Below, in pieces: positions 1 through 59,522 of a DNA stretch of 59,522 nucleotides. The DNA is taken from contig NZ_QGMZ01000024.1 in NCBI RefSeq assembly GCF_003173335.1, forward strand, positions 1 to 59,522. Reading direction: 5' to 3'. This DNA comes from Methanospirillum stamsii. Its GTDB lineage: Archaea > Halobacteriota > Methanomicrobia > Methanomicrobiales > Methanospirillaceae. The translations under genes and the position numbers were made by a program. Numbering within the stretch: position 1 is the stretch's first letter; each line of letters starts with the position of its first letter. The notes under the pieces were generated by a model. The model did no database searches. It was not told where the DNA came from and saw only the letters and a list, made by a program, of their open reading frames with translations.

Positions 1-2
1 CA

Positions 3-16
3 CCCCCACCCTTGAT
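3..16. repeat. Partial copy of the C-rich repeat also found near 58.68 kb
   Basis: The first bases of the window contain the 14-mer cccccacccttgat, which recurs exactly at 58674-58687 as the right arm of a long G/C hairpin. Here the left arm would lie outside the window. It sits just downstream of a transposase remnant on the minus strand, so a link with mobile DNA or a transcription end is possible but not shown. Confidence 0.4.
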
Positions 17-37
17 TTTCCCCTTATGGTTTTGTAA

Positions 38-208
38 TTACCCACTCAAAGTAGCGATGAGCCCAATTTCTCCGGTGATGTTATCAACTCGTCCAATCAA
101 AGTCCGACGGGCCCGTGATTGTTTCTTTTCTTTGTCCCAGAAGGATATGGAATGATATGCATAAGTGATCCCGGATCGTTTATCTTTTTGGTACACAATT
201 GCCACCAT
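38..208 (-). pseudogene. N-terminal remnant of an IS4/IS1634-like transposase
   Basis: The minus strand reads 56 codons from ATG at 208 to TAA at 38. The product begins MVAIVYQKDKRSGITYAYHS and continues with a WDKEKKQSRARRTLIGRVD segment. This matches, from memory, the conserved N-terminus of a methanogen transposase family whose full proteins are roughly 500 residues. The frame stops soon after the motif and no DDE catalytic region follows, so it is read as a truncated, inactive copy. Whether more of the element lies left of the window cannot be seen. The C-terminal fragment at 22051-22250 looks like the same or a related family. Confidence 0.6.
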
Positions 209-654
209 GATTATTCTTCCTCGTTATGTATATTATTTGACACGTAACGATGATAAAGATATCGATCCATGATTGAGGGGAGTTAGAAGGATTAAAAGAG
301 AATGAGGAGATTTATCGTTATGCGTCAGCGGGAATCAAGGATGTACACTCGCACTCTAGTTGAAAATTGCACTGCGAACTATGCTGACAGAGCTCAAAGA
401 AAACAAGGTGAGTGTAGAAATGCTTTTGAAACAATTGCATCGCGTTAGTCTGGTTGATTTTCAGATGGATCAAGATGCTCAGGTTTGGTATGTGGGCATG
501 CAAAAGAAGACAGAAAAAGTTTTGGAGCAGACAGGGAGAAAGAACTCTTTGGTGAGAGGGTCAAGTATGCTAGTGATCACTTTGAAGCTGTTCAGTCCCT
601 ACAGATCCCGGTTTATTTCACAACACCGACTATTACCTTCAGACCAACAATAAA
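209..654. other. Gene-poor stretch, unassigned
   Basis: The longest open frame here (plus strand, 360-653) is not recognisable. It runs into the decayed ATPase fragment that follows and has no convincing ribosome binding site. No RNA gene or repeat was recognised. It is probably decayed accessory DNA between transposase debris and the ATPase paralogue array. Confidence 0.4.
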
Positions 655-793
655 CGGAGGATTGGGATCGGGAACAGGGGTTACTTTACTGCCTTCGATG
701 ATCTCCCGGATAAGGAGAGTCTTATCTTAAAAAATAACCATCTTCGTCGATAAGTTCTTTGAAATTATCTGTACCTATCCGGAATTTTGGCAT
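655..793 (-). pseudogene. Broken N-terminal fragment of a third AAA/PD-(D/E)XK paralogue
   Basis: Read from ATG at 793 on the minus strand, the product begins MPKFRIGTDNFKELIDEDGY, closely matching the first 20 residues of the two intact genes downstream in the array. A small deletion then destroys the reading frame at the conserved YFVDK position, and the DNA match fades just before the P-loop codons. Bases upstream of the start (around 800-815) also resemble the upstream region of the intact gene at 4362. The array therefore once held at least three copies. Confidence 0.75.
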
Positions 794-871
794 ATGTCAA
801 CCTGAATTATAAGGGTTTAGTATTCCTTTAAGGAGAAATTTGTTGTCAAAGTTACTCGGATTGAATTACGG

Positions 872-2584
872 TTATCTACAAAAACCAAGGCCTTTGCGGT
901 TTTCACCCACCCCTTCTTCTCCAACCATTACCTGTTTTCCCTGCAAAATGATTGCCAGTGACCTTATCTGTTCCAGGGGAATCCCTACATTATGAACAAC
1001 AACAGGATATCCTCTCTCCCGTATTTGTGCTAATGCAGAGGAACATGACCGTATCAGATCTTTCTTTTGACTAATTGATTTGAACTCTATGACATATGCG
1101 GTGGGATACTTTGGGCTCTTTGGAACCATGATGATATCTGCCCTGCCATATCCGGACTCCGGATTTGACCGGATTTCGTAGACATATCGAAGATTTGCAA
1201 GCAGACCCAGAACGAAGGCATGAAATACAGCTTCAGGCAGTTTCGCAAGATCATACATACTGACAAGTTGCAAAGCCAGATCCTGAAGAAGTTTTTCGAG
1301 TTCAATAACGGGATTAGAATGAATGAACCAATCCATAAGTGCATCAAGACCACCAGGCTTTCCCGGATAGATCCGTTCAATGAAAGTCTCGTATGCAAAA
1401 CTGATCTCCTTGTTTGGTATGGAGAGCCGGTACGCACTCCGGCCACGGATATCTGGCTGTGGATCATCAGCACAAAGGTATCCGGAAAAATATAAAAAAC
1501 TCCAGATGTTTGACGGAGAAATTCCGATATCTTTGAAGGTAATGGTTTCTGATAGCGGATACCGAAGATCCTGCCCTGACAGGAGATGTTCCAGATCCCT
1601 CTTTATTTCCGGACCTCCGGCCTCAAGCTCTTCGTAGATTAACAGATTTGAGGAGGTATTGAGCCAGTGTGGACCTGGCTCATCCGGAAGATTATCAATA
1701 TAGGTTGTTACGGACCAGGGATTGTAGATTGTATTTGAACCAAATAAATACCCATTATACCATTCTCTGATGAGCAAACCATGTTCTGTAATTTGAAAAT
1801 CATGAAGTATTTTATTGATATCCTCTTCGGTAAAACCAAACATGGACGCCAGATTATTCTGTTGAAGGGTTGTACAGACTTTGAGGTTATTGAGCTCTGA
1901 AAAAATTGACTCTTTAGCAACCCGGAGGATCCCGGTGACCACTGCACGATAAAGAGCAAGAGCATTATCAGGTTTGAGGCTACCACCAAGCCAAAACCGC
2001 ATGAATTGTGAGATTTTATCATAATACCCGTTTGTCCATGCTTCAATCATCGGTGCATCATATTCATCAATGATAACAATTACCGGTTTTTGATAGTACT
2101 GATAACAGTAGAGGATGAGTTCTTTCAGGCTGCTATAATAATCATCGATATCTCCCTCCTCTCTACAAATACGTAAAAATCTCTCTTTTCTTCCATTATC
2201 CAAAATAGATTGGATATGTGAGAAGGTCTGAAATAACCGGCTGATTTCTATCTGAACCGCCTGAAGAAAACTTTCAAATGAGGCACGTTTGAAATCTTTT
2301 AAACTGAGATAAATTACCGGATACTGACCCTGATGTTTCATGTATTCCGGGTACTTTGCGATTTCAAGGCCCTCAAAGAGGTATGCGTTACTTATCTCGG
2401 TCTTTTCAAAAAAGTACCGGAGCATAGTCATGTTCAGAGTCTTACCAAACCTCCGGGGACGGGGGAGCAGGGTTACTTTACTACCTTCGATGATCTCCCG
2501 GATAAGGAGAGTCTTATCTACAAAATACCCACCTTCATCGATGAGTTCTTTAAAGTCATCTGTGCCGATCCGGAATTGAGGCAT
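872..2584 (-). CDS. AAA-like ATPase fused to a PD-(D/E)XK nuclease-like domain (copy 1)
   Basis: A 570-residue protein of the widespread AAA-ATPase_like plus PDDEXK_9 type (often annotated DUF1703). The N-terminal domain has the family motif YFVDKTLLI at residues 20-28, a P-loop variant PRPRRFGKT at 41-49, and a Walker B-like VIVIIDEYDAP near residue 170. The C-terminal part has the nuclease-like core GYGRAD followed by YVIEFK, the usual D...ExK arrangement. The biological role of this family is unknown; defence, regulation and selfish behaviour have all been suggested. It is about 75 bp from a near-identical tandem copy, and the two differ mainly in a block around residues 235-330. The last few residues differ from copy 2 and run on into unrelated sequence. 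Confidence 0.85.
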   Translation of the reverse strand: MPQFRIGTDDFKELIDEGGYFVDKTLLIREIIEGSKVTLLPRPRRFGKTLNMTMLRYFFEKTEISNAYLFEGLEIAKYPEYMKHQGQYPVIYLSLKDFKRASFESFLQAVQIEISRLFQTFSHIQSILDNGRKERFLRICREEGDIDDYYSSLKELILYCYQYYQKPVIVIIDEYDAPMIEAWTNGYYDKISQFMRFWLGGSLKPDNALALYRAVVTGILRVAKESIFSELNNLKVCTTLQQNNLASMFGFTEEDINKILHDFQITEHGLLIREWYNGYLFGSNTIYNPWSVTTYIDNLPDEPGPHWLNTSSNLLIYEELEAGGPEIKRDLEHLLSGQDLRYPLSETITFKDIGISPSNIWSFLYFSGYLCADDPQPDIRGRSAYRLSIPNKEISFAYETFIERIYPGKPGGLDALMDWFIHSNPVIELEKLLQDLALQLVSMYDLAKLPEAVFHAFVLGLLANLRYVYEIRSNPESGYGRADIIMVPKSPKYPTAYVIEFKSISQKKDLIRSCSSALAQIRERGYPVVVHNVGIPLEQIRSLAIILQGKQVMVGEEGVGENRKGLGFCR

Positions 2585-2658
2585 ATTGGGATCCTGATTA
2601 ATATATTATATTATTCATCACGGGTGAATATGTTTTATCTGGAATGTAAAAGTGGCAC

Positions 2659-4362
2659 CTACAATAATTTTTTACTGTTTTCACCCACCCCTTCTTCTCC
2701 AACCATTACCCGTTTTCCCTGCAAAATGATTGCCAGTGACCTTATCTGTTCCAGGGGAATCCCTGCATTATGAACAACAACAGGATATCCTCTCTCTCGT
2801 ATCTGCGCTAATGCAGAGGAACATGACCGTATCAGATCTTTCTTTTGACTAATTAATTTAAACTCTATGACATATGCGGTGGGATACATTGGGATCTTTG
2901 GAACCATGATGAAATCTGCCCTGCCATATCCGGACTCCGGATTTGACCGGATTTCGTAGACATATCGAAAATTTGCAAGCAGACCCAGAACGAAGGCATG
3001 AAATACAGCTTCAGGCAGTTTCGCAAGATCATACATACTGACAAGTTGCAAAGCCAGATCCTGAAGCAGTTTTTCGAGTTCAATAACAGGATTAGAATGA
3101 ATGAACCAATCCATAAGTGCATCAAGACCACCAGGCTTTCCCGGATAGATCCGTTCAATGAAAGTCTCGTATGCAAAACTGATCTCCTTGTTTGGTATGG
3201 AGAGCCGGTACGCACTCCGGCCACGGATATCTGGCTGTGGATCATCAGCACAAAGGTATCCGGAAAAATATAAAAAACTCCAGATGTTTGACGGAGAAAT
3301 TCCGATATCTTTGAAGGTAATGGTTTCGGATAGCGGATACCGAAGATCCTGCCCTGACAGGAGATGTTCCAGATCCCTCTTTATTTCCGGACCTCCGGCC
3401 TCAAGTTCCTGGTAAATCAACAGATTTGATGAGTTATTGAGCCAGTGGGTCGCAGGTAAAGCGGGATATTTGGTAATAAACTGGGAGACCGACCAGGGGT
3501 TGTAGATTGTCTCTGACCCGAAGATGTATCCATTATACCATTCCCGGATGGTGTTCTTACAGTCAAGCAGATTAAAATCATGAAGAATTTTTCCGACTTC
3601 TTTTTCTGTGAATCCAAACATGGATGACAATGGGCCTGGTTGCAGGGTTGTTGAGACATCAAGGTTGTTGAGCTCTGAAAAAATTGACTCTTTTGCAACC
3701 CGGAGGATCCCGGTGATAACAGCCCGGTACAATGCAGAGGCATTATCATGTTTGAGGCCTCCTCCAAGCCAGAACCGCATGAATTGTGAGATTTTATCAT
3801 AATACCCGTTTGTCCAAGCCTCAATCATCGGTGCATCATATTCATCGATGATAACAATTACCGGTTTTTGATAGTACTGATAACAGTAGAGGATGAGTTC
3901 TTTCAGGCTGCTATATAAATCATCGATATCTCCCTCTTCTCTGCAAATACGTAAAAACCTCTCCTTCCTTCCATTATCCAGAATGGTTTGAATGTGTGAA
4001 AAGGTCTGGAACAACCGACTGACTTCTATCCGTACCGCCTGGAGAAAACTTTCAAATGAGGCACGTTTGAAATCTTTTAAACTGAGATAAACTACCGGAT
4101 ATTGACCCTGGTGTTTCATGTATTCCGGGTAATTTGCGATTTCAAGGCCCTCAAAGAGGTATGCGTTGCTCGTCTCGGTCTTTTCAAAGAAGTACCGGAG
4201 CATGGTCATGTTCAGAGTCTTACCAAACCTCCGGGGCCGGGGGAGAAGGGTTACATCACTTCCCCCTATTATCTCCTTTATCAAGAGGGATTTATCTACG
4301 AAGTAGCCATTTTCATCACGTAGTTTTTTAAAATCGTCTGTGCCGATCCGGAATTGTAGCAT
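2659..4362 (-). CDS. AAA-like ATPase fused to a PD-(D/E)XK nuclease-like domain (copy 2)
   Basis: A 567-residue tandem paralogue of the gene at 872-2584 with the same domain order: YFVDKSLLI, P-loop PRPRRFGKT, IIDEYDAP, then GYGRADFIMV and YVIEFK. Residues 1-235 and about 325 to the end are almost identical to copy 1. The intervening block differs clearly, for example LQPGPLSSMFGF here against LQQNNLASMFGF, and the adjacent NPWSV segment. Upstream bases just before the start codon also match between copies, so the duplication included the promoter region. Family assignment is firm; function and specificity are not known. Confidence 0.85.
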   Translation of the reverse strand: MLQFRIGTDDFKKLRDENGYFVDKSLLIKEIIGGSDVTLLPRPRRFGKTLNMTMLRYFFEKTETSNAYLFEGLEIANYPEYMKHQGQYPVVYLSLKDFKRASFESFLQAVRIEVSRLFQTFSHIQTILDNGRKERFLRICREEGDIDDLYSSLKELILYCYQYYQKPVIVIIDEYDAPMIEAWTNGYYDKISQFMRFWLGGGLKHDNASALYRAVITGILRVAKESIFSELNNLDVSTTLQPGPLSSMFGFTEKEVGKILHDFNLLDCKNTIREWYNGYIFGSETIYNPWSVSQFITKYPALPATHWLNNSSNLLIYQELEAGGPEIKRDLEHLLSGQDLRYPLSETITFKDIGISPSNIWSFLYFSGYLCADDPQPDIRGRSAYRLSIPNKEISFAYETFIERIYPGKPGGLDALMDWFIHSNPVIELEKLLQDLALQLVSMYDLAKLPEAVFHAFVLGLLANFRYVYEIRSNPESGYGRADFIMVPKIPMYPTAYVIEFKLISQKKDLIRSCSSALAQIRERGYPVVVHNAGIPLEQIRSLAIILQGKRVMVGEEGVGENSKKLL

Positions 4363-4537
4363 ATTGGTATCCTGATTAGTATACGTTTAGTACTCCTCGT
4401 CTATGAGAATATTGTTAGTCAGGATAATATCTGTTACATCCAGGTATCCGGATTTATTACGCGCATAAAACTAAATGGATAAATAGGCTGTTGAATTCTA
4501 AATAGGCGATTTTATTTGAAGGGAGGATATTCAATTC

Positions 4538-4657
4538 ATGACTCCATGGAATCTTAATTTTAGTCCGGGAAACTTATTAGATTATTTAAGTTACTCATAT
4601 CACCAGTTATTTGTAAATATAATTGAAATTACAAGAAAAAATTTTCAGATAATTTAG
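4538..4657 (+). CDS. Possible 39-residue protein upstream of the archaellins
   Basis: A short ORF beginning MTPWNLNFSPGNLL. It is preceded by a strong ribosome binding site, gggaggat, nine bases before ATG, which is better than that of most genes nearby. No homologue is recognised. The sequence is rich in aromatic and hydrophobic residues without a clear membrane segment. It ends about 70 bp before the first archaellin start, so it could be a leader ORF or simply a chance frame. Confidence 0.35.
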   Translation: MTPWNLNFSPGNLLDYLSYSYHQLFVNIIEITRKNFQII

Positions 4658-4726
4658 CAGATATCCGGTTTTTTACGTGGAGAAAAATTAATGTGTAATC
4701 TAAAGAGATATAATTCTGGGGATTTC

Positions 4727-5287
4727 ATGAAACTATACGATGAGGCATTTTCAGGTCTTGAAGCAGCGATTGTAGTAATTGCATTTGTTGTAGTAGCAGT
4801 AGTTTTTGGTATGGCAGTCCTTGGTACTGGTTTTTTTGCAACACAAGAAGCGGAGAAAACGACAACATCAGGGTACAAAATGGCTTCTTCGACAATTTAC
4901 ATTGAAGGGGGAGTTTATGCTTATTTAAAAGATGGTTTTGGATCCAACTCAGCTCTTGATGATGTTCAATTCAGTGCTGCCATCCCTGAAACCGGTCAAG
5001 CACAAGACATGAATGATTTAATTATTGTCTATACTCATTCAAAAGATACCTCTATTGTAAGAGAATTTACCTATGGAAATGGCCCTATTGCCGATTATTA
5101 TCATTTCGGAGCGGATGGATCCTCTATAATGTTGCCAGGTGAAAGAAGGAACTTTCGGTTGGATCAGGTAGATGGCCCTATTCCAGGAGGATGGTTTACA
5201 ATAGAATTTAAACCAAAAGTTGGGGCGACAACATTTGTGACATATCATTTACCTGATTCATTTCAGGGTGGATCAGTTTTCACATAA
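4727..5287 (+). CDS. flaB: Archaellin (archaeal flagellin), first of two
   Basis: An archaellum filament subunit. The start is placed at the Met of MKLYDEAFSGLEAAIVVIAF, giving a short charged leader, a likely pre-archaellin peptidase cut after Ala (A|FSGLE, Glu at +5) and a hydrophobic assembly helix ending GTGFFATQ. An upstream in-frame ATG at 4691 would add 12 residues and is less like the family. The mature part is a beta-rich domain of ordinary length ending KPKVGATTF...GGSVFT, typical of archaellins. No N-X-S/T sequon is present in the product. A second archaellin follows after a 72-bp gap; the archaellum motor genes are not adjacent. Confidence 0.85.
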   Translation: MKLYDEAFSGLEAAIVVIAFVVVAVVFGMAVLGTGFFATQEAEKTTTSGYKMASSTIYIEGGVYAYLKDGFGSNSALDDVQFSAAIPETGQAQDMNDLIIVYTHSKDTSIVREFTYGNGPIADYYHFGADGSSIMLPGERRNFRLDQVDGPIPGGWFTIEFKPKVGATTFVTYHLPDSFQGGSVFT

Positions 5288-5359
5288 TTTTTGTAGGAAC
5301 ATTTATGCTAAATGAAAACTACATACAATTGTTCGGGTGACCGAACAGGACGTATTGAT

Positions 5360-5875
5360 ATGAGAAAAGATTCAGCATTTTCCGGCCTTGAAGCAGCAAT
5401 TGTTCTGATTGCATTTGTTGTCGTGGCCGCAGTGTTCTCCTACGTTATGCTGGGAGCAGGGTTCTTTGCAACCCAGAAGTCACAGGAAGTTACCTATTCA
5501 GGTATCAAACAGTCTACATCCAACATGGTTCTTGATGGACAGTTGTATGGAAATGGAAAGACAATTACCCAATTGACATTCTATCTCACTGTACCAGAGG
5601 GTGGACAGCCACAAAAGATGAGTGATGTGAATTTCCTTATGACTGTTGGGGGTAATACTGTTTCAACTCTTGGATCTGTTATCAAGGGGGATGAACTTCT
5701 TCAACCAGGAGCTAGAACGAAGATTGTAGCTCATTTAGGAAATGCAGCAAATAATAGATATGCACCTAACCCATTAAGACCATCATTTACTGTTGAAATT
5801 AAGCCAAAAGTTGGTGCATCCACATTAATTTCTAAGACCTTAAGCAGTGGATACAATGGTGGAGTAATCATCTAA
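5360..5875 (+). CDS. flaB: Archaellin (archaeal flagellin), second of two
   Basis: A 171-residue archaellin starting MRKDSAFSGLEAAIVLIAF. The longer frame starting at 5312 adds 16 residues ahead of this leader and is rejected because class III signal peptides are short. Predicted cleavage is A|FSGLE. The helix FVVVAAVFSYVMLGAGFFATQ is very like that of Methanospirillum archaellins as I remember them. The C-terminus EIKPKVGASTL...GGVII parallels its neighbour. No N-glycosylation sequon is present in the mature protein. It is probably co-transcribed with the upstream archaellin, with a T-run just after the stop. Confidence 0.85.
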   Translation: MRKDSAFSGLEAAIVLIAFVVVAAVFSYVMLGAGFFATQKSQEVTYSGIKQSTSNMVLDGQLYGNGKTITQLTFYLTVPEGGQPQKMSDVNFLMTVGGNTVSTLGSVIKGDELLQPGARTKIVAHLGNAANNRYAPNPLRPSFTVEIKPKVGASTLISKTLSSGYNGGVII

Positions 5876-5882
5876 TCTCTCC

Positions 5883-5888
5883 TTTTTT
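5883..5888 (+). terminator. Oligo-T likely terminator of the archaellin pair
   Basis: A run of six T lies eight bases after the stop codon of the second archaellin, and AT-rich non-coding DNA follows. Archaeal RNA polymerase commonly terminates at such runs. Confidence 0.35.
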
Positions 5889-6357
5889 AGGTGAATTTTC
5901 ACAGATATTCTAGAGTTTCTTAAATTTTAGTGATTTATCTTAAAGATACTAATATCAGGTTTTTTATTATATTAATTATATCTTCATTTTGATATTAATC
6001 AAGTGAAGGTTACAAAAAGCGGATGATTAAACACGTAATCATTAGCATTTTTAACAAGCATAGTTATTTTATTAGTACAACACCTGAGTTCAGGAATAAA
6101 CATATATAATCACATACTACTCTTCTTAAGTTCATATCGATGAACAGTAAGCTTTCTTATTATTTGAAAAAAGGAAATCGAATGGTTTTTCTTTTTACAA
6201 TGAAATCATATAGAGAAAAATGAATTTCCATGCGAAAATTACAATTGCCTAATAATTATCTAGTACACTGGATTATTGATTGTAAAAAACCGACTGAATA
6301 ATAGAGAATCTTAAAGATTTTTCATTTTATAGGATTGTTTAGAAAATAAAAAATGCC
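5889..6357. other. AT-rich intergenic region, no gene seen
   Basis: About 470 bases of strongly AT-rich DNA between the archaellins and the convergent TPR gene. No ORF, RNA gene or repeat was recognised on either strand. Confidence 0.4.
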
Positions 6358-7308
6358 TTATCTCCGGATTACCGAAACGAATGCAAAGATGATAAATAAT
6401 CCAAATATTCCCAACACTGAATTATTTGACAGAGATGTAAAAAGGTATTCAGAGATTGGATCGGTATATTGGCCTGAAAATAATGGGAGATAATTAGGAT
6501 ATTCCTGGTTCTCCGGGTTAAGAGAGATTGCCTTTTTTATTGCATCTGTTGATTCGTTCATTTGATTGTCTAATTTCAGATTTTTCGCATACCAAAACCA
6601 CCCAACATCATCTTCTGGTTCAAGACGAGTATAATTATTAAAAGAACTGGTTGCATTGTGAATATCTTTAATACGAGAATAAATGATTCCTTTGTTAAAC
6701 CAGGCTTTAGCATGAGACGGATCTTTTTTAATAGCTGTATCATATGCCGTCAAAGCAAAATCGAATCTTTCTACCTTCTCATATGCCATCCCCAGGTTGA
6801 CCCAGGCATTAGAATCATCCGGTTGAGCTGTAGTAACATGTTTGAACTGTTTGATACTTTCGTTATATTGTCCGAGACGATATTTCACCAATCCCAGGTA
6901 AAAGGATGCTTCAATATTTTGAGGATTTGAGTTAACAGTCCGATTGAAATAGTAATCAGAAGCCACATAATCTTCTTTGTACAAAGACGTAAGACCAAGA
7001 TTATACAAAATCCGGGCATCTTGTGGACTGAAATTTAAAGCTTTATGAAAAGAATCAATTGAACTATCATAGGAACCTTCTGCAAGAAAAACCAAACCTT
7101 TCAAATTCCAGGCTGAACTGTTATCAGGATTTTGAGTGATAAATGTGTTTAATACTTCTAGTGAATGATTAAAATCACCTATGAGATACAGGGATTTTGC
7201 ATAATCCAGCGTATTGTTTAAATCCCCCTGATAATCACTTCCAAGTGCTGTATTAATACAGATAAAAGAGAAAATAATAATGAAAATCATGTAACAAATT
7301 ACTTTCAT
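6358..7308 (-). CDS. Secreted TPR-repeat protein with C-terminal membrane anchor
   Basis: About 316 residues from the ATG at 7308. The longer frame needs a TTG at 7356, and the shorter product starts directly with a good signal peptide, MKVICYMIFIIIFSF. Six or more tetratricopeptide units follow, with recurring patterns such as AWNLKG, YNLGL, AWVNLGMAYEK and AWFNKGIIYS. A hydrophobic segment ending VSVIRR at the extreme C-terminus would leave the TPR domain outside the cell. The protein has nine N-X-S/T sequons (for example NHS, NSS, NRT, NES, NAT), unusually many for its size. It is divergent from the GT-C-like gene 76 bp away and may be a scaffold or substrate for the glycosylation system. 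Confidence 0.75.
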   Translation of the reverse strand: MKVICYMIFIIIFSFICINTALGSDYQGDLNNTLDYAKSLYLIGDFNHSLEVLNTFITQNPDNSSAWNLKGLVFLAEGSYDSSIDSFHKALNFSPQDARILYNLGLTSLYKEDYVASDYYFNRTVNSNPQNIEASFYLGLVKYRLGQYNESIKQFKHVTTAQPDDSNAWVNLGMAYEKVERFDFALTAYDTAIKKDPSHAKAWFNKGIIYSRIKDIHNATSSFNNYTRLEPEDDVGWFWYAKNLKLDNQMNESTDAIKKAISLNPENQEYPNYLPLFSGQYTDPISEYLFTSLSNNSVLGIFGLFIIFAFVSVIRR

Positions 7309-7384
7309 ATATGGATGTTTGTCTTCCCGACAAATAGAATAAACGAAAATAAACAATGTCCGTTATTATTAATGAAAAATTAGT

Positions 7385-9208
7385 ATGAAGATGTTTGACA
7401 GATATTTTATCCTCGATACTGATCAGGTTATCCTATTTATTTTAGCAGGATTATCATTCTGCATAGTTTTCGGGCTTTCTGCACCAGCATTACTGATGAA
7501 TGATGAATGGATTACTGTAAACCAGTTAAATCAACTGGTCACCGGATCACAACTTATTGAAAACGAGGGAAAATACGGATCAAATTTATCGCATGAACAA
7601 ACAGAATATTTTTCCACGAGGGGTAATTTCCTTGGATATAGCATTTTTCTTCCCTTAGTATCAATATTCGCAATGAAGCTAATTCTGATTTCTGAAGAAT
7701 CATTCAGACTCCTGTTTCTTATGATATGGTTCGTGGTCACCATTTCTGCATTACTTGCAGGTATTTGGCTCACAAAACAATATAATAAAAAAATGCCTCA
7801 TTATGCCTTATGGGCTCTTTTACTGTCCTTTTTTGGATTATTTCTTTTAAATCTTTATTACTATCAACCATTCTATTTTTCTATAGATAAGGACCCAATA
7901 GAATCAGCAGCAGTAATATTCACAAACGAAGCCCTTTTTGCTCTTATGGCGCCCCTAATATATTCGCTGTTTCGAAACCTCTCACTTAATAGACGGAGTG
8001 CTCTATTCAGTACCATGGCACTAATCTGTTGTTCAACTTACTTTTTCTGGTCAACAACAGCGAAAGATCATTTACTTGTTGCATTTCTTCTGACTGTACT
8101 TTTCTGGTTATTCTCCAGGATTTTATCGGATGAAAATAAAACATCATGGTTCTCTTTTTATGCAATATCCGGTTTATTATGCTGGGCGAGACCAGAATTT
8201 GGGATTTTTATCGTTGTTGGATTAATAATCTGGAATTTTTTCCTCTATGTATCTCCAAAAATTCAACAAACAAATTTCCTTAAAATTGGTTGGAAACAAC
8301 AAACAATATTCAGCGCCCCGGGACTTTTGATAGGATTAACACCCTTTTTTGTGAATAATTATTTTATAACAGGCAATATGTTCGTCCCCCCTCAATATTA
8401 TGTATATTCTAGCAAGTTGCGTCTGACTTCGGTTATTTCATCGATGGACACGGTTCAAAATGACATTTTTTCAAGATTATTCTTATATTTTGGACAAACA
8501 ATAAATTTTTTCAAACCAAATATCCATGATATCCTTGTAGATATTCCTGGTTTAGCACTCTCTCCCTCAAATGGGGGTGCAGGTATCCTGTATATATGCC
8601 CTATAATCCTGCCGGCATTGTTATTTGGATTGATACATCGGAGAGAATTTTTTCAGATATATTCTCCAAAAATCAGAGAAATGATGAAATTTTCTGTGAT
8701 TGTTATCATTTTGACTTTTATTGCGTTTTCACGGGTGATTAATGGATCAACTACAAGTTTGGGATCTCTTCCGGATATGAGATATTTTTCTCCCTTATAT
8801 ATCCCTCTGGGCATAATATCAATTCTACTATTATCTCCTTTGATAATGAAAACATCAGAGCAGTATCTTAAATATCTCTTTATATCAGTTTTTATTTGTA
8901 CACCGATTCTGGTAATTGGAACGACCCTGGCATTACCATTTGGATTTACAAATTTTATGTGCACCAATTTTTTCATGAAAATTCTAATTTTTCTCGTTTT
9001 ACTAATTTTTGTATTATCTGCACTGGATAAAAAATTCTGGACACGAAAGAGACTTTTCCCACTCTTATTTTCAAATATTATTATGATTCCGGTAGCTTTT
9101 CAGTTTTTCCTTGTTGTTTTTTATGGCAATATGAAAATGAACGGATATAATTTTTGGCAACCGGTTCTTGAGTATTTATTTACTTATGTTATCCAGATCA
9201 TTTCGTAA
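7385..9208 (+). CDS. Polytopic membrane protein, GT-C glycosyltransferase-like
   Basis: A 607-residue protein dominated by about a dozen hydrophobic segments. The first extracytoplasmic loop contains NDEWI soon after the first helix, in the place where GT-C (PMT/ArnT-like) enzymes carry an acidic pair. An ARPEFG motif occurs midway between membrane helices. These suggest a lipid-phosphate-sugar-dependent transferase that adds a sugar or lipid-linked group outside the membrane, but the family match is by architecture only. It starts the glycan region and is transcribed away from the TPR gene. Confidence 0.55.
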   Translation: MKMFDRYFILDTDQVILFILAGLSFCIVFGLSAPALLMNDEWITVNQLNQLVTGSQLIENEGKYGSNLSHEQTEYFSTRGNFLGYSIFLPLVSIFAMKLILISEESFRLLFLMIWFVVTISALLAGIWLTKQYNKKMPHYALWALLLSFFGLFLLNLYYYQPFYFSIDKDPIESAAVIFTNEALFALMAPLIYSLFRNLSLNRRSALFSTMALICCSTYFFWSTTAKDHLLVAFLLTVLFWLFSRILSDENKTSWFSFYAISGLLCWARPEFGIFIVVGLIIWNFFLYVSPKIQQTNFLKIGWKQQTIFSAPGLLIGLTPFFVNNYFITGNMFVPPQYYVYSSKLRLTSVISSMDTVQNDIFSRLFLYFGQTINFFKPNIHDILVDIPGLALSPSNGGAGILYICPIILPALLFGLIHRREFFQIYSPKIREMMKFSVIVIILTFIAFSRVINGSTTSLGSLPDMRYFSPLYIPLGIISILLLSPLIMKTSEQYLKYLFISVFICTPILVIGTTLALPFGFTNFMCTNFFMKILIFLVLLIFVLSALDKKFWTRKRLFPLLFSNIIMIPVAFQFFLVVFYGNMKMNGYNFWQPVLEYLFTYVIQIIS

Positions 9209-9531
9209 CTTTTTGTCGATTTTTGAAACATTTCAATGAGAAAACTCAAGATAAATTTTGAATACCTTCATCTTCGCTAGTAGAACCACTTAACGAAGTT
9301 TAAAGAATAAAGGACATTTCTTTGGGAAATTGGAGGACCGTGAGTTACTGCCCTTATCTTCAATGGATTGAAAAGAATAGCAGAGTATCAAGGCCCTACC
9401 CATTATGGAGAGGGTAGCGCAAAATTGTAGCCGATAGCAATTAGTTATAATAAGGAAGGACGAATATTTAAAGCATAAATTTTCCAATGGAATTCTGACA
9501 CTACCAACCTAATTATCCCGGATATAGAAAA
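9209..9531. other. Intergenic region, no gene supported
   Basis: About 320 bases between the GT-C-like gene and the first GT4 gene. Short frames with stops occur on the plus strand around 9310-9460 and might be decayed coding DNA, but nothing is recognisable. No RNA gene seen. Confidence 0.35.
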
Positions 9532-10704
9532 ATGAAGGTTTTATCCATAACTACAAATTATCCAAAAAATTCTCTTGATCGAATCGGCTCTTTTATTCAC
9601 GAACTTAATAAAAAAATTATTGAACAGGGCTTTGATGTTATTGTTCTTTCTCCGGATTGTCCACCTCAAAAAAATGAGCCATTTATAGAGGGGGCACACA
9701 TAAAAAGATTCCAATATTTTTTTCCTAGGCATTCACAAGCTTTAGCAGGCAAATATGGCATCATTCAAAACATTAAACTAAATCCACTAATTCTTTTACA
9801 AATCCCTTTTTTTTTCTATTTTGGAATATTAGCAGGGATATCAATAATACAACATTGTAAACCAGATATTATTCATGCTCACTGGCTCATTCCAAGTGGA
9901 CTTTTCGGGATACTTTTTAAAAAAATTTTTTGTATCCCCCTCATTATTACTGTGCATGGAACAGATGTTCGTAATTTACCAACAATTTTTAAAAAAATGT
10001 TCCTTAAGCAGGCAGATGCTATCATCTCCCCACACCCGGAGATAACGCAAAAAATTTGTGAGTGTAATCTTTTTGCACATCATATTCCTAATCTTATTGA
10101 AGAAAAACCTCAACCATTATCCGATCTTGAAGAATTATTACCAGAGATTAAAGAGAAAAAAGTTATCAGTTTTATAGGGAGATTGGATGTATTTAAAGAT
10201 CCTATCACCCTTGTTCAATCAGTCCCAATTATTCTAAAAAAAAGAAATGATATCCTTATTATCATCGCCGGAGATGGTAATTTAAAAAAAGACATCCTTC
10301 AATTGATTAAGAAATTTGGTATTCAAAGGAGTGTAAAAATCCTCGGTTGGTTTGATGAAACACCGCTAATTCTACAAAAAACAAACATTTTTGTCTCTTT
10401 AAGCCCTATTGAGAACATATGGAGTTTATCACTGGTAGAAGCGATGAAAGCCTCAATACCATGTATTGTAACAAATTGTGGGACAACTTTATCAGTACTA
10501 CGAGATAAAAAAGATGCAATCCTTATTCATTCTCATAATCCATCTGAACTAGCTGAAAAAATCCTCTTTCTTCTTGAAAACGAAGAAATTGGTAAAAAAA
10601 TAGGTTCATCTGGAAAGAAGATTGTTGATGATTTATTTAATAATGAAAAAAATACCCAACAAATTATGAAAATCTACTCTCAAATATCCAGAAAAAAATG
10701 TTAG
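9532..10704 (+). CDS. Glycosyltransferase family 4 (GT-B fold)
   Basis: A 390-residue cytoplasmic glycosyltransferase expected to move a sugar from a nucleotide donor to a lipid-linked or surface glycan. The N-terminal acceptor half shows DIIHAHWLIPSGL and VHGTDVR; the donor half starts near VISFIGRLDVFKDP and contains LGWFDE. The usual E-x7-E donor motif reads NIWSLSLVEAM, so the first Glu is replaced by Asn, with a Glu just before it. The gene is very A/T-rich with long A runs, unlike the downstream housekeeping genes, suggesting acquisition. The next gene follows in the same direction after 38 bp. Confidence 0.85.
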   Translation: MKVLSITTNYPKNSLDRIGSFIHELNKKIIEQGFDVIVLSPDCPPQKNEPFIEGAHIKRFQYFFPRHSQALAGKYGIIQNIKLNPLILLQIPFFFYFGILAGISIIQHCKPDIIHAHWLIPSGLFGILFKKIFCIPLIITVHGTDVRNLPTIFKKMFLKQADAIISPHPEITQKICECNLFAHHIPNLIEEKPQPLSDLEELLPEIKEKKVISFIGRLDVFKDPITLVQSVPIILKKRNDILIIIAGDGNLKKDILQLIKKFGIQRSVKILGWFDETPLILQKTNIFVSLSPIENIWSLSLVEAMKASIPCIVTNCGTTLSVLRDKKDAILIHSHNPSELAEKILFLLENEEIGKKIGSSGKKIVDDLFNNEKNTQQIMKIYSQISRKKC

Positions 10705-10742
10705 CTCATATTGACAGATTAAACTAAAACCGGTATGTATGT

Positions 10743-11756
10743 ATGCAAATTATATTTCCATTGATTAAAGCTGGATCTGGATCTGATGTATTCACTTACA
10801 ACTTAGTTACAGGACTGAAAAAAACATCAATAACTACAAATATTAAATATCTCCCATTATGGTCAGGGTATATACCCTATTTAAGTAGACTGTTTTGCGA
10901 TACATCTGAATATGACCTTATTCATTCAAATACTTGGAATGGGTTTGCATTTAAAAACAACCTACCTCTAGTAGTAACAGAATACCACCTCGTTAATGAC
11001 CCAATTTTTCTGCCTTATAAAACATCTTTACAACGGCTCTATCATTCATATATTTTTCAATGCGAAAAAAAGAGTATTAATGTTGCAGATTCAGTAATTA
11101 GTATAAGTAACTATACAAAAAACAAAATTGAAGAAGTTTTTGGCTATTCTGATTCTATCCTGATTTACAATGGAATTGATGAAACAATTTTTAAGCCATT
11201 TGATGTTGAAAATCAGAGAGTTAACTCAAATAATGTAGTTCCTTCAAAAAATAAGATTTTATTCTTTTCAGGAAATGCAATAATTAGAAAGGGTGGTGAT
11301 CTACTTCCAAAAATTATGAATGAACTCGGGGATAAATATTCGCTGTTAATAAGTGGGGGATTACGAAAAAATACTCACTTAAATGCGCCAAATATTATTT
11401 CCACCAGGAAATTATCTTTACAGGAATTGGTAGAAACCTACAATAATGCAGATATTTTTCTTTTTCCGACTCGGCTTGAAGGATTCGGCCTCTCGGTTGC
11501 AGAAGCCATGGCATGTGGAAAACCTGTTGTTACAACAAACTGTTCAAGTATGCCTGAACTGGTAGTTGATGGAAAGGGTGGATATTTATGCCCAATGGAT
11601 GATGTTAAAGCATTTGCTGATGCCATCCGCCATCTCGCCGAAGATGAAAACCTTCGAAAAAAGATGGGAATATTTAACCGTCAGAGGATACTGGATATGT
11701 TCACCATTGGACGGATGACGAATGAGTACATCCGTCTTTATCGGAAATTGATATAA
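10743..11756 (+). CDS. Glycosyltransferase family 4
   Basis: A 337-residue GT-B enzyme. The N-terminal half has a DLIHSNTWNGFAF segment and the C-terminal donor domain has ILIYNGIDETIFKP, SGNAIIRKGGDL and an intact E-x7-E motif, EGFGLSVAEAM, near residue 250. It is probably co-transcribed with the upstream GT4 gene and ends four bases before the convergent GT4 gene. Donor and acceptor sugars cannot be deduced. Confidence 0.85.
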   Translation: MQIIFPLIKAGSGSDVFTYNLVTGLKKTSITTNIKYLPLWSGYIPYLSRLFCDTSEYDLIHSNTWNGFAFKNNLPLVVTEYHLVNDPIFLPYKTSLQRLYHSYIFQCEKKSINVADSVISISNYTKNKIEEVFGYSDSILIYNGIDETIFKPFDVENQRVNSNNVVPSKNKILFFSGNAIIRKGGDLLPKIMNELGDKYSLLISGGLRKNTHLNAPNIISTRKLSLQELVETYNNADIFLFPTRLEGFGLSVAEAMACGKPVVTTNCSSMPELVVDGKGGYLCPMDDVKAFADAIRHLAEDENLRKKMGIFNRQRILDMFTIGRMTNEYIRLYRKLI

Positions 11757-11760
11757 GGGC

Positions 11761-12861
11761 CTATTCCATTAATTTCCGGTATACCATTTGAGTCTCCTCT
11801 GCACACCGGTCCCAGCTGAATATTTTTGCACGGGCCAGATTATATCGGATCTGCTCTTTTCGCTTCTCATTATCAGTGAGATACACAATCATCGCTTCAG
11901 AAATCGCCACAGGATCATCGGGGGAGACCATGCATCCTCCTGGGCCGACAATCTCCGGGAGTGAGCCTCGGTCGGAGACAATGACCGGCACTCCGCATTG
12001 CATGGCTTCTAAAGGAGGAAGGCCAAATCCTTCATACCAGGATGGGAGAACGAATAGCGCGGCTGCACAATAGAGAGCCGGAAGATCTTCATGTGACACA
12101 TATGTCAAAAATATGATATTACTTGTTAAGGATAACTGCTCCACTATCCTGTACACTTCACTATACTTCCAGCCGTTCTGACCAGCAATAACGAGGTTAT
12201 ATTCCGGGTGATGTTTGATGAGGATAGAAAACGCCCGGAGAAGGCTTGGCAGATTTTTTCGTGGCTCAATAGTTCCGACAAATAGAACAAAAGGGCGATG
12301 GAGAGAATATGCAGACTTTACCCTCTGTATCCCTTCTTCATTACAGGGTCTGAATTGTATATCTGCAGCGAGTGGAATTACAGAAATTTGCTCATCAGGA
12401 ATTGAAAAAGATTTGATAATATCATTCTTTGTTGCAACTGAATCAGAAATAATATGACCAGCTCTCTTTATGTTAGTGGGTAAAAACCAGCATGAATACA
12501 ATGTCCGGTAACGGGTATGATATTCAGGCATTGTGATGGCAGTAATATCATGAATCGTAACCACATACCTGGAATGACAGGGCTTTGGGAGAGGGAATTG
12601 AGCAGGATTGTGCACAAAATCCAGTTTTTTCAGGTTACTTTTCTGCAATGCGACTCCAAACGACCAGAGGAGAGTGTTGTAGGGAATCAAAGGATAATAC
12701 GGAGCGAGATTTTCAACTTGAGGCAATTGAATAGATCCATGATGGCCAATCGTTGTTATATTCAGATTACTCTTAAGGTGACTAACAAGATGATAGATAT
12801 AATTAGCTACTCCGGCACGGCGATGCCCAAGATTTCCGGTGAGGATACCTGCGTGAATCAT
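11761..12861 (-). CDS. Glycosyltransferase family 4 (mannosyltransferase-like)
   Basis: A 366-residue enzyme with the features of GT4 mannosyl- or rhamnosyltransferases: N-terminal glycine-rich GHRRAGVANYIYHL, VVTIHDITAITMPEYH, donor-site FVGTIEPRKNLPSLLRAF, and E-x7-E EGFGLPPLEAMQCG. The start overlaps the stop of the preceding gene as ATGA, indicating tight operon coupling. It is a paralogue of that preceding gene, with the same FVGTIEPRKN and GFGxPPLEAMQCG signatures, so the pair may add successive similar sugars. Confidence 0.88.
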   Translation of the reverse strand: MIHAGILTGNLGHRRAGVANYIYHLVSHLKSNLNITTIGHHGSIQLPQVENLAPYYPLIPYNTLLWSFGVALQKSNLKKLDFVHNPAQFPLPKPCHSRYVVTIHDITAITMPEYHTRYRTLYSCWFLPTNIKRAGHIISDSVATKNDIIKSFSIPDEQISVIPLAADIQFRPCNEEGIQRVKSAYSLHRPFVLFVGTIEPRKNLPSLLRAFSILIKHHPEYNLVIAGQNGWKYSEVYRIVEQLSLTSNIIFLTYVSHEDLPALYCAAALFVLPSWYEGFGLPPLEAMQCGVPVIVSDRGSLPEIVGPGGCMVSPDDPVAISEAMIVYLTDNEKRKEQIRYNLARAKIFSWDRCAEETQMVYRKLME

Positions 12862-13970
12862 GGAGAATCTTTCCTCAAGATGCTTTCGTAGACTTCAGCA
12901 GTCTTTTCTATGGTTTTTTCCCAGGAAAACTGATTAGCCTGTTGAAATCCATGCAGAACCATTTTTTCACGGAATGACTCATCGGTCAGAACCCGGGTTA
13001 TCTCCCGCGCAAAACCTGGCACATCATCAGGAGCAACCATAATTCCATCTTTCCCCACAACCTCAGGAAGAGACGATGAGCTGGAACAGATAACCGGGGT
13101 TCCGCATTGCATTGCTTCGAGCGGGGGAAATCCAAACCCTTCGTACCAACTGGGATAAATAAATGCACTCGCTCCGCTATACAGGAGGGGGAGTTCTTCA
13201 AACGGAACATAATCCAGCCAGTGTATCCGTTCAGAATATCGTGAAGCGCCAATCATTTCAAATATTGGTTCAGAATTCCAACCCCTGTTCCCTGATAACA
13301 CAATATGGAGATCTCTGAAACTATCTGCGATCATCTCAAATGCTTTAATGAGTGTCTCAATGTTTTTTCTTGGTTCAATAGTGCCCACAAAAAGCAGGTA
13401 GGGATAATCTAGATTCTTCTCTGCACGCCATGCAAAGATTTTTTCTCTATCCATCGGTTGAAACTGCGGATCTGCCGCAAGATGGATGACCTCTATCTTT
13501 TCCTGGGCGATCCCATAGACTTCATAGATATCCTTTTTAGTGTGGTTCGAGTCGGCGATGATCCTATCAGAGGAGTGTAATACAGATGGTAAAAATATCC
13601 GATTTGTCAAGCTCCGGAATGGAAAATGATAGAACGGCGTTATAATCGGAGTAATGTCATGAATCGTAACAACCTGGTGCCTTCCGAGGTTAGAGGATGT
13701 AAGAAACTGACCAGGGTTATGTAATACGTCAAACTGCTCTAATTCCTTTTTATAACATCGTAACCATTGATTCCAGAGCAGACTATTATATCGCCTATAA
13801 AAAGGGGTTTTTATTATTAGTGATTTACAACCGGGAATATCCATGCCACTTTCATGACGAATGACTGTGATCTCATACCTGGCTGAAAGACGGGTGACAA
13901 GGTGATATATATAGGTCCCAATACCGGTTCGGTTTGTCTGTAGATCACCGATGATAATACCAATTTTCAT
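12858..13970 (-). CDS. Glycosyltransferase family 4 (mannosyltransferase-like), paralogue
   Basis: About 370 residues from the Met of MKIGIIIGDLQTNRTGIGTY at 13970. The 19 extra residues of the longest frame would run into the upstream gene and precede the Rossmann-like strand, so they are dropped. Motifs: VVTIHDITPIITPFYH, LFVGTIEPRKNIETLIKAF and EGFGFPPLEAMQCG. The gene begins 16 bp after the nucleotidyltransferase stop and its stop overlaps the start of the next GT4 gene (ATGA), so the whole minus-strand set looks like one operon. Confidence 0.88.
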   Translation of the reverse strand: MKIGIIIGDLQTNRTGIGTYIYHLVTRLSARYEITVIRHESGMDIPGCKSLIIKTPFYRRYNSLLWNQWLRCYKKELEQFDVLHNPGQFLTSSNLGRHQVVTIHDITPIITPFYHFPFRSLTNRIFLPSVLHSSDRIIADSNHTKKDIYEVYGIAQEKIEVIHLAADPQFQPMDREKIFAWRAEKNLDYPYLLFVGTIEPRKNIETLIKAFEMIADSFRDLHIVLSGNRGWNSEPIFEMIGASRYSERIHWLDYVPFEELPLLYSGASAFIYPSWYEGFGFPPLEAMQCGTPVICSSSSSLPEVVGKDGIMVAPDDVPGFAREITRVLTDESFREKMVLHGFQQANQFSWEKTIEKTAEVYESILRKDSP

Positions 13971-13986
13971 AAGAATTCTTATATCA

Positions 13987-14712
13987 TCAGGTTTTATGAA
14001 GCAATTGGACTGCTTCTGCCAAGTCATCCTTAAAATTTATATTCGTATACATGCTTCCAATCTCAAACAAGGTCACCAGTCTGCCGTCATCTACAGCACA
14101 CTGAATCAGATCAGGCAGTTCTTTTTCCCCTCTGACCGGATGAATCGGTGTTTTTTCAATGTACTGGAGAATCTCATTGTTAAAGATACAATGCCCGGTC
14201 CCCTGAATATCATTCACAGCAACCCGGGGTTTCTCTATTAACCTGAATATCCGGCCATCCTCACCAGTCAATACCGTATAAGTGCGGGATATCTTTTCCC
14301 GTGTGGGTTGATGGACAACCCCGCAGAGCACAAAGGGTTTCTGAGTTTGGAATTCTTTAACCATCGCAGGTATCCTGGTCCCGGTCAGGACTTCATCACC
14401 AAGGAGAAGGAAAAAATCATCATTTCCCAGTTCATCACGGCAGACATCGATCGCATGAACCAGCCCCTTCTGTTCCAACTGGATAACATACCGGATGGGT
14501 GTCCCCTGAAAGTCTATCCCATACCGGTTGATAATCTGCTCTGCACAATGACCTACAACGATAACGATCTCTGTAACTCCTGCTTCACAGGCGCGCTTCA
14601 GATTATACTCAATTACCGGTTTGCCATGAAGTTCAAGAAGGCACTTATTCGTGCATTGTGTCTTCTCTTCCAGGCGTGAACCTCTCCCCCCAGCGAGAAT
14701 AAGAGCTTTCAT
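13987..14712 (-). CDS. Sugar-phosphate nucleotidyltransferase
   Basis: About 241 residues, starting MKALILAGGRGSRLEEKT at 14712, where the ATG overlaps the upstream stop codon as ATGA. The N-terminal GGRGSR loop, the NKCLLEL lysine segment, and internal LLGDEVLTGT are those of NDP-sugar pyrophosphorylases (GlmU/RmlA-like fold), which activate a sugar phosphate with NTP. There is no C-terminal left-handed helix domain, so acetyltransferase activity is not expected. Its partner epimerase lies directly upstream, suggesting the two make one nucleotide sugar for the adjacent GT4 enzymes. The exact sugar is unknown. Confidence 0.82.
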   Translation of the reverse strand: MKALILAGGRGSRLEEKTQCTNKCLLELHGKPVIEYNLKRACEAGVTEIVIVVGHCAEQIINRYGIDFQGTPIRYVIQLEQKGLVHAIDVCRDELGNDDFFLLLGDEVLTGTRIPAMVKEFQTQKPFVLCGVVHQPTREKISRTYTVLTGEDGRIFRLIEKPRVAVNDIQGTGHCIFNNEILQYIEKTPIHPVRGEKELPDLIQCAVDDGRLVTLFEIGSMYTNINFKDDLAEAVQLLHKT

Positions 14713-15740
14713 GATGTCATGAAAAGGTGTTTTTCTAATTCTATCCAACGGATGAGGTGTTCAATCCCGGTGCGCGGAAGTGTTACCGGTTCCCAGCCCA
14801 GCTGATGTCTGATTTTGCTGATATCCGAGATAAAATACCAGAGATCCCCATGGCGCGCAGGTTCAAGCTTAATATCGGATTTTTTTCCGGAAATTTCTGA
14901 AATCAATTCCAGGCATTCACGAATTGAGACCGCTGTCTTCTCTCCTCCGCCGACGTTATAAATACCAGATCTTGGATTGTGAAAAAACGCATCAATAGCC
15001 CTGACTGCATCACCGGCATACAAAATATCCCGGACCTGCTTGTCAGTCCCGAATATTTTCATAGGTAGCCCAAGGATGGTCCGTATCGCAAAATTTGCAA
15101 CCCACCCATGGTCCTCCCCCCCAAACTGCCTGGGCCCATACATGCCTGATAGCCGGTATGTTGCCGCTTTTAGTCCGTATGTATCAGTATAAGCCTGCAC
15201 ATAGAGTTCGCCGGCGCGCTTAGAGGCATGGAGTGGTGAAAGCTGACCGGTCATGATGGGATACGATTCATCGATAGCGGGAGGTCTCCTCACAAATCTG
15301 GCCTCCTGCTCCTCAATCTCCTGGTTAATACCATTTCCATAGACATGAATGCTGGAGCAGGAGACAACGGGTACATCATATCTCCTCGCTGCTTCCAGAA
15401 CATTGACTGTACCGTTGACATTTGAGGTGAGGTCAAGGTCAGGATGGTCAATAGCAATAGTCATAGCAGGCTGGGCAGCGGTGTGTGCAATATAGTCACA
15501 TCCCTGAGCGGCTGACATGAGGGATTCTTTATCTCGGATATCTCCTTCAATTATCCGGACCCCTCGTTTTTTCAGGTATAATGCATTGTACATCCGTGAC
15601 CCTTCCACTGGGTAGCCGGTACGGGACAACTCAAACTTTGTCAGGTTATCAAAGGCTATTACCTCATCACCCCTGCTTTGATAATATTCACAGATATGTG
15701 ATCCAAGAAATCCACAGCCACCGGTTACGAATATTTTCAT
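14709..15740 (-). CDS. NAD-dependent nucleotide-sugar epimerase/dehydratase (SDR), CDP-tyvelose epimerase-like
   Basis: A 343-residue extended SDR. The N-terminal NAD-binding motif GGCGFLG is intact, and AFDNLT, NVNGTVNVLEAAR and GMYGPRQFGGEDHGW are typical of CDP-paratose/tyvelose 2-epimerase-like proteins. The catalytic YxxxK position reads SPLHASK, so the Tyr is replaced by Leu while the Lys is kept; an altered mechanism or a non-epimerase role should be considered. A SD-like ggggt precedes the ATG. It is the first gene of an operon running through the nucleotidyltransferase and two GT4 genes. Confidence 0.75.
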   Translation of the reverse strand: MKIFVTGGCGFLGSHICEYYQSRGDEVIAFDNLTKFELSRTGYPVEGSRMYNALYLKKRGVRIIEGDIRDKESLMSAAQGCDYIAHTAAQPAMTIAIDHPDLDLTSNVNGTVNVLEAARRYDVPVVSCSSIHVYGNGINQEIEEQEARFVRRPPAIDESYPIMTGQLSPLHASKRAGELYVQAYTDTYGLKAATYRLSGMYGPRQFGGEDHGWVANFAIRTILGLPMKIFGTDKQVRDILYAGDAVRAIDAFFHNPRSGIYNVGGGEKTAVSIRECLELISEISGKKSDIKLEPARHGDLWYFISDISKIRHQLGWEPVTLPRTGIEHLIRWIELEKHLFMTS

Positions 15741-15821
15741 GAAAGGAACCCCTTAATGAACGCTCTTTGAATAATTGATATTATGGAATATATGCTTAAA
15801 CAAGTATTGGTTTACAGGGAA

Positions 15822-16943
15822 TCAGGTACGGACAACTGCTTCACATCGCTCAAATAATTCTCTGCAGAATTTCTCCCATTTCAGATTATCCCTGACCCAT
15901 CGCCTCCCACGTTCAGCCTGAGTAGCGTAATCGTTGTAGTTCTGCATAATGGTCTGCACAGCTTGAACATAATCTCTCGTCACTGTACCGATTTCATGCA
16001 TGCTGATGAGGGAGGATGAGGTAATATCAGGTGATACAATAACCGGGGTTCCAGCGCAGAGGGCTTCAAAGGGAGAGAGCCAGCTGCCTTGTGACTGTAC
16101 GGGAAAGAGTGCCAGGTGGGCTGCATGATAGAGGTCTCGGATGGTGTTACGACTGATATGACCTGTGATAAGAACGTGTTTTTCCAAATGGTGTGCCCTG
16201 ATATATGCCCTGACTTCTTCTTCATACCAGTTCCCCCCCTGTCCGGCCAGGATAAGGATGCCAGATGGATCGGTTCTGATTATTTTTTTAAGGCACCTCA
16301 CACTTGCCATCTGATTCTTTAATGGAGAAAAGACTCCGACATGCAGGAGAACAAACCGGTCTTCTAGATGATAAGATTCTACTGCTCGCTTTCCCTCACC
16401 GGATGAGAAATATGCATAATCAATCCCATAGGGGATGATGTGTGATGGACGCGAATAAAGTTTAGAAAATCTCTGTTGATTGAATTCATCAGCAACGATG
16501 ATATCATCTACCCGGTTTCTGACCATCCACCGGTCAGCGGTGAGGAGTGCTATTTTGAAGAGATCCACGGGTCTTTTAACTCCGTTATAGTGGATGTGAA
16601 ATGATGGTGGTTCGTTACACATCCAGACTGTCGGTATTGAACAGCCTGCTGCTGCGAGATGGGTGGGATAATTATGGGCGTTAACGACATCCCAGTCCGG
16701 GTGCTCTTTTAAATATCTCCAGAACGCATATGCAGTCCCCGTCTGCCACCGGCCCTGCCAGGAGGGTGAGATTGTAATATAATTTGTTTTGGGAGTCAAC
16801 ATCTTCACTTCATCAGATACCGCTCGTGTGAGGACATCGTGAGGGATCCCATGGTTTCCAAGATACCGGCATAACTCAGTGATGACGAGTTCCGCTCCAC
16901 CATAAAACGAGAGATCAGGATGGGTAATCAGGAGTGAAGTCAT
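15822..16943 (-). CDS. Glycosyltransferase family 4
   Basis: A 373-residue GT-B transferase. The N-terminal GGAELVITELCRYLG resembles ALG11/WbaZ-type enzymes. VNAHNYPTHLAA and VWMCNEPPSFH follow, and the donor domain has LLHVGVFSPLKNQ and LILAGQGG. In the E-x7-E region the first Glu is Gln (QGSWLSPFEAL). It lies 81 bp upstream of the SDR gene on the same strand and could be the first gene of the operon or a separate unit. Confidence 0.83.
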   Translation of the reverse strand: MTSLLITHPDLSFYGGAELVITELCRYLGNHGIPHDVLTRAVSDEVKMLTPKTNYITISPSWQGRWQTGTAYAFWRYLKEHPDWDVVNAHNYPTHLAAAGCSIPTVWMCNEPPSFHIHYNGVKRPVDLFKIALLTADRWMVRNRVDDIIVADEFNQQRFSKLYSRPSHIIPYGIDYAYFSSGEGKRAVESYHLEDRFVLLHVGVFSPLKNQMASVRCLKKIIRTDPSGILILAGQGGNWYEEEVRAYIRAHHLEKHVLITGHISRNTIRDLYHAAHLALFPVQSQGSWLSPFEALCAGTPVIVSPDITSSSLISMHEIGTVTRDYVQAVQTIMQNYNDYATQAERGRRWVRDNLKWEKFCRELFERCEAVVRT

Positions 16944-17167
16944 ATTTTTCGTTTTATTTTATGAATGCATGCTTTGTGTTTCTGAAGTCCATATCCGAAT
17001 ACCTGCTCTAAATTCTTCAAAATCGATAGGTGTTTTTGAATCATAGTCCTGGTTTAGAAATCACATTTTTGCTCACGGATGTTCAAAGTATTTCTCATTT
17101 CATGGATGTATAAATATGAAACGCTTATTAACCCAAAAAAAACCCGGTTAGGTAATAAGATGAGATA

Positions 17168-18244
17168 TCATTTTCTTTTGTAATTATACAAACAGCAATC
17201 AATGCATGCGGGAGGACATGAACCCTGTCTTAATTTTTTTCTCAAATCCTGATATCTAACACCATTCCAGATTTCCTTAAATGAAGTTTCAAAAATATTT
17301 CCCATTGAAGTTTTTTTCTGATATTCACGCTTATTAGATTCATTAGCAGAACAGCAAGGAACTACATCTCCATTTGCAAAAATAAATGGCATTGTCCATT
17401 CAATACATTGGGAGATAGGAGGTTTTTCTATTGAAACATCTAGATTCCATGAAATATGGACATTGTTTTCTTTTGCGAGAGTCTCACAGGATTGGATATA
17501 GTCTTCAGAGATATCTGTATATAGGTCCTGAACTTCAGGGAAATAATGGAGCATTCTGGTAATCTGGATACTAACTGGTTCTTGGGCAAGCTCTGAAACA
17601 GATGAAATAAAATGTGGTATTTCTTCAAGATTGTTTTTCATTACTATGTAGTGAAATGATATCTTTGGATACTCTGATTTTTTTTCTTTTTTATAATCAA
17701 AAAGAAGTTTAATATGATTCATCACCGTCTCAAACGAGGCGCCTGGGCGAATTTGTTCGTACAATTCCGGAGTTGCAGCCTCACATGAGATAAGAAGTTT
17801 ATCAACTTGGAGATCTACTAGTTTTTTTATATTTCCTTCATTTGGGAAAAATAGATTGTCATACAATTCAACATAGATACCTCGTGATTTGACGAGTTCA
17901 AGCATCTTCATAAAGTCCTTATTCAGAAAACTTTCACCAATTCCAGTAAGGCCAATCCATTTTAATTTAGGAAACTGATCGATGATAGACACAAATTCTT
18001 GATAGGAAATATCCCGGGATGGTTCTTCCCAGTAAGTGTGTTCACACATTATGCAGCGAAGTCCACAGCGTGTTGTTACTTCCACTTCGATAAAAGATGG
18101 TTCAGGATGAAACCAGTTATATATTTTTATAAGATTGGGATGGTTCCGAATCCAATACCAAAAAATGATAAAATGAATTCGATTATAGGTATATTTTAAC
18201 CCCTTATCTTTTATTGTTCGAAACGTTTGATGCCAGATTTGCAT
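17168..18244 (-). CDS. Radical SAM protein with SPASM-type C-terminus
   Basis: A 358-residue protein. Cys60, Cys64 and Cys67 in TTRCGLRCIMC form the CxxxCxxC motif for the S-adenosylmethionine-binding [4Fe-4S] cluster, and LTGIGESFLNKD is the GGE-like strand. The C-terminal part has IFANGDVVPCC, GNIFETSFKEIW and a Cys-rich end, SCPPACIDCCLY, as expected of auxiliary cluster (SPASM) domains. The substrate is unknown; because the gene is embedded in a glycan cluster with a second similar gene, sugar or lipid modification is possible. The start has a strong ggaggt seven bases upstream. Confidence 0.82.
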   Translation of the reverse strand: MQIWHQTFRTIKDKGLKYTYNRIHFIIFWYWIRNHPNLIKIYNWFHPEPSFIEVEVTTRCGLRCIMCEHTYWEEPSRDISYQEFVSIIDQFPKLKWIGLTGIGESFLNKDFMKMLELVKSRGIYVELYDNLFFPNEGNIKKLVDLQVDKLLISCEAATPELYEQIRPGASFETVMNHIKLLFDYKKEKKSEYPKISFHYIVMKNNLEEIPHFISSVSELAQEPVSIQITRMLHYFPEVQDLYTDISEDYIQSCETLAKENNVHISWNLDVSIEKPPISQCIEWTMPFIFANGDVVPCCSANESNKREYQKKTSMGNIFETSFKEIWNGVRYQDLRKKLRQGSCPPACIDCCLYNYKRK

Positions 18245-18324
18245 AAAAAATTACCTCCTTCAATAATCTTCAAATTGTTCATAAAAACTTCATTATTATA
18301 AAGATCTAATATTTAAAATAATAC

Positions 18325-19389
18325 GTGATTGGAGCACATTATTATCCCTGGTATGGAAAGCTAGCAAATATAATAATTGGGGGAGGGAACTGGGACTCAG
18401 GAACAGCACATACTCCTATATTAGGAAAATACTCTTCTGACAATGAAGAAGTTATCCGTGAACACGTCCGTATGGCTAAAAGCGCAGGTATTGATTTTTT
18501 TATTCTTGAGTGGACCGGGCCGGGTTTGTGGGAAGACAAAATTATCCGAAAGCATTGTATTCCAGTATTTGAATCGATGCAGATGCCTTTTTGCATCATG
18601 TATGATTCTTATTTTACTCTTCATAAAACTGAAACAGACCCAACATGGGATTTATCGAAAAAATATGATTGCAGGATAACCAAGGGTATGAAGATGATTG
18701 AGGATTTTCAGTACCTCTTACGGACATATTTCTCTCATCCATTGTATTTTCATATCCAGAAAAGGCCAGCGGTGATGGTTTTTCTTGCATATAAATACCG
18801 GGACACTCAAGGATTAATTAAAAAATTGCGAACTTTAGAAGGAATGCCAGAAGGGGGCCCTTTTTTGATTGGAGATATTATCTCTACTTATTTCTCATCA
18901 AAGGGTCATTACAATGTCAGTGACATTCTTTCATACTTGTATAACACTTCACTATCTGGAATTATTAAAAAAATAAATCTGAAAATTTATTCAGGAAATC
19001 ATGAAGAAAAAAGTGTCCTATCAGAGCTGGACGCTATATCCGGATATAACATCATAAAAACAAATGGAGAAATCCTAGAAAACTATAAGAAATCATTACA
19101 GTATCTTAAGAAAACCAGTGAGATGTATCACAACGTATGTATTCCATTTATTTTTCCCGGGTATGATGATACAAATCTACGGGGATCCAGACGAGAAAGA
19201 CATACAATTAAAAGGGGTAATAATGGGGAGTTTTATAGAAACATAATAAAAATCGCACAAAAATTTGTTAATCCGAATATTAATTTACTTATTCTCACTT
19301 CATTTAACGAATGGCATGAAGGGACAGAGATAGAGCCTTCAAAACAATATGGAGACTTATTTCTCAATATCACTTCTGATTTGACGTAA
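18325..19389 (+). CDS. WbsX/GH99-like glycan-cluster protein
   Basis: A 354-residue protein beginning at GTG (an in-frame TAA just upstream excludes a longer product). The N-terminal AHYYPWYGKL, the central AGIDFFILEWTGPG and the C-terminal SFNEWHEGTEIEPS are hallmarks of the WbsX/glycosyl hydrolase 99-like family, often found in O-antigen and surface-polysaccharide clusters. The family is described as endo-mannosidase-like or as a transferase; which applies here is not clear. The 3' end overlaps the convergent flippase gene by 20 bp. It is divergent from the radical SAM gene, 80 bp away. Confidence 0.75.
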   Translation: MIGAHYYPWYGKLANIIIGGGNWDSGTAHTPILGKYSSDNEEVIREHVRMAKSAGIDFFILEWTGPGLWEDKIIRKHCIPVFESMQMPFCIMYDSYFTLHKTETDPTWDLSKKYDCRITKGMKMIEDFQYLLRTYFSHPLYFHIQKRPAVMVFLAYKYRDTQGLIKKLRTLEGMPEGGPFLIGDIISTYFSSKGHYNVSDILSYLYNTSLSGIIKKINLKIYSGNHEEKSVLSELDAISGYNIIKTNGEILENYKKSLQYLKKTSEMYHNVCIPFIFPGYDDTNLRGSRRERHTIKRGNNGEFYRNIIKIAQKFVNPNINLLILTSFNEWHEGTEIEPSKQYGDLFLNITSDLT

Positions 19390-20821
19390 CCATAAGATTA
19401 GCTTTTAGTATCATATTCAGCAATGAGTAGATATCCTGTAATTTTATAAACCCCCCACATACAGTTAGTACGAAAAACGTGGAGATTCCAAAGATCTGAA
19501 CCAATGATACAGGAAATAAGAAATATTGTTGTAATAGGTGGACAACTACTAGAGTGAAAATGGTTATAAGAAACATCCCTAAAACACTTTTAACAGGAAA
19601 GGGTAGAATATCACGCAATGGGTAAACATGATAAATCATGGAAATTATCCCGGAAAAAACAATAGCTACTGCTGCACCAGTAAGACCAATCATATGAATC
19701 CCCACCACCAACAAGAGAATTAGGGTGGAAATACTGCACAATAAGACCCATATGTAAACAGCATCACGATCTGAAGCCCACATAGACCAGGCATATATTG
19801 AATTCAGGGTTAATGGAATAATTGACCAAATTAGGATCTGCCATATCAGAATACTACTCGCATATTGTTCTCGATAAATTACATTAATAAAAAAATATGC
19901 ATTCCAGGAAAAAAACAAACACACAGGGATACCAAGAAAACAGATCCCAGAAAGAATGGAGGGTATGTATTGTGATGACTGTTTTGACCATTTTTCAAGG
20001 GAACGACATAATGCTGGGAAAAGAGAAATCAGCACTAATCCAAGAAGCGTACTAAAACTGGATATTATCCGGGAAGCTGCCGAATAATAACCAACAGATA
20101 CCGGATTCATGAAGAGCCCAATAATAAGGGTATCCAAATTTGTCATCACCAGCGAGAGAATATTTGTTATACCAATACTGATTGAAGAAACTATGCAGGC
20201 GAACCATTTTTCGGGAGTTAACACAATCGGCACTGAAAAAATATGATTCCATAGTGGAAGATATCCAATACTTAATCCCCCAATTATTGAAATCGCCTGG
20301 ATTAAGGGCACGTAAATTAAATCCACTGATTCATCCACAAAAATTATTATTAATACAAAACTTAATGATGCAATTATTACTTTAACCAGACTGTTAATCG
20401 CCATTTTTTCAAGTCCATTATATACCCAGTCTGGAATGAGAATTGTAGGAATTGCAGTAAGAAGGAAGAGAATCATGATATTAGCAGCTCTATACTGAGA
20501 ATATACAAACCATAGCATAATACTTGTAACCAGAATACACATAACGGATAGTATCAATCTCAGGGTTGTTATATTCCAAAAAAAGACCGCATTAAGTATT
20601 TTCCCCCGTGCAATATGTCTGGTTCCATGTAAAGGAAGCCCCAGGTTTGATATTATTGTCACATAAGAAGTTATAACCAAGGCATAATTCATCACCCCAA
20701 AGGAATCTGGACCCAATATTCGAGCAAGATAAATCATCTGGAAAAAACCAATTATAAAAGCGAATATCTGGCCAAGAAGAAGTGATCCTACATTTTGAAA
20801 AAAACGAGAAATAAAAATCAT
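19370..20821 (-). CDS. Polysaccharide/lipid-linked oligosaccharide flippase (Wzx-like)
   Basis: A 483-residue membrane protein with 12-14 hydrophobic segments. The N-terminus SLLLGQIFAFIIGFFQMIYL followed by ARILGPDSFGVMNYA is characteristic of the MOP-superfamily polysaccharide exporters. It would turn a lipid-linked glycan to the outer membrane face, where AglB could use it. It sits 12 bp downstream of the second radical SAM gene, so the two are probably co-transcribed. Confidence 0.85.
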   Translation of the reverse strand: MIFISRFFQNVGSLLLGQIFAFIIGFFQMIYLARILGPDSFGVMNYALVITSYVTIISNLGLPLHGTRHIARGKILNAVFFWNITTLRLILSVMCILVTSIMLWFVYSQYRAANIMILFLLTAIPTILIPDWVYNGLEKMAINSLVKVIIASLSFVLIIIFVDESVDLIYVPLIQAISIIGGLSIGYLPLWNHIFSVPIVLTPEKWFACIVSSISIGITNILSLVMTNLDTLIIGLFMNPVSVGYYSAASRIISSFSTLLGLVLISLFPALCRSLEKWSKQSSQYIPSILSGICFLGIPVCLFFSWNAYFFINVIYREQYASSILIWQILIWSIIPLTLNSIYAWSMWASDRDAVYIWVLLCSISTLILLLVVGIHMIGLTGAAVAIVFSGIISMIYHVYPLRDILPFPVKSVLGMFLITIFTLVVVHLLQQYFLFPVSLVQIFGISTFFVLTVCGGFIKLQDIYSLLNMILKANLMVTSNQK

Positions 20822-20833
20822 TAACTAACACGC

Positions 20834-21898
20834 TTAATTATTTCGAAACAAGCATCCTTTACAATAACCAAACCGTCCACATGATCTGCCAGATACCCGT
20901 ACTGATTGTAACTCCTCTTCACTCAGAATTTTATTCGTCGCTGTAGATCTAACTACTTTTCGTAATGATCTATAGGGTTTTTCATTCCAAAAATCTGATA
21001 AATCCTGGCTCAACAAATTTCCCATTTTATATTTATTCTGGTCAACCACAACTTCTTCTCCGGCATAATGTTCAGACCAATATGAACCAGGACTATTATA
21101 AATGTAACAACAGGGATAAATATCACCGTTTAATGCAACTCTTAGTGTATTCCATGGAGAAAAGCACATGCGAGGATGGTTTTCGGCAATCGTTGCTCTT
21201 ATAATTACACCATTATTTAATGCATATCGTTTCAATTGATGAATTTCACTAATTATTGATTTATTCTCAAAAATTGTCATTGTATGCTCCTCCGCATTGA
21301 ATTGAATTGGCAATAAAAAGTTCACTTCATTGAATCGATTTTCTATTGCATATTTAATAAAAGTGCCTAATTGGGAGATTGTTTCAGGAAAAATCAGAGA
21401 TTGGAGACGAATCCAGGTTTTTGGAAAAAGTGATCTCAAAGAATCAAAAGAATTCGTTATCTTTTCAAGGGGTATTCCACGAATATTAAAAAAAATATCA
21501 GGATCTGTGCTATCCAAGGAAATATTTAACTGAGTGATCGTTGCCAACTTTTTTGAATGAATATATTGTTGATTTAATAGAGTCCCATTTGTAGTAACTT
21601 CAATAGCACATCTACGATGATTGAGATAAGCAAGAATTTGATCGATCTCATGATGTAACAATGCTTCACCCCTCCCAAGAAGGGCTACAGATTTGAGGTT
21701 TGGTAATTTTTCACAGATTTTTTTAAAGTTATCATATGACATTTCTTCATCTTTAATCCCAGGTAAAAGAGTCCTAGGGCACATTCTGCAATTCAGATTA
21801 CACCGAGTAGTAATCTCTATGATTGCTCCACGAGGGGAAGATGCTATATCAGAATTAATAATTATTTTTTTTATAATATTTCGAAATGTTGATTTCAC
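20834..21898 (-). CDS. Radical SAM protein with SPASM-type C-terminus, second
   Basis: A 354-residue protein starting at GTG. Cys33, Cys37 and Cys40 in TRCNLNCRMC are the CxxxCxxC cluster ligands. Later segments LLGRGEALLH, CFSPWNTLRVALNGDIYPCC and GRSCGRFGYCKGC indicate SPASM-type auxiliary cluster binding. It is related in layout, not closely in sequence, to the protein at 17168-18244. Context with the flippase points to a modification of a membrane-bound glycan intermediate, but nothing in the sequence names the substrate. Confidence 0.82.
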   Translation of the reverse strand: MKSTFRNIIKKIIINSDIASSPRGAIIEITTRCNLNCRMCPRTLLPGIKDEEMSYDNFKKICEKLPNLKSVALLGRGEALLHHEIDQILAYLNHRRCAIEVTTNGTLLNQQYIHSKKLATITQLNISLDSTDPDIFFNIRGIPLEKITNSFDSLRSLFPKTWIRLQSLIFPETISQLGTFIKYAIENRFNEVNFLLPIQFNAEEHTMTIFENKSIISEIHQLKRYALNNGVIIRATIAENHPRMCFSPWNTLRVALNGDIYPCCYIYNSPGSYWSEHYAGEEVVVDQNKYKMGNLLSQDLSDFWNEKPYRSLRKVVRSTATNKILSEEELQSVRVSGRSCGRFGYCKGCLFRNN

Positions 21899-22050
21899 AA
21901 ATGATATTTGATTCTACTTACATTAAGAAAGTTTGTTCGTAACTATTCAGCATGTTGATCCAAGTTCAGGCATGGTATTTCGAACCAATGGATAATCAAT
22001 TTCCAATTCTGGCAACCATGATGTTTTTTTAAACCTATATTCCCGCCCAT

Positions 22051-22250
22051 TCATAACGATGTAGGTGGAGCAACTCCAAGATCGTAATACAATTGCTCTT
22101 GCTTTTCTATCATCTCTCCCACTCGCAGAACTTTTCCAGGCTGTTCGAAACATTCAATGACATCCAACTTATCCAATAAACTAGTAATTGAGTATCTTTT
22201 GACAAGATCCTTCTCCTGCATTTGTTTTTTAACCTGAACTACGGAGTTTT
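22051..22250 (-). pseudogene. C-terminal remnant of a transposase, cut off by the IS element
   Basis: On the minus strand, codons running out of the IS end read NSVVQVKKQMQEKDLVKRYS and then LLDKLDVIECFEQPGKVLRV, ending EQLYYDLGVAPPTSL before TGA at 22051. This is, from memory, the C-terminus of the same methanogen transposase family as the fragment at 38-208. No matching N-terminal portion is seen beyond the right end of the IS, so adjacent DNA was lost as well. Confidence 0.65.
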
Positions 22251-24061
22251 GTACACTACTCTACTGAAAACAGGCGACCGGCGAACAGGTCAGCCATACC
22301 CAGTGCTGCAACTTGCTTCTTCAGATCATTTGTCACATTCACAAAGAAGACCTCAATCTCTTTACCTAGATTAACCTCTAATTTCTCTACTCTCGCTAAT
22401 TTCTTGAGAAATACAGACTCGGAGAGTGACACATCTTTAGAGTTAGATAAATTAATCATCCAGCGAAGAGCGGAAAGCAATCGATATGCAAGAGTACAAA
22501 CAAAAATTATGGCCTTTACTCTTGATTCTAATCTGTGGCGAATCGGTTTAAGATCTTCATCAGTTTTAATCGTCCGGAATGCCTTCTCAATGAAATCTTT
22601 TTCAAGATACATCCTGACAACTTCTTGAGATGAATAGGTAGAATCAGATGAATATAACAAAAACTTCCCATCCATGGATTTTGCTTCCTCTATCTTTTTT
22701 TCATTGACTGACCATGTGAAGTCCACAATTCTCTCATCTTCCGGGTATTCGATAATAAAAAACCGTTTCCACCCATTTAGGATTCCTTTCACTGCTAATT
22801 TTAAATTTTGTTGGGAATTGAAATTTAATTCCGATTTTAAATGAGTTAATTCTTGAGATATCTCAAAAATTGCTTTATTTCTTCGGATAAGAGATTTAGT
22901 TGCTTTTGTCACATTCCTGTATACGACAGTCTCTCGCATTTGTCCATATAATTCAGCTTTAATTTTACATGCATACAATTCCCCAGTATTCTTGGATGGG
23001 ACCAGAAAATCAGGATTTTCTGGAATTTCCGTAGATGCTATGATCTTTTTTGCCTCATCAGATATTTTTGGAACTCCACAAATTATCTTCCAACCCATAT
23101 TTTCAAGAGTATTTACTGTTTTGTTAGAGGTGTTCCCCCGGTCCCAGATAATTGTACCATTCTGAATAGAAAAATCAGATAAACGAGGAATAACATGCTG
23201 CATTGTCGTCATTGACGTATGGTTTCCAGGATGTATCATATGGGCTAAGGGCTGGTTATCATATTTCGAGACTAAAAGGGAGAGATTAAACTGCTGTTGT
23301 CGCCAATTCTCAGCATTATGCCCTTTTTCAGCTAGTGGGCAAGTACTCCCATATGTAATCATGGAGGTCATATCATAGGCCAGAAATTCGCTTTCATCTT
23401 TTGGTATCGGGTTTTGATTACGCCAAATTGCATAGAGCGATTCATCAATCGCTTTAGTTTTATCCACTATTCTGCCGGATTCTGGATCTTGGTAACAAAT
23501 ACAGTCAAGAGCTGCAAAAAAAGCATCTCTGTCGACTCCTTTCGAAGATAATTGTGAAATTTCCGGGAGAGATGTTCCATCGATCCACTCTTCAAGTTGG
23601 GTCGCACTTTCCGGGTCCAGAACCCGGTTAATCGCCCAGAGCGTAAGTAATTTTCCAGGGCTGTTCGCTTTTCTCCTTCCTTTAAGACCACAAATTCGAT
23701 CAATAGTATCGACCATATGCATCTGGCTTGCAATTGACCACAAGACGGTTACATCTCCTGCTCGAACTGAGCGATCGGGAGGTTTCCAAGCCATCACAGT
23801 TTTTTTGGGTAAAGGAACTTTTTCCTGATCACTCTCAACACCCAGATACCTGACGAATTCACTACGAACTTTCTTCCCCTCTCTTACGCTCCGGTATTCA
23901 CACAGGTATACTTTGTTCCCTTTTTCCATACGTCTAATCCAGGTCATAGTAGTGTATATTTAACACTACAACTATAGATATCTTTCCACGCTGAAGAAAG
24001 TATTTTTAAAAAATAAAGTCAAATTGGGCACTTCAAAAAATGAGCGCCGTTAGTAGTGTAC
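22251..24061. mobile_element. IS1634-like insertion sequence, apparently intact (1811 bp)
   Basis: The ends gtacactact (22251-22260) and agtagtgtac (24052-24061) are perfect 10-bp inverted repeats around one full-length transposase gene. Because the outer gtac is itself a palindrome, it could be a 4-bp target duplication around a 6-bp core repeat rather than part of the terminal repeat; no other flanking duplication is visible. The transposase stop codon lies inside the left terminal repeat. Confidence 0.75.
22256..23947 (-). CDS. IS1634 family transposase
   Basis: A 563-residue DDE transposase. The N-terminal EYRSVREGKKVRSEFVRYLG is typical of IS1634 proteins. Catalytic residues appear in AYDMTSM (first Asp), IIWDRGNTS (second Asp) and FIEKAFRTIK (Glu). 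A HRLESRVKAIIFVC segment near the end is the usual downstream motif. The length is normal and the frame is intact, so it may be active. A third copy of the terminal-repeat core, agtagtgta, lies directly before the start codon at 23948-23956 and may be an autoregulatory binding site. Confidence 0.88.
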   Translation of the reverse strand: MTWIRRMEKGNKVYLCEYRSVREGKKVRSEFVRYLGVESDQEKVPLPKKTVMAWKPPDRSVRAGDVTVLWSIASQMHMVDTIDRICGLKGRRKANSPGKLLTLWAINRVLDPESATQLEEWIDGTSLPEISQLSSKGVDRDAFFAALDCICYQDPESGRIVDKTKAIDESLYAIWRNQNPIPKDESEFLAYDMTSMITYGSTCPLAEKGHNAENWRQQQFNLSLLVSKYDNQPLAHMIHPGNHTSMTTMQHVIPRLSDFSIQNGTIIWDRGNTSNKTVNTLENMGWKIICGVPKISDEAKKIIASTEIPENPDFLVPSKNTGELYACKIKAELYGQMRETVVYRNVTKATKSLIRRNKAIFEISQELTHLKSELNFNSQQNLKLAVKGILNGWKRFFIIEYPEDERIVDFTWSVNEKKIEEAKSMDGKFLLYSSDSTYSSQEVVRMYLEKDFIEKAFRTIKTDEDLKPIRHRLESRVKAIIFVCTLAYRLLSALRWMINLSNSKDVSLSESVFLKKLARVEKLEVNLGKEIEVFFVNVTNDLKKQVAALGMADLFAGRLFSVE

Positions 24062-24188
24062 CCTATCTCCTTAACTCAGGTCAAAATTAATATCCGGAAT
24101 TGTGTTTGATCATTCAAATGGAGTAAATTTTTTTATGAAAAATCAACTCATTAGACTCTCGTGGAAATAAATTCAAGAATACTATATT

Positions 24189-25142
24189 TTAACCGTACCA
24201 TGCCCCCTTATTCTCCTCCTGCATGTCAAAAAGCATCGCAAACAGCATAAACTGCACACCAAGGGCAAATAATATCACAGAAACCACAGCCGGAACAAAT
24301 ATCGAATTGTTCATAATGAATTTAAACCAAAGAGCATATAATCCAAACAAAATCGAAACAAACGTAAAGAACACTCCGGAAATATAAAAAAACACCAGTG
24401 GATGGAACGATAAAATTATATATTTCATCTTCATACGCCAGATAAACGCATTCAGCAATAACCAGGACAACCGGACAATATACGTAGAATACTTAATGCC
24501 TGACCTTTCAAGTCCGTACCTGGCCGGATGAGGAACATTTCTTACCCGGAATCCAAAGGTATTGAGCCAGACCAGAAGATCATTACAATACCCATACCGG
24601 GGATAAATCTCATCAAGAGAAATTGTTTCAAGGGCACGTTTTGAAATCGCTGTATACCCGTTCTGGGGATCCATAAGCTGCCAGTACCCGGATGCAATTT
24701 TCGTAAGCAAAGTCAGAACAGAATTCCCGACAAAACGCCACTTTGACATGCCCTGCCTGAACTTCTCATTAATCAGACGATTCCCAACCGAATAATCTAC
24801 TGAACCCTCAACAACCGGATCAAGAAGTTCCGGAAGAAAAGCAGGATCCATCTGGTTATCTCCGGCCATAACGGAGACAATATCCATCCGGTCTGAAAGT
24901 GCCTGTTTATAACCGGAGATGATAGCCCCGCCAACACCGGTATTCTTTACATGATGAATAGGTACAATCCGCCTGTCTTTAGCTGAATAATCATCAATCA
25001 GTCGGCCGGTTTTATCTGGTGATGCATCATCAACCGCATATATCCGATCAACAAAATCCGGAACTGACTCCAACGTGGGCACAATAAGAAGTTCTTCCTT
25101 ATATGCAGGAATGACCACCCCGATTTTTCTATCCCGATACAT
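24189..25142 (-). CDS. GT2 glycosyltransferase, dolichyl-phosphate sugar synthase-like
   Basis: A 317-residue protein. The N-terminal GT-A domain shows VVIPAYKEELLI, the acidic AVDDASPD and MAGDNQMDP motifs, as in DPM1/AglJ-like enzymes that move a sugar from a nucleotide donor to dolichol phosphate on the cytoplasmic face. Two or three hydrophobic segments at the C-terminus (around residues 240-310) would hold it at the membrane. It lies back to back with the AglB gene, separated by a 250-bp gap, and probably supplies the first or charged sugar of the N-glycan. The donor sugar is not deducible. Confidence 0.82.
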   Translation of the reverse strand: MYRDRKIGVVIPAYKEELLIVPTLESVPDFVDRIYAVDDASPDKTGRLIDDYSAKDRRIVPIHHVKNTGVGGAIISGYKQALSDRMDIVSVMAGDNQMDPAFLPELLDPVVEGSVDYSVGNRLINEKFRQGMSKWRFVGNSVLTLLTKIASGYWQLMDPQNGYTAISKRALETISLDEIYPRYGYCNDLLVWLNTFGFRVRNVPHPARYGLERSGIKYSTYIVRLSWLLLNAFIWRMKMKYIILSFHPLVFFYISGVFFTFVSILFGLYALWFKFIMNNSIFVPAVVSVILFALGVQFMLFAMLFDMQEENKGAWYG

Positions 25143-25392
25143 AAGACCCCCATTTTTACTAAATCAGAAATTCAATAAAATAATCTATGAAACAGACATT
25201 CTGGCCCATCCCAAATTCCATCTCTGTATATCCATCCGGATACATTCACGCGCAAACTTATATAACCAATAGTCAATAAAACCCACACCCCCTCTTCCTC
25301 TCCGGTATGTTCCCGGAAATAATTAAACGGTTAATCAGAATCTATCCAGAAATATTAATCTGTGAAAGTCGATTTCTAATCCAGGTATTGTA

Positions 25393-27819
25393 ATGAATAT
25401 AAAACATAATTCACTCATTCTTTTCCTCCTGCTCCTATTCTCAATGATAATCACCCTAATCCTTCATTCACAGACATACACTCTTCTTACATCCGGAGTA
25501 TTTCCCCAGGTCCTAACACCTGATCCCTGGTATATTATCCGGCAGACAGAACTTGCTGCTCATTCATTCCCCTCCTATACATGGTTTGATCCTTTCACTG
25601 GTTTCCCGGATGGTACAATAATATATTGGGGGCCTTTCCTCCCCCTTTTATGCGGATTACTTGCCCAAATCCCGGGATCCGGAAATGAATCTGCAATGAT
25701 CCTTTTCGTCTCATGGATACCGGTACTTACTGCAATGCTTACCATTCCCCTTGCATATTGGTTTGGAAAAGAGATCAAAGGAGAAATGTGTGGAATTGCG
25801 GCAGCATTTCTTATGGCTGTCATGCCGGGAAGTTACCTGATTCGGTCCATGTATGGATACGTGGACCATCATATCTTCGAATCTTTTTTCATGTTGGCAT
25901 ATTCACTGGCCCTTGTACTCTTTTTCAACCGTATTTATGGTAACAACGACACCCCACGGATAAAACCGGCAGTCCTCGGAGGAGGAATAACCGGACTGAT
26001 GCTGGGCCTCGGTATGATTAATGCACCGACCATGATCCTTATCGCCGGTATCACCACAATTTTTGTTCTCTTTGCCGCATATCAACTCATAAATCAAGGG
26101 AAAAACCTCCTGCCATTCAGCATTTTGATAGGAGTTTCATCATGTATCGGAGCGGTAATCACCCAGATATTCTATACCCCAGACCCGGCAGTACAGGCCC
26201 CATTCATCTTTAACCCGGTTTCTCTTGCATCAGTCCTCTTCATTCCGGCAATCGCCGGATTCCTGTTTCTGGGTCTTCAGTTTTTGATGAAGAAATACCA
26301 GGTAAAGCATAACCGGATACTCCCTGTAACTCTCCTGTCAGTACTAACTGTAATAATCCTGGCTTTTCTCCTCCTCCCCGGTTATGCTAATGATCTTCTC
26401 AATAGCATAATGGGTGCTTTGAATTCTGTTCCAACCAATTACGGCATTGCAGAATACTTTCCGCTAAGTCTGGATGTAGCATTTTTTAATTACCACCTCA
26501 TGCTCCTCATGCTTATTCCCGGACTGCTCCTCCTGCTAATTTCTGGGATTCGCAAACAGGACAGTATTGCAATCTATCTCATCCTCTGGACCGGAGTCAC
26601 CGGATTATTAACCATCACCAACACCAGGTATGAGATTCTTTTCGCAGTTCCTTTGGCACTGACAACGGCTTATTTCCTTGACTGGCTGTTTCATTATGAG
26701 AGAAAAATCGTGGATATTACCACTGAAAGCCTTACTGAAGAAAAAAGTGTTCAGGATAAAAACTGGAGAGAAAGACCAACATCCCTTATTGCAATGGTCC
26801 TCCTAATCGGGACCTGTTTACTTTCTCTTTGTATCGGAGGCATGGTTGCAACAGCGGATTATAACTATCAGCCATATGTTGCATCAGAAGACTGGGTAGA
26901 AGGATTACTCTGGATGAAGACTGCAACCCCTGATCCGGGTGTGAATTACTACCAGACATACCAGTCAGATACTTTTACTTATCCGGATTCATCATACGGT
27001 GTTCTCTCATGGTGGGACTATGGCCACTGGATTACTACTATTGCTCACCGAATGGCGGTCACAAATCCCTTCCAGGCAAACCTTGACATGGGTGCACAAT
27101 TCTTTATGGATAAAAAAGAATCAGGTGCCGATACAATTGCTACAACGAATAATATCCGGTACATCATCACAGACGCCGACATGCTCTTTGATACCATGCA
27201 GATGATGATGAAGGTAAAATCAAAAGATCTCACACAAAGTCAGTACATGGGCCTTATTTCTACCACCGATCCGGTCACCGGAAAACCTGTAAGTTCCATC
27301 GGGTATCGCCAGGCTTTTTACGAAAGCATGGTAACAAGACTGCATGTTTTTGATGGGTCAGCAGTAACCGGAGAGGAGGCAAAATATGAGGAAGAAGGAA
27401 CTCCGGTACCAGGAACAGACATGATAGTAATCTTCCCCGGTGGCCCGGATCCGGAAATATCTGAATCAATCATAAGGCCGATAAAAGATCTTGATGCTCT
27501 CCAGCACTACCGGCTTATCTGGGAGTCGAATACCTCTCTTTCAACCACTGATGAACATGACATCCGGAAAGTGAAGATATATGAAAGGGTTCCAGGTGCA
27601 ATAATTTCGGGAGAAGGAACAATTGAATTACAACTCACAACTAACCGGGACAGAGTATTTACCTATCGACAAAAATCACACAATGGCACATTTACCCTTC
27701 CATATTCCACTTCAGGATCATCCTATCCGGTTCAATCAACCGGACCATACAGGATAATTGAAACCGGTGAAGAGATAGTAGTACCAGAAGAGATGGTGAT
27801 GAGCGGATTGGAAAAATAA
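25393..27819 (+). CDS. aglB: Oligosaccharyltransferase AglB (STT3 family)
   Basis: An 808-residue membrane enzyme that transfers lipid-linked glycan to Asn in N-X-S/T sequons on the outer face. The N-terminal half has about 13 membrane segments. The first external loop contains TPDPWYIIRQ, with the catalytic Asp, and the YGYVDHH motif supplies further metal ligands. The signature WWDYGHW is at residues 540-546, at the start of the soluble C-terminal domain. Length is normal for euryarchaeal AglB. Its presence makes the sequon-rich repeat and TPR proteins in this window plausible substrates. Confidence 0.93.
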   Translation: MNIKHNSLILFLLLLFSMIITLILHSQTYTLLTSGVFPQVLTPDPWYIIRQTELAAHSFPSYTWFDPFTGFPDGTIIYWGPFLPLLCGLLAQIPGSGNESAMILFVSWIPVLTAMLTIPLAYWFGKEIKGEMCGIAAAFLMAVMPGSYLIRSMYGYVDHHIFESFFMLAYSLALVLFFNRIYGNNDTPRIKPAVLGGGITGLMLGLGMINAPTMILIAGITTIFVLFAAYQLINQGKNLLPFSILIGVSSCIGAVITQIFYTPDPAVQAPFIFNPVSLASVLFIPAIAGFLFLGLQFLMKKYQVKHNRILPVTLLSVLTVIILAFLLLPGYANDLLNSIMGALNSVPTNYGIAEYFPLSLDVAFFNYHLMLLMLIPGLLLLLISGIRKQDSIAIYLILWTGVTGLLTITNTRYEILFAVPLALTTAYFLDWLFHYERKIVDITTESLTEEKSVQDKNWRERPTSLIAMVLLIGTCLLSLCIGGMVATADYNYQPYVASEDWVEGLLWMKTATPDPGVNYYQTYQSDTFTYPDSSYGVLSWWDYGHWITTIAHRMAVTNPFQANLDMGAQFFMDKKESGADTIATTNNIRYIITDADMLFDTMQMMMKVKSKDLTQSQYMGLISTTDPVTGKPVSSIGYRQAFYESMVTRLHVFDGSAVTGEEAKYEEEGTPVPGTDMIVIFPGGPDPEISESIIRPIKDLDALQHYRLIWESNTSLSTTDEHDIRKVKIYERVPGAIISGEGTIELQLTTNRDRVFTYRQKSHNGTFTLPYSTSGSSYPVQSTGPYRIIETGEEIVVPEEMVMSGLEK

Positions 27820-27970
27820 CCATCCCTTTTCAGGTTTATATTCCATACATCAAATAATAACCCGATAATTCGGAAAATATAGTGAAATTAACCGAATTTT
27901 TGATACATATTTTGCATTTTGGCTATATCCCAGATATGGACCTCATCAGAAGTAAATCCGGACTCTTCTT

Positions 27971-28099
27971 TTAAATAAACAGATCAATTAATTCAGACTT
28001 ACCAACACGCCTCCTTCCATACAAAATGATAAACTCTGCATCATTATTATCTAACCGCTTCTGAAGAGATGCAAGTTCATCAGTCCGGTTGAGAAACAT
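27971..28099 (-). pseudogene. Truncated archaeal P-loop ATPase (DUF234-type N-terminus)
   Basis: Forty-two codons from ATG at 28099 begin MFLNRTDELASLQKRLDNND and include the P-loop ILYGRRRVGKSELI before TAA at 27971. The opening is typical of the archaeal ATPase family with an N-terminal AAA domain and about 450 residues. Here only the first tenth survives. A further open stretch in another frame downstream (27890-27960) is not recognised. Confidence 0.65.
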
Positions 28100-28257
28100 A
28101 ACATCTAATAGGATTTGATGGAGGATTAATATGTTACTTCAGAGTATGATACTTTGGAGTAACTTACCTGAAAGTAACATCAGAGATCATCTCTCCATAA
28201 CCTCAATTTAGATATCGCCGGAAATTTGCAGATTTTCCATTCGGTCAATAGAAAAAC

Positions 28258-29949
28258 TCATACATCCCTTACCGCAACGCACTTATCCCCTGAAAATACC
28301 AGCACCCATTTCTTCAGATTATCAATCGATGAGAGTTCAGGTGACAATGAATACTGCATCAGTTGCCGGATACCATCTTCCATAACCTCTCCGATTCTCT
28401 CTTTTGTTGCATCCTTCATCTTCAGATACTTCAGTTCAAAAATTGCATTATAATCCGGTTTCCACGGTTCGCGTGCAAGAAAAACGAGATCAATATATCC
28501 GTCAGATACTTCATACTCTGATTTTACCAGATAGAGATTACTCATGGTTGCATAGGTGAAGATTACAATTTTGACATATTTCTCATCAAATCCAATGTAA
28601 TCACGATTCGAAAAGGCATGAAGCAGTTCCTCGATGAGCAAAACCAGTTTCTCACATCTGCCTTCCCGTGCAACCTGCTCTATTGCAAGTGATACTGATT
28701 CGGTATCCACGTGATAATCTGCTCTTCGAGTGATGAGATCAAGGAAAAAATCTGCATATATCCCATGAATAACGTAATTTGGAATCTGAAGGCCGACCCT
28801 TCCAGGCATATTATCCCGAATTGTAAGCAGCCCTAGGTAAAAAAGAAGCGACTTAAAATCATCTTCTGAAAATTTCTTCTCCATTGAAAACTGATCAGTA
28901 AGCCGTGATGTAACCTGTCCGGATGAGAGAACTTCTTGTAACACGGAGATATTCTGTTCAGGTGATTTTATCTGCATCAGCCGGCCAATCTTTCCATAAT
29001 CACTTGCAATATTCATATCAAGAAGTTTCTCCGGCGGTTTTTGCCTTGATAAATAACTCTTGAGATAATAGAGGATCATATCGCTGTTAAAGAGGCGTGT
29101 TTCAGCATCTTCAGAGAAGAGGTATCCATTATAATAATCCCGCAAGGTCAGTACCAGTTCCGGAGAATAAATATTATGGGGCAGGGTCTCTAAAACTAAT
29201 TCTTTTACCTCCGGTTCAGTAAAACCCATCATCTCGTTACAGGCAGGAAGGCGGGTAATGTTATCAGCAATGTTAAATCCGGAAGTAAGACTATCAAGAG
29301 TGACCGGAGAAACCCCTGTAGCAAATATTCTGCCCACAAAAGATTGTGTTCCAATTTTTAATGCTTCATACCATTTCCGGATAAAACCCTGCCGGCTGAT
29401 TGTTTCCTGAAAGAGATCAAAGTTGAAACTTAATAGTTCATTTGCAAAATGATCATACTCATCGATGAGTACATAGACTCTCCCTTTCATTTCAGACGGA
29501 AGTCCTGAAAAAAAACTGGTTAGCATATCCGCGGAAGACCCTGAGGTATCCAGAGGAATCGTAAGATCATATTGTCTTTTAAATTCAACAAGAGACTGTT
29601 CAGTCCTTAATTTCACGCTTGTTATGAGTGAATCTCCGGATGTCGTTGTCAAAGCAGAGAAATTAAAATAAAGAATAAAATATGAGTTATGCTTCGGAGT
29701 AGGATTATTACCTATATCAGTATCAGAAAAGAGTCTGGAAAAATTATCTCTTTCATTGATATCGTAATAATACTGTAACAGGGATACAAAGAGACTTTTC
29801 CCAAACCTTCTTGGACGCAGGAAAAAAATATAGGGGGCCGGGTTATCTTCAAGGATCCGGATAAACCGGGTTTTATCTACATATATATATCCCTCTTCCA
29901 TAATAGTCCGGAAATTACTGATACCATAAGGGATTTTTTTCAGAACCAT
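28258..29949 (-). CDS. AAA-like ATPase fused to a PD-(D/E)XK nuclease-like domain (divergent paralogue)
   Basis: A 563-residue member of the same family as the tandem pair at the left of the window but only distantly related. It has GYIYVDKTRFIRIL near residue 20, P-loop FLRPRRFGKSLF near 43-54, VYVLIDEYDHFAN near residue 160, and a C-terminal SDGYIDLVF...AIFELKY nuclease-like core. Upstream is a long non-coding region and downstream a truncated ATPase, so the gene stands alone. Function unknown. Confidence 0.83.
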   Translation of the reverse strand: MVLKKIPYGISNFRTIMEEGYIYVDKTRFIRILEDNPAPYIFFLRPRRFGKSLFVSLLQYYYDINERDNFSRLFSDTDIGNNPTPKHNSYFILYFNFSALTTTSGDSLITSVKLRTEQSLVEFKRQYDLTIPLDTSGSSADMLTSFFSGLPSEMKGRVYVLIDEYDHFANELLSFNFDLFQETISRQGFIRKWYEALKIGTQSFVGRIFATGVSPVTLDSLTSGFNIADNITRLPACNEMMGFTEPEVKELVLETLPHNIYSPELVLTLRDYYNGYLFSEDAETRLFNSDMILYYLKSYLSRQKPPEKLLDMNIASDYGKIGRLMQIKSPEQNISVLQEVLSSGQVTSRLTDQFSMEKKFSEDDFKSLLFYLGLLTIRDNMPGRVGLQIPNYVIHGIYADFFLDLITRRADYHVDTESVSLAIEQVAREGRCEKLVLLIEELLHAFSNRDYIGFDEKYVKIVIFTYATMSNLYLVKSEYEVSDGYIDLVFLAREPWKPDYNAIFELKYLKMKDATKERIGEVMEDGIRQLMQYSLSPELSSIDNLKKWVLVFSGDKCVAVRDV

Positions 29950-30614
29950 GCGATACAGATGTTATGAATTCGTAAAAGTATATGTTCACCGATTGAAATC
30001 CTAACACGTGAAAAGCACAGATATCTGAACATCTTCATTAGAAGCTCTTTTTACGAGTATTTTGAGCATACTATCAATTTGGGACTATAGGGTGGATTTA
30101 GTATTAGTAAGATTACCAGAGAGAGATCCCCCATATGGATCTTGCATTATTTTCGGAAATATCCCTGAAATATCCTTTTTATAATAGCCAGGAACTACCC
30201 TCGAAAAAACCGGATAAATCGGCCCCTGATTTGAAGAAGAACTAAATTCTACGTTTTAATAAGGCACTTAAAATCTCATGTTTTTTTTAGCCATACCAGA
30301 CTATGCCTCACTGGAGGATCCGGGCATATAAACCCCTTGAGAGGGCGACTAATTCAGGACGATAAATTTGAGCATTTTAAAATTTACGAGATTTTACCAT
30401 TATTTAGAGCAATACCATCAAAAGCAGCCGTTTATAATCCGATTATAGTCAGGTACTTTTTCCGTGAATTCTACTAACAGGCAATAGATTATTGGACAAC
30501 CAATCAATTTCCTCTACAACGTGATACATCACACCGGGTTTATCTGGAAGCATGCGAGTAATTGGACAGTCTAACAATAATATTAATACGAAATAAACAT
30601 ACACTAACCCATTA
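29950..30614. other. Long intergenic region, no gene supported
   Basis: About 665 bases between divergent genes. A 36-codon frame starts at 30135 but lacks a clear ribosome binding site. AT-rich blocks before 30615 may hold the promoter of the response regulator. No RNA gene or repeat was recognised. Confidence 0.35.
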
Positions 30615-32066
30615 ATGCCCGTTTCAGTCCTTTACGTCGATGATGAACTTCCCCATCTCATGCTTGCCCAGGAGTACCTGGGCGCATCTAATAAAATCTC
30701 CATTACCGGAGTTGCATCCGGAAAAGAAGCCATTGATGCCTTACGGACCGGACAGTTTGATGTCATCGTTTCAGACTATCTCATGCAGGATATGGACGGA
30801 ATTGAACTCCTGAGATATGTGCGGGCAAATTATGAAGGTACCCCCTTTATCCTATTTACCGGAAAAGGAAAGGAAGATATCGTCATATCGGCTCTTAACA
30901 ATGGCGCAGATTATTATATCAGGAAGGGGAGTGATCCCGTCGTTCAGTTCAGTGAACTGGAGCAGCGAATATTACAGGCACATGAAGGGCATCATGCAAA
31001 AAAGGAACTGACCGCACGCGAACAACTCTATCATTCAGTACTTACTGTGCAGACTGAAATTTTTGTCGACCTCCTTCCGGACCTTACCATAATCAGGGCA
31101 AATGATGCATACGGAGCACTGTATGCCATGCCGGCAACAGACCTCATCGGGAAAAAAATCTTTCATGATCTCAGCGATGAGGATCGCTCCGGGCTTCTCG
31201 AAACCGTCCGGTTATTAAGTCCTGAAAACGCGGTTGCTGATGTTGAAACGCTTGTTACCTACCCGAACGGAAAACAGGCCCAGATACTCTGGCATATCGA
31301 GGGAATATTCGGGACAGACGGAAACATTGTCACGGCAAAAGTTACCGGAGAAGACACCAGTCAGGCAGAGGTGGCACGGGAAGTCCTGCAGGAATCAGAA
31401 TTAAAATACCAGCAGGCGAGCACAGACCTTCCCCAACATATCGGTGATTTTGACGAGAATGTCCCGCTCAATTTCATCATTGAGAATACATCCCCTCTCG
31501 GGAGCTGGCAACTGCCGGACCTGTTAAAAGAGATGAAATTCCAAAAGACCTTCGGTATCGCATCAACCACCGGAGCAGAGGGATTCCGTGCATTCCTGGT
31601 ATTTCTTAAAGGTGAAGCCGAAGGCGGAATTTACATCGACCGGTCAGGAGTTCTCTATGGAGACCGGAGTGTCCTGTTCCTGAAAAACAGTCAGACCTTT
31701 ACCTTTTACCCGACAGAACCGGAGATAGCAAGCAGGTTTGTCACCGGATGTCGGATATATGATAAGAGCCATCTCAGGGTGCCGGCTTCCAACCCCATTC
31801 CGGAGATCTCATCCCGGAGAAAAGGAATCGGAAACATCACCATAGGAATTGAAAAAGAGGGACTTCCTGCTGCAGGTCTTCGGGTAACGGTAAAAAGCGG
31901 GGGAAAAATTGTCGGCAATGATGTCACCTCTCTTCAGGGTCAGACTTCTTTTCAGCTCCTGTATGGATCCTATACCGGTGTCATTCACAATGAATCCGGG
32001 ATCGTTACATCTTTTGATTTCAAATTAGAGGAACCAGAACAGAACCACACCGTCACCTTATCGTAA
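30615..32066 (+). CDS. Response regulator with PAS and unusual C-terminal domains
   Basis: A 483-residue protein. Residues 1-120 are a receiver domain (VLYVDDE, phospho-acceptor Asp54 in VSDYLMQ, FTGKGKE, and Lys in YIRKG). A PAS-like domain follows at about 135-255. The region 290-390 (PLGSWQLPDLLKEM..., IDRSGVLYGD) is unrecognised. The last 80 residues (GIEKEGLPAAGLRVTVKSGG onwards) look like a carboxypeptidase-regulatory/Ig-like beta-sandwich, normally an extracytoplasmic fold. No DNA-binding or kinase domain is present. It precedes a sensor kinase on the same strand by about 180 bp and may be its partner. Confidence 0.75.
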   Translation: MPVSVLYVDDELPHLMLAQEYLGASNKISITGVASGKEAIDALRTGQFDVIVSDYLMQDMDGIELLRYVRANYEGTPFILFTGKGKEDIVISALNNGADYYIRKGSDPVVQFSELEQRILQAHEGHHAKKELTAREQLYHSVLTVQTEIFVDLLPDLTIIRANDAYGALYAMPATDLIGKKIFHDLSDEDRSGLLETVRLLSPENAVADVETLVTYPNGKQAQILWHIEGIFGTDGNIVTAKVTGEDTSQAEVAREVLQESELKYQQASTDLPQHIGDFDENVPLNFIIENTSPLGSWQLPDLLKEMKFQKTFGIASTTGAEGFRAFLVFLKGEAEGGIYIDRSGVLYGDRSVLFLKNSQTFTFYPTEPEIASRFVTGCRIYDKSHLRVPASNPIPEISSRRKGIGNITIGIEKEGLPAAGLRVTVKSGGKIVGNDVTSLQGQTSFQLLYGSYTGVIHNESGIVTSFDFKLEEPEQNHTVTLS

Positions 32067-32243
32067 ATGTCCTCAGGGACAAGCCTTTTTCTCTTATCCC
32101 ACTCGATACACCTATAGTGTACCATGGGCACCAGCTTCTCATTCAGGTGTGAGATGCCTCTTTACACAAAACAGACAGGCCATTACCGGAGACTTTACTG
32201 ATATCCAGATCCTGTCTCTCCGGATATGGCCGGGCAGGTAATC

Positions 32244-34289
32244 ATGCGACTATACCCAAAGATGATACTCATTATCGGCTGCATGTTCATTGCCATTTTG
32301 ATTATCCTTCTCATCTCGTTCCAGTATAACATCATGAACTCATTTTCATCCCTGGAGGAACAGCAGATAGAGCGGGAACTATTCAGGGCTGAACACATGA
32401 TCAGGGAGGATATCAGCAGCCTTGAGCAAATTGCAATTGACTGGGCTGAGTGGGACCTGATGTATGATTTTTCTCTCTCACGTGATCCGAATTTTTTCCC
32501 GGATAATTTTGCATCTTCGACGTTTTCTGCACAAAATTTACAATATCTGATAATCCTTGATTCAAAAGGGGATACAATTTTAGCGAAAGGAATTGATTCG
32601 AATCGAACATTGCATGACGTACCACCTGAATTCATACAGATGTTACCAATTACAAATCAAACTTTGACTCAGAAGCAGGCGGGTTTGATCCGGTGGCATA
32701 ATACCCCGTATATGTTTGCGCAAAATCCGGTTCTTCCCATGGACCATAATGATCCACCACGGGGTTCATTAATCCTGATGAGTCCCATCGATCAGGAATG
32801 TGTTACTGCCATATCTGATAACCTGCTTCAAAATGTCACGATAAGGATGCTTACTCCGGATGAAAACTTACAAATTTTTTCCGGATCGAAAACCCGGATA
32901 TCACAAAACACCATTCAGGCCGACACCATTCTCAAAGATGTATACGATGAACCATTCCTGCTTCTCCGGGTCGAGGAAGTAAGAGACCTCTATGAAAGTG
33001 GGATTCTGACCAGAGACTACCTCTTCTTCTCTCTCCTGCTTCTGGCGGTGAGTTTCATGGGAGTTGCAATCACTCTCATTAACCTCATAGTCATTGCCCC
33101 TCTTGGAGAATTGAACAAAGAACTTGCAAAGGTTGGAGAGACCGGCCTTTTATCCGTCCGCATTAAGACAGACCGAAATGATGAAATCGGAGATCTGGGC
33201 CGGTCCATTAACCAGATGCTGGACCATATCGAAAAGGCAGTAGAAGAGCGGCATGCAACCGAACAACGACTTTCACGTCTGATAGCACTTGCTGAAGAAG
33301 GAATCTGTCTGGTAAATCCCGACCATCAGATATGGTTTGCCAATCCGAAAATGGCATCCATGTTTGGCATGACCCCCTATGAGATGAACGGGAGAGAGAT
33401 CATGACCCTTCTGATGGGTGATAAGACTGATTCCAAAGAAGTAGATGAACTCTTCCTGAACCAGCCCGTTCACCGGGAATATCATACAAGGAAAAAAGAC
33501 GGAACCGAACTCTATGTAGACGTCCTTGCTGCACCATATCCCCTTGAAAAGGAGGAGGATGGTCACCTGTGTGTCATCAGTGACATCACCACATTCAAGG
33601 ATAATGAAAAAGCACTCCTGCTTTCCAATAAAAAACTCGGCCTCCTCGGAAGTATGACCAGGCACGACATCGTAAACCAGCTCACCACAATCAGGGGAAT
33701 GCTTGGGCTTGTTCACCGGAAAACAGACGATGAAGTAGTCCTGAACCTGGTAGAATCCGCAGAAGAAGCAGCGGAGCGGATTAATAAGCATATTGAATTT
33801 ACCAAGGAATACCAGAAGGCAGGGCTTCAGGCACCGGTATGGCAGAATCTGCAGACCTGCTGGAGTCTTGCATATGCAATGACAAAAAAGAAAGGGCTGA
33901 CATTCTCCTATCAGGGAGGAGCGTATGAGGTATATGCGGACCAGCTTCTCCAGAAAGTGTTCTATAATCTCATTGACAACAGCCTCAAGCATGGAAAAAA
34001 TGTCTTTTATATCACCATCCGAACAGATATCAGGGAGAAAAAACTGGTTGTCATCTACGAGGATGATGGTGAAGGCATTCAGGACACCATGAAAGAGAGA
34101 GTATTTGAGCGGGGAGTAGGATCAGGGACCGGATGGGGGCTTTTCTTTGCACGTGAAGTACTCAGCCTTACAGATATCACAATTTCAGAACAGGGAACCT
34201 TTGGTATTGGAGCACGCTTTGAGCTCATTATCCCGGATGGAGGATACCGTCCGGTTCAAAGTAATCCGGATGATGAGAAGGGATTGTAA
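32244..34289 (+). CDS. Membrane sensor histidine kinase (CHASE4-HAMP-PAS-kinase)
   Basis: About 681 residues from MRLYPKMILI, where caggt precedes the ATG; an ATG six codons earlier has no such site. A first membrane helix, an external CHASE4-like domain with DWAEWDLMYDF, a second helix near residues 255-275, and a HAMP linker (RNDEIGDLGRSIN) are followed by a PAS domain. The histidine phosphorylation site is His474 in MTRHDIVNQL. The ATPase part has YNLIDNSLKHG, EDDGEGI and GTGWGLFFAREV. It probably senses an external ligand and phosphorylates the receiver protein encoded upstream. Confidence 0.85.
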   Translation: MRLYPKMILIIGCMFIAILIILLISFQYNIMNSFSSLEEQQIERELFRAEHMIREDISSLEQIAIDWAEWDLMYDFSLSRDPNFFPDNFASSTFSAQNLQYLIILDSKGDTILAKGIDSNRTLHDVPPEFIQMLPITNQTLTQKQAGLIRWHNTPYMFAQNPVLPMDHNDPPRGSLILMSPIDQECVTAISDNLLQNVTIRMLTPDENLQIFSGSKTRISQNTIQADTILKDVYDEPFLLLRVEEVRDLYESGILTRDYLFFSLLLLAVSFMGVAITLINLIVIAPLGELNKELAKVGETGLLSVRIKTDRNDEIGDLGRSINQMLDHIEKAVEERHATEQRLSRLIALAEEGICLVNPDHQIWFANPKMASMFGMTPYEMNGREIMTLLMGDKTDSKEVDELFLNQPVHREYHTRKKDGTELYVDVLAAPYPLEKEEDGHLCVISDITTFKDNEKALLLSNKKLGLLGSMTRHDIVNQLTTIRGMLGLVHRKTDDEVVLNLVESAEEAAERINKHIEFTKEYQKAGLQAPVWQNLQTCWSLAYAMTKKKGLTFSYQGGAYEVYADQLLQKVFYNLIDNSLKHGKNVFYITIRTDIREKKLVVIYEDDGEGIQDTMKERVFERGVGSGTGWGLFFAREVLSLTDITISEQGTFGIGARFELIIPDGGYRPVQSNPDDEKGL

Positions 34290-34326
34290 TCCCGGAGGCA
34301 GGTTCCTTTTTTCACCTGCCCTTTAG

Positions 34327-35319
34327 TCATACCATAAACCGGAACGTTCCCCACGCAATGAGGAGCATTAATACAGAATATTTCAGGCCGGCAGTCACCC
34401 TTCCTTCTCCCATAACCCCGGCAACAAGACCGGAGAAGAATCCCTGGAACATCCCAGCGTGAGAGAAAACACGGATATAAAGCGCAAGATCAAACCCACC
34501 CAGGTTAAACCCGGCCTGACCGGAGGCCCCGGATTCAGCACCCAGGTCTGCCATGGTTTTTAGGAATGATGAGACCAGGATCATGACGACGAATAAAAAG
34601 ACTGCAAATGATGCAAGAATGATAATTACATAGATGAACATGTTCATCTTCCGGTCAGTCTTCATTATCACATATTCAGAAGAGTCTTTTCCGGCAGCGC
34701 GAAGAACTTCGACAATATCTCCACCGGCATTACTTGCCCGCGCCACAAGATCTACACTTCGTGCTACAAGAGGGATAGGGATCTCTTTTCCCAGATGAGT
34801 AATTGCATCAATAAAGGAAAAGTTCCATGATATCCGCTGGTCAAGCTGCCGGATATGAGGAGTAAGGGCCCCATATTCAGCCTGTGATACCAGGTGAATC
34901 GCGCCCGGGAGGGTCATCCCACTCTCATGCATCCCGGCAAGGTCACGGAAAAAGTTTGGAAGTGCTACCTCAATACTACTGATTCGTCGCCCATCAAGGA
35001 GGTCAGTGATAGCCAGAGGGCCTACAATAATTACCGTAGTAAAAACTGCAACATCATCGATGAAGGAATTGGTAAGCAGCGCTTCAGGGCCACCTTCCTG
35101 CAGGGCCATGAATAGACCAATAACAAACACCACAAGACCTACAGGAATGGAGACATAGAGGATGTTAAGTGGCTTTTCAAACAATGTCCGGAACGGGTGT
35201 TTTACAAACCGGAGAGCGCCTTCCGAGTAATGATAGTAGGTATCTATCCGTGAGTAGATCTCATCGCTTTTCGGATCTTTGGAGGGCTCTTGCTTTTTCT
35301 TTTTATTAAACAGTCCCAT
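34327..35319 (-). CDS. Type II/IV secretion platform membrane protein (GspF/TadC-like)
   Basis: About 330 residues from the ATG at 35319 (ggag eight bases upstream); the longer frame starts at a GTG overlapping the preceding gene. A charged N-terminal stretch (NKKKKQEPSKDPKSDE) precedes two hydrophobic segments, a cytoplasmic T2SSF-type domain with FFRDLAGMHESGMTLPGAI and VARASNAGGDIVEVL, then three or four further membrane segments. It should form the membrane platform of a pilus-like or archaellum-like machine with its neighbours. Last gene of a three-gene operon. Confidence 0.83.
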   Translation of the reverse strand: MGLFNKKKKQEPSKDPKSDEIYSRIDTYYHYSEGALRFVKHPFRTLFEKPLNILYVSIPVGLVVFVIGLFMALQEGGPEALLTNSFIDDVAVFTTVIIVGPLAITDLLDGRRISSIEVALPNFFRDLAGMHESGMTLPGAIHLVSQAEYGALTPHIRQLDQRISWNFSFIDAITHLGKEIPIPLVARSVDLVARASNAGGDIVEVLRAAGKDSSEYVIMKTDRKMNMFIYVIIILASFAVFLFVVMILVSSFLKTMADLGAESGASGQAGFNLGGFDLALYIRVFSHAGMFQGFFSGLVAGVMGEGRVTAGLKYSVLMLLIAWGTFRFMV

Positions 35320-35321
35320 CT

Positions 35322-36263
35322 TTACCACTCCGGCGTCATGGAATCAATGAGCACCACGAACATGATGCTTCCAAAGGGGATGATCAGGTAGATGATGATA
35401 TACAGCATCAGGGGAGTTGACTCACCGGATAAAATTGCCATTATCGACTGGATAAGGATCAGAAACAGGGTGCCGGCAACCAGCGCAGTCACGTAACTTT
35501 CCGCGATAAGGGCAAGGGTATCCAGAAACTGCTTTTGTGTCTGCCTGTTTTCACCGGTATATTGTTCAGCCTTGGTCCGGAAAAACTCAGAAATGTTACT
35601 TCCCGCTGCAACACTCCCAATGCAGCCCTGGAGAAAATCGCGCATCCGGGGACTTGGTGTGCTCATGGAGACATTCTTGAGGGACTCGATAAGATCATGA
35701 CCGAAAATATCCACTTCAAGAATGATGTACCTGGCTTCTACCGATGACTCACCATAGATGGTCGAGTTCCCCAGCTGTCTGAATACCTCTGCCGGAGTAA
35801 TTCCCGCGGTAGACATTGCCGCGAGGTAGTTGATTGCATACGGAAGCGTAGACTCAATATCTCTTCTTCTCCCTCCGGCGATAATCGAAGGATACATGAG
35901 ATAGATTAGGAAAGTAATGCCGTAGAGCACCACAAAAGATACAATCCCGGCAAGGATAGTCCCACCCACGAGATAATATCCCTGGAACTGATTGATGGTT
36001 GCTGCAATATCCACCGGGACATTTCCTCTGAATGATATCAGTCCGGGAACATCAAGCAGGTAAACCAGAAGCGCGATTAGGATTGAACCGATGATGCCAA
36101 CAAGGACAGAAGTTACCGTGGCGGTCGCTAGATAGGCTTCAAAAGTGATGCCCAACCGTGCTGACCTGATATTTTCGATAAGTTCATAATATTTCTCCCG
36201 TTTGGCTGACATCCGGCTCCCAAGCAGGGAGAAACAGAACCGTTCATAAGTATTCATTGCCAC
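35322..36263 (-). CDS. Type II/IV secretion platform membrane protein (GspF/TadC-like), first
   Basis: A 313-residue integral membrane protein with the T2SSF pattern: LPYAINYLAAMSTAGITPAEV, then FGHDLIESLKNVSMSTPSPR and FLQGCIGSVAAGSNISEFF, with membrane segments on both sides. The start (GTG at 36263 or ATG two codons later) overlaps the end of the ATPase gene, which indicates translational coupling. Archaeal archaellum systems have one longer ArlJ subunit; here two separate platform proteins are encoded, as in Tad/Epd-type pili. Confidence 0.83.
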   Translation of the reverse strand: MAMNTYERFCFSLLGSRMSAKREKYYELIENIRSARLGITFEAYLATATVTSVLVGIIGSILIALLVYLLDVPGLISFRGNVPVDIAATINQFQGYYLVGGTILAGIVSFVVLYGITFLIYLMYPSIIAGGRRRDIESTLPYAINYLAAMSTAGITPAEVFRQLGNSTIYGESSVEARYIILEVDIFGHDLIESLKNVSMSTPSPRMRDFLQGCIGSVAAGSNISEFFRTKAEQYTGENRQTQKQFLDTLALIAESYVTALVAGTLFLILIQSIMAILSGESTPLMLYIIIYLIIPFGSIMFVVLIDSMTPEW

Positions 36264-38076
36264 CAGACCGGATTTGTTCCATCAGCGTCTCTGAATCCCT
36301 GAAATAAGAGACTACTATCTTGCTCACATCACGGAAGTCCCGGATCTTCTTCTCACGCATCCATTCAAGGACCTCCTGCCTTTGCAGCAGATCTCGACGG
36401 ATTCGCTCCTCATCCCATCCATGCGATTCCATGATCTCTTCAAGGATGAATGACTTTCCAGAGTACGAGATCTCATCGGTAGCCTGACGCCACCTGAACA
36501 CTTCATTCGTTATCAGTTCGTTTGTCCGGGGATCAATATCCAGAACTTCAATAATCTGCTTGTTTCGCCTGATCCTCTGACCCCCGACACGCGCCTGAAC
36601 CTGTACACAGACCAGATTTAATGCAGAAAGCATGTTTCTGGGCACAGAGATAGGGGGGTTTTCAAGACGATGAACTGCTGAAGAGACCGAATCTGCGTGC
36701 ATCGTTGAATAAGTGACGTGACCGGTTGACATGGCCTGAAAAAGAGTAAGTGCTTCTCGACCACGGACTTCACCGACGATCAGATATTCGGGGCGTTGAC
36801 GAAGCGCAGCTCTTAAGAGTTCATACATGTCAATCTCCCCTTTTCCACTTACATCAAATGATTCACGGGTTACACTCGGAATCCAGTTTGCATGGGGAAG
36901 TTTGAGTTCACGGGTGTCCTCGAGGGTAACAATCTTTGCAAGAGGAGGAATAAACAGCGATATTGCATTCAGTGAAGTCGTCTTTCCTGAAGCAGTCCCC
37001 CCGGCAAAAATACAGGATTTTGCATTCTCCACAGCAAGCCAGAGGAATGCAATAGAAAGAGGGGAGAAGGTTCCCCATTCGATGAGGTCTGTCGGAGTGA
37101 TCGGTTCTTCCTTGAATTTACGAATGGTAAAGGTTGAACCATGGGCAGTAACTTCAGTCCCGAGGGTCATCTGGATACGTGACCCATCCTGCATCGTCGC
37201 ATCAAGCATGGGATCTGCAACAGAGATGTGCTTTCCTGCCCGCTGGGCAAGTTTTGTCACAAAGGAATCAAGATCCACACCGTCAGTATAAGACAGACTT
37301 GATTCGATAGACTCATACCTGGAATGATACACAAAAAGAGGCCTTCCAACACCATCACAGGAGATATCTTCAATGTACCTGTCATGCATGATAGGATCTA
37401 CAAGCCCGTCACCAAGGAAGTCTTTTCGAAGGTGATAGTGAATCTTTTCGTACGTCAGGGGGTCGAGGTTAATGGCATAATCTATCAGAACCTCATTCAT
37501 CATGGATTCAAGGGTTTCTGCTGCAGTCTCGCGTGATATCTGACGGGTGTTGACATTCACCCGCTCAAAGATCCCTTTTTTTAACTCATCAAGGAGTTTT
37601 TTTTCTGCTTCGGTGTAAATTGGTTCTACAACTTCGTAGAGGTATTCATGTGTTGAGTAATTGTACGTGATACGAATATAGGCAAAAGGGGCGTTTACCG
37701 GGTATACTTCAATCTCCTCGGTTCCCGGTGGTGGTTCATAGGTGAGGTTCACCATCATCCCATGAACCTTGGGATCATAATGCTCACGTTTTTTCGCAAG
37801 CGGTGCAATCTTTCCAAGTGTACTAAAGATTGATCCTTTCTTCGCCTGTTCTTCAGGAACTTCGGACTTATCCTCCTGATTCTTTGTTCCTTTCTTTCCA
37901 AGACGGCGAAGCCCGGAGGGTTTTTCTGGAGAATCTTTCTTTTTACCGGATAGCGCGGATATTTTAAGGGATTTTTCCTTTGGAGGGGATTCAGACGGTG
38001 ACGTATCAGGTGCAGGTGCTTCTTTCTTTATTGATCCCTTCGCAGGTTTTTTTAAACTCCCCACCTTAAGTTTCAT
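36244..38076 (-). CDS. Type IV pilus/archaellum-like secretion ATPase (GspE/ArlI family)
   Basis: A 610-residue ATPase that powers assembly or retraction of pilus-like filaments. The first ~90 residues are a low-complexity, Lys/Pro/Ser-rich tail, probably disordered. The N-terminal domain has PLTYEKIHYHLRKDFLGDG and DPIMHDRYIEDISCDG. The motor core has P-loop GGTASGKTTSLNA, the Asp box TLEDTREL, Walker B RPEYLIVGEVRG and the His box TGHVTYSTMHAD. It is first in an operon with two platform subunits; no pilin gene is adjacent, so the secreted subunits must be elsewhere. The two archaellins at 4.7-5.9 kb are possible clients. Confidence 0.88.
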   Translation of the reverse strand: MKLKVGSLKKPAKGSIKKEAPAPDTSPSESPPKEKSLKISALSGKKKDSPEKPSGLRRLGKKGTKNQEDKSEVPEEQAKKGSIFSTLGKIAPLAKKREHYDPKVHGMMVNLTYEPPPGTEEIEVYPVNAPFAYIRITYNYSTHEYLYEVVEPIYTEAEKKLLDELKKGIFERVNVNTRQISRETAAETLESMMNEVLIDYAINLDPLTYEKIHYHLRKDFLGDGLVDPIMHDRYIEDISCDGVGRPLFVYHSRYESIESSLSYTDGVDLDSFVTKLAQRAGKHISVADPMLDATMQDGSRIQMTLGTEVTAHGSTFTIRKFKEEPITPTDLIEWGTFSPLSIAFLWLAVENAKSCIFAGGTASGKTTSLNAISLFIPPLAKIVTLEDTRELKLPHANWIPSVTRESFDVSGKGEIDMYELLRAALRQRPEYLIVGEVRGREALTLFQAMSTGHVTYSTMHADSVSSAVHRLENPPISVPRNMLSALNLVCVQVQARVGGQRIRRNKQIIEVLDIDPRTNELITNEVFRWRQATDEISYSGKSFILEEIMESHGWDEERIRRDLLQRQEVLEWMREKKIRDFRDVSKIVVSYFRDSETLMEQIRSGGNEYL

Positions 38077-38330
38077 AATAATTTAAAATGGTCAGGTAAT
38101 TACCGGTACTTCTCCCCACATAGTATCCGGTCACCTCCGGCCAAAAGAGACACCCCCTCTTTCTCTTACTACCATAATTACATAAACCGCAATATATAGA
38201 TAATGGCATAACATTCGAAGAGATCTGTATCAATTCCCTTTGAGTTACATCTCATGCAGCAAAATTTGAATATCTGTCCAGGAGAGACTTTCCGGAGAGA
38301 ACTGAACTCTGCAGTTGCTTTTTCGTAATC

Positions 38331-38954
38331 ATGTCTGAAGAATCTGATGATAAATCCACCGTGATTTCCCGGACCTATGTCGGAAGGAACCAGACCGGAA
38401 TTAATGGATTTGATCTGGCACTGGACGGCGGATTTCTTCCAGGGAGTACTGTTCTTCTTATCGGCACAGCTACCTCAGGTATTGATCAGTTTGCCCGTCA
38501 GTTCTGGGAGATAATGCCAGAGCATAGGAGTTTTTTCATGCTTGACGGGTATCTTCTTGACGGGATGATCCATGCACGAGGCATGACTACCACGGAGATA
38601 TTTGCCAATGCAGGAAACGGCGGAATTATCGTTGATTCACTATCCTCTCTCATTATGAGGGAAGGTATCGAACCGGTGCTCGCAGGGGTGGTATCATGCC
38701 GGGCCGGAATACAGGCATCCCGGGATAATGCTCTTTTCACCATGTATGAAGGACTTCATGCACCCTATAACGAAATCCTCCTCATTCGTCTTTGTGATGT
38801 GGTCATTCACCTGCATGAAGATCAACATGGAAACGAAATCGTCCGGAATCTGAACGTGAAAAAAATGACAGGGATACAGCCGCCATCAAGACTGCTTCCC
38901 TTTATTATTACGAGTAAGGGGATTGAGCTTTCTACTACCTCGCGGGTAGTATAA
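38331..38954 (+). CDS. Degenerate KaiC/ArlH-like RecA-superfamily protein
   Basis: A 207-residue protein with the KaiC/RadA opening TGINGFDLALDGGFLPGSTVLLIG. The P-loop reads GTATSGIDQFARQ, lacking the GK(T/S), so ATP hydrolysis is unlikely. The Walker B-like strand IIVDSLSSL is kept. ArlH, the archaellum switch protein, belongs to this fold, and this gene is divergent from an ArlI-like ATPase 254 bp away, so a regulatory or scaffold role in that machine is a reasonable guess. It ends one base before the convergent neighbour. Confidence 0.6.
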   Translation: MSEESDDKSTVISRTYVGRNQTGINGFDLALDGGFLPGSTVLLIGTATSGIDQFARQFWEIMPEHRSFFMLDGYLLDGMIHARGMTTTEIFANAGNGGIIVDSLSSLIMREGIEPVLAGVVSCRAGIQASRDNALFTMYEGLHAPYNEILLIRLCDVVIHLHEDQHGNEIVRNLNVKKMTGIQPPSRLLPFIITSKGIELSTTSRVV

Positions 38955-38955
38955 C

Positions 38956-39333
38956 TTACATCCAGTCAAGCAGTCTTCGCAGCCGGCCTGGACCTCTCTG
39001 CTCTTCCTCTGTTTTTGGAGTATGACCAAACCGGCTGTTAATATCTGCAAAGTCAACATAATCCGGATTTGATTCAGGAACCTTCTCTTCCGCCAGGATG
39101 ATACCGGATGAATTCTTCTGTCCTCTGGAGGAAACGGGATATGACTGGAGAGAATCTTCAACAGAAGAAGAATCCAGGCTCTTTGGAGTTCTCACCTGAA
39201 CACTTTCAGCCGTAAAGGGTAAATCCGGAGCATCTTCAGATTCATCCATCCTGCTTAAAAGAAAATCAATATAATCCTCCACCTGTTCCCGGAGATGGGA
39301 GGGAAGTGCAGATACCTTTTCTTCAAGAGTCAT
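38956..39333 (-). CDS. Small acidic hypothetical protein with DUF2281-like N-terminus
   Basis: About 125 residues from the ATG at 39333. An aggtga ribosome binding site lies five bases upstream and overlaps an alternative GTG, which excludes that earlier start. The N-terminal MTLEEKVSALPSHLREQVED followed by YIDFLL resembles DUF2281/antitoxin-like helices. The remainder is acidic and low in complexity, ending with RRLLDWM. It follows the aldolase gene by five bases and is probably co-translated. No toxin partner is seen. Confidence 0.5.
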   Translation of the reverse strand: MTLEEKVSALPSHLREQVEDYIDFLLSRMDESEDAPDLPFTAESVQVRTPKSLDSSSVEDSLQSYPVSSRGQKNSSGIILAEEKVPESNPDYVDFADINSRFGHTPKTEEEQRGPGRLRRLLDWM

Positions 39334-39338
39334 GAAAA

Positions 39339-39875
39339 TCACCTGAATGAAGGGATGAGCGACAGGACCCGGCAGGCATGTTCAGCCAGTGATGTAAAGA
39401 GATAAGCTTCTTCCAGGGTTTTTCCGGTTGCAAAGGTACCATGACCCCGGGCTATACAAAGCCCGGTCAGGGCCAGACAATCTGCAACATCCTCGGCAAG
39501 TTCCCTGGTTCCCGGCTCTCCTACCGCTATCGGAATCGTCGGACAGAACATCTTTCCTTCACTGTCAAGCGGAGTTATCTCATCCAGTACGAGGGATGCC
39601 GCAACAGCATAAGGCGGATGAGCATGGACAATTGCCCGGTGACGGGTCTGCTGGTATACTGCCCGGTGAACCCTCCACTCACTGGATGCATCTGAAGGAA
39701 CATCTCCAAAAAGCGGAACCCGGACAAGGTCGCCCGGGTCATCCAGGTATTGACCAGACCTCGTGATTAGGAAACTCTCCTCGCTGTCACGAAGACTCAT
39801 GTTCCCAAAGTTGCCACCAACCAGGTGTTCAGCAAAGAGGCGTTTTCCGATCCGGGTAAATTCATCAGCAGACAT
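39339..39875 (-). CDS. Class II aldolase/adducin family protein (fuculose-phosphate aldolase-like)
   Basis: A 178-residue zinc-dependent aldolase. The motifs are GGNFGNMSLR, ITRSGQYLDD, SSEWRVHRAVY with the catalytic Glu, VHAHPPYAV with two metal His, and RGHGTFATG with the third His. In methanogens, the fuculose-phosphate aldolase homologue MJ1418 has been linked to lactaldehyde formation for the lactate part of coenzyme F420. The neighbour upstream is F420:NADP reductase, which fits but does not prove that role. Confidence 0.8.
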   Translation of the reverse strand: MSADEFTRIGKRLFAEHLVGGNFGNMSLRDSEESFLITRSGQYLDDPGDLVRVPLFGDVPSDASSEWRVHRAVYQQTRHRAIVHAHPPYAVAASLVLDEITPLDSEGKMFCPTIPIAVGEPGTRELAEDVADCLALTGLCIARGHGTFATGKTLEEAYLFTSLAEHACRVLSLIPSFR

Positions 39876-39878
39876 TAT

Positions 39879-40529
39879 TCACACAAACCGAATACCCACA
39901 TCTTTCATCCGGTTATACCGTGCAACATTCAGAAGAAGCGGAGTAATGCTCTCAATGATATGTGAACAGGAGAGGGGACCTGCATCGTATGCCTTCAAAA
40001 GGGATATCCGATCCACAAGATCCATCACTATTCGTTTTGCCTCTGCATCATCACCACAGACAGGAACTGAATAGGTAAGATCACTGCTGATATCCCGCCA
40101 TCTGTTTCCGGCTATGTTGTTAAACGCAGTACATATCCGTGTCCCTTCAGGGAGTATCTTCTGAAGATATAACGCTGCAGAGCCTTCCGCTGGTGGAGTA
40201 TATACAAAACAATCACGCCGCTCCATCGGGTTTATCGGACTGACGACAATTTTCTCATCAAGGCCGGTAAGACCCTGGATGGTTGACTGAACATGTTTAA
40301 ACGGAATTGCCAGGATGACAAGATCTGAACCATCTACAACATCCTGGTTAGTACCTCCTTCAACCGAACAGTCGAGACCTTCTTCTTTTGCAGAGAAGAG
40401 ACAGGTATCACAGGTCTCCCGGGCTTTTGAAATATCACGGGAACCGACACATACATCCATGATCCGGGACAAGCGCATTGCCATCCCTTCTCCTATCTCA
40501 CCAGTCCCGCCTACAATACCTACCCGCAC
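39879..40529 (-). CDS. npdG: F420-dependent NADP reductase
   Basis: A 216-residue enzyme that passes hydride between reduced F420 and NADP+. The N-terminal dinucleotide loop GGTGEIGEGMA, the NADP-phosphate contact GSRD, and the AIPFKHV and AFNNIAGNRW motifs match Fno/NpdG proteins. It starts at GTG. It lies between thioredoxin (2 bp upstream) and the aldolase (3 bp downstream), so the genes form one transcription unit. Thioredoxin could draw its electrons from NADPH made here. Confidence 0.88.
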   Translation of the reverse strand: MRVGIVGGTGEIGEGMAMRLSRIMDVCVGSRDISKARETCDTCLFSAKEEGLDCSVEGGTNQDVVDGSDLVILAIPFKHVQSTIQGLTGLDEKIVVSPINPMERRDCFVYTPPAEGSAALYLQKILPEGTRICTAFNNIAGNRWRDISSDLTYSVPVCGDDAEAKRIVMDLVDRISLLKAYDAGPLSCSHIIESITPLLLNVARYNRMKDVGIRFV

Positions 40530-40531
40530 GA

Positions 40532-40804
40532 TTATGCCACCAGTGGACGAAGTACAGACTCCAGGGTATCAGTTTCAGTAACACCCTGGAATTTCTGAAT
40601 TACAACACCATCCTTTTCAATAATAATTGTCGGGACAACCGAGATATTATAATTCTGGGCTTCGGCCATGTGTTCATCAACATTAATTTTGCGGATTTCT
40701 ACAAGATCGCCCATCCTCTGTTTCAATTCTTCAAGGATTGGGCCCATCCGTTTGCAGGGTCCACACCATTCAGCATAGAAGTCCATAAGAATCGGTTTTG
40801 ACAT
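40532..40804 (-). CDS. trxA: Thioredoxin-like protein
   Basis: Ninety residues from the ATG at 40804, chosen because aaggtg sits five bases before it; the longer frame only extends into the intergenic space and SecD. It has the active site FYAEWCGPCKRM and the cis-Pro segment VVPTIII, giving a complete short archaeal thioredoxin/glutaredoxin-like fold. It reduces disulfides in cytoplasmic proteins. Co-transcription with the F420:NADP reductase suggests the source of reducing power. Confidence 0.88.
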   Translation of the reverse strand: MSKPILMDFYAEWCGPCKRMGPILEELKQRMGDLVEIRKINVDEHMAEAQNYNISVVPTIIIEKDGVVIQKFQGVTETDTLESVLRPLVA

Positions 40805-40856
40805 GCTGCACCTTAGCAGAAATGCGTTAAAAAAACAGATAAAAGTATGGTATCGG

Positions 40857-42311
40857 TTATTTAGAGAGGATTGACATGATAATCCGCCCATATGCAGGAC
40901 GGGTCACGAGAACTCCCACTAATACACCGAGGATGGTAATCATTGCAAATCCACGAAGGGTGGAAAGATCCATGACTGCCAGCGGAAGCATGGCAATGAG
41001 CACGGTCCCTGCAGATGCAATAATGATACCAAGTGCCCGTTTGAGCCGTTTCATGTACAGGTTCGGAGACGGGACTTTCCCTTCATGCAAAATCTCATCC
41101 GTAATGATTACCAGCTGGTCGATTCCGGTACCAAGAACTGCAATCAGACCGGCAATGGTTGCAAGGTCGAGCTGCAGGAAAAATACCGTGGAGGCGAGCA
41201 GGATAATCACTTCAGATGCATTGATCATGACCATCGGCAGCACAATGCCGGGTTCACGATACCGGATATAAACACTGATACCTACGGCAATCAGGGCAAA
41301 TATTCCGGCAAGAACACTCCAGAACTTAAACTGATCTCCAAGTTCAGGGGACACAGACCCGGAACCTGCAATGGTCACACCAACCGGAAGTGCACCATTT
41401 CGGAGGTGGATTTCAAGGAGCTTGGCCTGTTCACGCCCTTCTTCACCATAACCGGTTGAAGCGAGGAGATTTGTTGTTGCTTTTGCCTGGAGCTCGGCTG
41501 CAAGGTCTGGTGAGAGCGGCGCAGAATAAACCACTTTACCATCCAGGATCATGTCCAGGTTATGGCCGTCCGGAGACTTTGTTGCGCCCGAGTTAATGGC
41601 TGCCTGACGGAGGTCTTCACCTGCGCTCTGCGTGATTACAAATGAGACTCCCCAGTTGTTGCTGTTTGGCGGGGTTTGTGACGGGTTTGCAACCGACTGA
41701 ATCGCATCGCCAAAGAGCACGTGTTCGGTTTCGTTGCCGGTTGTGTGAATTCGAATCTCGAACTTACCCTGCTTTCCGACGATCTCCTGCGCTTCACCCA
41801 TAGAAACGCCAGCCATCTCTATCCGGACATACCGGCTGATTCCATTGAGCGCAGTGATGACATACACCTTGGCATCACGGGTTCCAAGACTGTTAATCTT
41901 GTTCTCTAAAATCCGCTTGACATCTTCAGCGGTCGCTTTGGTAACTCCCGGATTATAAGACACGAGTTCTGTGTCTAGTTCAGAGAATACCTGCCGGAGT
42001 TCCTCTTCAGAGATACCTTTCCTGATTTCCAGGGTGTTTTCATCTACAAGGGAGACTTCAGCATCCAGTTTTGTTTTGAGATCAGTGACAAACTGCTCAA
42101 CACTCATGTCAGATTTAAACGTGACAACGGCAGACTGGAACTCAAGCTGAATCCATGAACCTCCGTCAAGGTCAAGACCAAACTGGAGGTTTGTCTCAAT
42201 GCCGGATGGTCCTGGATGGGGAAAGATAACAATGATTGAGGTAATGAGAAGAACCAGATAAATTGCCACCCGGTAATCCTTGATCATCTCAACAAAGGTG
42301 TCTTTATCCAT
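40857..42311 (-). CDS. secD: Protein-export membrane protein SecD
   Basis: A 484-residue Sec accessory protein. One N-terminal membrane helix is followed by FGLDLDGGSWIQLEF (the D1 motif), a large extracytoplasmic region and a C-terminal group of five helices with VLGTGIDQLVIITDE and AMITILGVLVGVLVTRPAYG. It works with SecF to help secreted proteins leave the translocon. It begins on the base after SecF ends. Confidence 0.93.
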   Translation of the reverse strand: MDKDTFVEMIKDYRVAIYLVLLITSIIVIFPHPGPSGIETNLQFGLDLDGGSWIQLEFQSAVVTFKSDMSVEQFVTDLKTKLDAEVSLVDENTLEIRKGISEEELRQVFSELDTELVSYNPGVTKATAEDVKRILENKINSLGTRDAKVYVITALNGISRYVRIEMAGVSMGEAQEIVGKQGKFEIRIHTTGNETEHVLFGDAIQSVANPSQTPPNSNNWGVSFVITQSAGEDLRQAAINSGATKSPDGHNLDMILDGKVVYSAPLSPDLAAELQAKATTNLLASTGYGEEGREQAKLLEIHLRNGALPVGVTIAGSGSVSPELGDQFKFWSVLAGIFALIAVGISVYIRYREPGIVLPMVMINASEVIILLASTVFFLQLDLATIAGLIAVLGTGIDQLVIITDEILHEGKVPSPNLYMKRLKRALGIIIASAGTVLIAMLPLAVMDLSTLRGFAMITILGVLVGVLVTRPAYGRIIMSILSK

Positions 42312-43190
42312 TTACGCACCCCGCTGAGCGGTAGAGAGCCTTCCCTTACCCTCGGTCATATACCACTTGATAATACCGGCGTTGGTAAGCCAGGTGTTCA
42401 TGACATCAAATAATAACCCGATAAGAAGGACCGCGCCAATCTCCGCAATGATCTGAATCCCACCAATTGAGGCCACGAGCCACATGGCTAAAATTGCGCC
42501 GAAGGTGGTTGAAGTCATGATGATACCGGTCTTAAAAGCACCCTGCATCTTTTCATCAAACCTGCCCTTACGCTTTAAAACACGCGATGTCAGCAGGATG
42601 TCACTATCGACAGAGTAACCAATAAGCATCAGAAGAGCTGCTGTTGTTCCAAGAGAAAGTTGAATTCCGAAGAGATTCATCGCAGCAGCGGTCATGACCA
42701 TGTCAGCAAATGCAGATACTACTACCGCTGCTGCAGGGACAAATGTCCTGAATACAACAAACACGACGATAGCCATACCGATAAAGGAGATGAGAATGGC
42801 AATAGTCGCCTGGTCCTGCAGAGTTTTTCCAAAAGAAGAACCAATCTGATCTATTTTTGCCCCTTTGTATCGTTCTTCTACTTTCTTCGTAAACTCAATC
42901 ACGGTACTGTCGTCCATGGGGCCGAACTTCAGATATTTCCCGTTGTTAATTCCTTCATTCACACTGACGAGAGGATATCCTGAAAAATATGCAGTAATAT
43001 CTTCCGGACTCTCATCAGTTACGATGGTAACGCTGATACCGCCCTCAAATTCTATTCCCGGACTTACCGGAAGACCGGTCTGCATCCACATCATACCAAC
43101 CGATAGCAGTGATAATAACAGAATCACCGCCGGTATGACACAGAGCTTCACCGGTGAGATGGAGCTGATATCATAGGTGAAAAAATTCAT
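42312..43190 (-). CDS. secF: Protein-export membrane protein SecF
   Basis: A 292-residue partner of SecD. The P1 region shows PGIEFEGGISVTIV, and the membrane core carries SLGTTAALLMLIGYSVDSDI followed by LLTSR, the conserved SecF helix motif. It lies immediately upstream of secD with no gap and is the first gene of the operon. In Archaea the secF-secD order is common and SecA is absent. Confidence 0.93.
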   Translation of the reverse strand: MNFFTYDISSISPVKLCVIPAVILLLSLLSVGMMWMQTGLPVSPGIEFEGGISVTIVTDESPEDITAYFSGYPLVSVNEGINNGKYLKFGPMDDSTVIEFTKKVEERYKGAKIDQIGSSFGKTLQDQATIAILISFIGMAIVVFVVFRTFVPAAAVVVSAFADMVMTAAAMNLFGIQLSLGTTAALLMLIGYSVDSDILLTSRVLKRKGRFDEKMQGAFKTGIIMTSTTFGAILAMWLVASIGGIQIIAEIGAVLLIGLLFDVMNTWLTNAGIIKWYMTEGKGRLSTAQRGA

Positions 43191-43302
43191 GCGCAGAAGG
43201 GTTAGAGTCGTATACTCATTAAACCATCATCTGAAACAGATATCAGGCCACGTGGTGGATAAAAGAAGAAACCTTATGATCCCGGATTTAAAAACGGAAA
43301 GT

Positions 43303-43611
43303 ATGACAATGCAATTACGAGAGCAGATAGTAGAACAGCGACTTCGGGCATGGATATCCGGAGATCCAAACGGAGTCAGACGGGCAGCTCTCGCATTATT
43401 TCTTCATAGAAAAGACCTCTCCATAGAAGAGATACATGAGTATCTGGTACGATCATATCCGGTTACGTATCACGGTGTGGGCGGAATGATAGGACTGGTA
43501 TCCTCACGAATCGGAATACTGCAGGGAATCAGGGATGAAAAAAAACGATGCCGGATATACCGGCTCAAAGAGAAAGATGTTCTTTGTGTAAAAAGAATCC
43601 TGGCTTCATAA
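43303..43611 (+). CDS. DUF2551-like methanogen helix-turn-helix protein
   Basis: About 102 residues from MTMQLREQIVEQRLRAW; the longer frame overlaps secF on the other strand and is rejected. The central SIEEIHEYLVRSYPVTYHGV followed by GGMIGLVSSRIGIL looks like a winged-helix fold. The family appears restricted to methanogens (DUF2551, from memory). It is divergently arranged with secFD, so it could act as a local regulator, but there is no direct evidence. Confidence 0.7.
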   Translation: MTMQLREQIVEQRLRAWISGDPNGVRRAALALFLHRKDLSIEEIHEYLVRSYPVTYHGVGGMIGLVSSRIGILQGIRDEKKRCRIYRLKEKDVLCVKRILAS

Positions 43612-43660
43612 TAACCATCTATCCAAACCATTTTTTCCCATCCGGTATCACCTGATTTAG

Positions 43661-43972
43661 ATGTCTGAACTAAAAACCGGCCTGTATGATGAGGCTGGTC
43701 TCCACTCGATCTTCATCGATGATGAAGTAGTCGAGTATATTGCAAAACGTGATACAGATTTTCGCATCTCAACCTCCTGTGGTGGTCCGGTCCTTCTCCC
43801 AATCTCATACAAACCACCAAAAGCCACCGATCTTGCGCTGAAAGCCGGAGAAAAAACCATTTACATCTCCATGTACCAGGCCAGATATATCGACCATATC
43901 CATATGGGCCTCATTCCCTATCATGCCGGAATGAGGGATGAAGCATTCTCCGAGGAATATGCCGGCCTATAA
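43661..43972 (+). CDS. DUF1894-like methanogen protein
   Basis: A 103-residue protein with ISTSCGGPVLLPISYKPPKA and KTIYISMYQARYIDHIHMGL. I associate it with the methanogen family DUF1894, whose role is unknown. Its stop overlaps the archease start as TAATG, so they are translated together. This places a small methanogen-specific protein in an RNA-ligation operon. Confidence 0.7.
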   Translation: MSELKTGLYDEAGLHSIFIDDEVVEYIAKRDTDFRISTSCGGPVLLPISYKPPKATDLALKAGEKTIYISMYQARYIDHIHMGLIPYHAGMRDEAFSEEYAGL

Positions 43973-44379
43973 TGAGTTTTGAAGAGAGAGACCATACAGC
44001 AGACATCCTGATGCACATCAGGTCGCCTTCTCTGTGCGGACTCTTTGCCGATGCCGGACAAGCCCTCATGAAAACCATGTACCGGGGCACTGCAAAACCT
44101 GTAGAGGAAGTTACAATCCAGATTACCGGAGAGACAACTGAACACCTGCTCCATGGATTTCTTTCTGAACTTCTCTTTGAGTCTGAAGTTGCAAATCTTG
44201 TCTTTTCAGAGTTTACAATAATAATAGGGGAAGGAGAAGTCAGCATTACAGCCCGGGGTGAACCATTTAATCCTGCAACTCATGGAGGGGGAACTGAAGT
44301 GAAAGGCATCTCCTGGTACGGGTTGTCAATACTTAAGGAAAATAATGAATATTCCTGTGATATACTATTCGATGTGTGA
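43972..44379 (+). CDS. Archease
   Basis: A 135-residue activator of RtcB RNA ligase. The conserved N-terminal FEERDHTADILMHI holds the acidic metal-site residues, with further acidic and His positions in the KGISWYGLSI region and at the C-terminal CDILFDV. It speeds guanylylation and turnover of RtcB. Its stop codon overlaps a GTG that could start RtcB, though the later ATG is preferred. Confidence 0.9.
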   Translation: MSFEERDHTADILMHIRSPSLCGLFADAGQALMKTMYRGTAKPVEEVTIQITGETTEHLLHGFLSELLFESEVANLVFSEFTIIIGEGEVSITARGEPFNPATHGGGTEVKGISWYGLSILKENNEYSCDILFDV

Positions 44380-44387
44380 GGGCTGGT

Positions 44388-45821
44388 ATGATTGAAGGCA
44401 TTAAAAAAATTGGGGATTATGAATGGGAACTCCCCATTGGGTTTGTAGAAGGAATGCATGTCCCTGGAAGATTCTTTCTTTCAGAGAAACTGACAGGAAC
44501 ACTTGAAGAAGGTGCACTCCATCAGCTAGCAAATGTCGCAACCATGCCGGGAATAATCAGAAACTCACTCGCGATGCCTGACATTCATTGGGGCTATGGG
44601 TTTCCAATCGGAGGGGTTGCAGCATTTGAGTATGAATCAGGAGTTATCTCTCCCGGAGGAGTGGGTTTTGATATCAATTGTGGTGTCAGACTCCTTACTA
44701 CTCCTCTCACCCCCGGAGATCTGATTAAAAAGAAGGAGATTCTGGATGCGTTATATGATGCAGTGCCGGTCGGTGTGGGGGCACGATCATCGCTCCGGTT
44801 TTCTGAAAAGCAGCTTGAGACGATGATGACCGAGGGGACGGCATTTGCGGTTGGAGAGGGCTTTGGCAACAAGGACGATATTCTTCACTGTGAGGAGCAG
44901 GGAGGAATGAAAGGTGCAGAGCCTGCTTTTGTCTCGAAAAAAGCCAGGTCGCGGGGAGTCCCCCAGTGTGGAACCCTTGGTGCCGGAAATCACTTCCTGG
45001 AGATTCAGGTCGCTCAAGAGATCTATGATGAACCGGCAGCAAAGGCATACGGGCTGGAGAAGGGTCAGATATGTATGATGGTCCATTGTGGATCAAGAGG
45101 GCTTGGTCACCAGGTCTGCACAGACCATCTCCAGATCCTTGAACAGGCAACCCGGAAATACCACATTAATCTCCCGGATAAACAACTGGCCTGTGCACCT
45201 CTGACCTCTCCGGAGGGAAAAGCCTACTATGGAGGAATGGCTGCCGCAGCAAACTACGCCTGGGCAAACCGTCAGATCATCACTCATCAGATCCGCTCGG
45301 TCCTGACCAGACTATGCGGAATTGCATACGATGATATCAGGCTCGTGTATGATGTTGCCCACAATGTTGCAAAAATTGAAGAGCATGATGTTGATGGGAA
45401 AAGAACCAAAGTCTGTGTACACCGGAAGGGTGCAACCCGGGCTTTCGGTCCGGATTGTCAGGATGTACCACCAGACTACGCACACATCGGTCAGCCGGTC
45501 ATCATCCCCGGCAGTATGGGTTCATCCTCTTATCTTCTAAAAGGAACTGACGTTGCTATGGACCGGACGTTCGGTTCTACCTGCCATGGTGCAGGAAGGG
45601 TGCTCTCACGATCCCAGGCAAAGAAAAAACTCCAGGGGAAGACCATACGGGAAACTCTGGGTAGATCAGGCATCATGATAAAAGCTCCTCATGATGGCGC
45701 CATTGCTGAAGAGGCCCCGGACGCATACAAATCATCTTCAGAAGTGGTTTCTGTTGTTCATAATCTGGGAATATCCAGGCTTGTTGCCAGACTTGAACCC
45801 CTTGGAGTAATAAAGGGATAA
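44388..45821 (+). CDS. rtcB: RNA-splicing ligase RtcB
   Basis: About 477 residues from MIEGIKKIGDYEWELPIG; gaggg lies upstream and a GTG four codons earlier is an alternative. Metal-binding and catalytic motifs: GGVGFDINCGVRLL, GTLGAGNHFLEIQV, MVHCGSRGLGHQVC, and the guanylylated His in TCHGAGRVLSRSQAK. It joins 2',3'-cyclic phosphate and 5'-OH RNA ends, such as tRNA exons after intron removal. No intein interrupts it. It is co-transcribed with archease, and an intron-containing tRNA lies about 9 kb away. Confidence 0.95.
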   Translation: MIEGIKKIGDYEWELPIGFVEGMHVPGRFFLSEKLTGTLEEGALHQLANVATMPGIIRNSLAMPDIHWGYGFPIGGVAAFEYESGVISPGGVGFDINCGVRLLTTPLTPGDLIKKKEILDALYDAVPVGVGARSSLRFSEKQLETMMTEGTAFAVGEGFGNKDDILHCEEQGGMKGAEPAFVSKKARSRGVPQCGTLGAGNHFLEIQVAQEIYDEPAAKAYGLEKGQICMMVHCGSRGLGHQVCTDHLQILEQATRKYHINLPDKQLACAPLTSPEGKAYYGGMAAAANYAWANRQIITHQIRSVLTRLCGIAYDDIRLVYDVAHNVAKIEEHDVDGKRTKVCVHRKGATRAFGPDCQDVPPDYAHIGQPVIIPGSMGSSSYLLKGTDVAMDRTFGSTCHGAGRVLSRSQAKKKLQGKTIRETLGRSGIMIKAPHDGAIAEEAPDAYKSSSEVVSVVHNLGISRLVARLEPLGVIKG

Positions 45822-46403
45822 ATGGTCACTCAGGTTGCATTCATTTGGGAGGGTCCGTTACTCTTCACAAAGCTGTTTGAAGACTGCGGGCATTCCTGTG
45901 AACTCGTAACCCCGCAACTTCTGGCGGCCCCTTTTTTCAGGCGTAAATTACATGGGGTTATCATTCCTGCCGGATTTGCATCTCCCGACCACTGCAGAAT
46001 ACTTACAGCACTTCGTGCGATAAGCCCACGTATTGAGCGGTTTATTAATGAAGGGGGTACATTGTTAGCTTTTGGTGCCGGGTGGAACCATCCGCAGGCA
46101 TATGACTGGCTGCCGGTTCCGGTAACGTACCAGTACGGATTTGCGCAGGAACTGCTTGGCAGTAATGGTAGACATCCGTATGCACGAATTATTGAGGACG
46201 GGGATGAGACAGTCTCGATTGACGGGACGCTGAATGATGTCCCCAACGGAGAAGAGCATGTAATCCTTTCCGCCCCACAGGGGCCGGTACTGGTTCAGGT
46301 ACCATATGGAAAGGGGCGAATTGTTATTACGAGTCTTCATGAATATCCTTCCCGCCATTTTATCAGGGATTTATACACCGGAGGAGGCGAAGGATTATTG
46401 TAA
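45822..46403 (+). CDS. BPL_N-like class I glutamine amidotransferase-fold protein
   Basis: A 193-residue protein with the flavodoxin-like opening VAFIWEGPLLFTKLF and HGVIIPAGFASPD. The nucleophile elbow reads LLAFGAGWNHP, so the catalytic Cys of glutaminases is replaced by Ala. The later GKGRIVITSLHEYPS is common in this fold. It resembles the N-terminal domain found on some eukaryotic biotin-protein ligases. It directly follows rtcB and precedes birA by two genes, which supports but does not prove a role near biotinylation. Confidence 0.6.
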   Translation: MVTQVAFIWEGPLLFTKLFEDCGHSCELVTPQLLAAPFFRRKLHGVIIPAGFASPDHCRILTALRAISPRIERFINEGGTLLAFGAGWNHPQAYDWLPVPVTYQYGFAQELLGSNGRHPYARIIEDGDETVSIDGTLNDVPNGEEHVILSAPQGPVLVQVPYGKGRIVITSLHEYPSRHFIRDLYTGGGEGLL

Positions 46404-46431
46404 TGAGGCACAAGGGAATAATTAAGGGAAG

Positions 46432-46857
46432 ATGATGAATCGTTATGTCTTGTCTGATAAGGCTGCTGCATCAGATTGGATTCCGGTCTGTATGGCATTC
46501 CATGAGATGGTGGGAAAACTTCCAATAACTGCCCGTTCAAAAGAAAACAGAGGAATTCGAATAGAAGACGGAGTCGTCGTTGACAATGACTATTCCGGCC
46601 CTATCCTGGAAGAAGTTCTGAAAGTCGGAGAGATTAGAAAGGTAACACCATCAAGCGGTCAATACAAGGGAATTCCGGTCATTGTCACCCCGGTCAAGGA
46701 TGATGATGGAACAACCATCGCTGCTATCGGACTGGTGGACATTACCGGTATTTTTGATCTGGCTACCCTTATGGAGCACCAGTCCACGATTATAAAACAA
46801 GTATGTGGAAAAGATCCCTGTCCCCTCCCAACCGAACAGATTCGGGCTAAGCGGTGA
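46432..46857 (+). CDS. DUF2111-like methanogen protein
   Basis: A 141-residue protein with RIEDGVVVDNDYSGPILEEV and AAIGLVDITGIFDL. The latter resembles the strand-helix of PAS-like sensory folds. From memory, DUF2111 is a methanogen-only family of unknown function. It sits four bases before birA, so it shares the biotin operon. Confidence 0.65.
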   Translation: MMNRYVLSDKAAASDWIPVCMAFHEMVGKLPITARSKENRGIRIEDGVVVDNDYSGPILEEVLKVGEIRKVTPSSGQYKGIPVIVTPVKDDDGTTIAAIGLVDITGIFDLATLMEHQSTIIKQVCGKDPCPLPTEQIRAKR

Positions 46858-46861
46858 TAAC

Positions 46862-47842
46862 ATGTATACACAGGCATTTAAAGTCCTTGAAATCCTGGAA
46901 AAAGCCGACACACCAGTAGAGACCAGTGAGATTGCAGAGGCACTATCACTCTCAAAATCTGCAGTATGGAAACATATAAACGAACTTCGTCAGTTTGGAT
47001 ACGACATCACAGCTTCGGATAATGAGGGATATGTTCTTCAGGACAAGAACCAGGACTATCGGCCACATATCATTTACCGACATCTGAAAACGAAATTTAT
47101 CGGCAGAAAGATGAGGTTTTTCGAAAGCATTCCCTCCACGATATGGTACGGAAAAGACCTTGCAGAGCAGGGAGGAATTGAGGAGATGAACGGGATGGTC
47201 ATCATCGCAGAGGAACAGACCGGAGGGATTGGCAGAATGGGCCGGGCCTGGGTATCTCCGACAGGTGGCATCTGGGTCACGATAATCCTGCAGCCTCAAA
47301 TTCCAATCGACCACCTGTTCATGCTTACCCTTGCAGCTTCGGTATCAGTTGCACGGGTGCTGCGCAAAATGTATGATATTGGCGCTCTTATCAAATGGCC
47401 GAACGACATCATCATCGGAGATAAAAAGGTAGCAGGTATTCTTCTGGAACTGGGGGCTGCTGAAGAAAAAATTCAGTACTGTCTGGTCGGTATCGGTATA
47501 GATGCAAATGTGAACCTGGAAACGTTAAGTCAGTCTATCAGGGGCACCATTACATCAATCAGCCAGGAAGTAAATCAGGATGTTGATCGCGCTGTACTTC
47601 TTGCAGCAATTCTCAAGGAATTTGAGAACCGGTATGAGATGATATCCCAGGGAGAATATGATGCAGTCATCAGGGAATGGAAAAATTTCTCATCGACGAT
47701 TGGAAAGAGGGTCAGGATTGTTACCCTGCGATCTCACTTCGAAGGCGAAGCAATAGATATTGATCCTAATGGAGCTCTTGTGGTTAAGAAAGATAACGGG
47801 AAGATTGAACGGGTCATCGCCGGGGATTGTACACATATTTAA
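46862..47842 (+). CDS. birA: Biotin--protein ligase with N-terminal winged helix (BirA)
   Basis: About 326 residues from MYTQAFKVLEILEKADTPVE, preceded by ggtgataac; the longer frame overlaps the upstream gene. An HTH domain (VETSEIAEALSLSKSAVWKH) comes first, followed by the ligase core with the biotinyl-AMP loop GGIGRMGRAW and the lysine motif IKWPNDIIIGDKK, then a C-terminal SH3-like domain. It attaches biotin to PycB encoded 3 kb downstream. The HTH suggests it may also repress the biotin transporter genes. Confidence 0.92.
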   Translation: MYTQAFKVLEILEKADTPVETSEIAEALSLSKSAVWKHINELRQFGYDITASDNEGYVLQDKNQDYRPHIIYRHLKTKFIGRKMRFFESIPSTIWYGKDLAEQGGIEEMNGMVIIAEEQTGGIGRMGRAWVSPTGGIWVTIILQPQIPIDHLFMLTLAASVSVARVLRKMYDIGALIKWPNDIIIGDKKVAGILLELGAAEEKIQYCLVGIGIDANVNLETLSQSIRGTITSISQEVNQDVDRAVLLAAILKEFENRYEMISQGEYDAVIREWKNFSSTIGKRVRIVTLRSHFEGEAIDIDPNGALVVKKDNGKIERVIAGDCTHI

Positions 47843-47844
47843 TC

Positions 47845-48381
47845 ATGGCCGGAAACTATCACCGTTCCATCATCATCACCCATACCACTCTTTTCATCGC
47901 GATGACCACGGTTTTTTCCTGGATTTCAATTCCTTTTATTCCGGTCCCGATAACCCTGCAGACACTTGCAGTGCTCCTGACCGGCACCATCATGAAGCGG
48001 TACGCGATATTTCCCATGGTGCTCTACCTTATCCTTGGTGCAATCGGGCTTCCGGTATTTCATAACGGAACCGCGGGAATTGGAGTGCTACTTGGCCCTA
48101 CCGGGGGATATCTGCTAGGATTTATTCCGGCAGCAGTAGCAGTGGGCCTTTGCTATGAACGATCAGCTCATTTCATCAATGTTGCTGGATTGATCATGGG
48201 AACTTTGTTCATCTATCTTTTCGGCATTTCCTGGTTAGTATACTCGGTGCCAATGAACACTCTCGCTGCAATTACCGCAGGCATGCTCCCCTTTATTCCT
48301 GGTGATATCGTTAAAGCCGCGGCTGCATTTCTTATCACCCGTCGTGTCCTTCCCTATACTGCCAGGCTTTCAGAGAAATGA
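47845..48381 (+). CDS. bioY: Biotin transporter substrate-binding subunit BioY
   Basis: About 178 residues with six hydrophobic segments. Motifs: IPFIPVPITLQTLAVLL and GAIGLPVFHNGTAGIGVLLG are the hallmark of BioY (S-component of an ECF transporter). It starts three bases after birA and its stop overlaps the next ATPase start (ATGA). With EcfA/EcfA/EcfT it should form a complete biotin importer. Confidence 0.93.
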   Translation: MAGNYHRSIIITHTTLFIAMTTVFSWISIPFIPVPITLQTLAVLLTGTIMKRYAIFPMVLYLILGAIGLPVFHNGTAGIGVLLGPTGGYLLGFIPAAVAVGLCYERSAHFINVAGLIMGTLFIYLFGISWLVYSVPMNTLAAITAGMLPFIPGDIVKAAAAFLITRRVLPYTARLSEK

Positions 48382-49088
48382 TCAGGATAGAATCGGTAAA
48401 GGCAGGCATTCTCTCAATCCCTTCCTGCTTGATTAGCCAGGGGATTTGTGCCATAACCGGTTCAAATGGTTCGGGAAAGACCACTTTTTTAAAACTACTC
48501 TCCGGAATCCTGACTCCGGCAGAAGGAACAGTATGTATCAATGGAAAAGAACCTTCAGACCTTAAAGTCGGTTGGGTTGGTGAATATCCTGACAGAAATA
48601 TGCTTTTTACCCGGGTATTTGATGAACTGGCTTCACCACTCAGGTTTGTAAAACTCCCGTGTAAAGAGATTGAGAAAGAAGTGATACGGTGTGCAAAAGA
48701 TCTTGAGATATCCCACCTGCTTTGTCGTGACATCCATGGATTGTCCGGCGGAGAACTGGTCCTGGTCGCTTTTGGAGCTGCTCTGATAGCAAAACCTGAC
48801 CTGCTCATTCTCGATGAGACAGATTCGCACTTGGATGATGAATTCTGCACCCATCTTGACCTCATTATTAAAAAAACAGGTATCGGACATGTTGTCTTCT
48901 CAACTCACCGGCCTGAACGAATCGCAATCGCTGATGAAATCATCACCTTAAAGGAAGGCAGAATCCTACGCCACTCATCTCTATCAGAAAAGGGAAGTTA
49001 CGCATATCGGGAATACCTGGACGACCCCTGGTTTTGGCGAAGAATTTATGCAGAAACTACATCAGGAGATTTCCGTGAGAACCCTTAA
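48378..49088 (+). CDS. ecfA: ECF transporter ATPase (EcfA/CbiO-like), first
   Basis: A 236-residue ABC ATPase. Walker A is TGSNGSGKTTFL, the Q-loop region is KVGWVGEYPDRNMLF, the signature is HGLSGGELVLVAFG, and Walker B is LLILDETDSHLDD, with Thr in place of the usual Pro after DE. It powers biotin uptake with the second ATPase and EcfT. Its start overlaps the bioY stop. Confidence 0.88.
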   Translation: MIRIESVKAGILSIPSCLISQGICAITGSNGSGKTTFLKLLSGILTPAEGTVCINGKEPSDLKVGWVGEYPDRNMLFTRVFDELASPLRFVKLPCKEIEKEVIRCAKDLEISHLLCRDIHGLSGGELVLVAFGAALIAKPDLLILDETDSHLDDEFCTHLDLIIKKTGIGHVVFSTHRPERIAIADEIITLKEGRILRHSSLSEKGSYAYREYLDDPWFWRRIYAETTSGDFRENP

Positions 49089-49785
49089 AGCAGGAATTAC
49101 TCTCTTACAGGTGTCACTGAAAAAGGGATCATTCAGGTTATCTGCAGATGGCGAGTTTTTTTCCGGTGTTCACCTTCTCACCGGACGGGTTGGATCAGGG
49201 AAAACTTCTCTGGGTGAACTGCTTACGGGAATTATCACACCGGATTCCGGGTCAATAATACAGGAAAATTGTCGGCGTGTGATGTTGCTTCAGGATACCA
49301 GTTATCATGTCAGTACCATAACGGTAAGAGAAGAGGCAGCCAGCTGGCATGGTGATGAGAAGAGAATAATTGCCCTTTCTGGTCTTTTTGGAAAAGAAGA
49401 GACAGATATTTTTGCATTATCCAGAGGGGAGTTAAAAAGACTGGAACTTGCCGCTATTCTGACCGGAAGATATGACTTAATCGTCCTGGATGAGCCATAC
49501 GCCGGTCTTGACAAGGATGCACGAAAATGGGTAAACCGGATCATAGCAGGCTGCAATAACAAGGTAATCATTCTTATCAGTCATGATATCACCTCTCTCC
49601 CTCCAGTCGATTTCCTATGGGAAATGGATAACGGAACACTTACCTGTATCGGAAAAGTTCCGGAATGTCTCATTGGCTGGAGCCGGGCCCCTCCACTCAT
49701 CAGATTCCTGCTAAATAATGGGAGTTATCCTAAAGGCCTGGCACGATTGGATCTTGAGGAGGCAGTATGCAGGATCCACGCATAA
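49075..49785 (+). CDS. ecfA: ECF transporter ATPase (EcfA/CbiO-like), second
   Basis: About 236 residues from GTG at 49075, chosen because ggag sits six bases upstream; an ATG at 49048 would add nine residues and lie further into the preceding gene. Walker A is GRVGSGKTSLG, the signature LSRGELKRLELAAIL and Walker B LIVLDEPYAGLD. The H-loop is ILISHDITSL. It probably forms a heterodimer with the neighbouring ATPase. Confidence 0.88.
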   Translation: MRTLKAGITLLQVSLKKGSFRLSADGEFFSGVHLLTGRVGSGKTSLGELLTGIITPDSGSIIQENCRRVMLLQDTSYHVSTITVREEAASWHGDEKRIIALSGLFGKEETDIFALSRGELKRLELAAILTGRYDLIVLDEPYAGLDKDARKWVNRIIAGCNNKVIILISHDITSLPPVDFLWEMDNGTLTCIGKVPECLIGWSRAPPLIRFLLNNGSYPKGLARLDLEEAVCRIHA

Positions 49786-50429
49786 GATTGCTTGGAACCG
49801 CATTACTCTCATGTGCTGCGTGGATATCTCTTTCCGGCGCAGTTCTTTCAATACTCTGGTGGGGGATATGGGGAAGAAATACCTCCATCAAATCGGTCAG
49901 GACTTTTATTATTCTCCTCATCATCCCCGCGGTGATGAGTATTGCAGCTACATGGTCAGGGGGAGACGGACTCTCTTACTTTATCCGGATTACCGCAATA
50001 CTCCTCATTGCCTCATGGATGTTTGCTGAACGGTATCCGGGAGAACTGCTTGATGTCGGGGTATATTTCGGCGGAATGAAATTTGGGTTTGATCTTGGAC
50101 TCATCGGCGAACTGAGTATGTCAGCTCTTGAAGTCATGGCAAAAGAGACTGACCGTGTCTCCATTGCTATTCGCCAGAAAGGAAATCATATCTCACCAAG
50201 GATTATTCCTGCTGTTTTCTCAGGGGTAGTAATCAGAGAACTCCAGCTGGCACAGGAGCGGGCCATACTCTTAACGCTTCGTGGATACACCAGCGGAGGA
50301 ACACACTGCCCTACCTTTGTCTCACCGAAGGAAGACCGGATCGCCGGGGCATTTTCCTGCGCCATTTTTCTTTTTTCCCTGATTGCAGGAGACTTTTTTA
50401 TTATATCCGGTTCAACCTTTATTGTTTGA
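49767..50429 (+). CDS. ecfT: ECF transporter membrane scaffold EcfT (CbiQ/BioN-like)
   Basis: A 220-residue protein with four to six membrane segments and the coupling-helix LLTLRGYTSGG, whose RG pair docks the ATPases. A strong gaggaggcagt precedes ATG, inside the preceding gene. It completes the importer BioY-EcfA-EcfA-EcfT. Overall similarity to classical EcfT is modest, as usual for this subunit. Confidence 0.85.
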   Translation: MQDPRIRLLGTALLSCAAWISLSGAVLSILWWGIWGRNTSIKSVRTFIILLIIPAVMSIAATWSGGDGLSYFIRITAILLIASWMFAERYPGELLDVGVYFGGMKFGFDLGLIGELSMSALEVMAKETDRVSIAIRQKGNHISPRIIPAVFSGVVIRELQLAQERAILLTLRGYTSGGTHCPTFVSPKEDRIAGAFSCAIFLFSLIAGDFFIISGSTFIV

Positions 50430-50460
50430 ACCGCACCCTGGCGGTATTAAAGGTGTCCAA

Positions 50461-52194
50461 ATGAGTTCTGACCGACAAAAACGGCTTTGTATAACAGATA
50501 CAACACTTCGGGATGCGCACCAGTCACTCATCGCAACGAGAATGCGGACTGAGGATATGCTCCCACTTACTCGCGCAATAGATAAGGCCGGTTTCTTCTC
50601 GGTTGAAGCATGGGGAGGAGCAACATTTGATAGTTGCATCCGGTTTTTAAATGAAGATCCGTGGCACCGTCTCCGGACGCTCAAGGAAGAACTCCGGCAC
50701 ACTCCAATCCAGATGCTCCTGCGTGGCCAGAACCTTGTAGGGTACCGGCATTATTCAGATGATGTAGTGGACAAGTTCGTTTTCCTCTCACACAAAAACG
50801 GGGTTGACATCTTCCGGGTCTTTGATGCACTCAACGATATCAGAAATATGGAGCGCCCGATGGCCAGAGTGAAGGATACCGGTGCACATCTCCAGGGAAC
50901 GATATCATATACCACAAGTCCGGTTCACTCGGTCAGTGGTTTTGTTGATCTTGCACGCGAACTGTATTCACGTGATTGTGATTCCATCTGCATCAAGGAT
51001 ATGGCAGGCCTCATTATGCCGGCAGTGGCTCATGAACTGATCACCGGAATTAAGGATGAAATGGACATTCTGGTTGATCTGCACAGCCATTGCACGAGCG
51101 GGATTGCACCCATGGCATACGAGGCAGCAATAGAAGCGGGAATAGACATTCTGGATACCGCCATGTCTCCGTTTGCCCTTGGTACCAGTCAGCCCCCAAC
51201 AGAGAGCGTTGTTGCATCAGTAAAAGGAACCGCCAGGGATACCGGAATCGACCTTCTGAAACTACGGGAGGTTCGGAATGAATGCCTGAAAATCCGCAAT
51301 AAATACGAGGGTCTTTTCACTCCGGTTGCAGAGCGGGTTGACAGTGATGTCCTTATCTATCAGCTCCCGGGAGGCATGATCACAAACCTGGTCTCTCAAC
51401 TCCAGGATCAGGATGCTCTTGATAAACTGGAGGCAGTATTTGATGAAATTCCACGGGTAAGAGAAGATCTCGGATATCCCCCTCTCGTGACACCTACCTC
51501 ACAGATTGTCGGAACACAGGCTGTTTTCAATGTTCTGACCGGAGGACGGTATAAAACCATCTCAAATGAAGTTAAGGATTATGTAAAGGGATTATATGGG
51601 AAATCTCCAGGATCCATCACGACTGAAATACAAAAACTCATCATTGGAAATGAAGAGGTAATCACTGTCAGACCTGCAGACCTCCTCCCTCCCATGTATG
51701 AAAAGATGAAAGAAGAAGCAACCGCAGCCGGACTTATTTCTAAAGAAGAGGATGTCCTGACCTATATTCTCTATCCGGCTATTGCTCCCTCATTTCTGAA
51801 AGGAGAGAGAACTGCAGAGCCAATTCCAGTAGCTGCCCGAAAGAAAGAAAACAGCCTTTCTCTCCCTTCTTCCATGCAGGTAGAGGTAGATGGAGAATCA
51901 TTCACAGTCAGGATTCTTGCAATTGGCGATCAGCCAGTTGAGGGAAAAACTAAGACTCAAGAAACACCTAAAACGGACATTCCAGGCGGAGTGAAGAGCA
52001 ATATGCAGGGAATGGTCCTCAAGATACTGGTAGGGCGGGGTGACCGGGTTAAAGCCGGAGAACCACTTGTTGTCCTTGAAGCAATGAAGATGGAAAATCC
52101 CATCACCAGTCCCCGGGATGGTGTGGTAAAGGACATCTTTGTTGATGCCGGAGACACCGTGCTTGCAGGGGACGTGCTCCTGGTGGTTGAATGA
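50461..52194 (+). CDS. pycB: Pyruvate carboxylase subunit B (biotinylated carboxyltransferase)
   Basis: About 577 residues from [20 protein letters not shown], preceded by aaggtg six bases upstream. The N-terminal HMG-CoA-lyase-type barrel carries [10 protein letters not shown] and [14 protein letters not shown], and a carboxylase conserved domain follows. The C-terminal biotinyl domain holds the acceptor Lys543 in [11 protein letters not shown], the target of BirA. It moves carboxyl from biotin to pyruvate to make oxaloacetate, the starting point for carbon assimilation in methanogens. PycA follows with an ATGA overlap. Confidence 0.92.
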
Positions 52195-53669
52195 AATATT
52201 TTGAAAAGATCCTGATTGCTAACCGGGGAGAGATTGCAATCCGTGTAATGCGGGCATGCAGAGAGCTGGGAATTGATACCGTTGCCATCTATTCAGAGGC
52301 AGACAAAGACTCTCTCTTTGTCCATTATGCTGATGAAGCCTTTCCTGTAGGTCCTGCGCCACCATCCAAGTCATACCTGAATAAAGAACGAATTGTTTCC
52401 GTTGCAAAAAAAGCAGGTGCCGAAGCAATACATCCAGGATATGGATTTTTAGCAGAGAACGCTGAGTTTGCAAAACTTTGTTCAGAAGAAGGTGTTACCT
52501 TCATTGGTCCGAAATCCCGGACGATCGCTGCAATGGGATCTAAGATCCAGTCAAAGCAGACTATGAAAAATGCCGGTGTACCGGTCCTCCCCGGAACCGA
52601 AGGGGGAATTGATGACATGGAAGCAGCTGCAAAAATTGCAGACCAGATTGGGTACCCGGTAATAGTCAAGGCAAGTGCAGGCGGCGGGGGTATCGGCATG
52701 CAGATCGTCAATTGTCCTTCTGAAATTGAATCTGCTGTCGAAGGAGCCATGAGAATTGCAGAGTCTGCATTTGGAGACAGGACAGTTTTTATTGAAAAAT
52801 ATCTGCAAAAACCCCGCCATGTAGAAGTCCAGATCTTTTGTGATGAGCATAAAAACCGGCTTCATATGTATGAACGTGAATGTTCAATACAGCGCAGGCA
52901 TCAGAAACTTATCGAAGAAGCACCCTGTCCGGTCATGACACCTGAACTCAGGGAAAAGATGACTGATTCCGCGCTCAGGGTAGCTGAAGCGGTTGACTAT
53001 GTGAATGCGGGAACGGTTGAGTTCCTCTACGACAGCGGTAACTACTATTTCATGGAGATGAATACACGACTCCAGGTTGAACATACCGTTACAGAACTGG
53101 TCACCGGAATCGATATTGTAAAAGAGCAGATAATCACAGCATCGGGTGATCCTCTTGAATACGGACAGGAAGACATCACACTCAGGGGACATGCTATTGA
53201 ATGCCGTATAAATGCAGAGGATCCTCTGAATAATTTCGCCGCTGATCCGGGAAAAATCACCAGGTACAGATCACCAGGTGGTCCGGGTATCAGACTGGAC
53301 TCAGGCATTCATGCAGGGTATACTATTCCTCCCTTCTATGATTCCATGATAGCAAAACTCTGTGCATGGGGTATGAGCAGAGAATATGCAATCTCACGAA
53401 TGCGGCGGGCAATCTATGAATATGTTATTCTCGGGGTCAAGACAACACTGCCGCTGCATCATGCAGTCATTCATAATCCGGAGTTCATAGCAGGAAATAC
53501 ACACACACATTTCCTTCAGGAAGAGCATATCAGCAAGACCCTCAAGCGGTACATCCAAGAAGAGGAGACAAGGATGACACAGCTTGCGACTCCTTTGAAA
53601 AGCGATAAAAAAGTCGCTGCAATTGCAGCGGGTCTTGTTGCAGTAATTGAAAAGAACCGGCAGAACTGA
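52191..53669 (+). CDS. pycA: Pyruvate carboxylase subunit A (biotin carboxylase)
   Basis: A 492-residue ATP-grasp enzyme that carboxylates the biotin on PycB. The motifs are [35 protein letters not shown], the glycine-rich loop [44 protein letters not shown] and [14 protein letters not shown]. The length is full, and the gene overlaps pycB by four bases. Confidence 0.95.
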
Positions 53670-54145
53670 TGCGTAGAAGAGACAAGGAACTATCAGATCC
53701 CGGAGAGATAAAGAATATCCTTGCATCATCTCTTTTTTGCCATGTGGGGTTAAGTGATGGGGATTTCCCCTATTGTGTGCCAATGTGTTTTGCGTATCAT
53801 AAAGAGAAAGTTTACCTTCATGGTGCAGGTCAAGGAAAAAAGATTGAGATCCTGAATAATAATCCGCGTGTCTGTATCATAGTTGAGCAGGAATGCAGCT
53901 TAATCAAATCATCCACATCCTGTGAATATGGAATGGCATATGAAAGCGTCATGATTCAGGGAACTGCCAGATTTTTATCAGGAGCAGAAAAAAGCCGCGG
54001 GCTGGAGATCATCTCAACCAAATATGTCGGCGCGCCAGGAGGACCATATCCTGATAACCAGATATCCGGCATCGCGGTTATCGAAGTTACTGTTGAATCA
54101 TGTTCAGGGCGACGTTCCGGAATGGCGGCTTCTGGACTAAGGTAA
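53669..54145 (+). CDS. Pyridoxamine 5'-phosphate oxidase-like flavin-binding protein
   Basis: A 158-residue protein of the NimA/PNPOx-like split-barrel family: HVGLSDGDFPYCVPMCFAYH, VYLHGAGQGKKIEILN, and VMIQGTARFL. Such proteins usually bind FMN or F420. The ATG overlaps the pycA stop as TGATG, so it is translationally coupled, but no link to pyruvate carboxylation is known. Confidence 0.8.
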   Translation: MRRRDKELSDPGEIKNILASSLFCHVGLSDGDFPYCVPMCFAYHKEKVYLHGAGQGKKIEILNNNPRVCIIVEQECSLIKSSTSCEYGMAYESVMIQGTARFLSGAEKSRGLEIISTKYVGAPGGPYPDNQISGIAVIEVTVESCSGRRSGMAASGLR

Positions 54146-54188
54146 TATCCTCGAACCATATTTTGAGATTTCCACGAAATGAGAAATA

Positions 54189-54551
54189 TTAAGAATGCCT
54201 TTTTTGGACTTCTCTCATAACCCATGAAATATAGTCATCATATCCATGAACAACCGGCAGGCACAAGACTTCCGGTGTTTCGTAGGGATGAATCGAAACA
54301 AGATATGAGGTTAATTCATGTATCAGATCTCTGCATGTTTTAATGATTAGGAGATCTTCAGGTTCATCACAAATCGATCCTTCCCATCTGTATATAGACC
54401 GTATCGGGAAGATATTTACACAGGCAGCAAGTGCCTTTTCAATCAGTTTTGCAGCAATAGAGTGTGCTTCTCCGGGGGGAGCGGTGCAAAAAACAATGAT
54501 AATCTTGGAAATATCTTCATTATTCATGAAAAAAGTAATTGTCTCTTTCAT
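54189..54551 (-). CDS. cutA: CutA1-like divalent-cation tolerance protein
   Basis: Up to 120 residues; an in-frame ATG at 54527 could give 112. The motifs CTAPPGEAHSIAAKLIEKAL, AACVNIFPIRSIYRWEG and VSIHPYETPEVLCLPV are those of the trimeric CutA1 family. Function is poorly defined (metal binding, possible signalling). It is convergent with the pyc operon. Confidence 0.9.
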   Translation of the reverse strand: MKETITFFMNNEDISKIIIVFCTAPPGEAHSIAAKLIEKALAACVNIFPIRSIYRWEGSICDEPEDLLIIKTCRDLIHELTSYLVSIHPYETPEVLCLPVVHGYDDYISWVMREVQKRHS

Positions 54552-54624
54552 AATATGAGGATTCTATCGTTCAGGTGATCGTCAGTTTTATCAATTCTGA
54601 CGACATTCTTATAATGCACTTTGT

Positions 54625-54714
54625 GCTGTTGTGGCCTAGCTGGTTAGGGCGCCAGACTCATAAGTAAAAAACTGAGATATCTGGAGGTCGCGGGTTCGGA
54701 TCCCGTCAACAGCA
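54625..54714 (+). tRNA. tRNA-Met (CAT) with a 16-nt intron
   Basis: The acceptor stem pairs GCTGTTG (54625-54631) with CAACAGC (54707-54713), and A at 54714 is the discriminator; CCA is not encoded. The anticodon CAT is at 54659-54661. The intron 54663-54678 forms a perfect bulge-helix-bulge. Outer helix CCAGA/TCTGG is followed by central 4-bp helix CTCA/TGAG, 3-nt bulges TAA and ATA, and inner pair GT/AC, with a five-A loop. Cuts after 54662 and 54678 restore a normal 7-nt loop. CAT could also be tRNA-Ile2 with modified C34; elongator Met is the usual intron carrier. Confidence 0.92.
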
Positions 54715-54771
54715 TCGAACTATTTGTTTGGAGTTTCACACGTTTTTTTAGAAGCAGTTTATATCTTCAGC

Positions 54772-54996
54772 TACTCCCGTGAATCCTTTCACTTTTTAAA
54801 ATAATCGAGGTGCAGATATGCTCGATAATTCGAGTGGGTTCGAGGGGATTTACTTCACACTGAACCCGGCGAATCCGGCACTTCTCTCCCGAAAGGCAAA
54901 CGTAAAAAATGCCCGGAATATCTTCTGTGTAATGCGGGCTCATGAAAACGGGGAGATAGAAATCCAGGAACCGTGGAACACCCGATAACGGGAGTA
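54772..54996. repeat. 9-bp perfect inverted repeat around a primase remnant
   Basis: tactcccgt at 54772-54780 and acgggagta at 54988-54996 are exact reverse complements, 207 bp apart, bracketing the small primase-like ORF. The right copy overlaps its stop codon. They could be terminal repeats of a small mobile unit or a chance match; no target duplication is obvious. Confidence 0.45.
54818..54988 (+). pseudogene. Fragment of a phage/plasmid-type DNA primase-helicase N-terminal region
   Basis: A 56-codon ORF with an excellent gaggtg site five bases before ATG. The product contains GIYFTLNPANPALLSRKANV, which is strongly reminiscent of the conserved core of virus and plasmid replication primases (the TLNPVNPALLARxxN motif). 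Full-length proteins are many hundreds of residues, so this is a remnant in a tRNA-proximal location where elements often integrate. Confidence 0.55.
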
Positions 54997-55104
54997 TCAT
55001 TCTATTATCCAATAGGGATATGTCGCGATGCGGCCGGGCAAAAAGGTGAGGAGATCCTTATCTCCTCATTTGAATCGGTCTGATACTGAATACCTCGGAG
55101 AGAA

Positions 55105-55326
55105 TCAGACCTTCTTCGGTGACTCTTTTCTCTTTTCTTTCCAGTCTAAAAAGTTAGAAAGAAAAACATCCGGATCCTTTTCGAGCCATTGGGATCGCTC
55201 CTTAGTATAATCTCCATGGCCCTTGTCGTATAATTGCAAAAATTTCACCGCATCAACTGGCCCTAACTCACGAAATAGTATTTCAAGACCTTTTTGATGG
55301 ATCTGTGCAAGAGTATCTTCAGACAT
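55105..55326 (-). CDS. Small partner of the PIN-domain protein (putative antitoxin)
   Basis: Seventy-three residues from MSEDTLAQIHQKGLEILFRE. The ATG has a perfect ggaggtga ribosome binding site that is formed by the last codons of the upstream PIN gene, and the two frames overlap by eight bases. The KGLEILFRELGPVDAVKFLQ segment is a conserved small family I recall next to PIN proteins, but it has no known DNA-binding domain. An antitoxin role is inferred from position only. Confidence 0.6.
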   Translation of the reverse strand: MSEDTLAQIHQKGLEILFRELGPVDAVKFLQLYDKGHGDYTKERSQWLEKDPDVFLSNFLDWKEKRKESPKKV

Positions 55327-55765
55327 GGTCACCTCCGGTCAGCCAGGAGACAGGATTATCACATACTATTGTGTTATTGGAACATCTTTTAATTAATCCA
55401 AGCAAAATATCATCCGTTGTGAGGAATACCGCATTCGCCTTTTGGGCAAGAGCAATATGCATCGCATCTGCCGGTGAGCATCCATAGGAAACATACGTGG
55501 AATATTGGGAGACAGTATCATCATCAACCTCAATATACTCGTGGTTTCTTGGGATGTTCTGATAAACCTTCAGATATTTCATTCGATCCTGCATCTGTGA
55601 TAATTCATATTCAATCAGGTCGCTTAACACCAGTGTCCAGGTGATCCCGCAATTTCGTAATATCTCCAGGACCGCCTGACTCTCCATAAAAATCCTCGGT
55701 TGGGTCTGATCATCAAATGGACGGCACAAGCAACAGACATCCAGGTAGACCCTCACGGAATTCAT
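55319..55765 (-). CDS. PIN-domain ribonuclease (VapC-like toxin)
   Basis: A 148-residue PIN protein. The first catalytic Asp is in RVYLDVCCLCRPFDD; the central acidic residue is in SDLIEYELSQ; the C-terminal acidic pair is in GCSPADAMHIALA and VFLTTDDILL. Members cut RNA, often tRNA. It precedes the small partner gene, the reverse of the usual antitoxin-first order. Confidence 0.8.
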   Translation of the reverse strand: MNSVRVYLDVCCLCRPFDDQTQPRIFMESQAVLEILRNCGITWTLVLSDLIEYELSQMQDRMKYLKVYQNIPRNHEYIEVDDDTVSQYSTYVSYGCSPADAMHIALAQKANAVFLTTDDILLGLIKRCSNNTIVCDNPVSWLTGGDHV

Positions 55766-55895
55766 GATGGTTATTTTGGTGATACTCGGTTATGGATGAT
55801 TCGTAATGACGTATTCCTAAAAGGTCACATATTCTTCATTGCGAACCAATGTTTTATCGCTCGAAAATTTTACAAAAATTTGTGAATTTGAAAAA

Positions 55896-56708
55896 ATGGG
55901 TTTGAAAAAAGATCTGGCCGGCGTTATTCCACAGGACCTTCTCAGTTATCTTCCGGACGGATATGAAATAATAGGAAATATTGCAATAATATCAGTACCT
56001 GCTTCACTTGAAGCATACTTCAAAGACATAACCAAAGCACTTCTCTCAAGAAGACCATCACTGGTTACCATTCTTAATAAAATATCCACAATTCAGGGTA
56101 AAGAACGGATCGCCCATTACGATCCAATATTTGGGAAAGAAACAATTACAGAAGTAAGAGAATTCGGTTTCAGGTACCAACTGAATGTTCGGGAAGTATA
56201 TTTTTCAACGAAAATGGCATCAGAGCGAAGACGAATACACGAACTCATTAATAAAAGAGATACCGTGTTTGTTCCTTTTGCCGGTGTCGGCCCATATGCA
56301 ATCCCTGCCGCAACACGTGGCGCTGAGGTATATGCCATCGAAATCAGCCATCATGCTTGTGCGTGGATGGCCAGGAATGCAATAGTTAACGGCGCCTCAT
56401 CAAACCTGCATATTATCCGGGGTGATGCATTGCAGGCTGCATATTACCTGAATAAAGATTTTTCAAGGATCATTATCCCTACTCCCTACGGAGTTCTGAA
56501 AAGCCCGGATTTTTTTTTGGACAGACTAATCCAGGGAGGTACAGCTCATTGGATAACATTCTGCAATAAAGCTCAGATAAATGAATATATCGAAGAACTG
56601 TCAGGTGACATATATGAAGTAACATATTGTCACAAATCCGGAAACATTGCTCCATCAGTGTTCCGTTGGATTCTTGACATAAAAAAGAAAAAAACCGATA
56701 GACAATAG
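55896..56708 (+). CDS. Trm5/Tyw2-family SAM-dependent tRNA-modifying enzyme homologue
   Basis: About 270 residues from MGLKKDLAGVIPQDLLSYLP. The SAM site VFVPFAGVGPYAIPAATRGA and AIEISHHACAWMARNAIVNG are as in archaeal tRNA G37 methyltransferases (Trm5) and the aminocarboxypropyl transferase Tyw2. The N-terminal D1 domain of Trm5 is missing, which is closer to short Tyw2-like proteins. The catalytic motif, NLP in Trm5, reads PTPYG here, so the exact reaction is uncertain. Confidence 0.72.
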   Translation: MGLKKDLAGVIPQDLLSYLPDGYEIIGNIAIISVPASLEAYFKDITKALLSRRPSLVTILNKISTIQGKERIAHYDPIFGKETITEVREFGFRYQLNVREVYFSTKMASERRRIHELINKRDTVFVPFAGVGPYAIPAATRGAEVYAIEISHHACAWMARNAIVNGASSNLHIIRGDALQAAYYLNKDFSRIIIPTPYGVLKSPDFFLDRLIQGGTAHWITFCNKAQINEYIEELSGDIYEVTYCHKSGNIAPSVFRWILDIKKKKTDRQ

Positions 56709-56836
56709 AACCAATTACAAATAGAGCAAGGAATTTTTTATAATTATTTATTAATATTTTTTTATAAATAAAAATAAATATTCTTGGGTGGGCTATCATT
56801 AAATATCTCCCGGTCAAACGAATCATGAGGTATTAT

Positions 56837-57448
56837 ATGGCAAACCTTCGTTTTGATATACTTGTGGTAATTATTGCAATCGTATCTGTTTCTTTTATTT
56901 GCTTTGCATATGCGGATGATGAAATTTATCCTGGCGGTATGGTAATCACCAAGTTCAACAGTTCTATGATCGGAACGATGCAGAACTCAAAAGCATTCAA
57001 CAGTTCGGAAATTGGGACTATGCAGGGCTCAAAGTCATTTAACAGCTCTGAAATCGGAACGATGCAGAACTCAAAAGCATTCAACAGTTCGGAAATTGGA
57101 ACTATGCAAAATTCAAAGTCTTTTAACAGCTCTGAAATCGGCACAATGCAGAACTCAAAAGCATTCAACAGTTCGGAAATTGGGACTATGCAAAATTCAA
57201 AGTCTTTTAACAGCTCCGAAATAGGCACAATGCAGAACTCAAAAGCATTCAACAGTTCGGAAATTGGAACTATGCAAAATTCAAAGTCTTTTAACAGCTC
57301 TGAAATCGGCACAATGCAGAACTCAAAAGCATTCAATAGTTCGGAAATTGGAACCATGCAAAAAGCAAAATCATTTAACAGTTCTATGATAGGAACAATG
57401 CAGAATTCCGTATCTACGATACCACTTCCATCAGGTGTCAAGGTCTAA
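56837..57448 (+). CDS. Secreted protein with eleven 14-residue sequon repeats
   Basis: About 203 residues from the second in-frame ATG (aggt five bases upstream). A signal peptide (MANLRFDILVVIIAIVSVS... ending FAYA) is followed by mature DDEIYPGGMVI. Then come eleven consecutive 14-residue units of the form FNSSEIGTMQNSKA, alternating A and S at the last position, and a tail TIPLPSGVKV. Every unit contains the N-glycosylation sequon NSS. At DNA level the units repeat as near-identical 84-bp doublets. No family is recognised. A beta-solenoid or fibre built of glycosylated repeats is plausible; the paralogue follows 151 bp downstream. Confidence 0.85.
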   Translation: MANLRFDILVVIIAIVSVSFICFAYADDEIYPGGMVITKFNSSMIGTMQNSKAFNSSEIGTMQGSKSFNSSEIGTMQNSKAFNSSEIGTMQNSKSFNSSEIGTMQNSKAFNSSEIGTMQNSKSFNSSEIGTMQNSKAFNSSEIGTMQNSKSFNSSEIGTMQNSKAFNSSEIGTMQKAKSFNSSMIGTMQNSVSTIPLPSGVKV

Positions 57449-57599
57449 AATTCACAAGAATAAGCCTTACATATATTATCATATTTCTTTTCTTTTTCTA
57501 ATACACAGTATAATTTTCAGTTGACTTAAATAAAATAACTGAAATCTGAAAGATTATCCTTAAATAATTCTCTGACATACGAATTCTGAGGATATAATT

Positions 57600-58127
57600 A
57601 TGGTAACCCTCCGTTCTGGTATACTGGTAATGATAACAGGTGTATTAATTGCTTCTTTGTTCTGTTTTGTATGTGCAGATGATGATGTGATTTATCCTGG
57701 GGGTATGGTAATGCCTTCATTTAATACTTCAATGATTGGAACTATGCATGGAGCTGAAGCGTTTAATACCTCAATGATTGGAACTATGAAACCAAAATCA
57801 TTCAACAGTTCTGAAATTCCATCTATGCATCCGGCTGAAGCATTCAACAGTTCAATGATAGGAACTATGCAAAAGGCAAAATCATTTAACAGCTCTGAAA
57901 TCGCTACAATGCAACCAGCTGAAGCATTCAATAGTTCAATGATAGGAACTATGCAAAAGGCAAAATCATTTAATAGCTCTGAAATCGCTACAATGCAACC
58001 AGCTGAAGCATTCAACAGTTCAATGATAGGAACTATGCAAAAGGCAAAATCATTTAACAGCTCTGAAATCGCTACGATGCAGAAAACTAACTCCTCAATT
58101 CCGCTTCCTAAAGGAATATCGGTCTGA
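57600..58127 (+). CDS. Secreted protein with nine 14-residue sequon repeats (paralogue)
   Basis: A 175-residue protein with gaggatataatt before ATG. Signal peptide ...LIASLFCFVCA is followed by DDDVIYPGGMVMPS, matching the paralogue's mature N-terminus. Nine units follow of FNSSMIGTMQKAKS and FNSSEIATMQPAEA types (the second one residue short). The tail SIPLPKGISV also matches. Each unit carries NSS or NTS, and an additional NSS lies just before the tail. Repeat sequences differ from the neighbour's while the N- and C-terminal caps are conserved, so the two genes diverged and expanded independently. Confidence 0.85.
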   Translation: MVTLRSGILVMITGVLIASLFCFVCADDDVIYPGGMVMPSFNTSMIGTMHGAEAFNTSMIGTMKPKSFNSSEIPSMHPAEAFNSSMIGTMQKAKSFNSSEIATMQPAEAFNSSMIGTMQKAKSFNSSEIATMQPAEAFNSSMIGTMQKAKSFNSSEIATMQKTNSSIPLPKGISV

Positions 58128-58158
58128 TTACCATTCTATTAAACCGATTTCAAACCCC

Positions 58159-58165
58159 TTTTTTT
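58159..58165 (+). terminator. Oligo-T likely terminator after the repeat-protein pair
   Basis: A run of seven T follows the stop of the second repeat protein by about 30 bases, downstream of four C. It probably ends transcription of this gene. Confidence 0.35.
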
Positions 58166-58654
58166 ACCAATTGTTATTAACAAATTCAGAGATACAATTG
58201 TACATTGTTTGAATAGATCCTTGCATTCTGATAATTCAATCTTCCCGATTGCGTTATGATATCTCATATACTGGAAAATCTGTGGTAATCAGAATTTAAC
58301 CAGGAGGAAAAATTTTATGTCACAAGATCTGAACCTACAAAAAATCTTATCACAAGTCTCTTGAGAGACTATTCTCGGTTGAATAAAACTAGCCAGATAA
58401 TAGTGGTAGATATTATAGAATACAGACTGAAGGATGATATAAACCGTGCAAAAAATATTTCGATTTAGATTGAAAAGATAAAGTACGTACAAGAACTATT
58501 TTTAAAAATATCTTGTAGTTGCATATTCCGGAAAAATTGAACACTCTTTCCAGGATTATTGATGAGGTCAATCATCCTTATGAATCATTGGACCGATGAA
58601 CCGAATCTCCGCGAAGGGGGGATACTTGCCTATCACTGTCAGGGGGTTGGGTCC
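58166..58654. other. Intergenic region with an abortive small ORF
   Basis: About 490 bases without a recognisable gene. At 58317-58364 a 15-codon frame starting MSQDLNLQKILSQVS has a very good caggaggaaa site, which looks like the start of a gene that has been truncated. The remainder is AT-rich. Confidence 0.35.
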
Positions 58655-58684
58655 AAGGGAGGGGGGCAAAGTCCCCCCACCCTT
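58655..58684. repeat. Long G/C hairpin, repeat element
   Basis: aagggagggggg (58655-58666), loop caaagt, and ccccccaccctt (58673-58684) form a 12-position stem with one A-A mismatch. Its right arm recurs at the left edge of the window (positions 3-16), suggesting a dispersed repeat family. Confidence 0.65.
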
Positions 58685-58726
58685 GATGTTTTTCTTCGGA
58701 ATCCTTTAAGAAACTCAAATGTAAGA

Positions 58727-58790
58727 AGTGTTCAATATCACCGGAAGGGGTGTTCAACTTGAGCGGAACCAGTGTTCAATTTGAACGGAC
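58727..58790 (+). repeat. Three 20-bp direct repeats with exact 22-bp spacing
   Basis: Units agtgttcaatatcaccggaa (58727), ggtgttcaacttgagcggaa (58749) and agtgttcaatttgaacggac (58771) share the core GTGTTCAA...CGGA and start every 22 bp. Regular iterons like this mark IS21-type ends, replication origins or protein-binding arrays; no IS21 genes are visible here. Confidence 0.6.
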
Positions 58791-58910
58791 TCACTGCTCA
58801 GATCAGGTCGGAATATACAATAGTCAGAAAAAACGACAACAACCTGAAATTATCTTTAAAAGATCCACTTGTAAAAGTCTAACAGAATACTATCAATCAT
58901 TTTCCAAACA

Positions 58911-59030
<120 letters not shown>

Positions 59031-59115
59031 GAGAACTGAACTCCGGTCTGACCCGGATTTGAAGCCGTATGTTTCTTTCAATTAACAATAACAAGAATTT
59101 TTTTAAATTTAAACA

Positions 59116-59235
<120 letters not shown>

Positions 59236-59319
59236 GAGAACTGAACTCCGGTCTGACCCGGATTTGAAGCCGTATGCTTCTTTCAATTAACAATAACAAG
59301 AATTTTTTAGATTTAAACA

Positions 59320-59439
<120 letters not shown>

Positions 59440-59442
59440 GAG

Positions 59443-59514
59443 AGCCAAGATCCGGATTTGAACCGGAGTGTAGTTGATCTGCAGTCAACCGCGTGGCCGC
59501 TCCGCCATCTTGGC
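59443..59514 (-). tRNA. tRNA-Cys (GCA)
   Basis: The acceptor stem is GCCAAGA/TCTTGGC. The anticodon loop CTGCAGA gives anticodon GCA. The discriminator at 59443 is U73, the identity base of tRNA-Cys, and CCA is not encoded. No intron. It precedes the 5S array on the minus strand, whereas in many euryarchaeal rRNA operons tRNA-Cys follows 5S. Confidence 0.93.
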
Positions 59515-59522
59515 CTGGCTTG

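Follow-up and report, generated by a model that had tools for sequence, protein, structure and literature searches.

Tandem genes in Methanospirillum stamsii encode members of a genus-specific family of secreted proteins with an N-glycosylation sequon in every repeat unit

The stretch of DNA analyzed here, referred to below as the window, is a 59,522-nucleotide contig of the sheath-forming methanogen Methanospirillum stamsii (NZ_QGMZ01000024.1). Close to its end, it carries two small genes, P1 and P2, which follow each other in tandem on the same strand and code for repeat proteins (Table 1). Both proteins consist of a signal peptide, a short head (DDEIYPGGMV in P1 and DDDVIYPGGMV in P2), an array of repeats, and a short tail; their sequences show neither a membrane anchor nor a motif for covalent attachment. 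Residues Ala26-Asp27-Asp28, which span the end of the signal peptide and the mature start, are invariant throughout the repeat family, and the tail, [TS]IPLP[SK]G[VI][KS]V, is conserved along with the pattern A↓DD-x-[IL]-[YW]-P at the mature start. The ATG codon at 56837, rather than the one at 56825, was taken as the start of P1 because of the position of the SD-like motif. A conserved promoter-like box precedes each of the two genes; that of P1 sits inside a CTTAAATATCTCC-like stretch that is kept 5' of the P1- and P2-type genes in the group of genomes that includes strain JF-1. A first-pass annotation, made from the DNA letters alone, had placed the two genes and counted their units exactly, and the signal peptides (recognized by eye), mature start, and tail that it described recur in the relatives.

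Table 1. Features of the window and of the related loci mentioned in the text
Feature	Coordinates	Strand	Remarks
AglB gene	25393-27819		
tRNA	54625-54714		Rfam, 58 bits
TRM5/TYW2-like methyltransferase	55839-56708	+	Conserved 5' of P1 across the JF-1 group; not taken as functionally linked
TATA-like box of P1, TTAAATA	56799-56805	+	Upstream comparison
SD-like motif of P1, GAGGT	56827-56831	+	Sequence
P1, secreted repeat protein, 203 aa	56837-57448	+	Orthologues in L030 and L031; relative in L034 is an N-terminal fragment at a contig end
P1 signal peptide, 26 residues, CFAYA↓DD	56837-56914	+	Cleavage site placed by eye
P1 array, 11 units FNSSxIGTMQxxxx of 14 residues	56954-57415	+	One sequon per unit
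P1 C-terminal tail, TIPLPSGVKV	57416-57445	+	
TATA-like box of P2, TTAAATA	57560-57566	+	
P2, secreted repeat protein, 175 aa	57600-58127	+	Orthologues in L030, L031, and L033
P2 signal peptide, 26 residues, FVCA↓DDD	57600-57677	+	Cleavage site placed by eye
P2 array, 9 units FN[ST]SxIx[ST]Mxxxxx	57720-58094	+	One sequon per unit
P2 C-terminal tail, SIPLPKGISV	58095-58124	+	
Three 5S rRNA genes	58909-59439	-	Contig end
tRNA-Cys	59442-59514		
mspA of JF-1	L071, 6904-8034	-	Leader just upstream of 8034
mspA leader sites	L032, L035, L038, L076; G150:C1:2538042-2538072		
Synthetase-like frame (G169)	L094, 10-2100	-	Not a family member

All units of P1 are spaced by 14 residues, whereas in P2 seven of the spacings are of 14 residues and one is of 13. 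In both proteins, N-[ST]-S occupies residues 2 to 4 of each unit; P1 contains 11 sequons and P2 contains 10, with the extra one located in its tail. These counts are not a product of chance: composition-preserving shuffles of the mature protein reached them in 164 of 20,000 cases for P1 and in none of 20,000 for P2. The unit formula originally proposed for both proteins, FNSSxIxTMQxxxx, describes P1, but the first three units of P2 deviate from it, with FNTS in units 1 and 2, SM instead of TM in unit 3, and MH or MK in place of MQ in all three. In P1, alternating units give rise to a higher-order period of 28 residues; midway along the array, nucleotide differences are few at even unit distances and number about 10 to 11 at odd ones.

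The same organization is found in the relatives. The sequon first noticed in the units of P1 and P2 is present in all 101 units (38 of them distinct) from nine genomes, and the 14-residue period has a single 13-residue exception among 90 intervals. Phe1, Asn2, and Ser4 are invariant, the invariance of Phe1 and Ser4 being partly built in by the unit search, which demanded F-x-[ST]-S; Asn2 was not demanded in the codon count and is encoded by AAC or AAT in 101 of 101 units. Position 3, the X of the sequon, is always Ser or Thr, position 6 is Ile or Val, position 8 is Ser or Thr, and Met9 is found in 98 of the 101 units, while positions 10 to 14 vary in residue and are constant in number. The unbroken spacing of the arrays suggests that no unit has been missed and shows that none with Thr at position 4, which the search did not admit, was passed over; the only FNST seen belongs to the degenerate C terminus of the protein from genome G153. 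The family architecture is 2 to 20 units of F-N-S-S-x-I/V-x-S/T-M followed by a five-residue linker, set between the short conserved head and tail. The sequon density, 6.2 to 6.7 per 100 aa, compares with 1.23 per 100 aa in 27 secreted-like proteins and 0.41 per 100 aa in 100 proteins without transmembrane segments from the same loci.

The units are under purifying selection, with within-array dN/dS values of 0.08 to 0.21 where dS could be measured; the P1 array is nearly saturated at synonymous sites. Asn and Phe are fixed in every unit although their codons differ, and the codons of the two serines are mixed as well (68 AGY and 31 TCN at position 3; 20 AGY and 81 TCN at position 4). The low dN/dS values and varied codons indicate that the repeat proteins are maintained. 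Thr does not occur at position 4 in any of the 101 units, which share descent and do not represent 101 independent trials, compared with 60% N-x-T among the sequons of secreted-like proteins. Given this Ser-only position and the conservation of the nonsequon positions Phe1, Ser3, and Met9 to about the same degree as Asn, selection acts on more than the presence of a sequon, and the plain reading is that the N-S-S motif also has a structural role.

The family is confined to a single genus. A hidden Markov model built from ten relatives and searched across the order (232 genomes) recognized it in 9 of the 12 Methanospirillum genomes, the remaining three being 64 to 75% complete, and retrieved no relative elsewhere in the order, contrary to the initial expectation that the repeat would be found in other Methanomicrobiales. 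Among 393 genomes sampled from the phylum, nothing was detected beyond the window's own genome, and an exact pattern of three successive units matched only Methanospirillum records in the GTDB collection, which as scanned may omit near relatives of the window. A search with P2 of the genome contig collection returned no relative, while that of the genome set did find relatives; phages, plasmids, and viral contigs contained no match. One weak match, in genome G169, was discarded: it is a 765-aa synthetase-like frame with an unrelated 14-residue repeat (ENLQKLNAPTLKAI), present in four copies near its N terminus. In agreement with the earlier remark that no named family fits, no Pfam or NCBIfam model scored above its curated cutoff, and curlin repeat models in Pfam gave no match up to an E value of 10. 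The best match in a PDB sequence search (E value of 0.011) was a coronavirus spike HR1 construct, taken to be a chance resemblance to FNSSxIGxMQ, as the 1-6-9 hydrophobic spacing of the unit is not a heptad pattern. In JF-1, the repeat genes are placed a few locus tags after the pyruvate carboxylase pair Mhun_3189-3190, which was the only match to Mhun_318x-320x in the main text of the literature; the main texts of published envelope proteomics studies that were read do not name a repeat gene, and glycan-bearing peptides from nearly identical repeats may have escaped standard searches. This is a real, conserved, genus-specific family of secreted repeat proteins for which no earlier description was found.

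Two types of gene neighborhoods can be distinguished. In group A, which comprises the window, JF-1 (G150), G154, and M59 (G152, on split contigs), the TRM5/TYW2-like methyltransferase gene is followed by the P1-type and P2-type genes and, where the sequence continues (that is, not in the window), by a TPR protein gene whose product begins like a lipoprotein. The relatives in G154 are precursors of 189 and 330 residues. In group B (G160, G157, and G153), there is one repeat gene, its units being of the FNSSDVKSMQPSEK type, and a pair of MspA-family genes lies immediately 5' of it in the same orientation. The farther of these two bears the 31-nt leader typical of mspA (TGCTGAGAGTATCAGCATGAAATGTAGGAGG), identical to that of the JF-1 gene, which places the repeat gene two genes downstream of it. 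The JF-1 MspA itself, with 377 aa, C271, T86, S144, and N157, matches the published descriptions of this protein (PMC6242892, PMC10593813), and its leader has exactly one perfect copy in each of eight genomes. Although the MspA family is matched about 26 times in genome G160, many of the matches being >75% identical to the query copy, it is the copy bearing the mspA leader that neighbors the repeat gene. With about 3,600 genes, a position within two genes of one particular gene would arise by chance in roughly 0.1% of cases; this figure was estimated after the fact and probably concerns a single evolutionary event, as common descent likely accounts for the arrangement in all three genomes. This proximity to mspA is the principal novel finding, and it makes an association of the repeat proteins with the sheath better supported. 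In group A, including the window, the repeat genes are not near mspA. An operon of the repeat gene with sheath genes is not supported: the repeat genes have their own TATA-like boxes in both groups, so that no cotranscription is implied. Nor are the neighbors related in sequence, as the repeat proteins link only to each other, and not to the MspA-family neighbors, in all-against-all blastp, and searches for MspA-family homologs match loci other than the repeat genes. Members of the MspA family are encoded in 12 of the 38 genera of the order that were searched, the repeat family in just one, and therefore it is not a general requirement for a sheath.

Some features of the mspA locus deserve mention in their own right. 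The leader carries a hairpin, TGCTGA-GAGTA-TCAGCA, followed by TGAAATGTAGGAGG; it is identical over 31 nt in the eight Methanospirillum genomes and may stabilize the mRNA or have a regulatory role, the gene being expressed at a very high level. MspA contains two Cys residues (257 and 271), whereas only C271 is stated in the published description (PMC6242892). There is no N-x-S/T sequon in the JF-1 MspA sequence, so that Asn157, for which glycosylation has been suggested as a possibility (PMC10593813), is outside a canonical sequon.

As would be expected of N-glycoproteins of the AglB type, the repeat proteins combine predicted secretion with N-x-S/T, where x is not Pro, in each unit, and a sequon in every unit at such a density fits a glycoprotein. 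The AglB gene reported previously in the window is indeed there, but it is about 29 kb away from P1 and P2 and was rejected as a sign of linkage between them. Altogether, these proteins are best read as genus-specific secreted envelope proteins, probably sheath-associated and probably N-glycosylated, their location and glycan occupancy being inferred. The reading that we favor, at a rough probability of 45%, sees P1 and P2 as small, secreted, unanchored Methanospirillum-specific proteins that serve as a glycan-bearing accessory of the envelope, most likely on the MspA sheath. After Sec-dependent export, AglB would add N-glycans to many of the evenly spaced asparagines, and the repeats, forming a stiff or regularly packed rod, would attach noncovalently to the envelope, most likely to the MspA sheath, where they could act as an accessory layer or scaffold that carries glycans. 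The sheath as the most likely location is suggested by the group B adjacency, the restriction to one genus, and the lack of an anchor; the lack of adjacency in group A, the separate promoter-like boxes, and the absence of the family from other genera with MspA-family proteins argue against it. The initial picture of a glycosylated surface fiber, sheath-associated or adhesin-like protein is plausible and partly supported: predicted secretion and a sequon in every unit agree with it, as does the sheath gene two genes away in three genomes, while the fiber and an adhesive role are conjectural. It needs amendment in that conservation of the unit reflects more than its sequon.

Unassigned phenol-soluble polypeptides that confer rigidity make up some 20% of the sheath in M. 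hungatei (PMC6242892), and accessory sheath or plug proteins could not be assigned from genomic context (PMC11576556). A repeat family encoded beside an mspA-type gene in one clade offers a concrete candidate for such a missing sheath or envelope component. The more specific proposal that it is the missing accessory component of the sheath, possibly among the phenol-soluble polypeptides, and would place a row of N-glycans, one per 14-residue repeat, on or under the amyloid tube, is a speculative one that we hold to be rather unlikely. If glycosylated, these proteins would display an unusually regular N-glycan array.

The repeats could alternatively form a self-assembling beta-solenoid or amyloid-like stack with curli-like polar ladders of Asn, Ser, and Gln, which might nucleate or brace the amyloid sheath and in which the sequon would be incidental or mostly unoccupied. 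The strict 14-residue period, in arrays old enough for P1 to approach synonymous saturation, agrees with such a stack, even though unequal crossing-over alone could also keep the period, and so do the Ser-only position 4 and the conserved positions 1, 3, 6, and 9. The first-pass annotation had proposed structure prediction for this kind of fold, and the AF2 model of P1 (from four sequences) was a weak beta-solenoid with one strand per unit. However, its mean pLDDT was 62 in the best model and 33 to 47 in the other four, and a group B relative yielded no structure (mean pLDDT of 45), so the model was not relied on. Foldseek matches of the P1 model were mostly to beta-helical enzymes, all with E values of >0.001 and TM scores of about 0.2, and the proline at position 11 of many units disfavors continuous strands. 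A stack of this type therefore seems doubtful, if worth keeping in mind. Somewhat less plausible still is a secreted, glycosylated protein without ordered structure that works as a spacer or adhesin of the cell surface independently of the sheath, mediating, for example, contact with a syntrophic partner, with the copy number tuning its length. The range of 2 to 20 units, the failure of AF2 to fold the relative, and the lack of an anchor would all suit such a protein, but its units would hardly need a strict length and conserved hydrophobic positions; moreover, it has no binding domain, and an mspA-type gene adjoins it in three genomes. Finally, a nonfunctional repeat expansion or spurious ORFs, which low-complexity repeats and a reverse strand likewise open across them might bring to mind, are highly improbable in view of the low dN/dS, the head, tail, SD motif, and TATA-like boxes conserved between species, and the retention of the family in three-quarters (9/12) of the Methanospirillum genomes.

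The repeat family can be compared with several known systems. Curli amyloids of the CsgA type also consist of short repeats containing Asn, Ser, and Gln behind a Sec signal peptide. Their unit, however, is about 19 to 22 residues long, Pfam curlin models do not match P1 or P2, whose fold is predicted at low confidence, and no Csg-like neighbors were seen beside the repeat genes. Mucin-like and adhesin-like surface glycoproteins similarly have short repeats that each contain a glycosylation site and vary in copy number, but their sites are Ser/Thr-Pro O-sites and not N-sequons; P1 and P2 differ from them further by a strictly constant period and by lacking an anchor or binding domain. The amyloid sheath protein MspA (SH) shares with the repeat proteins secretion, the Methanospirillum envelope, and, in one clade, the gene neighborhood (PMC6242892, PMC10593813), while differing in its size of 377 aa, its two imperfect repeats of ~80 aa, the absence of a sequon, and the lack of sequence similarity. 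The threads of Sulfolobus (Saci_0406; PMC11607397), compared by description only, are likewise archaeal, secreted, and independent of type IV pilins, and they are N-glycosylated; they are built of folded beta subunits joined by donor strands, with no such repeat array.

Several RNA genes surround P1 and P2. At the contig end, three nearly identical 5S rRNA genes are arranged in tandem and adjoined by a tRNA-Cys gene; 16S or 23S rRNA had no match within the window. Another tRNA, found upstream of the methyltransferase gene by Rfam and not by ARAGORN, may have an intron or a long variable arm.
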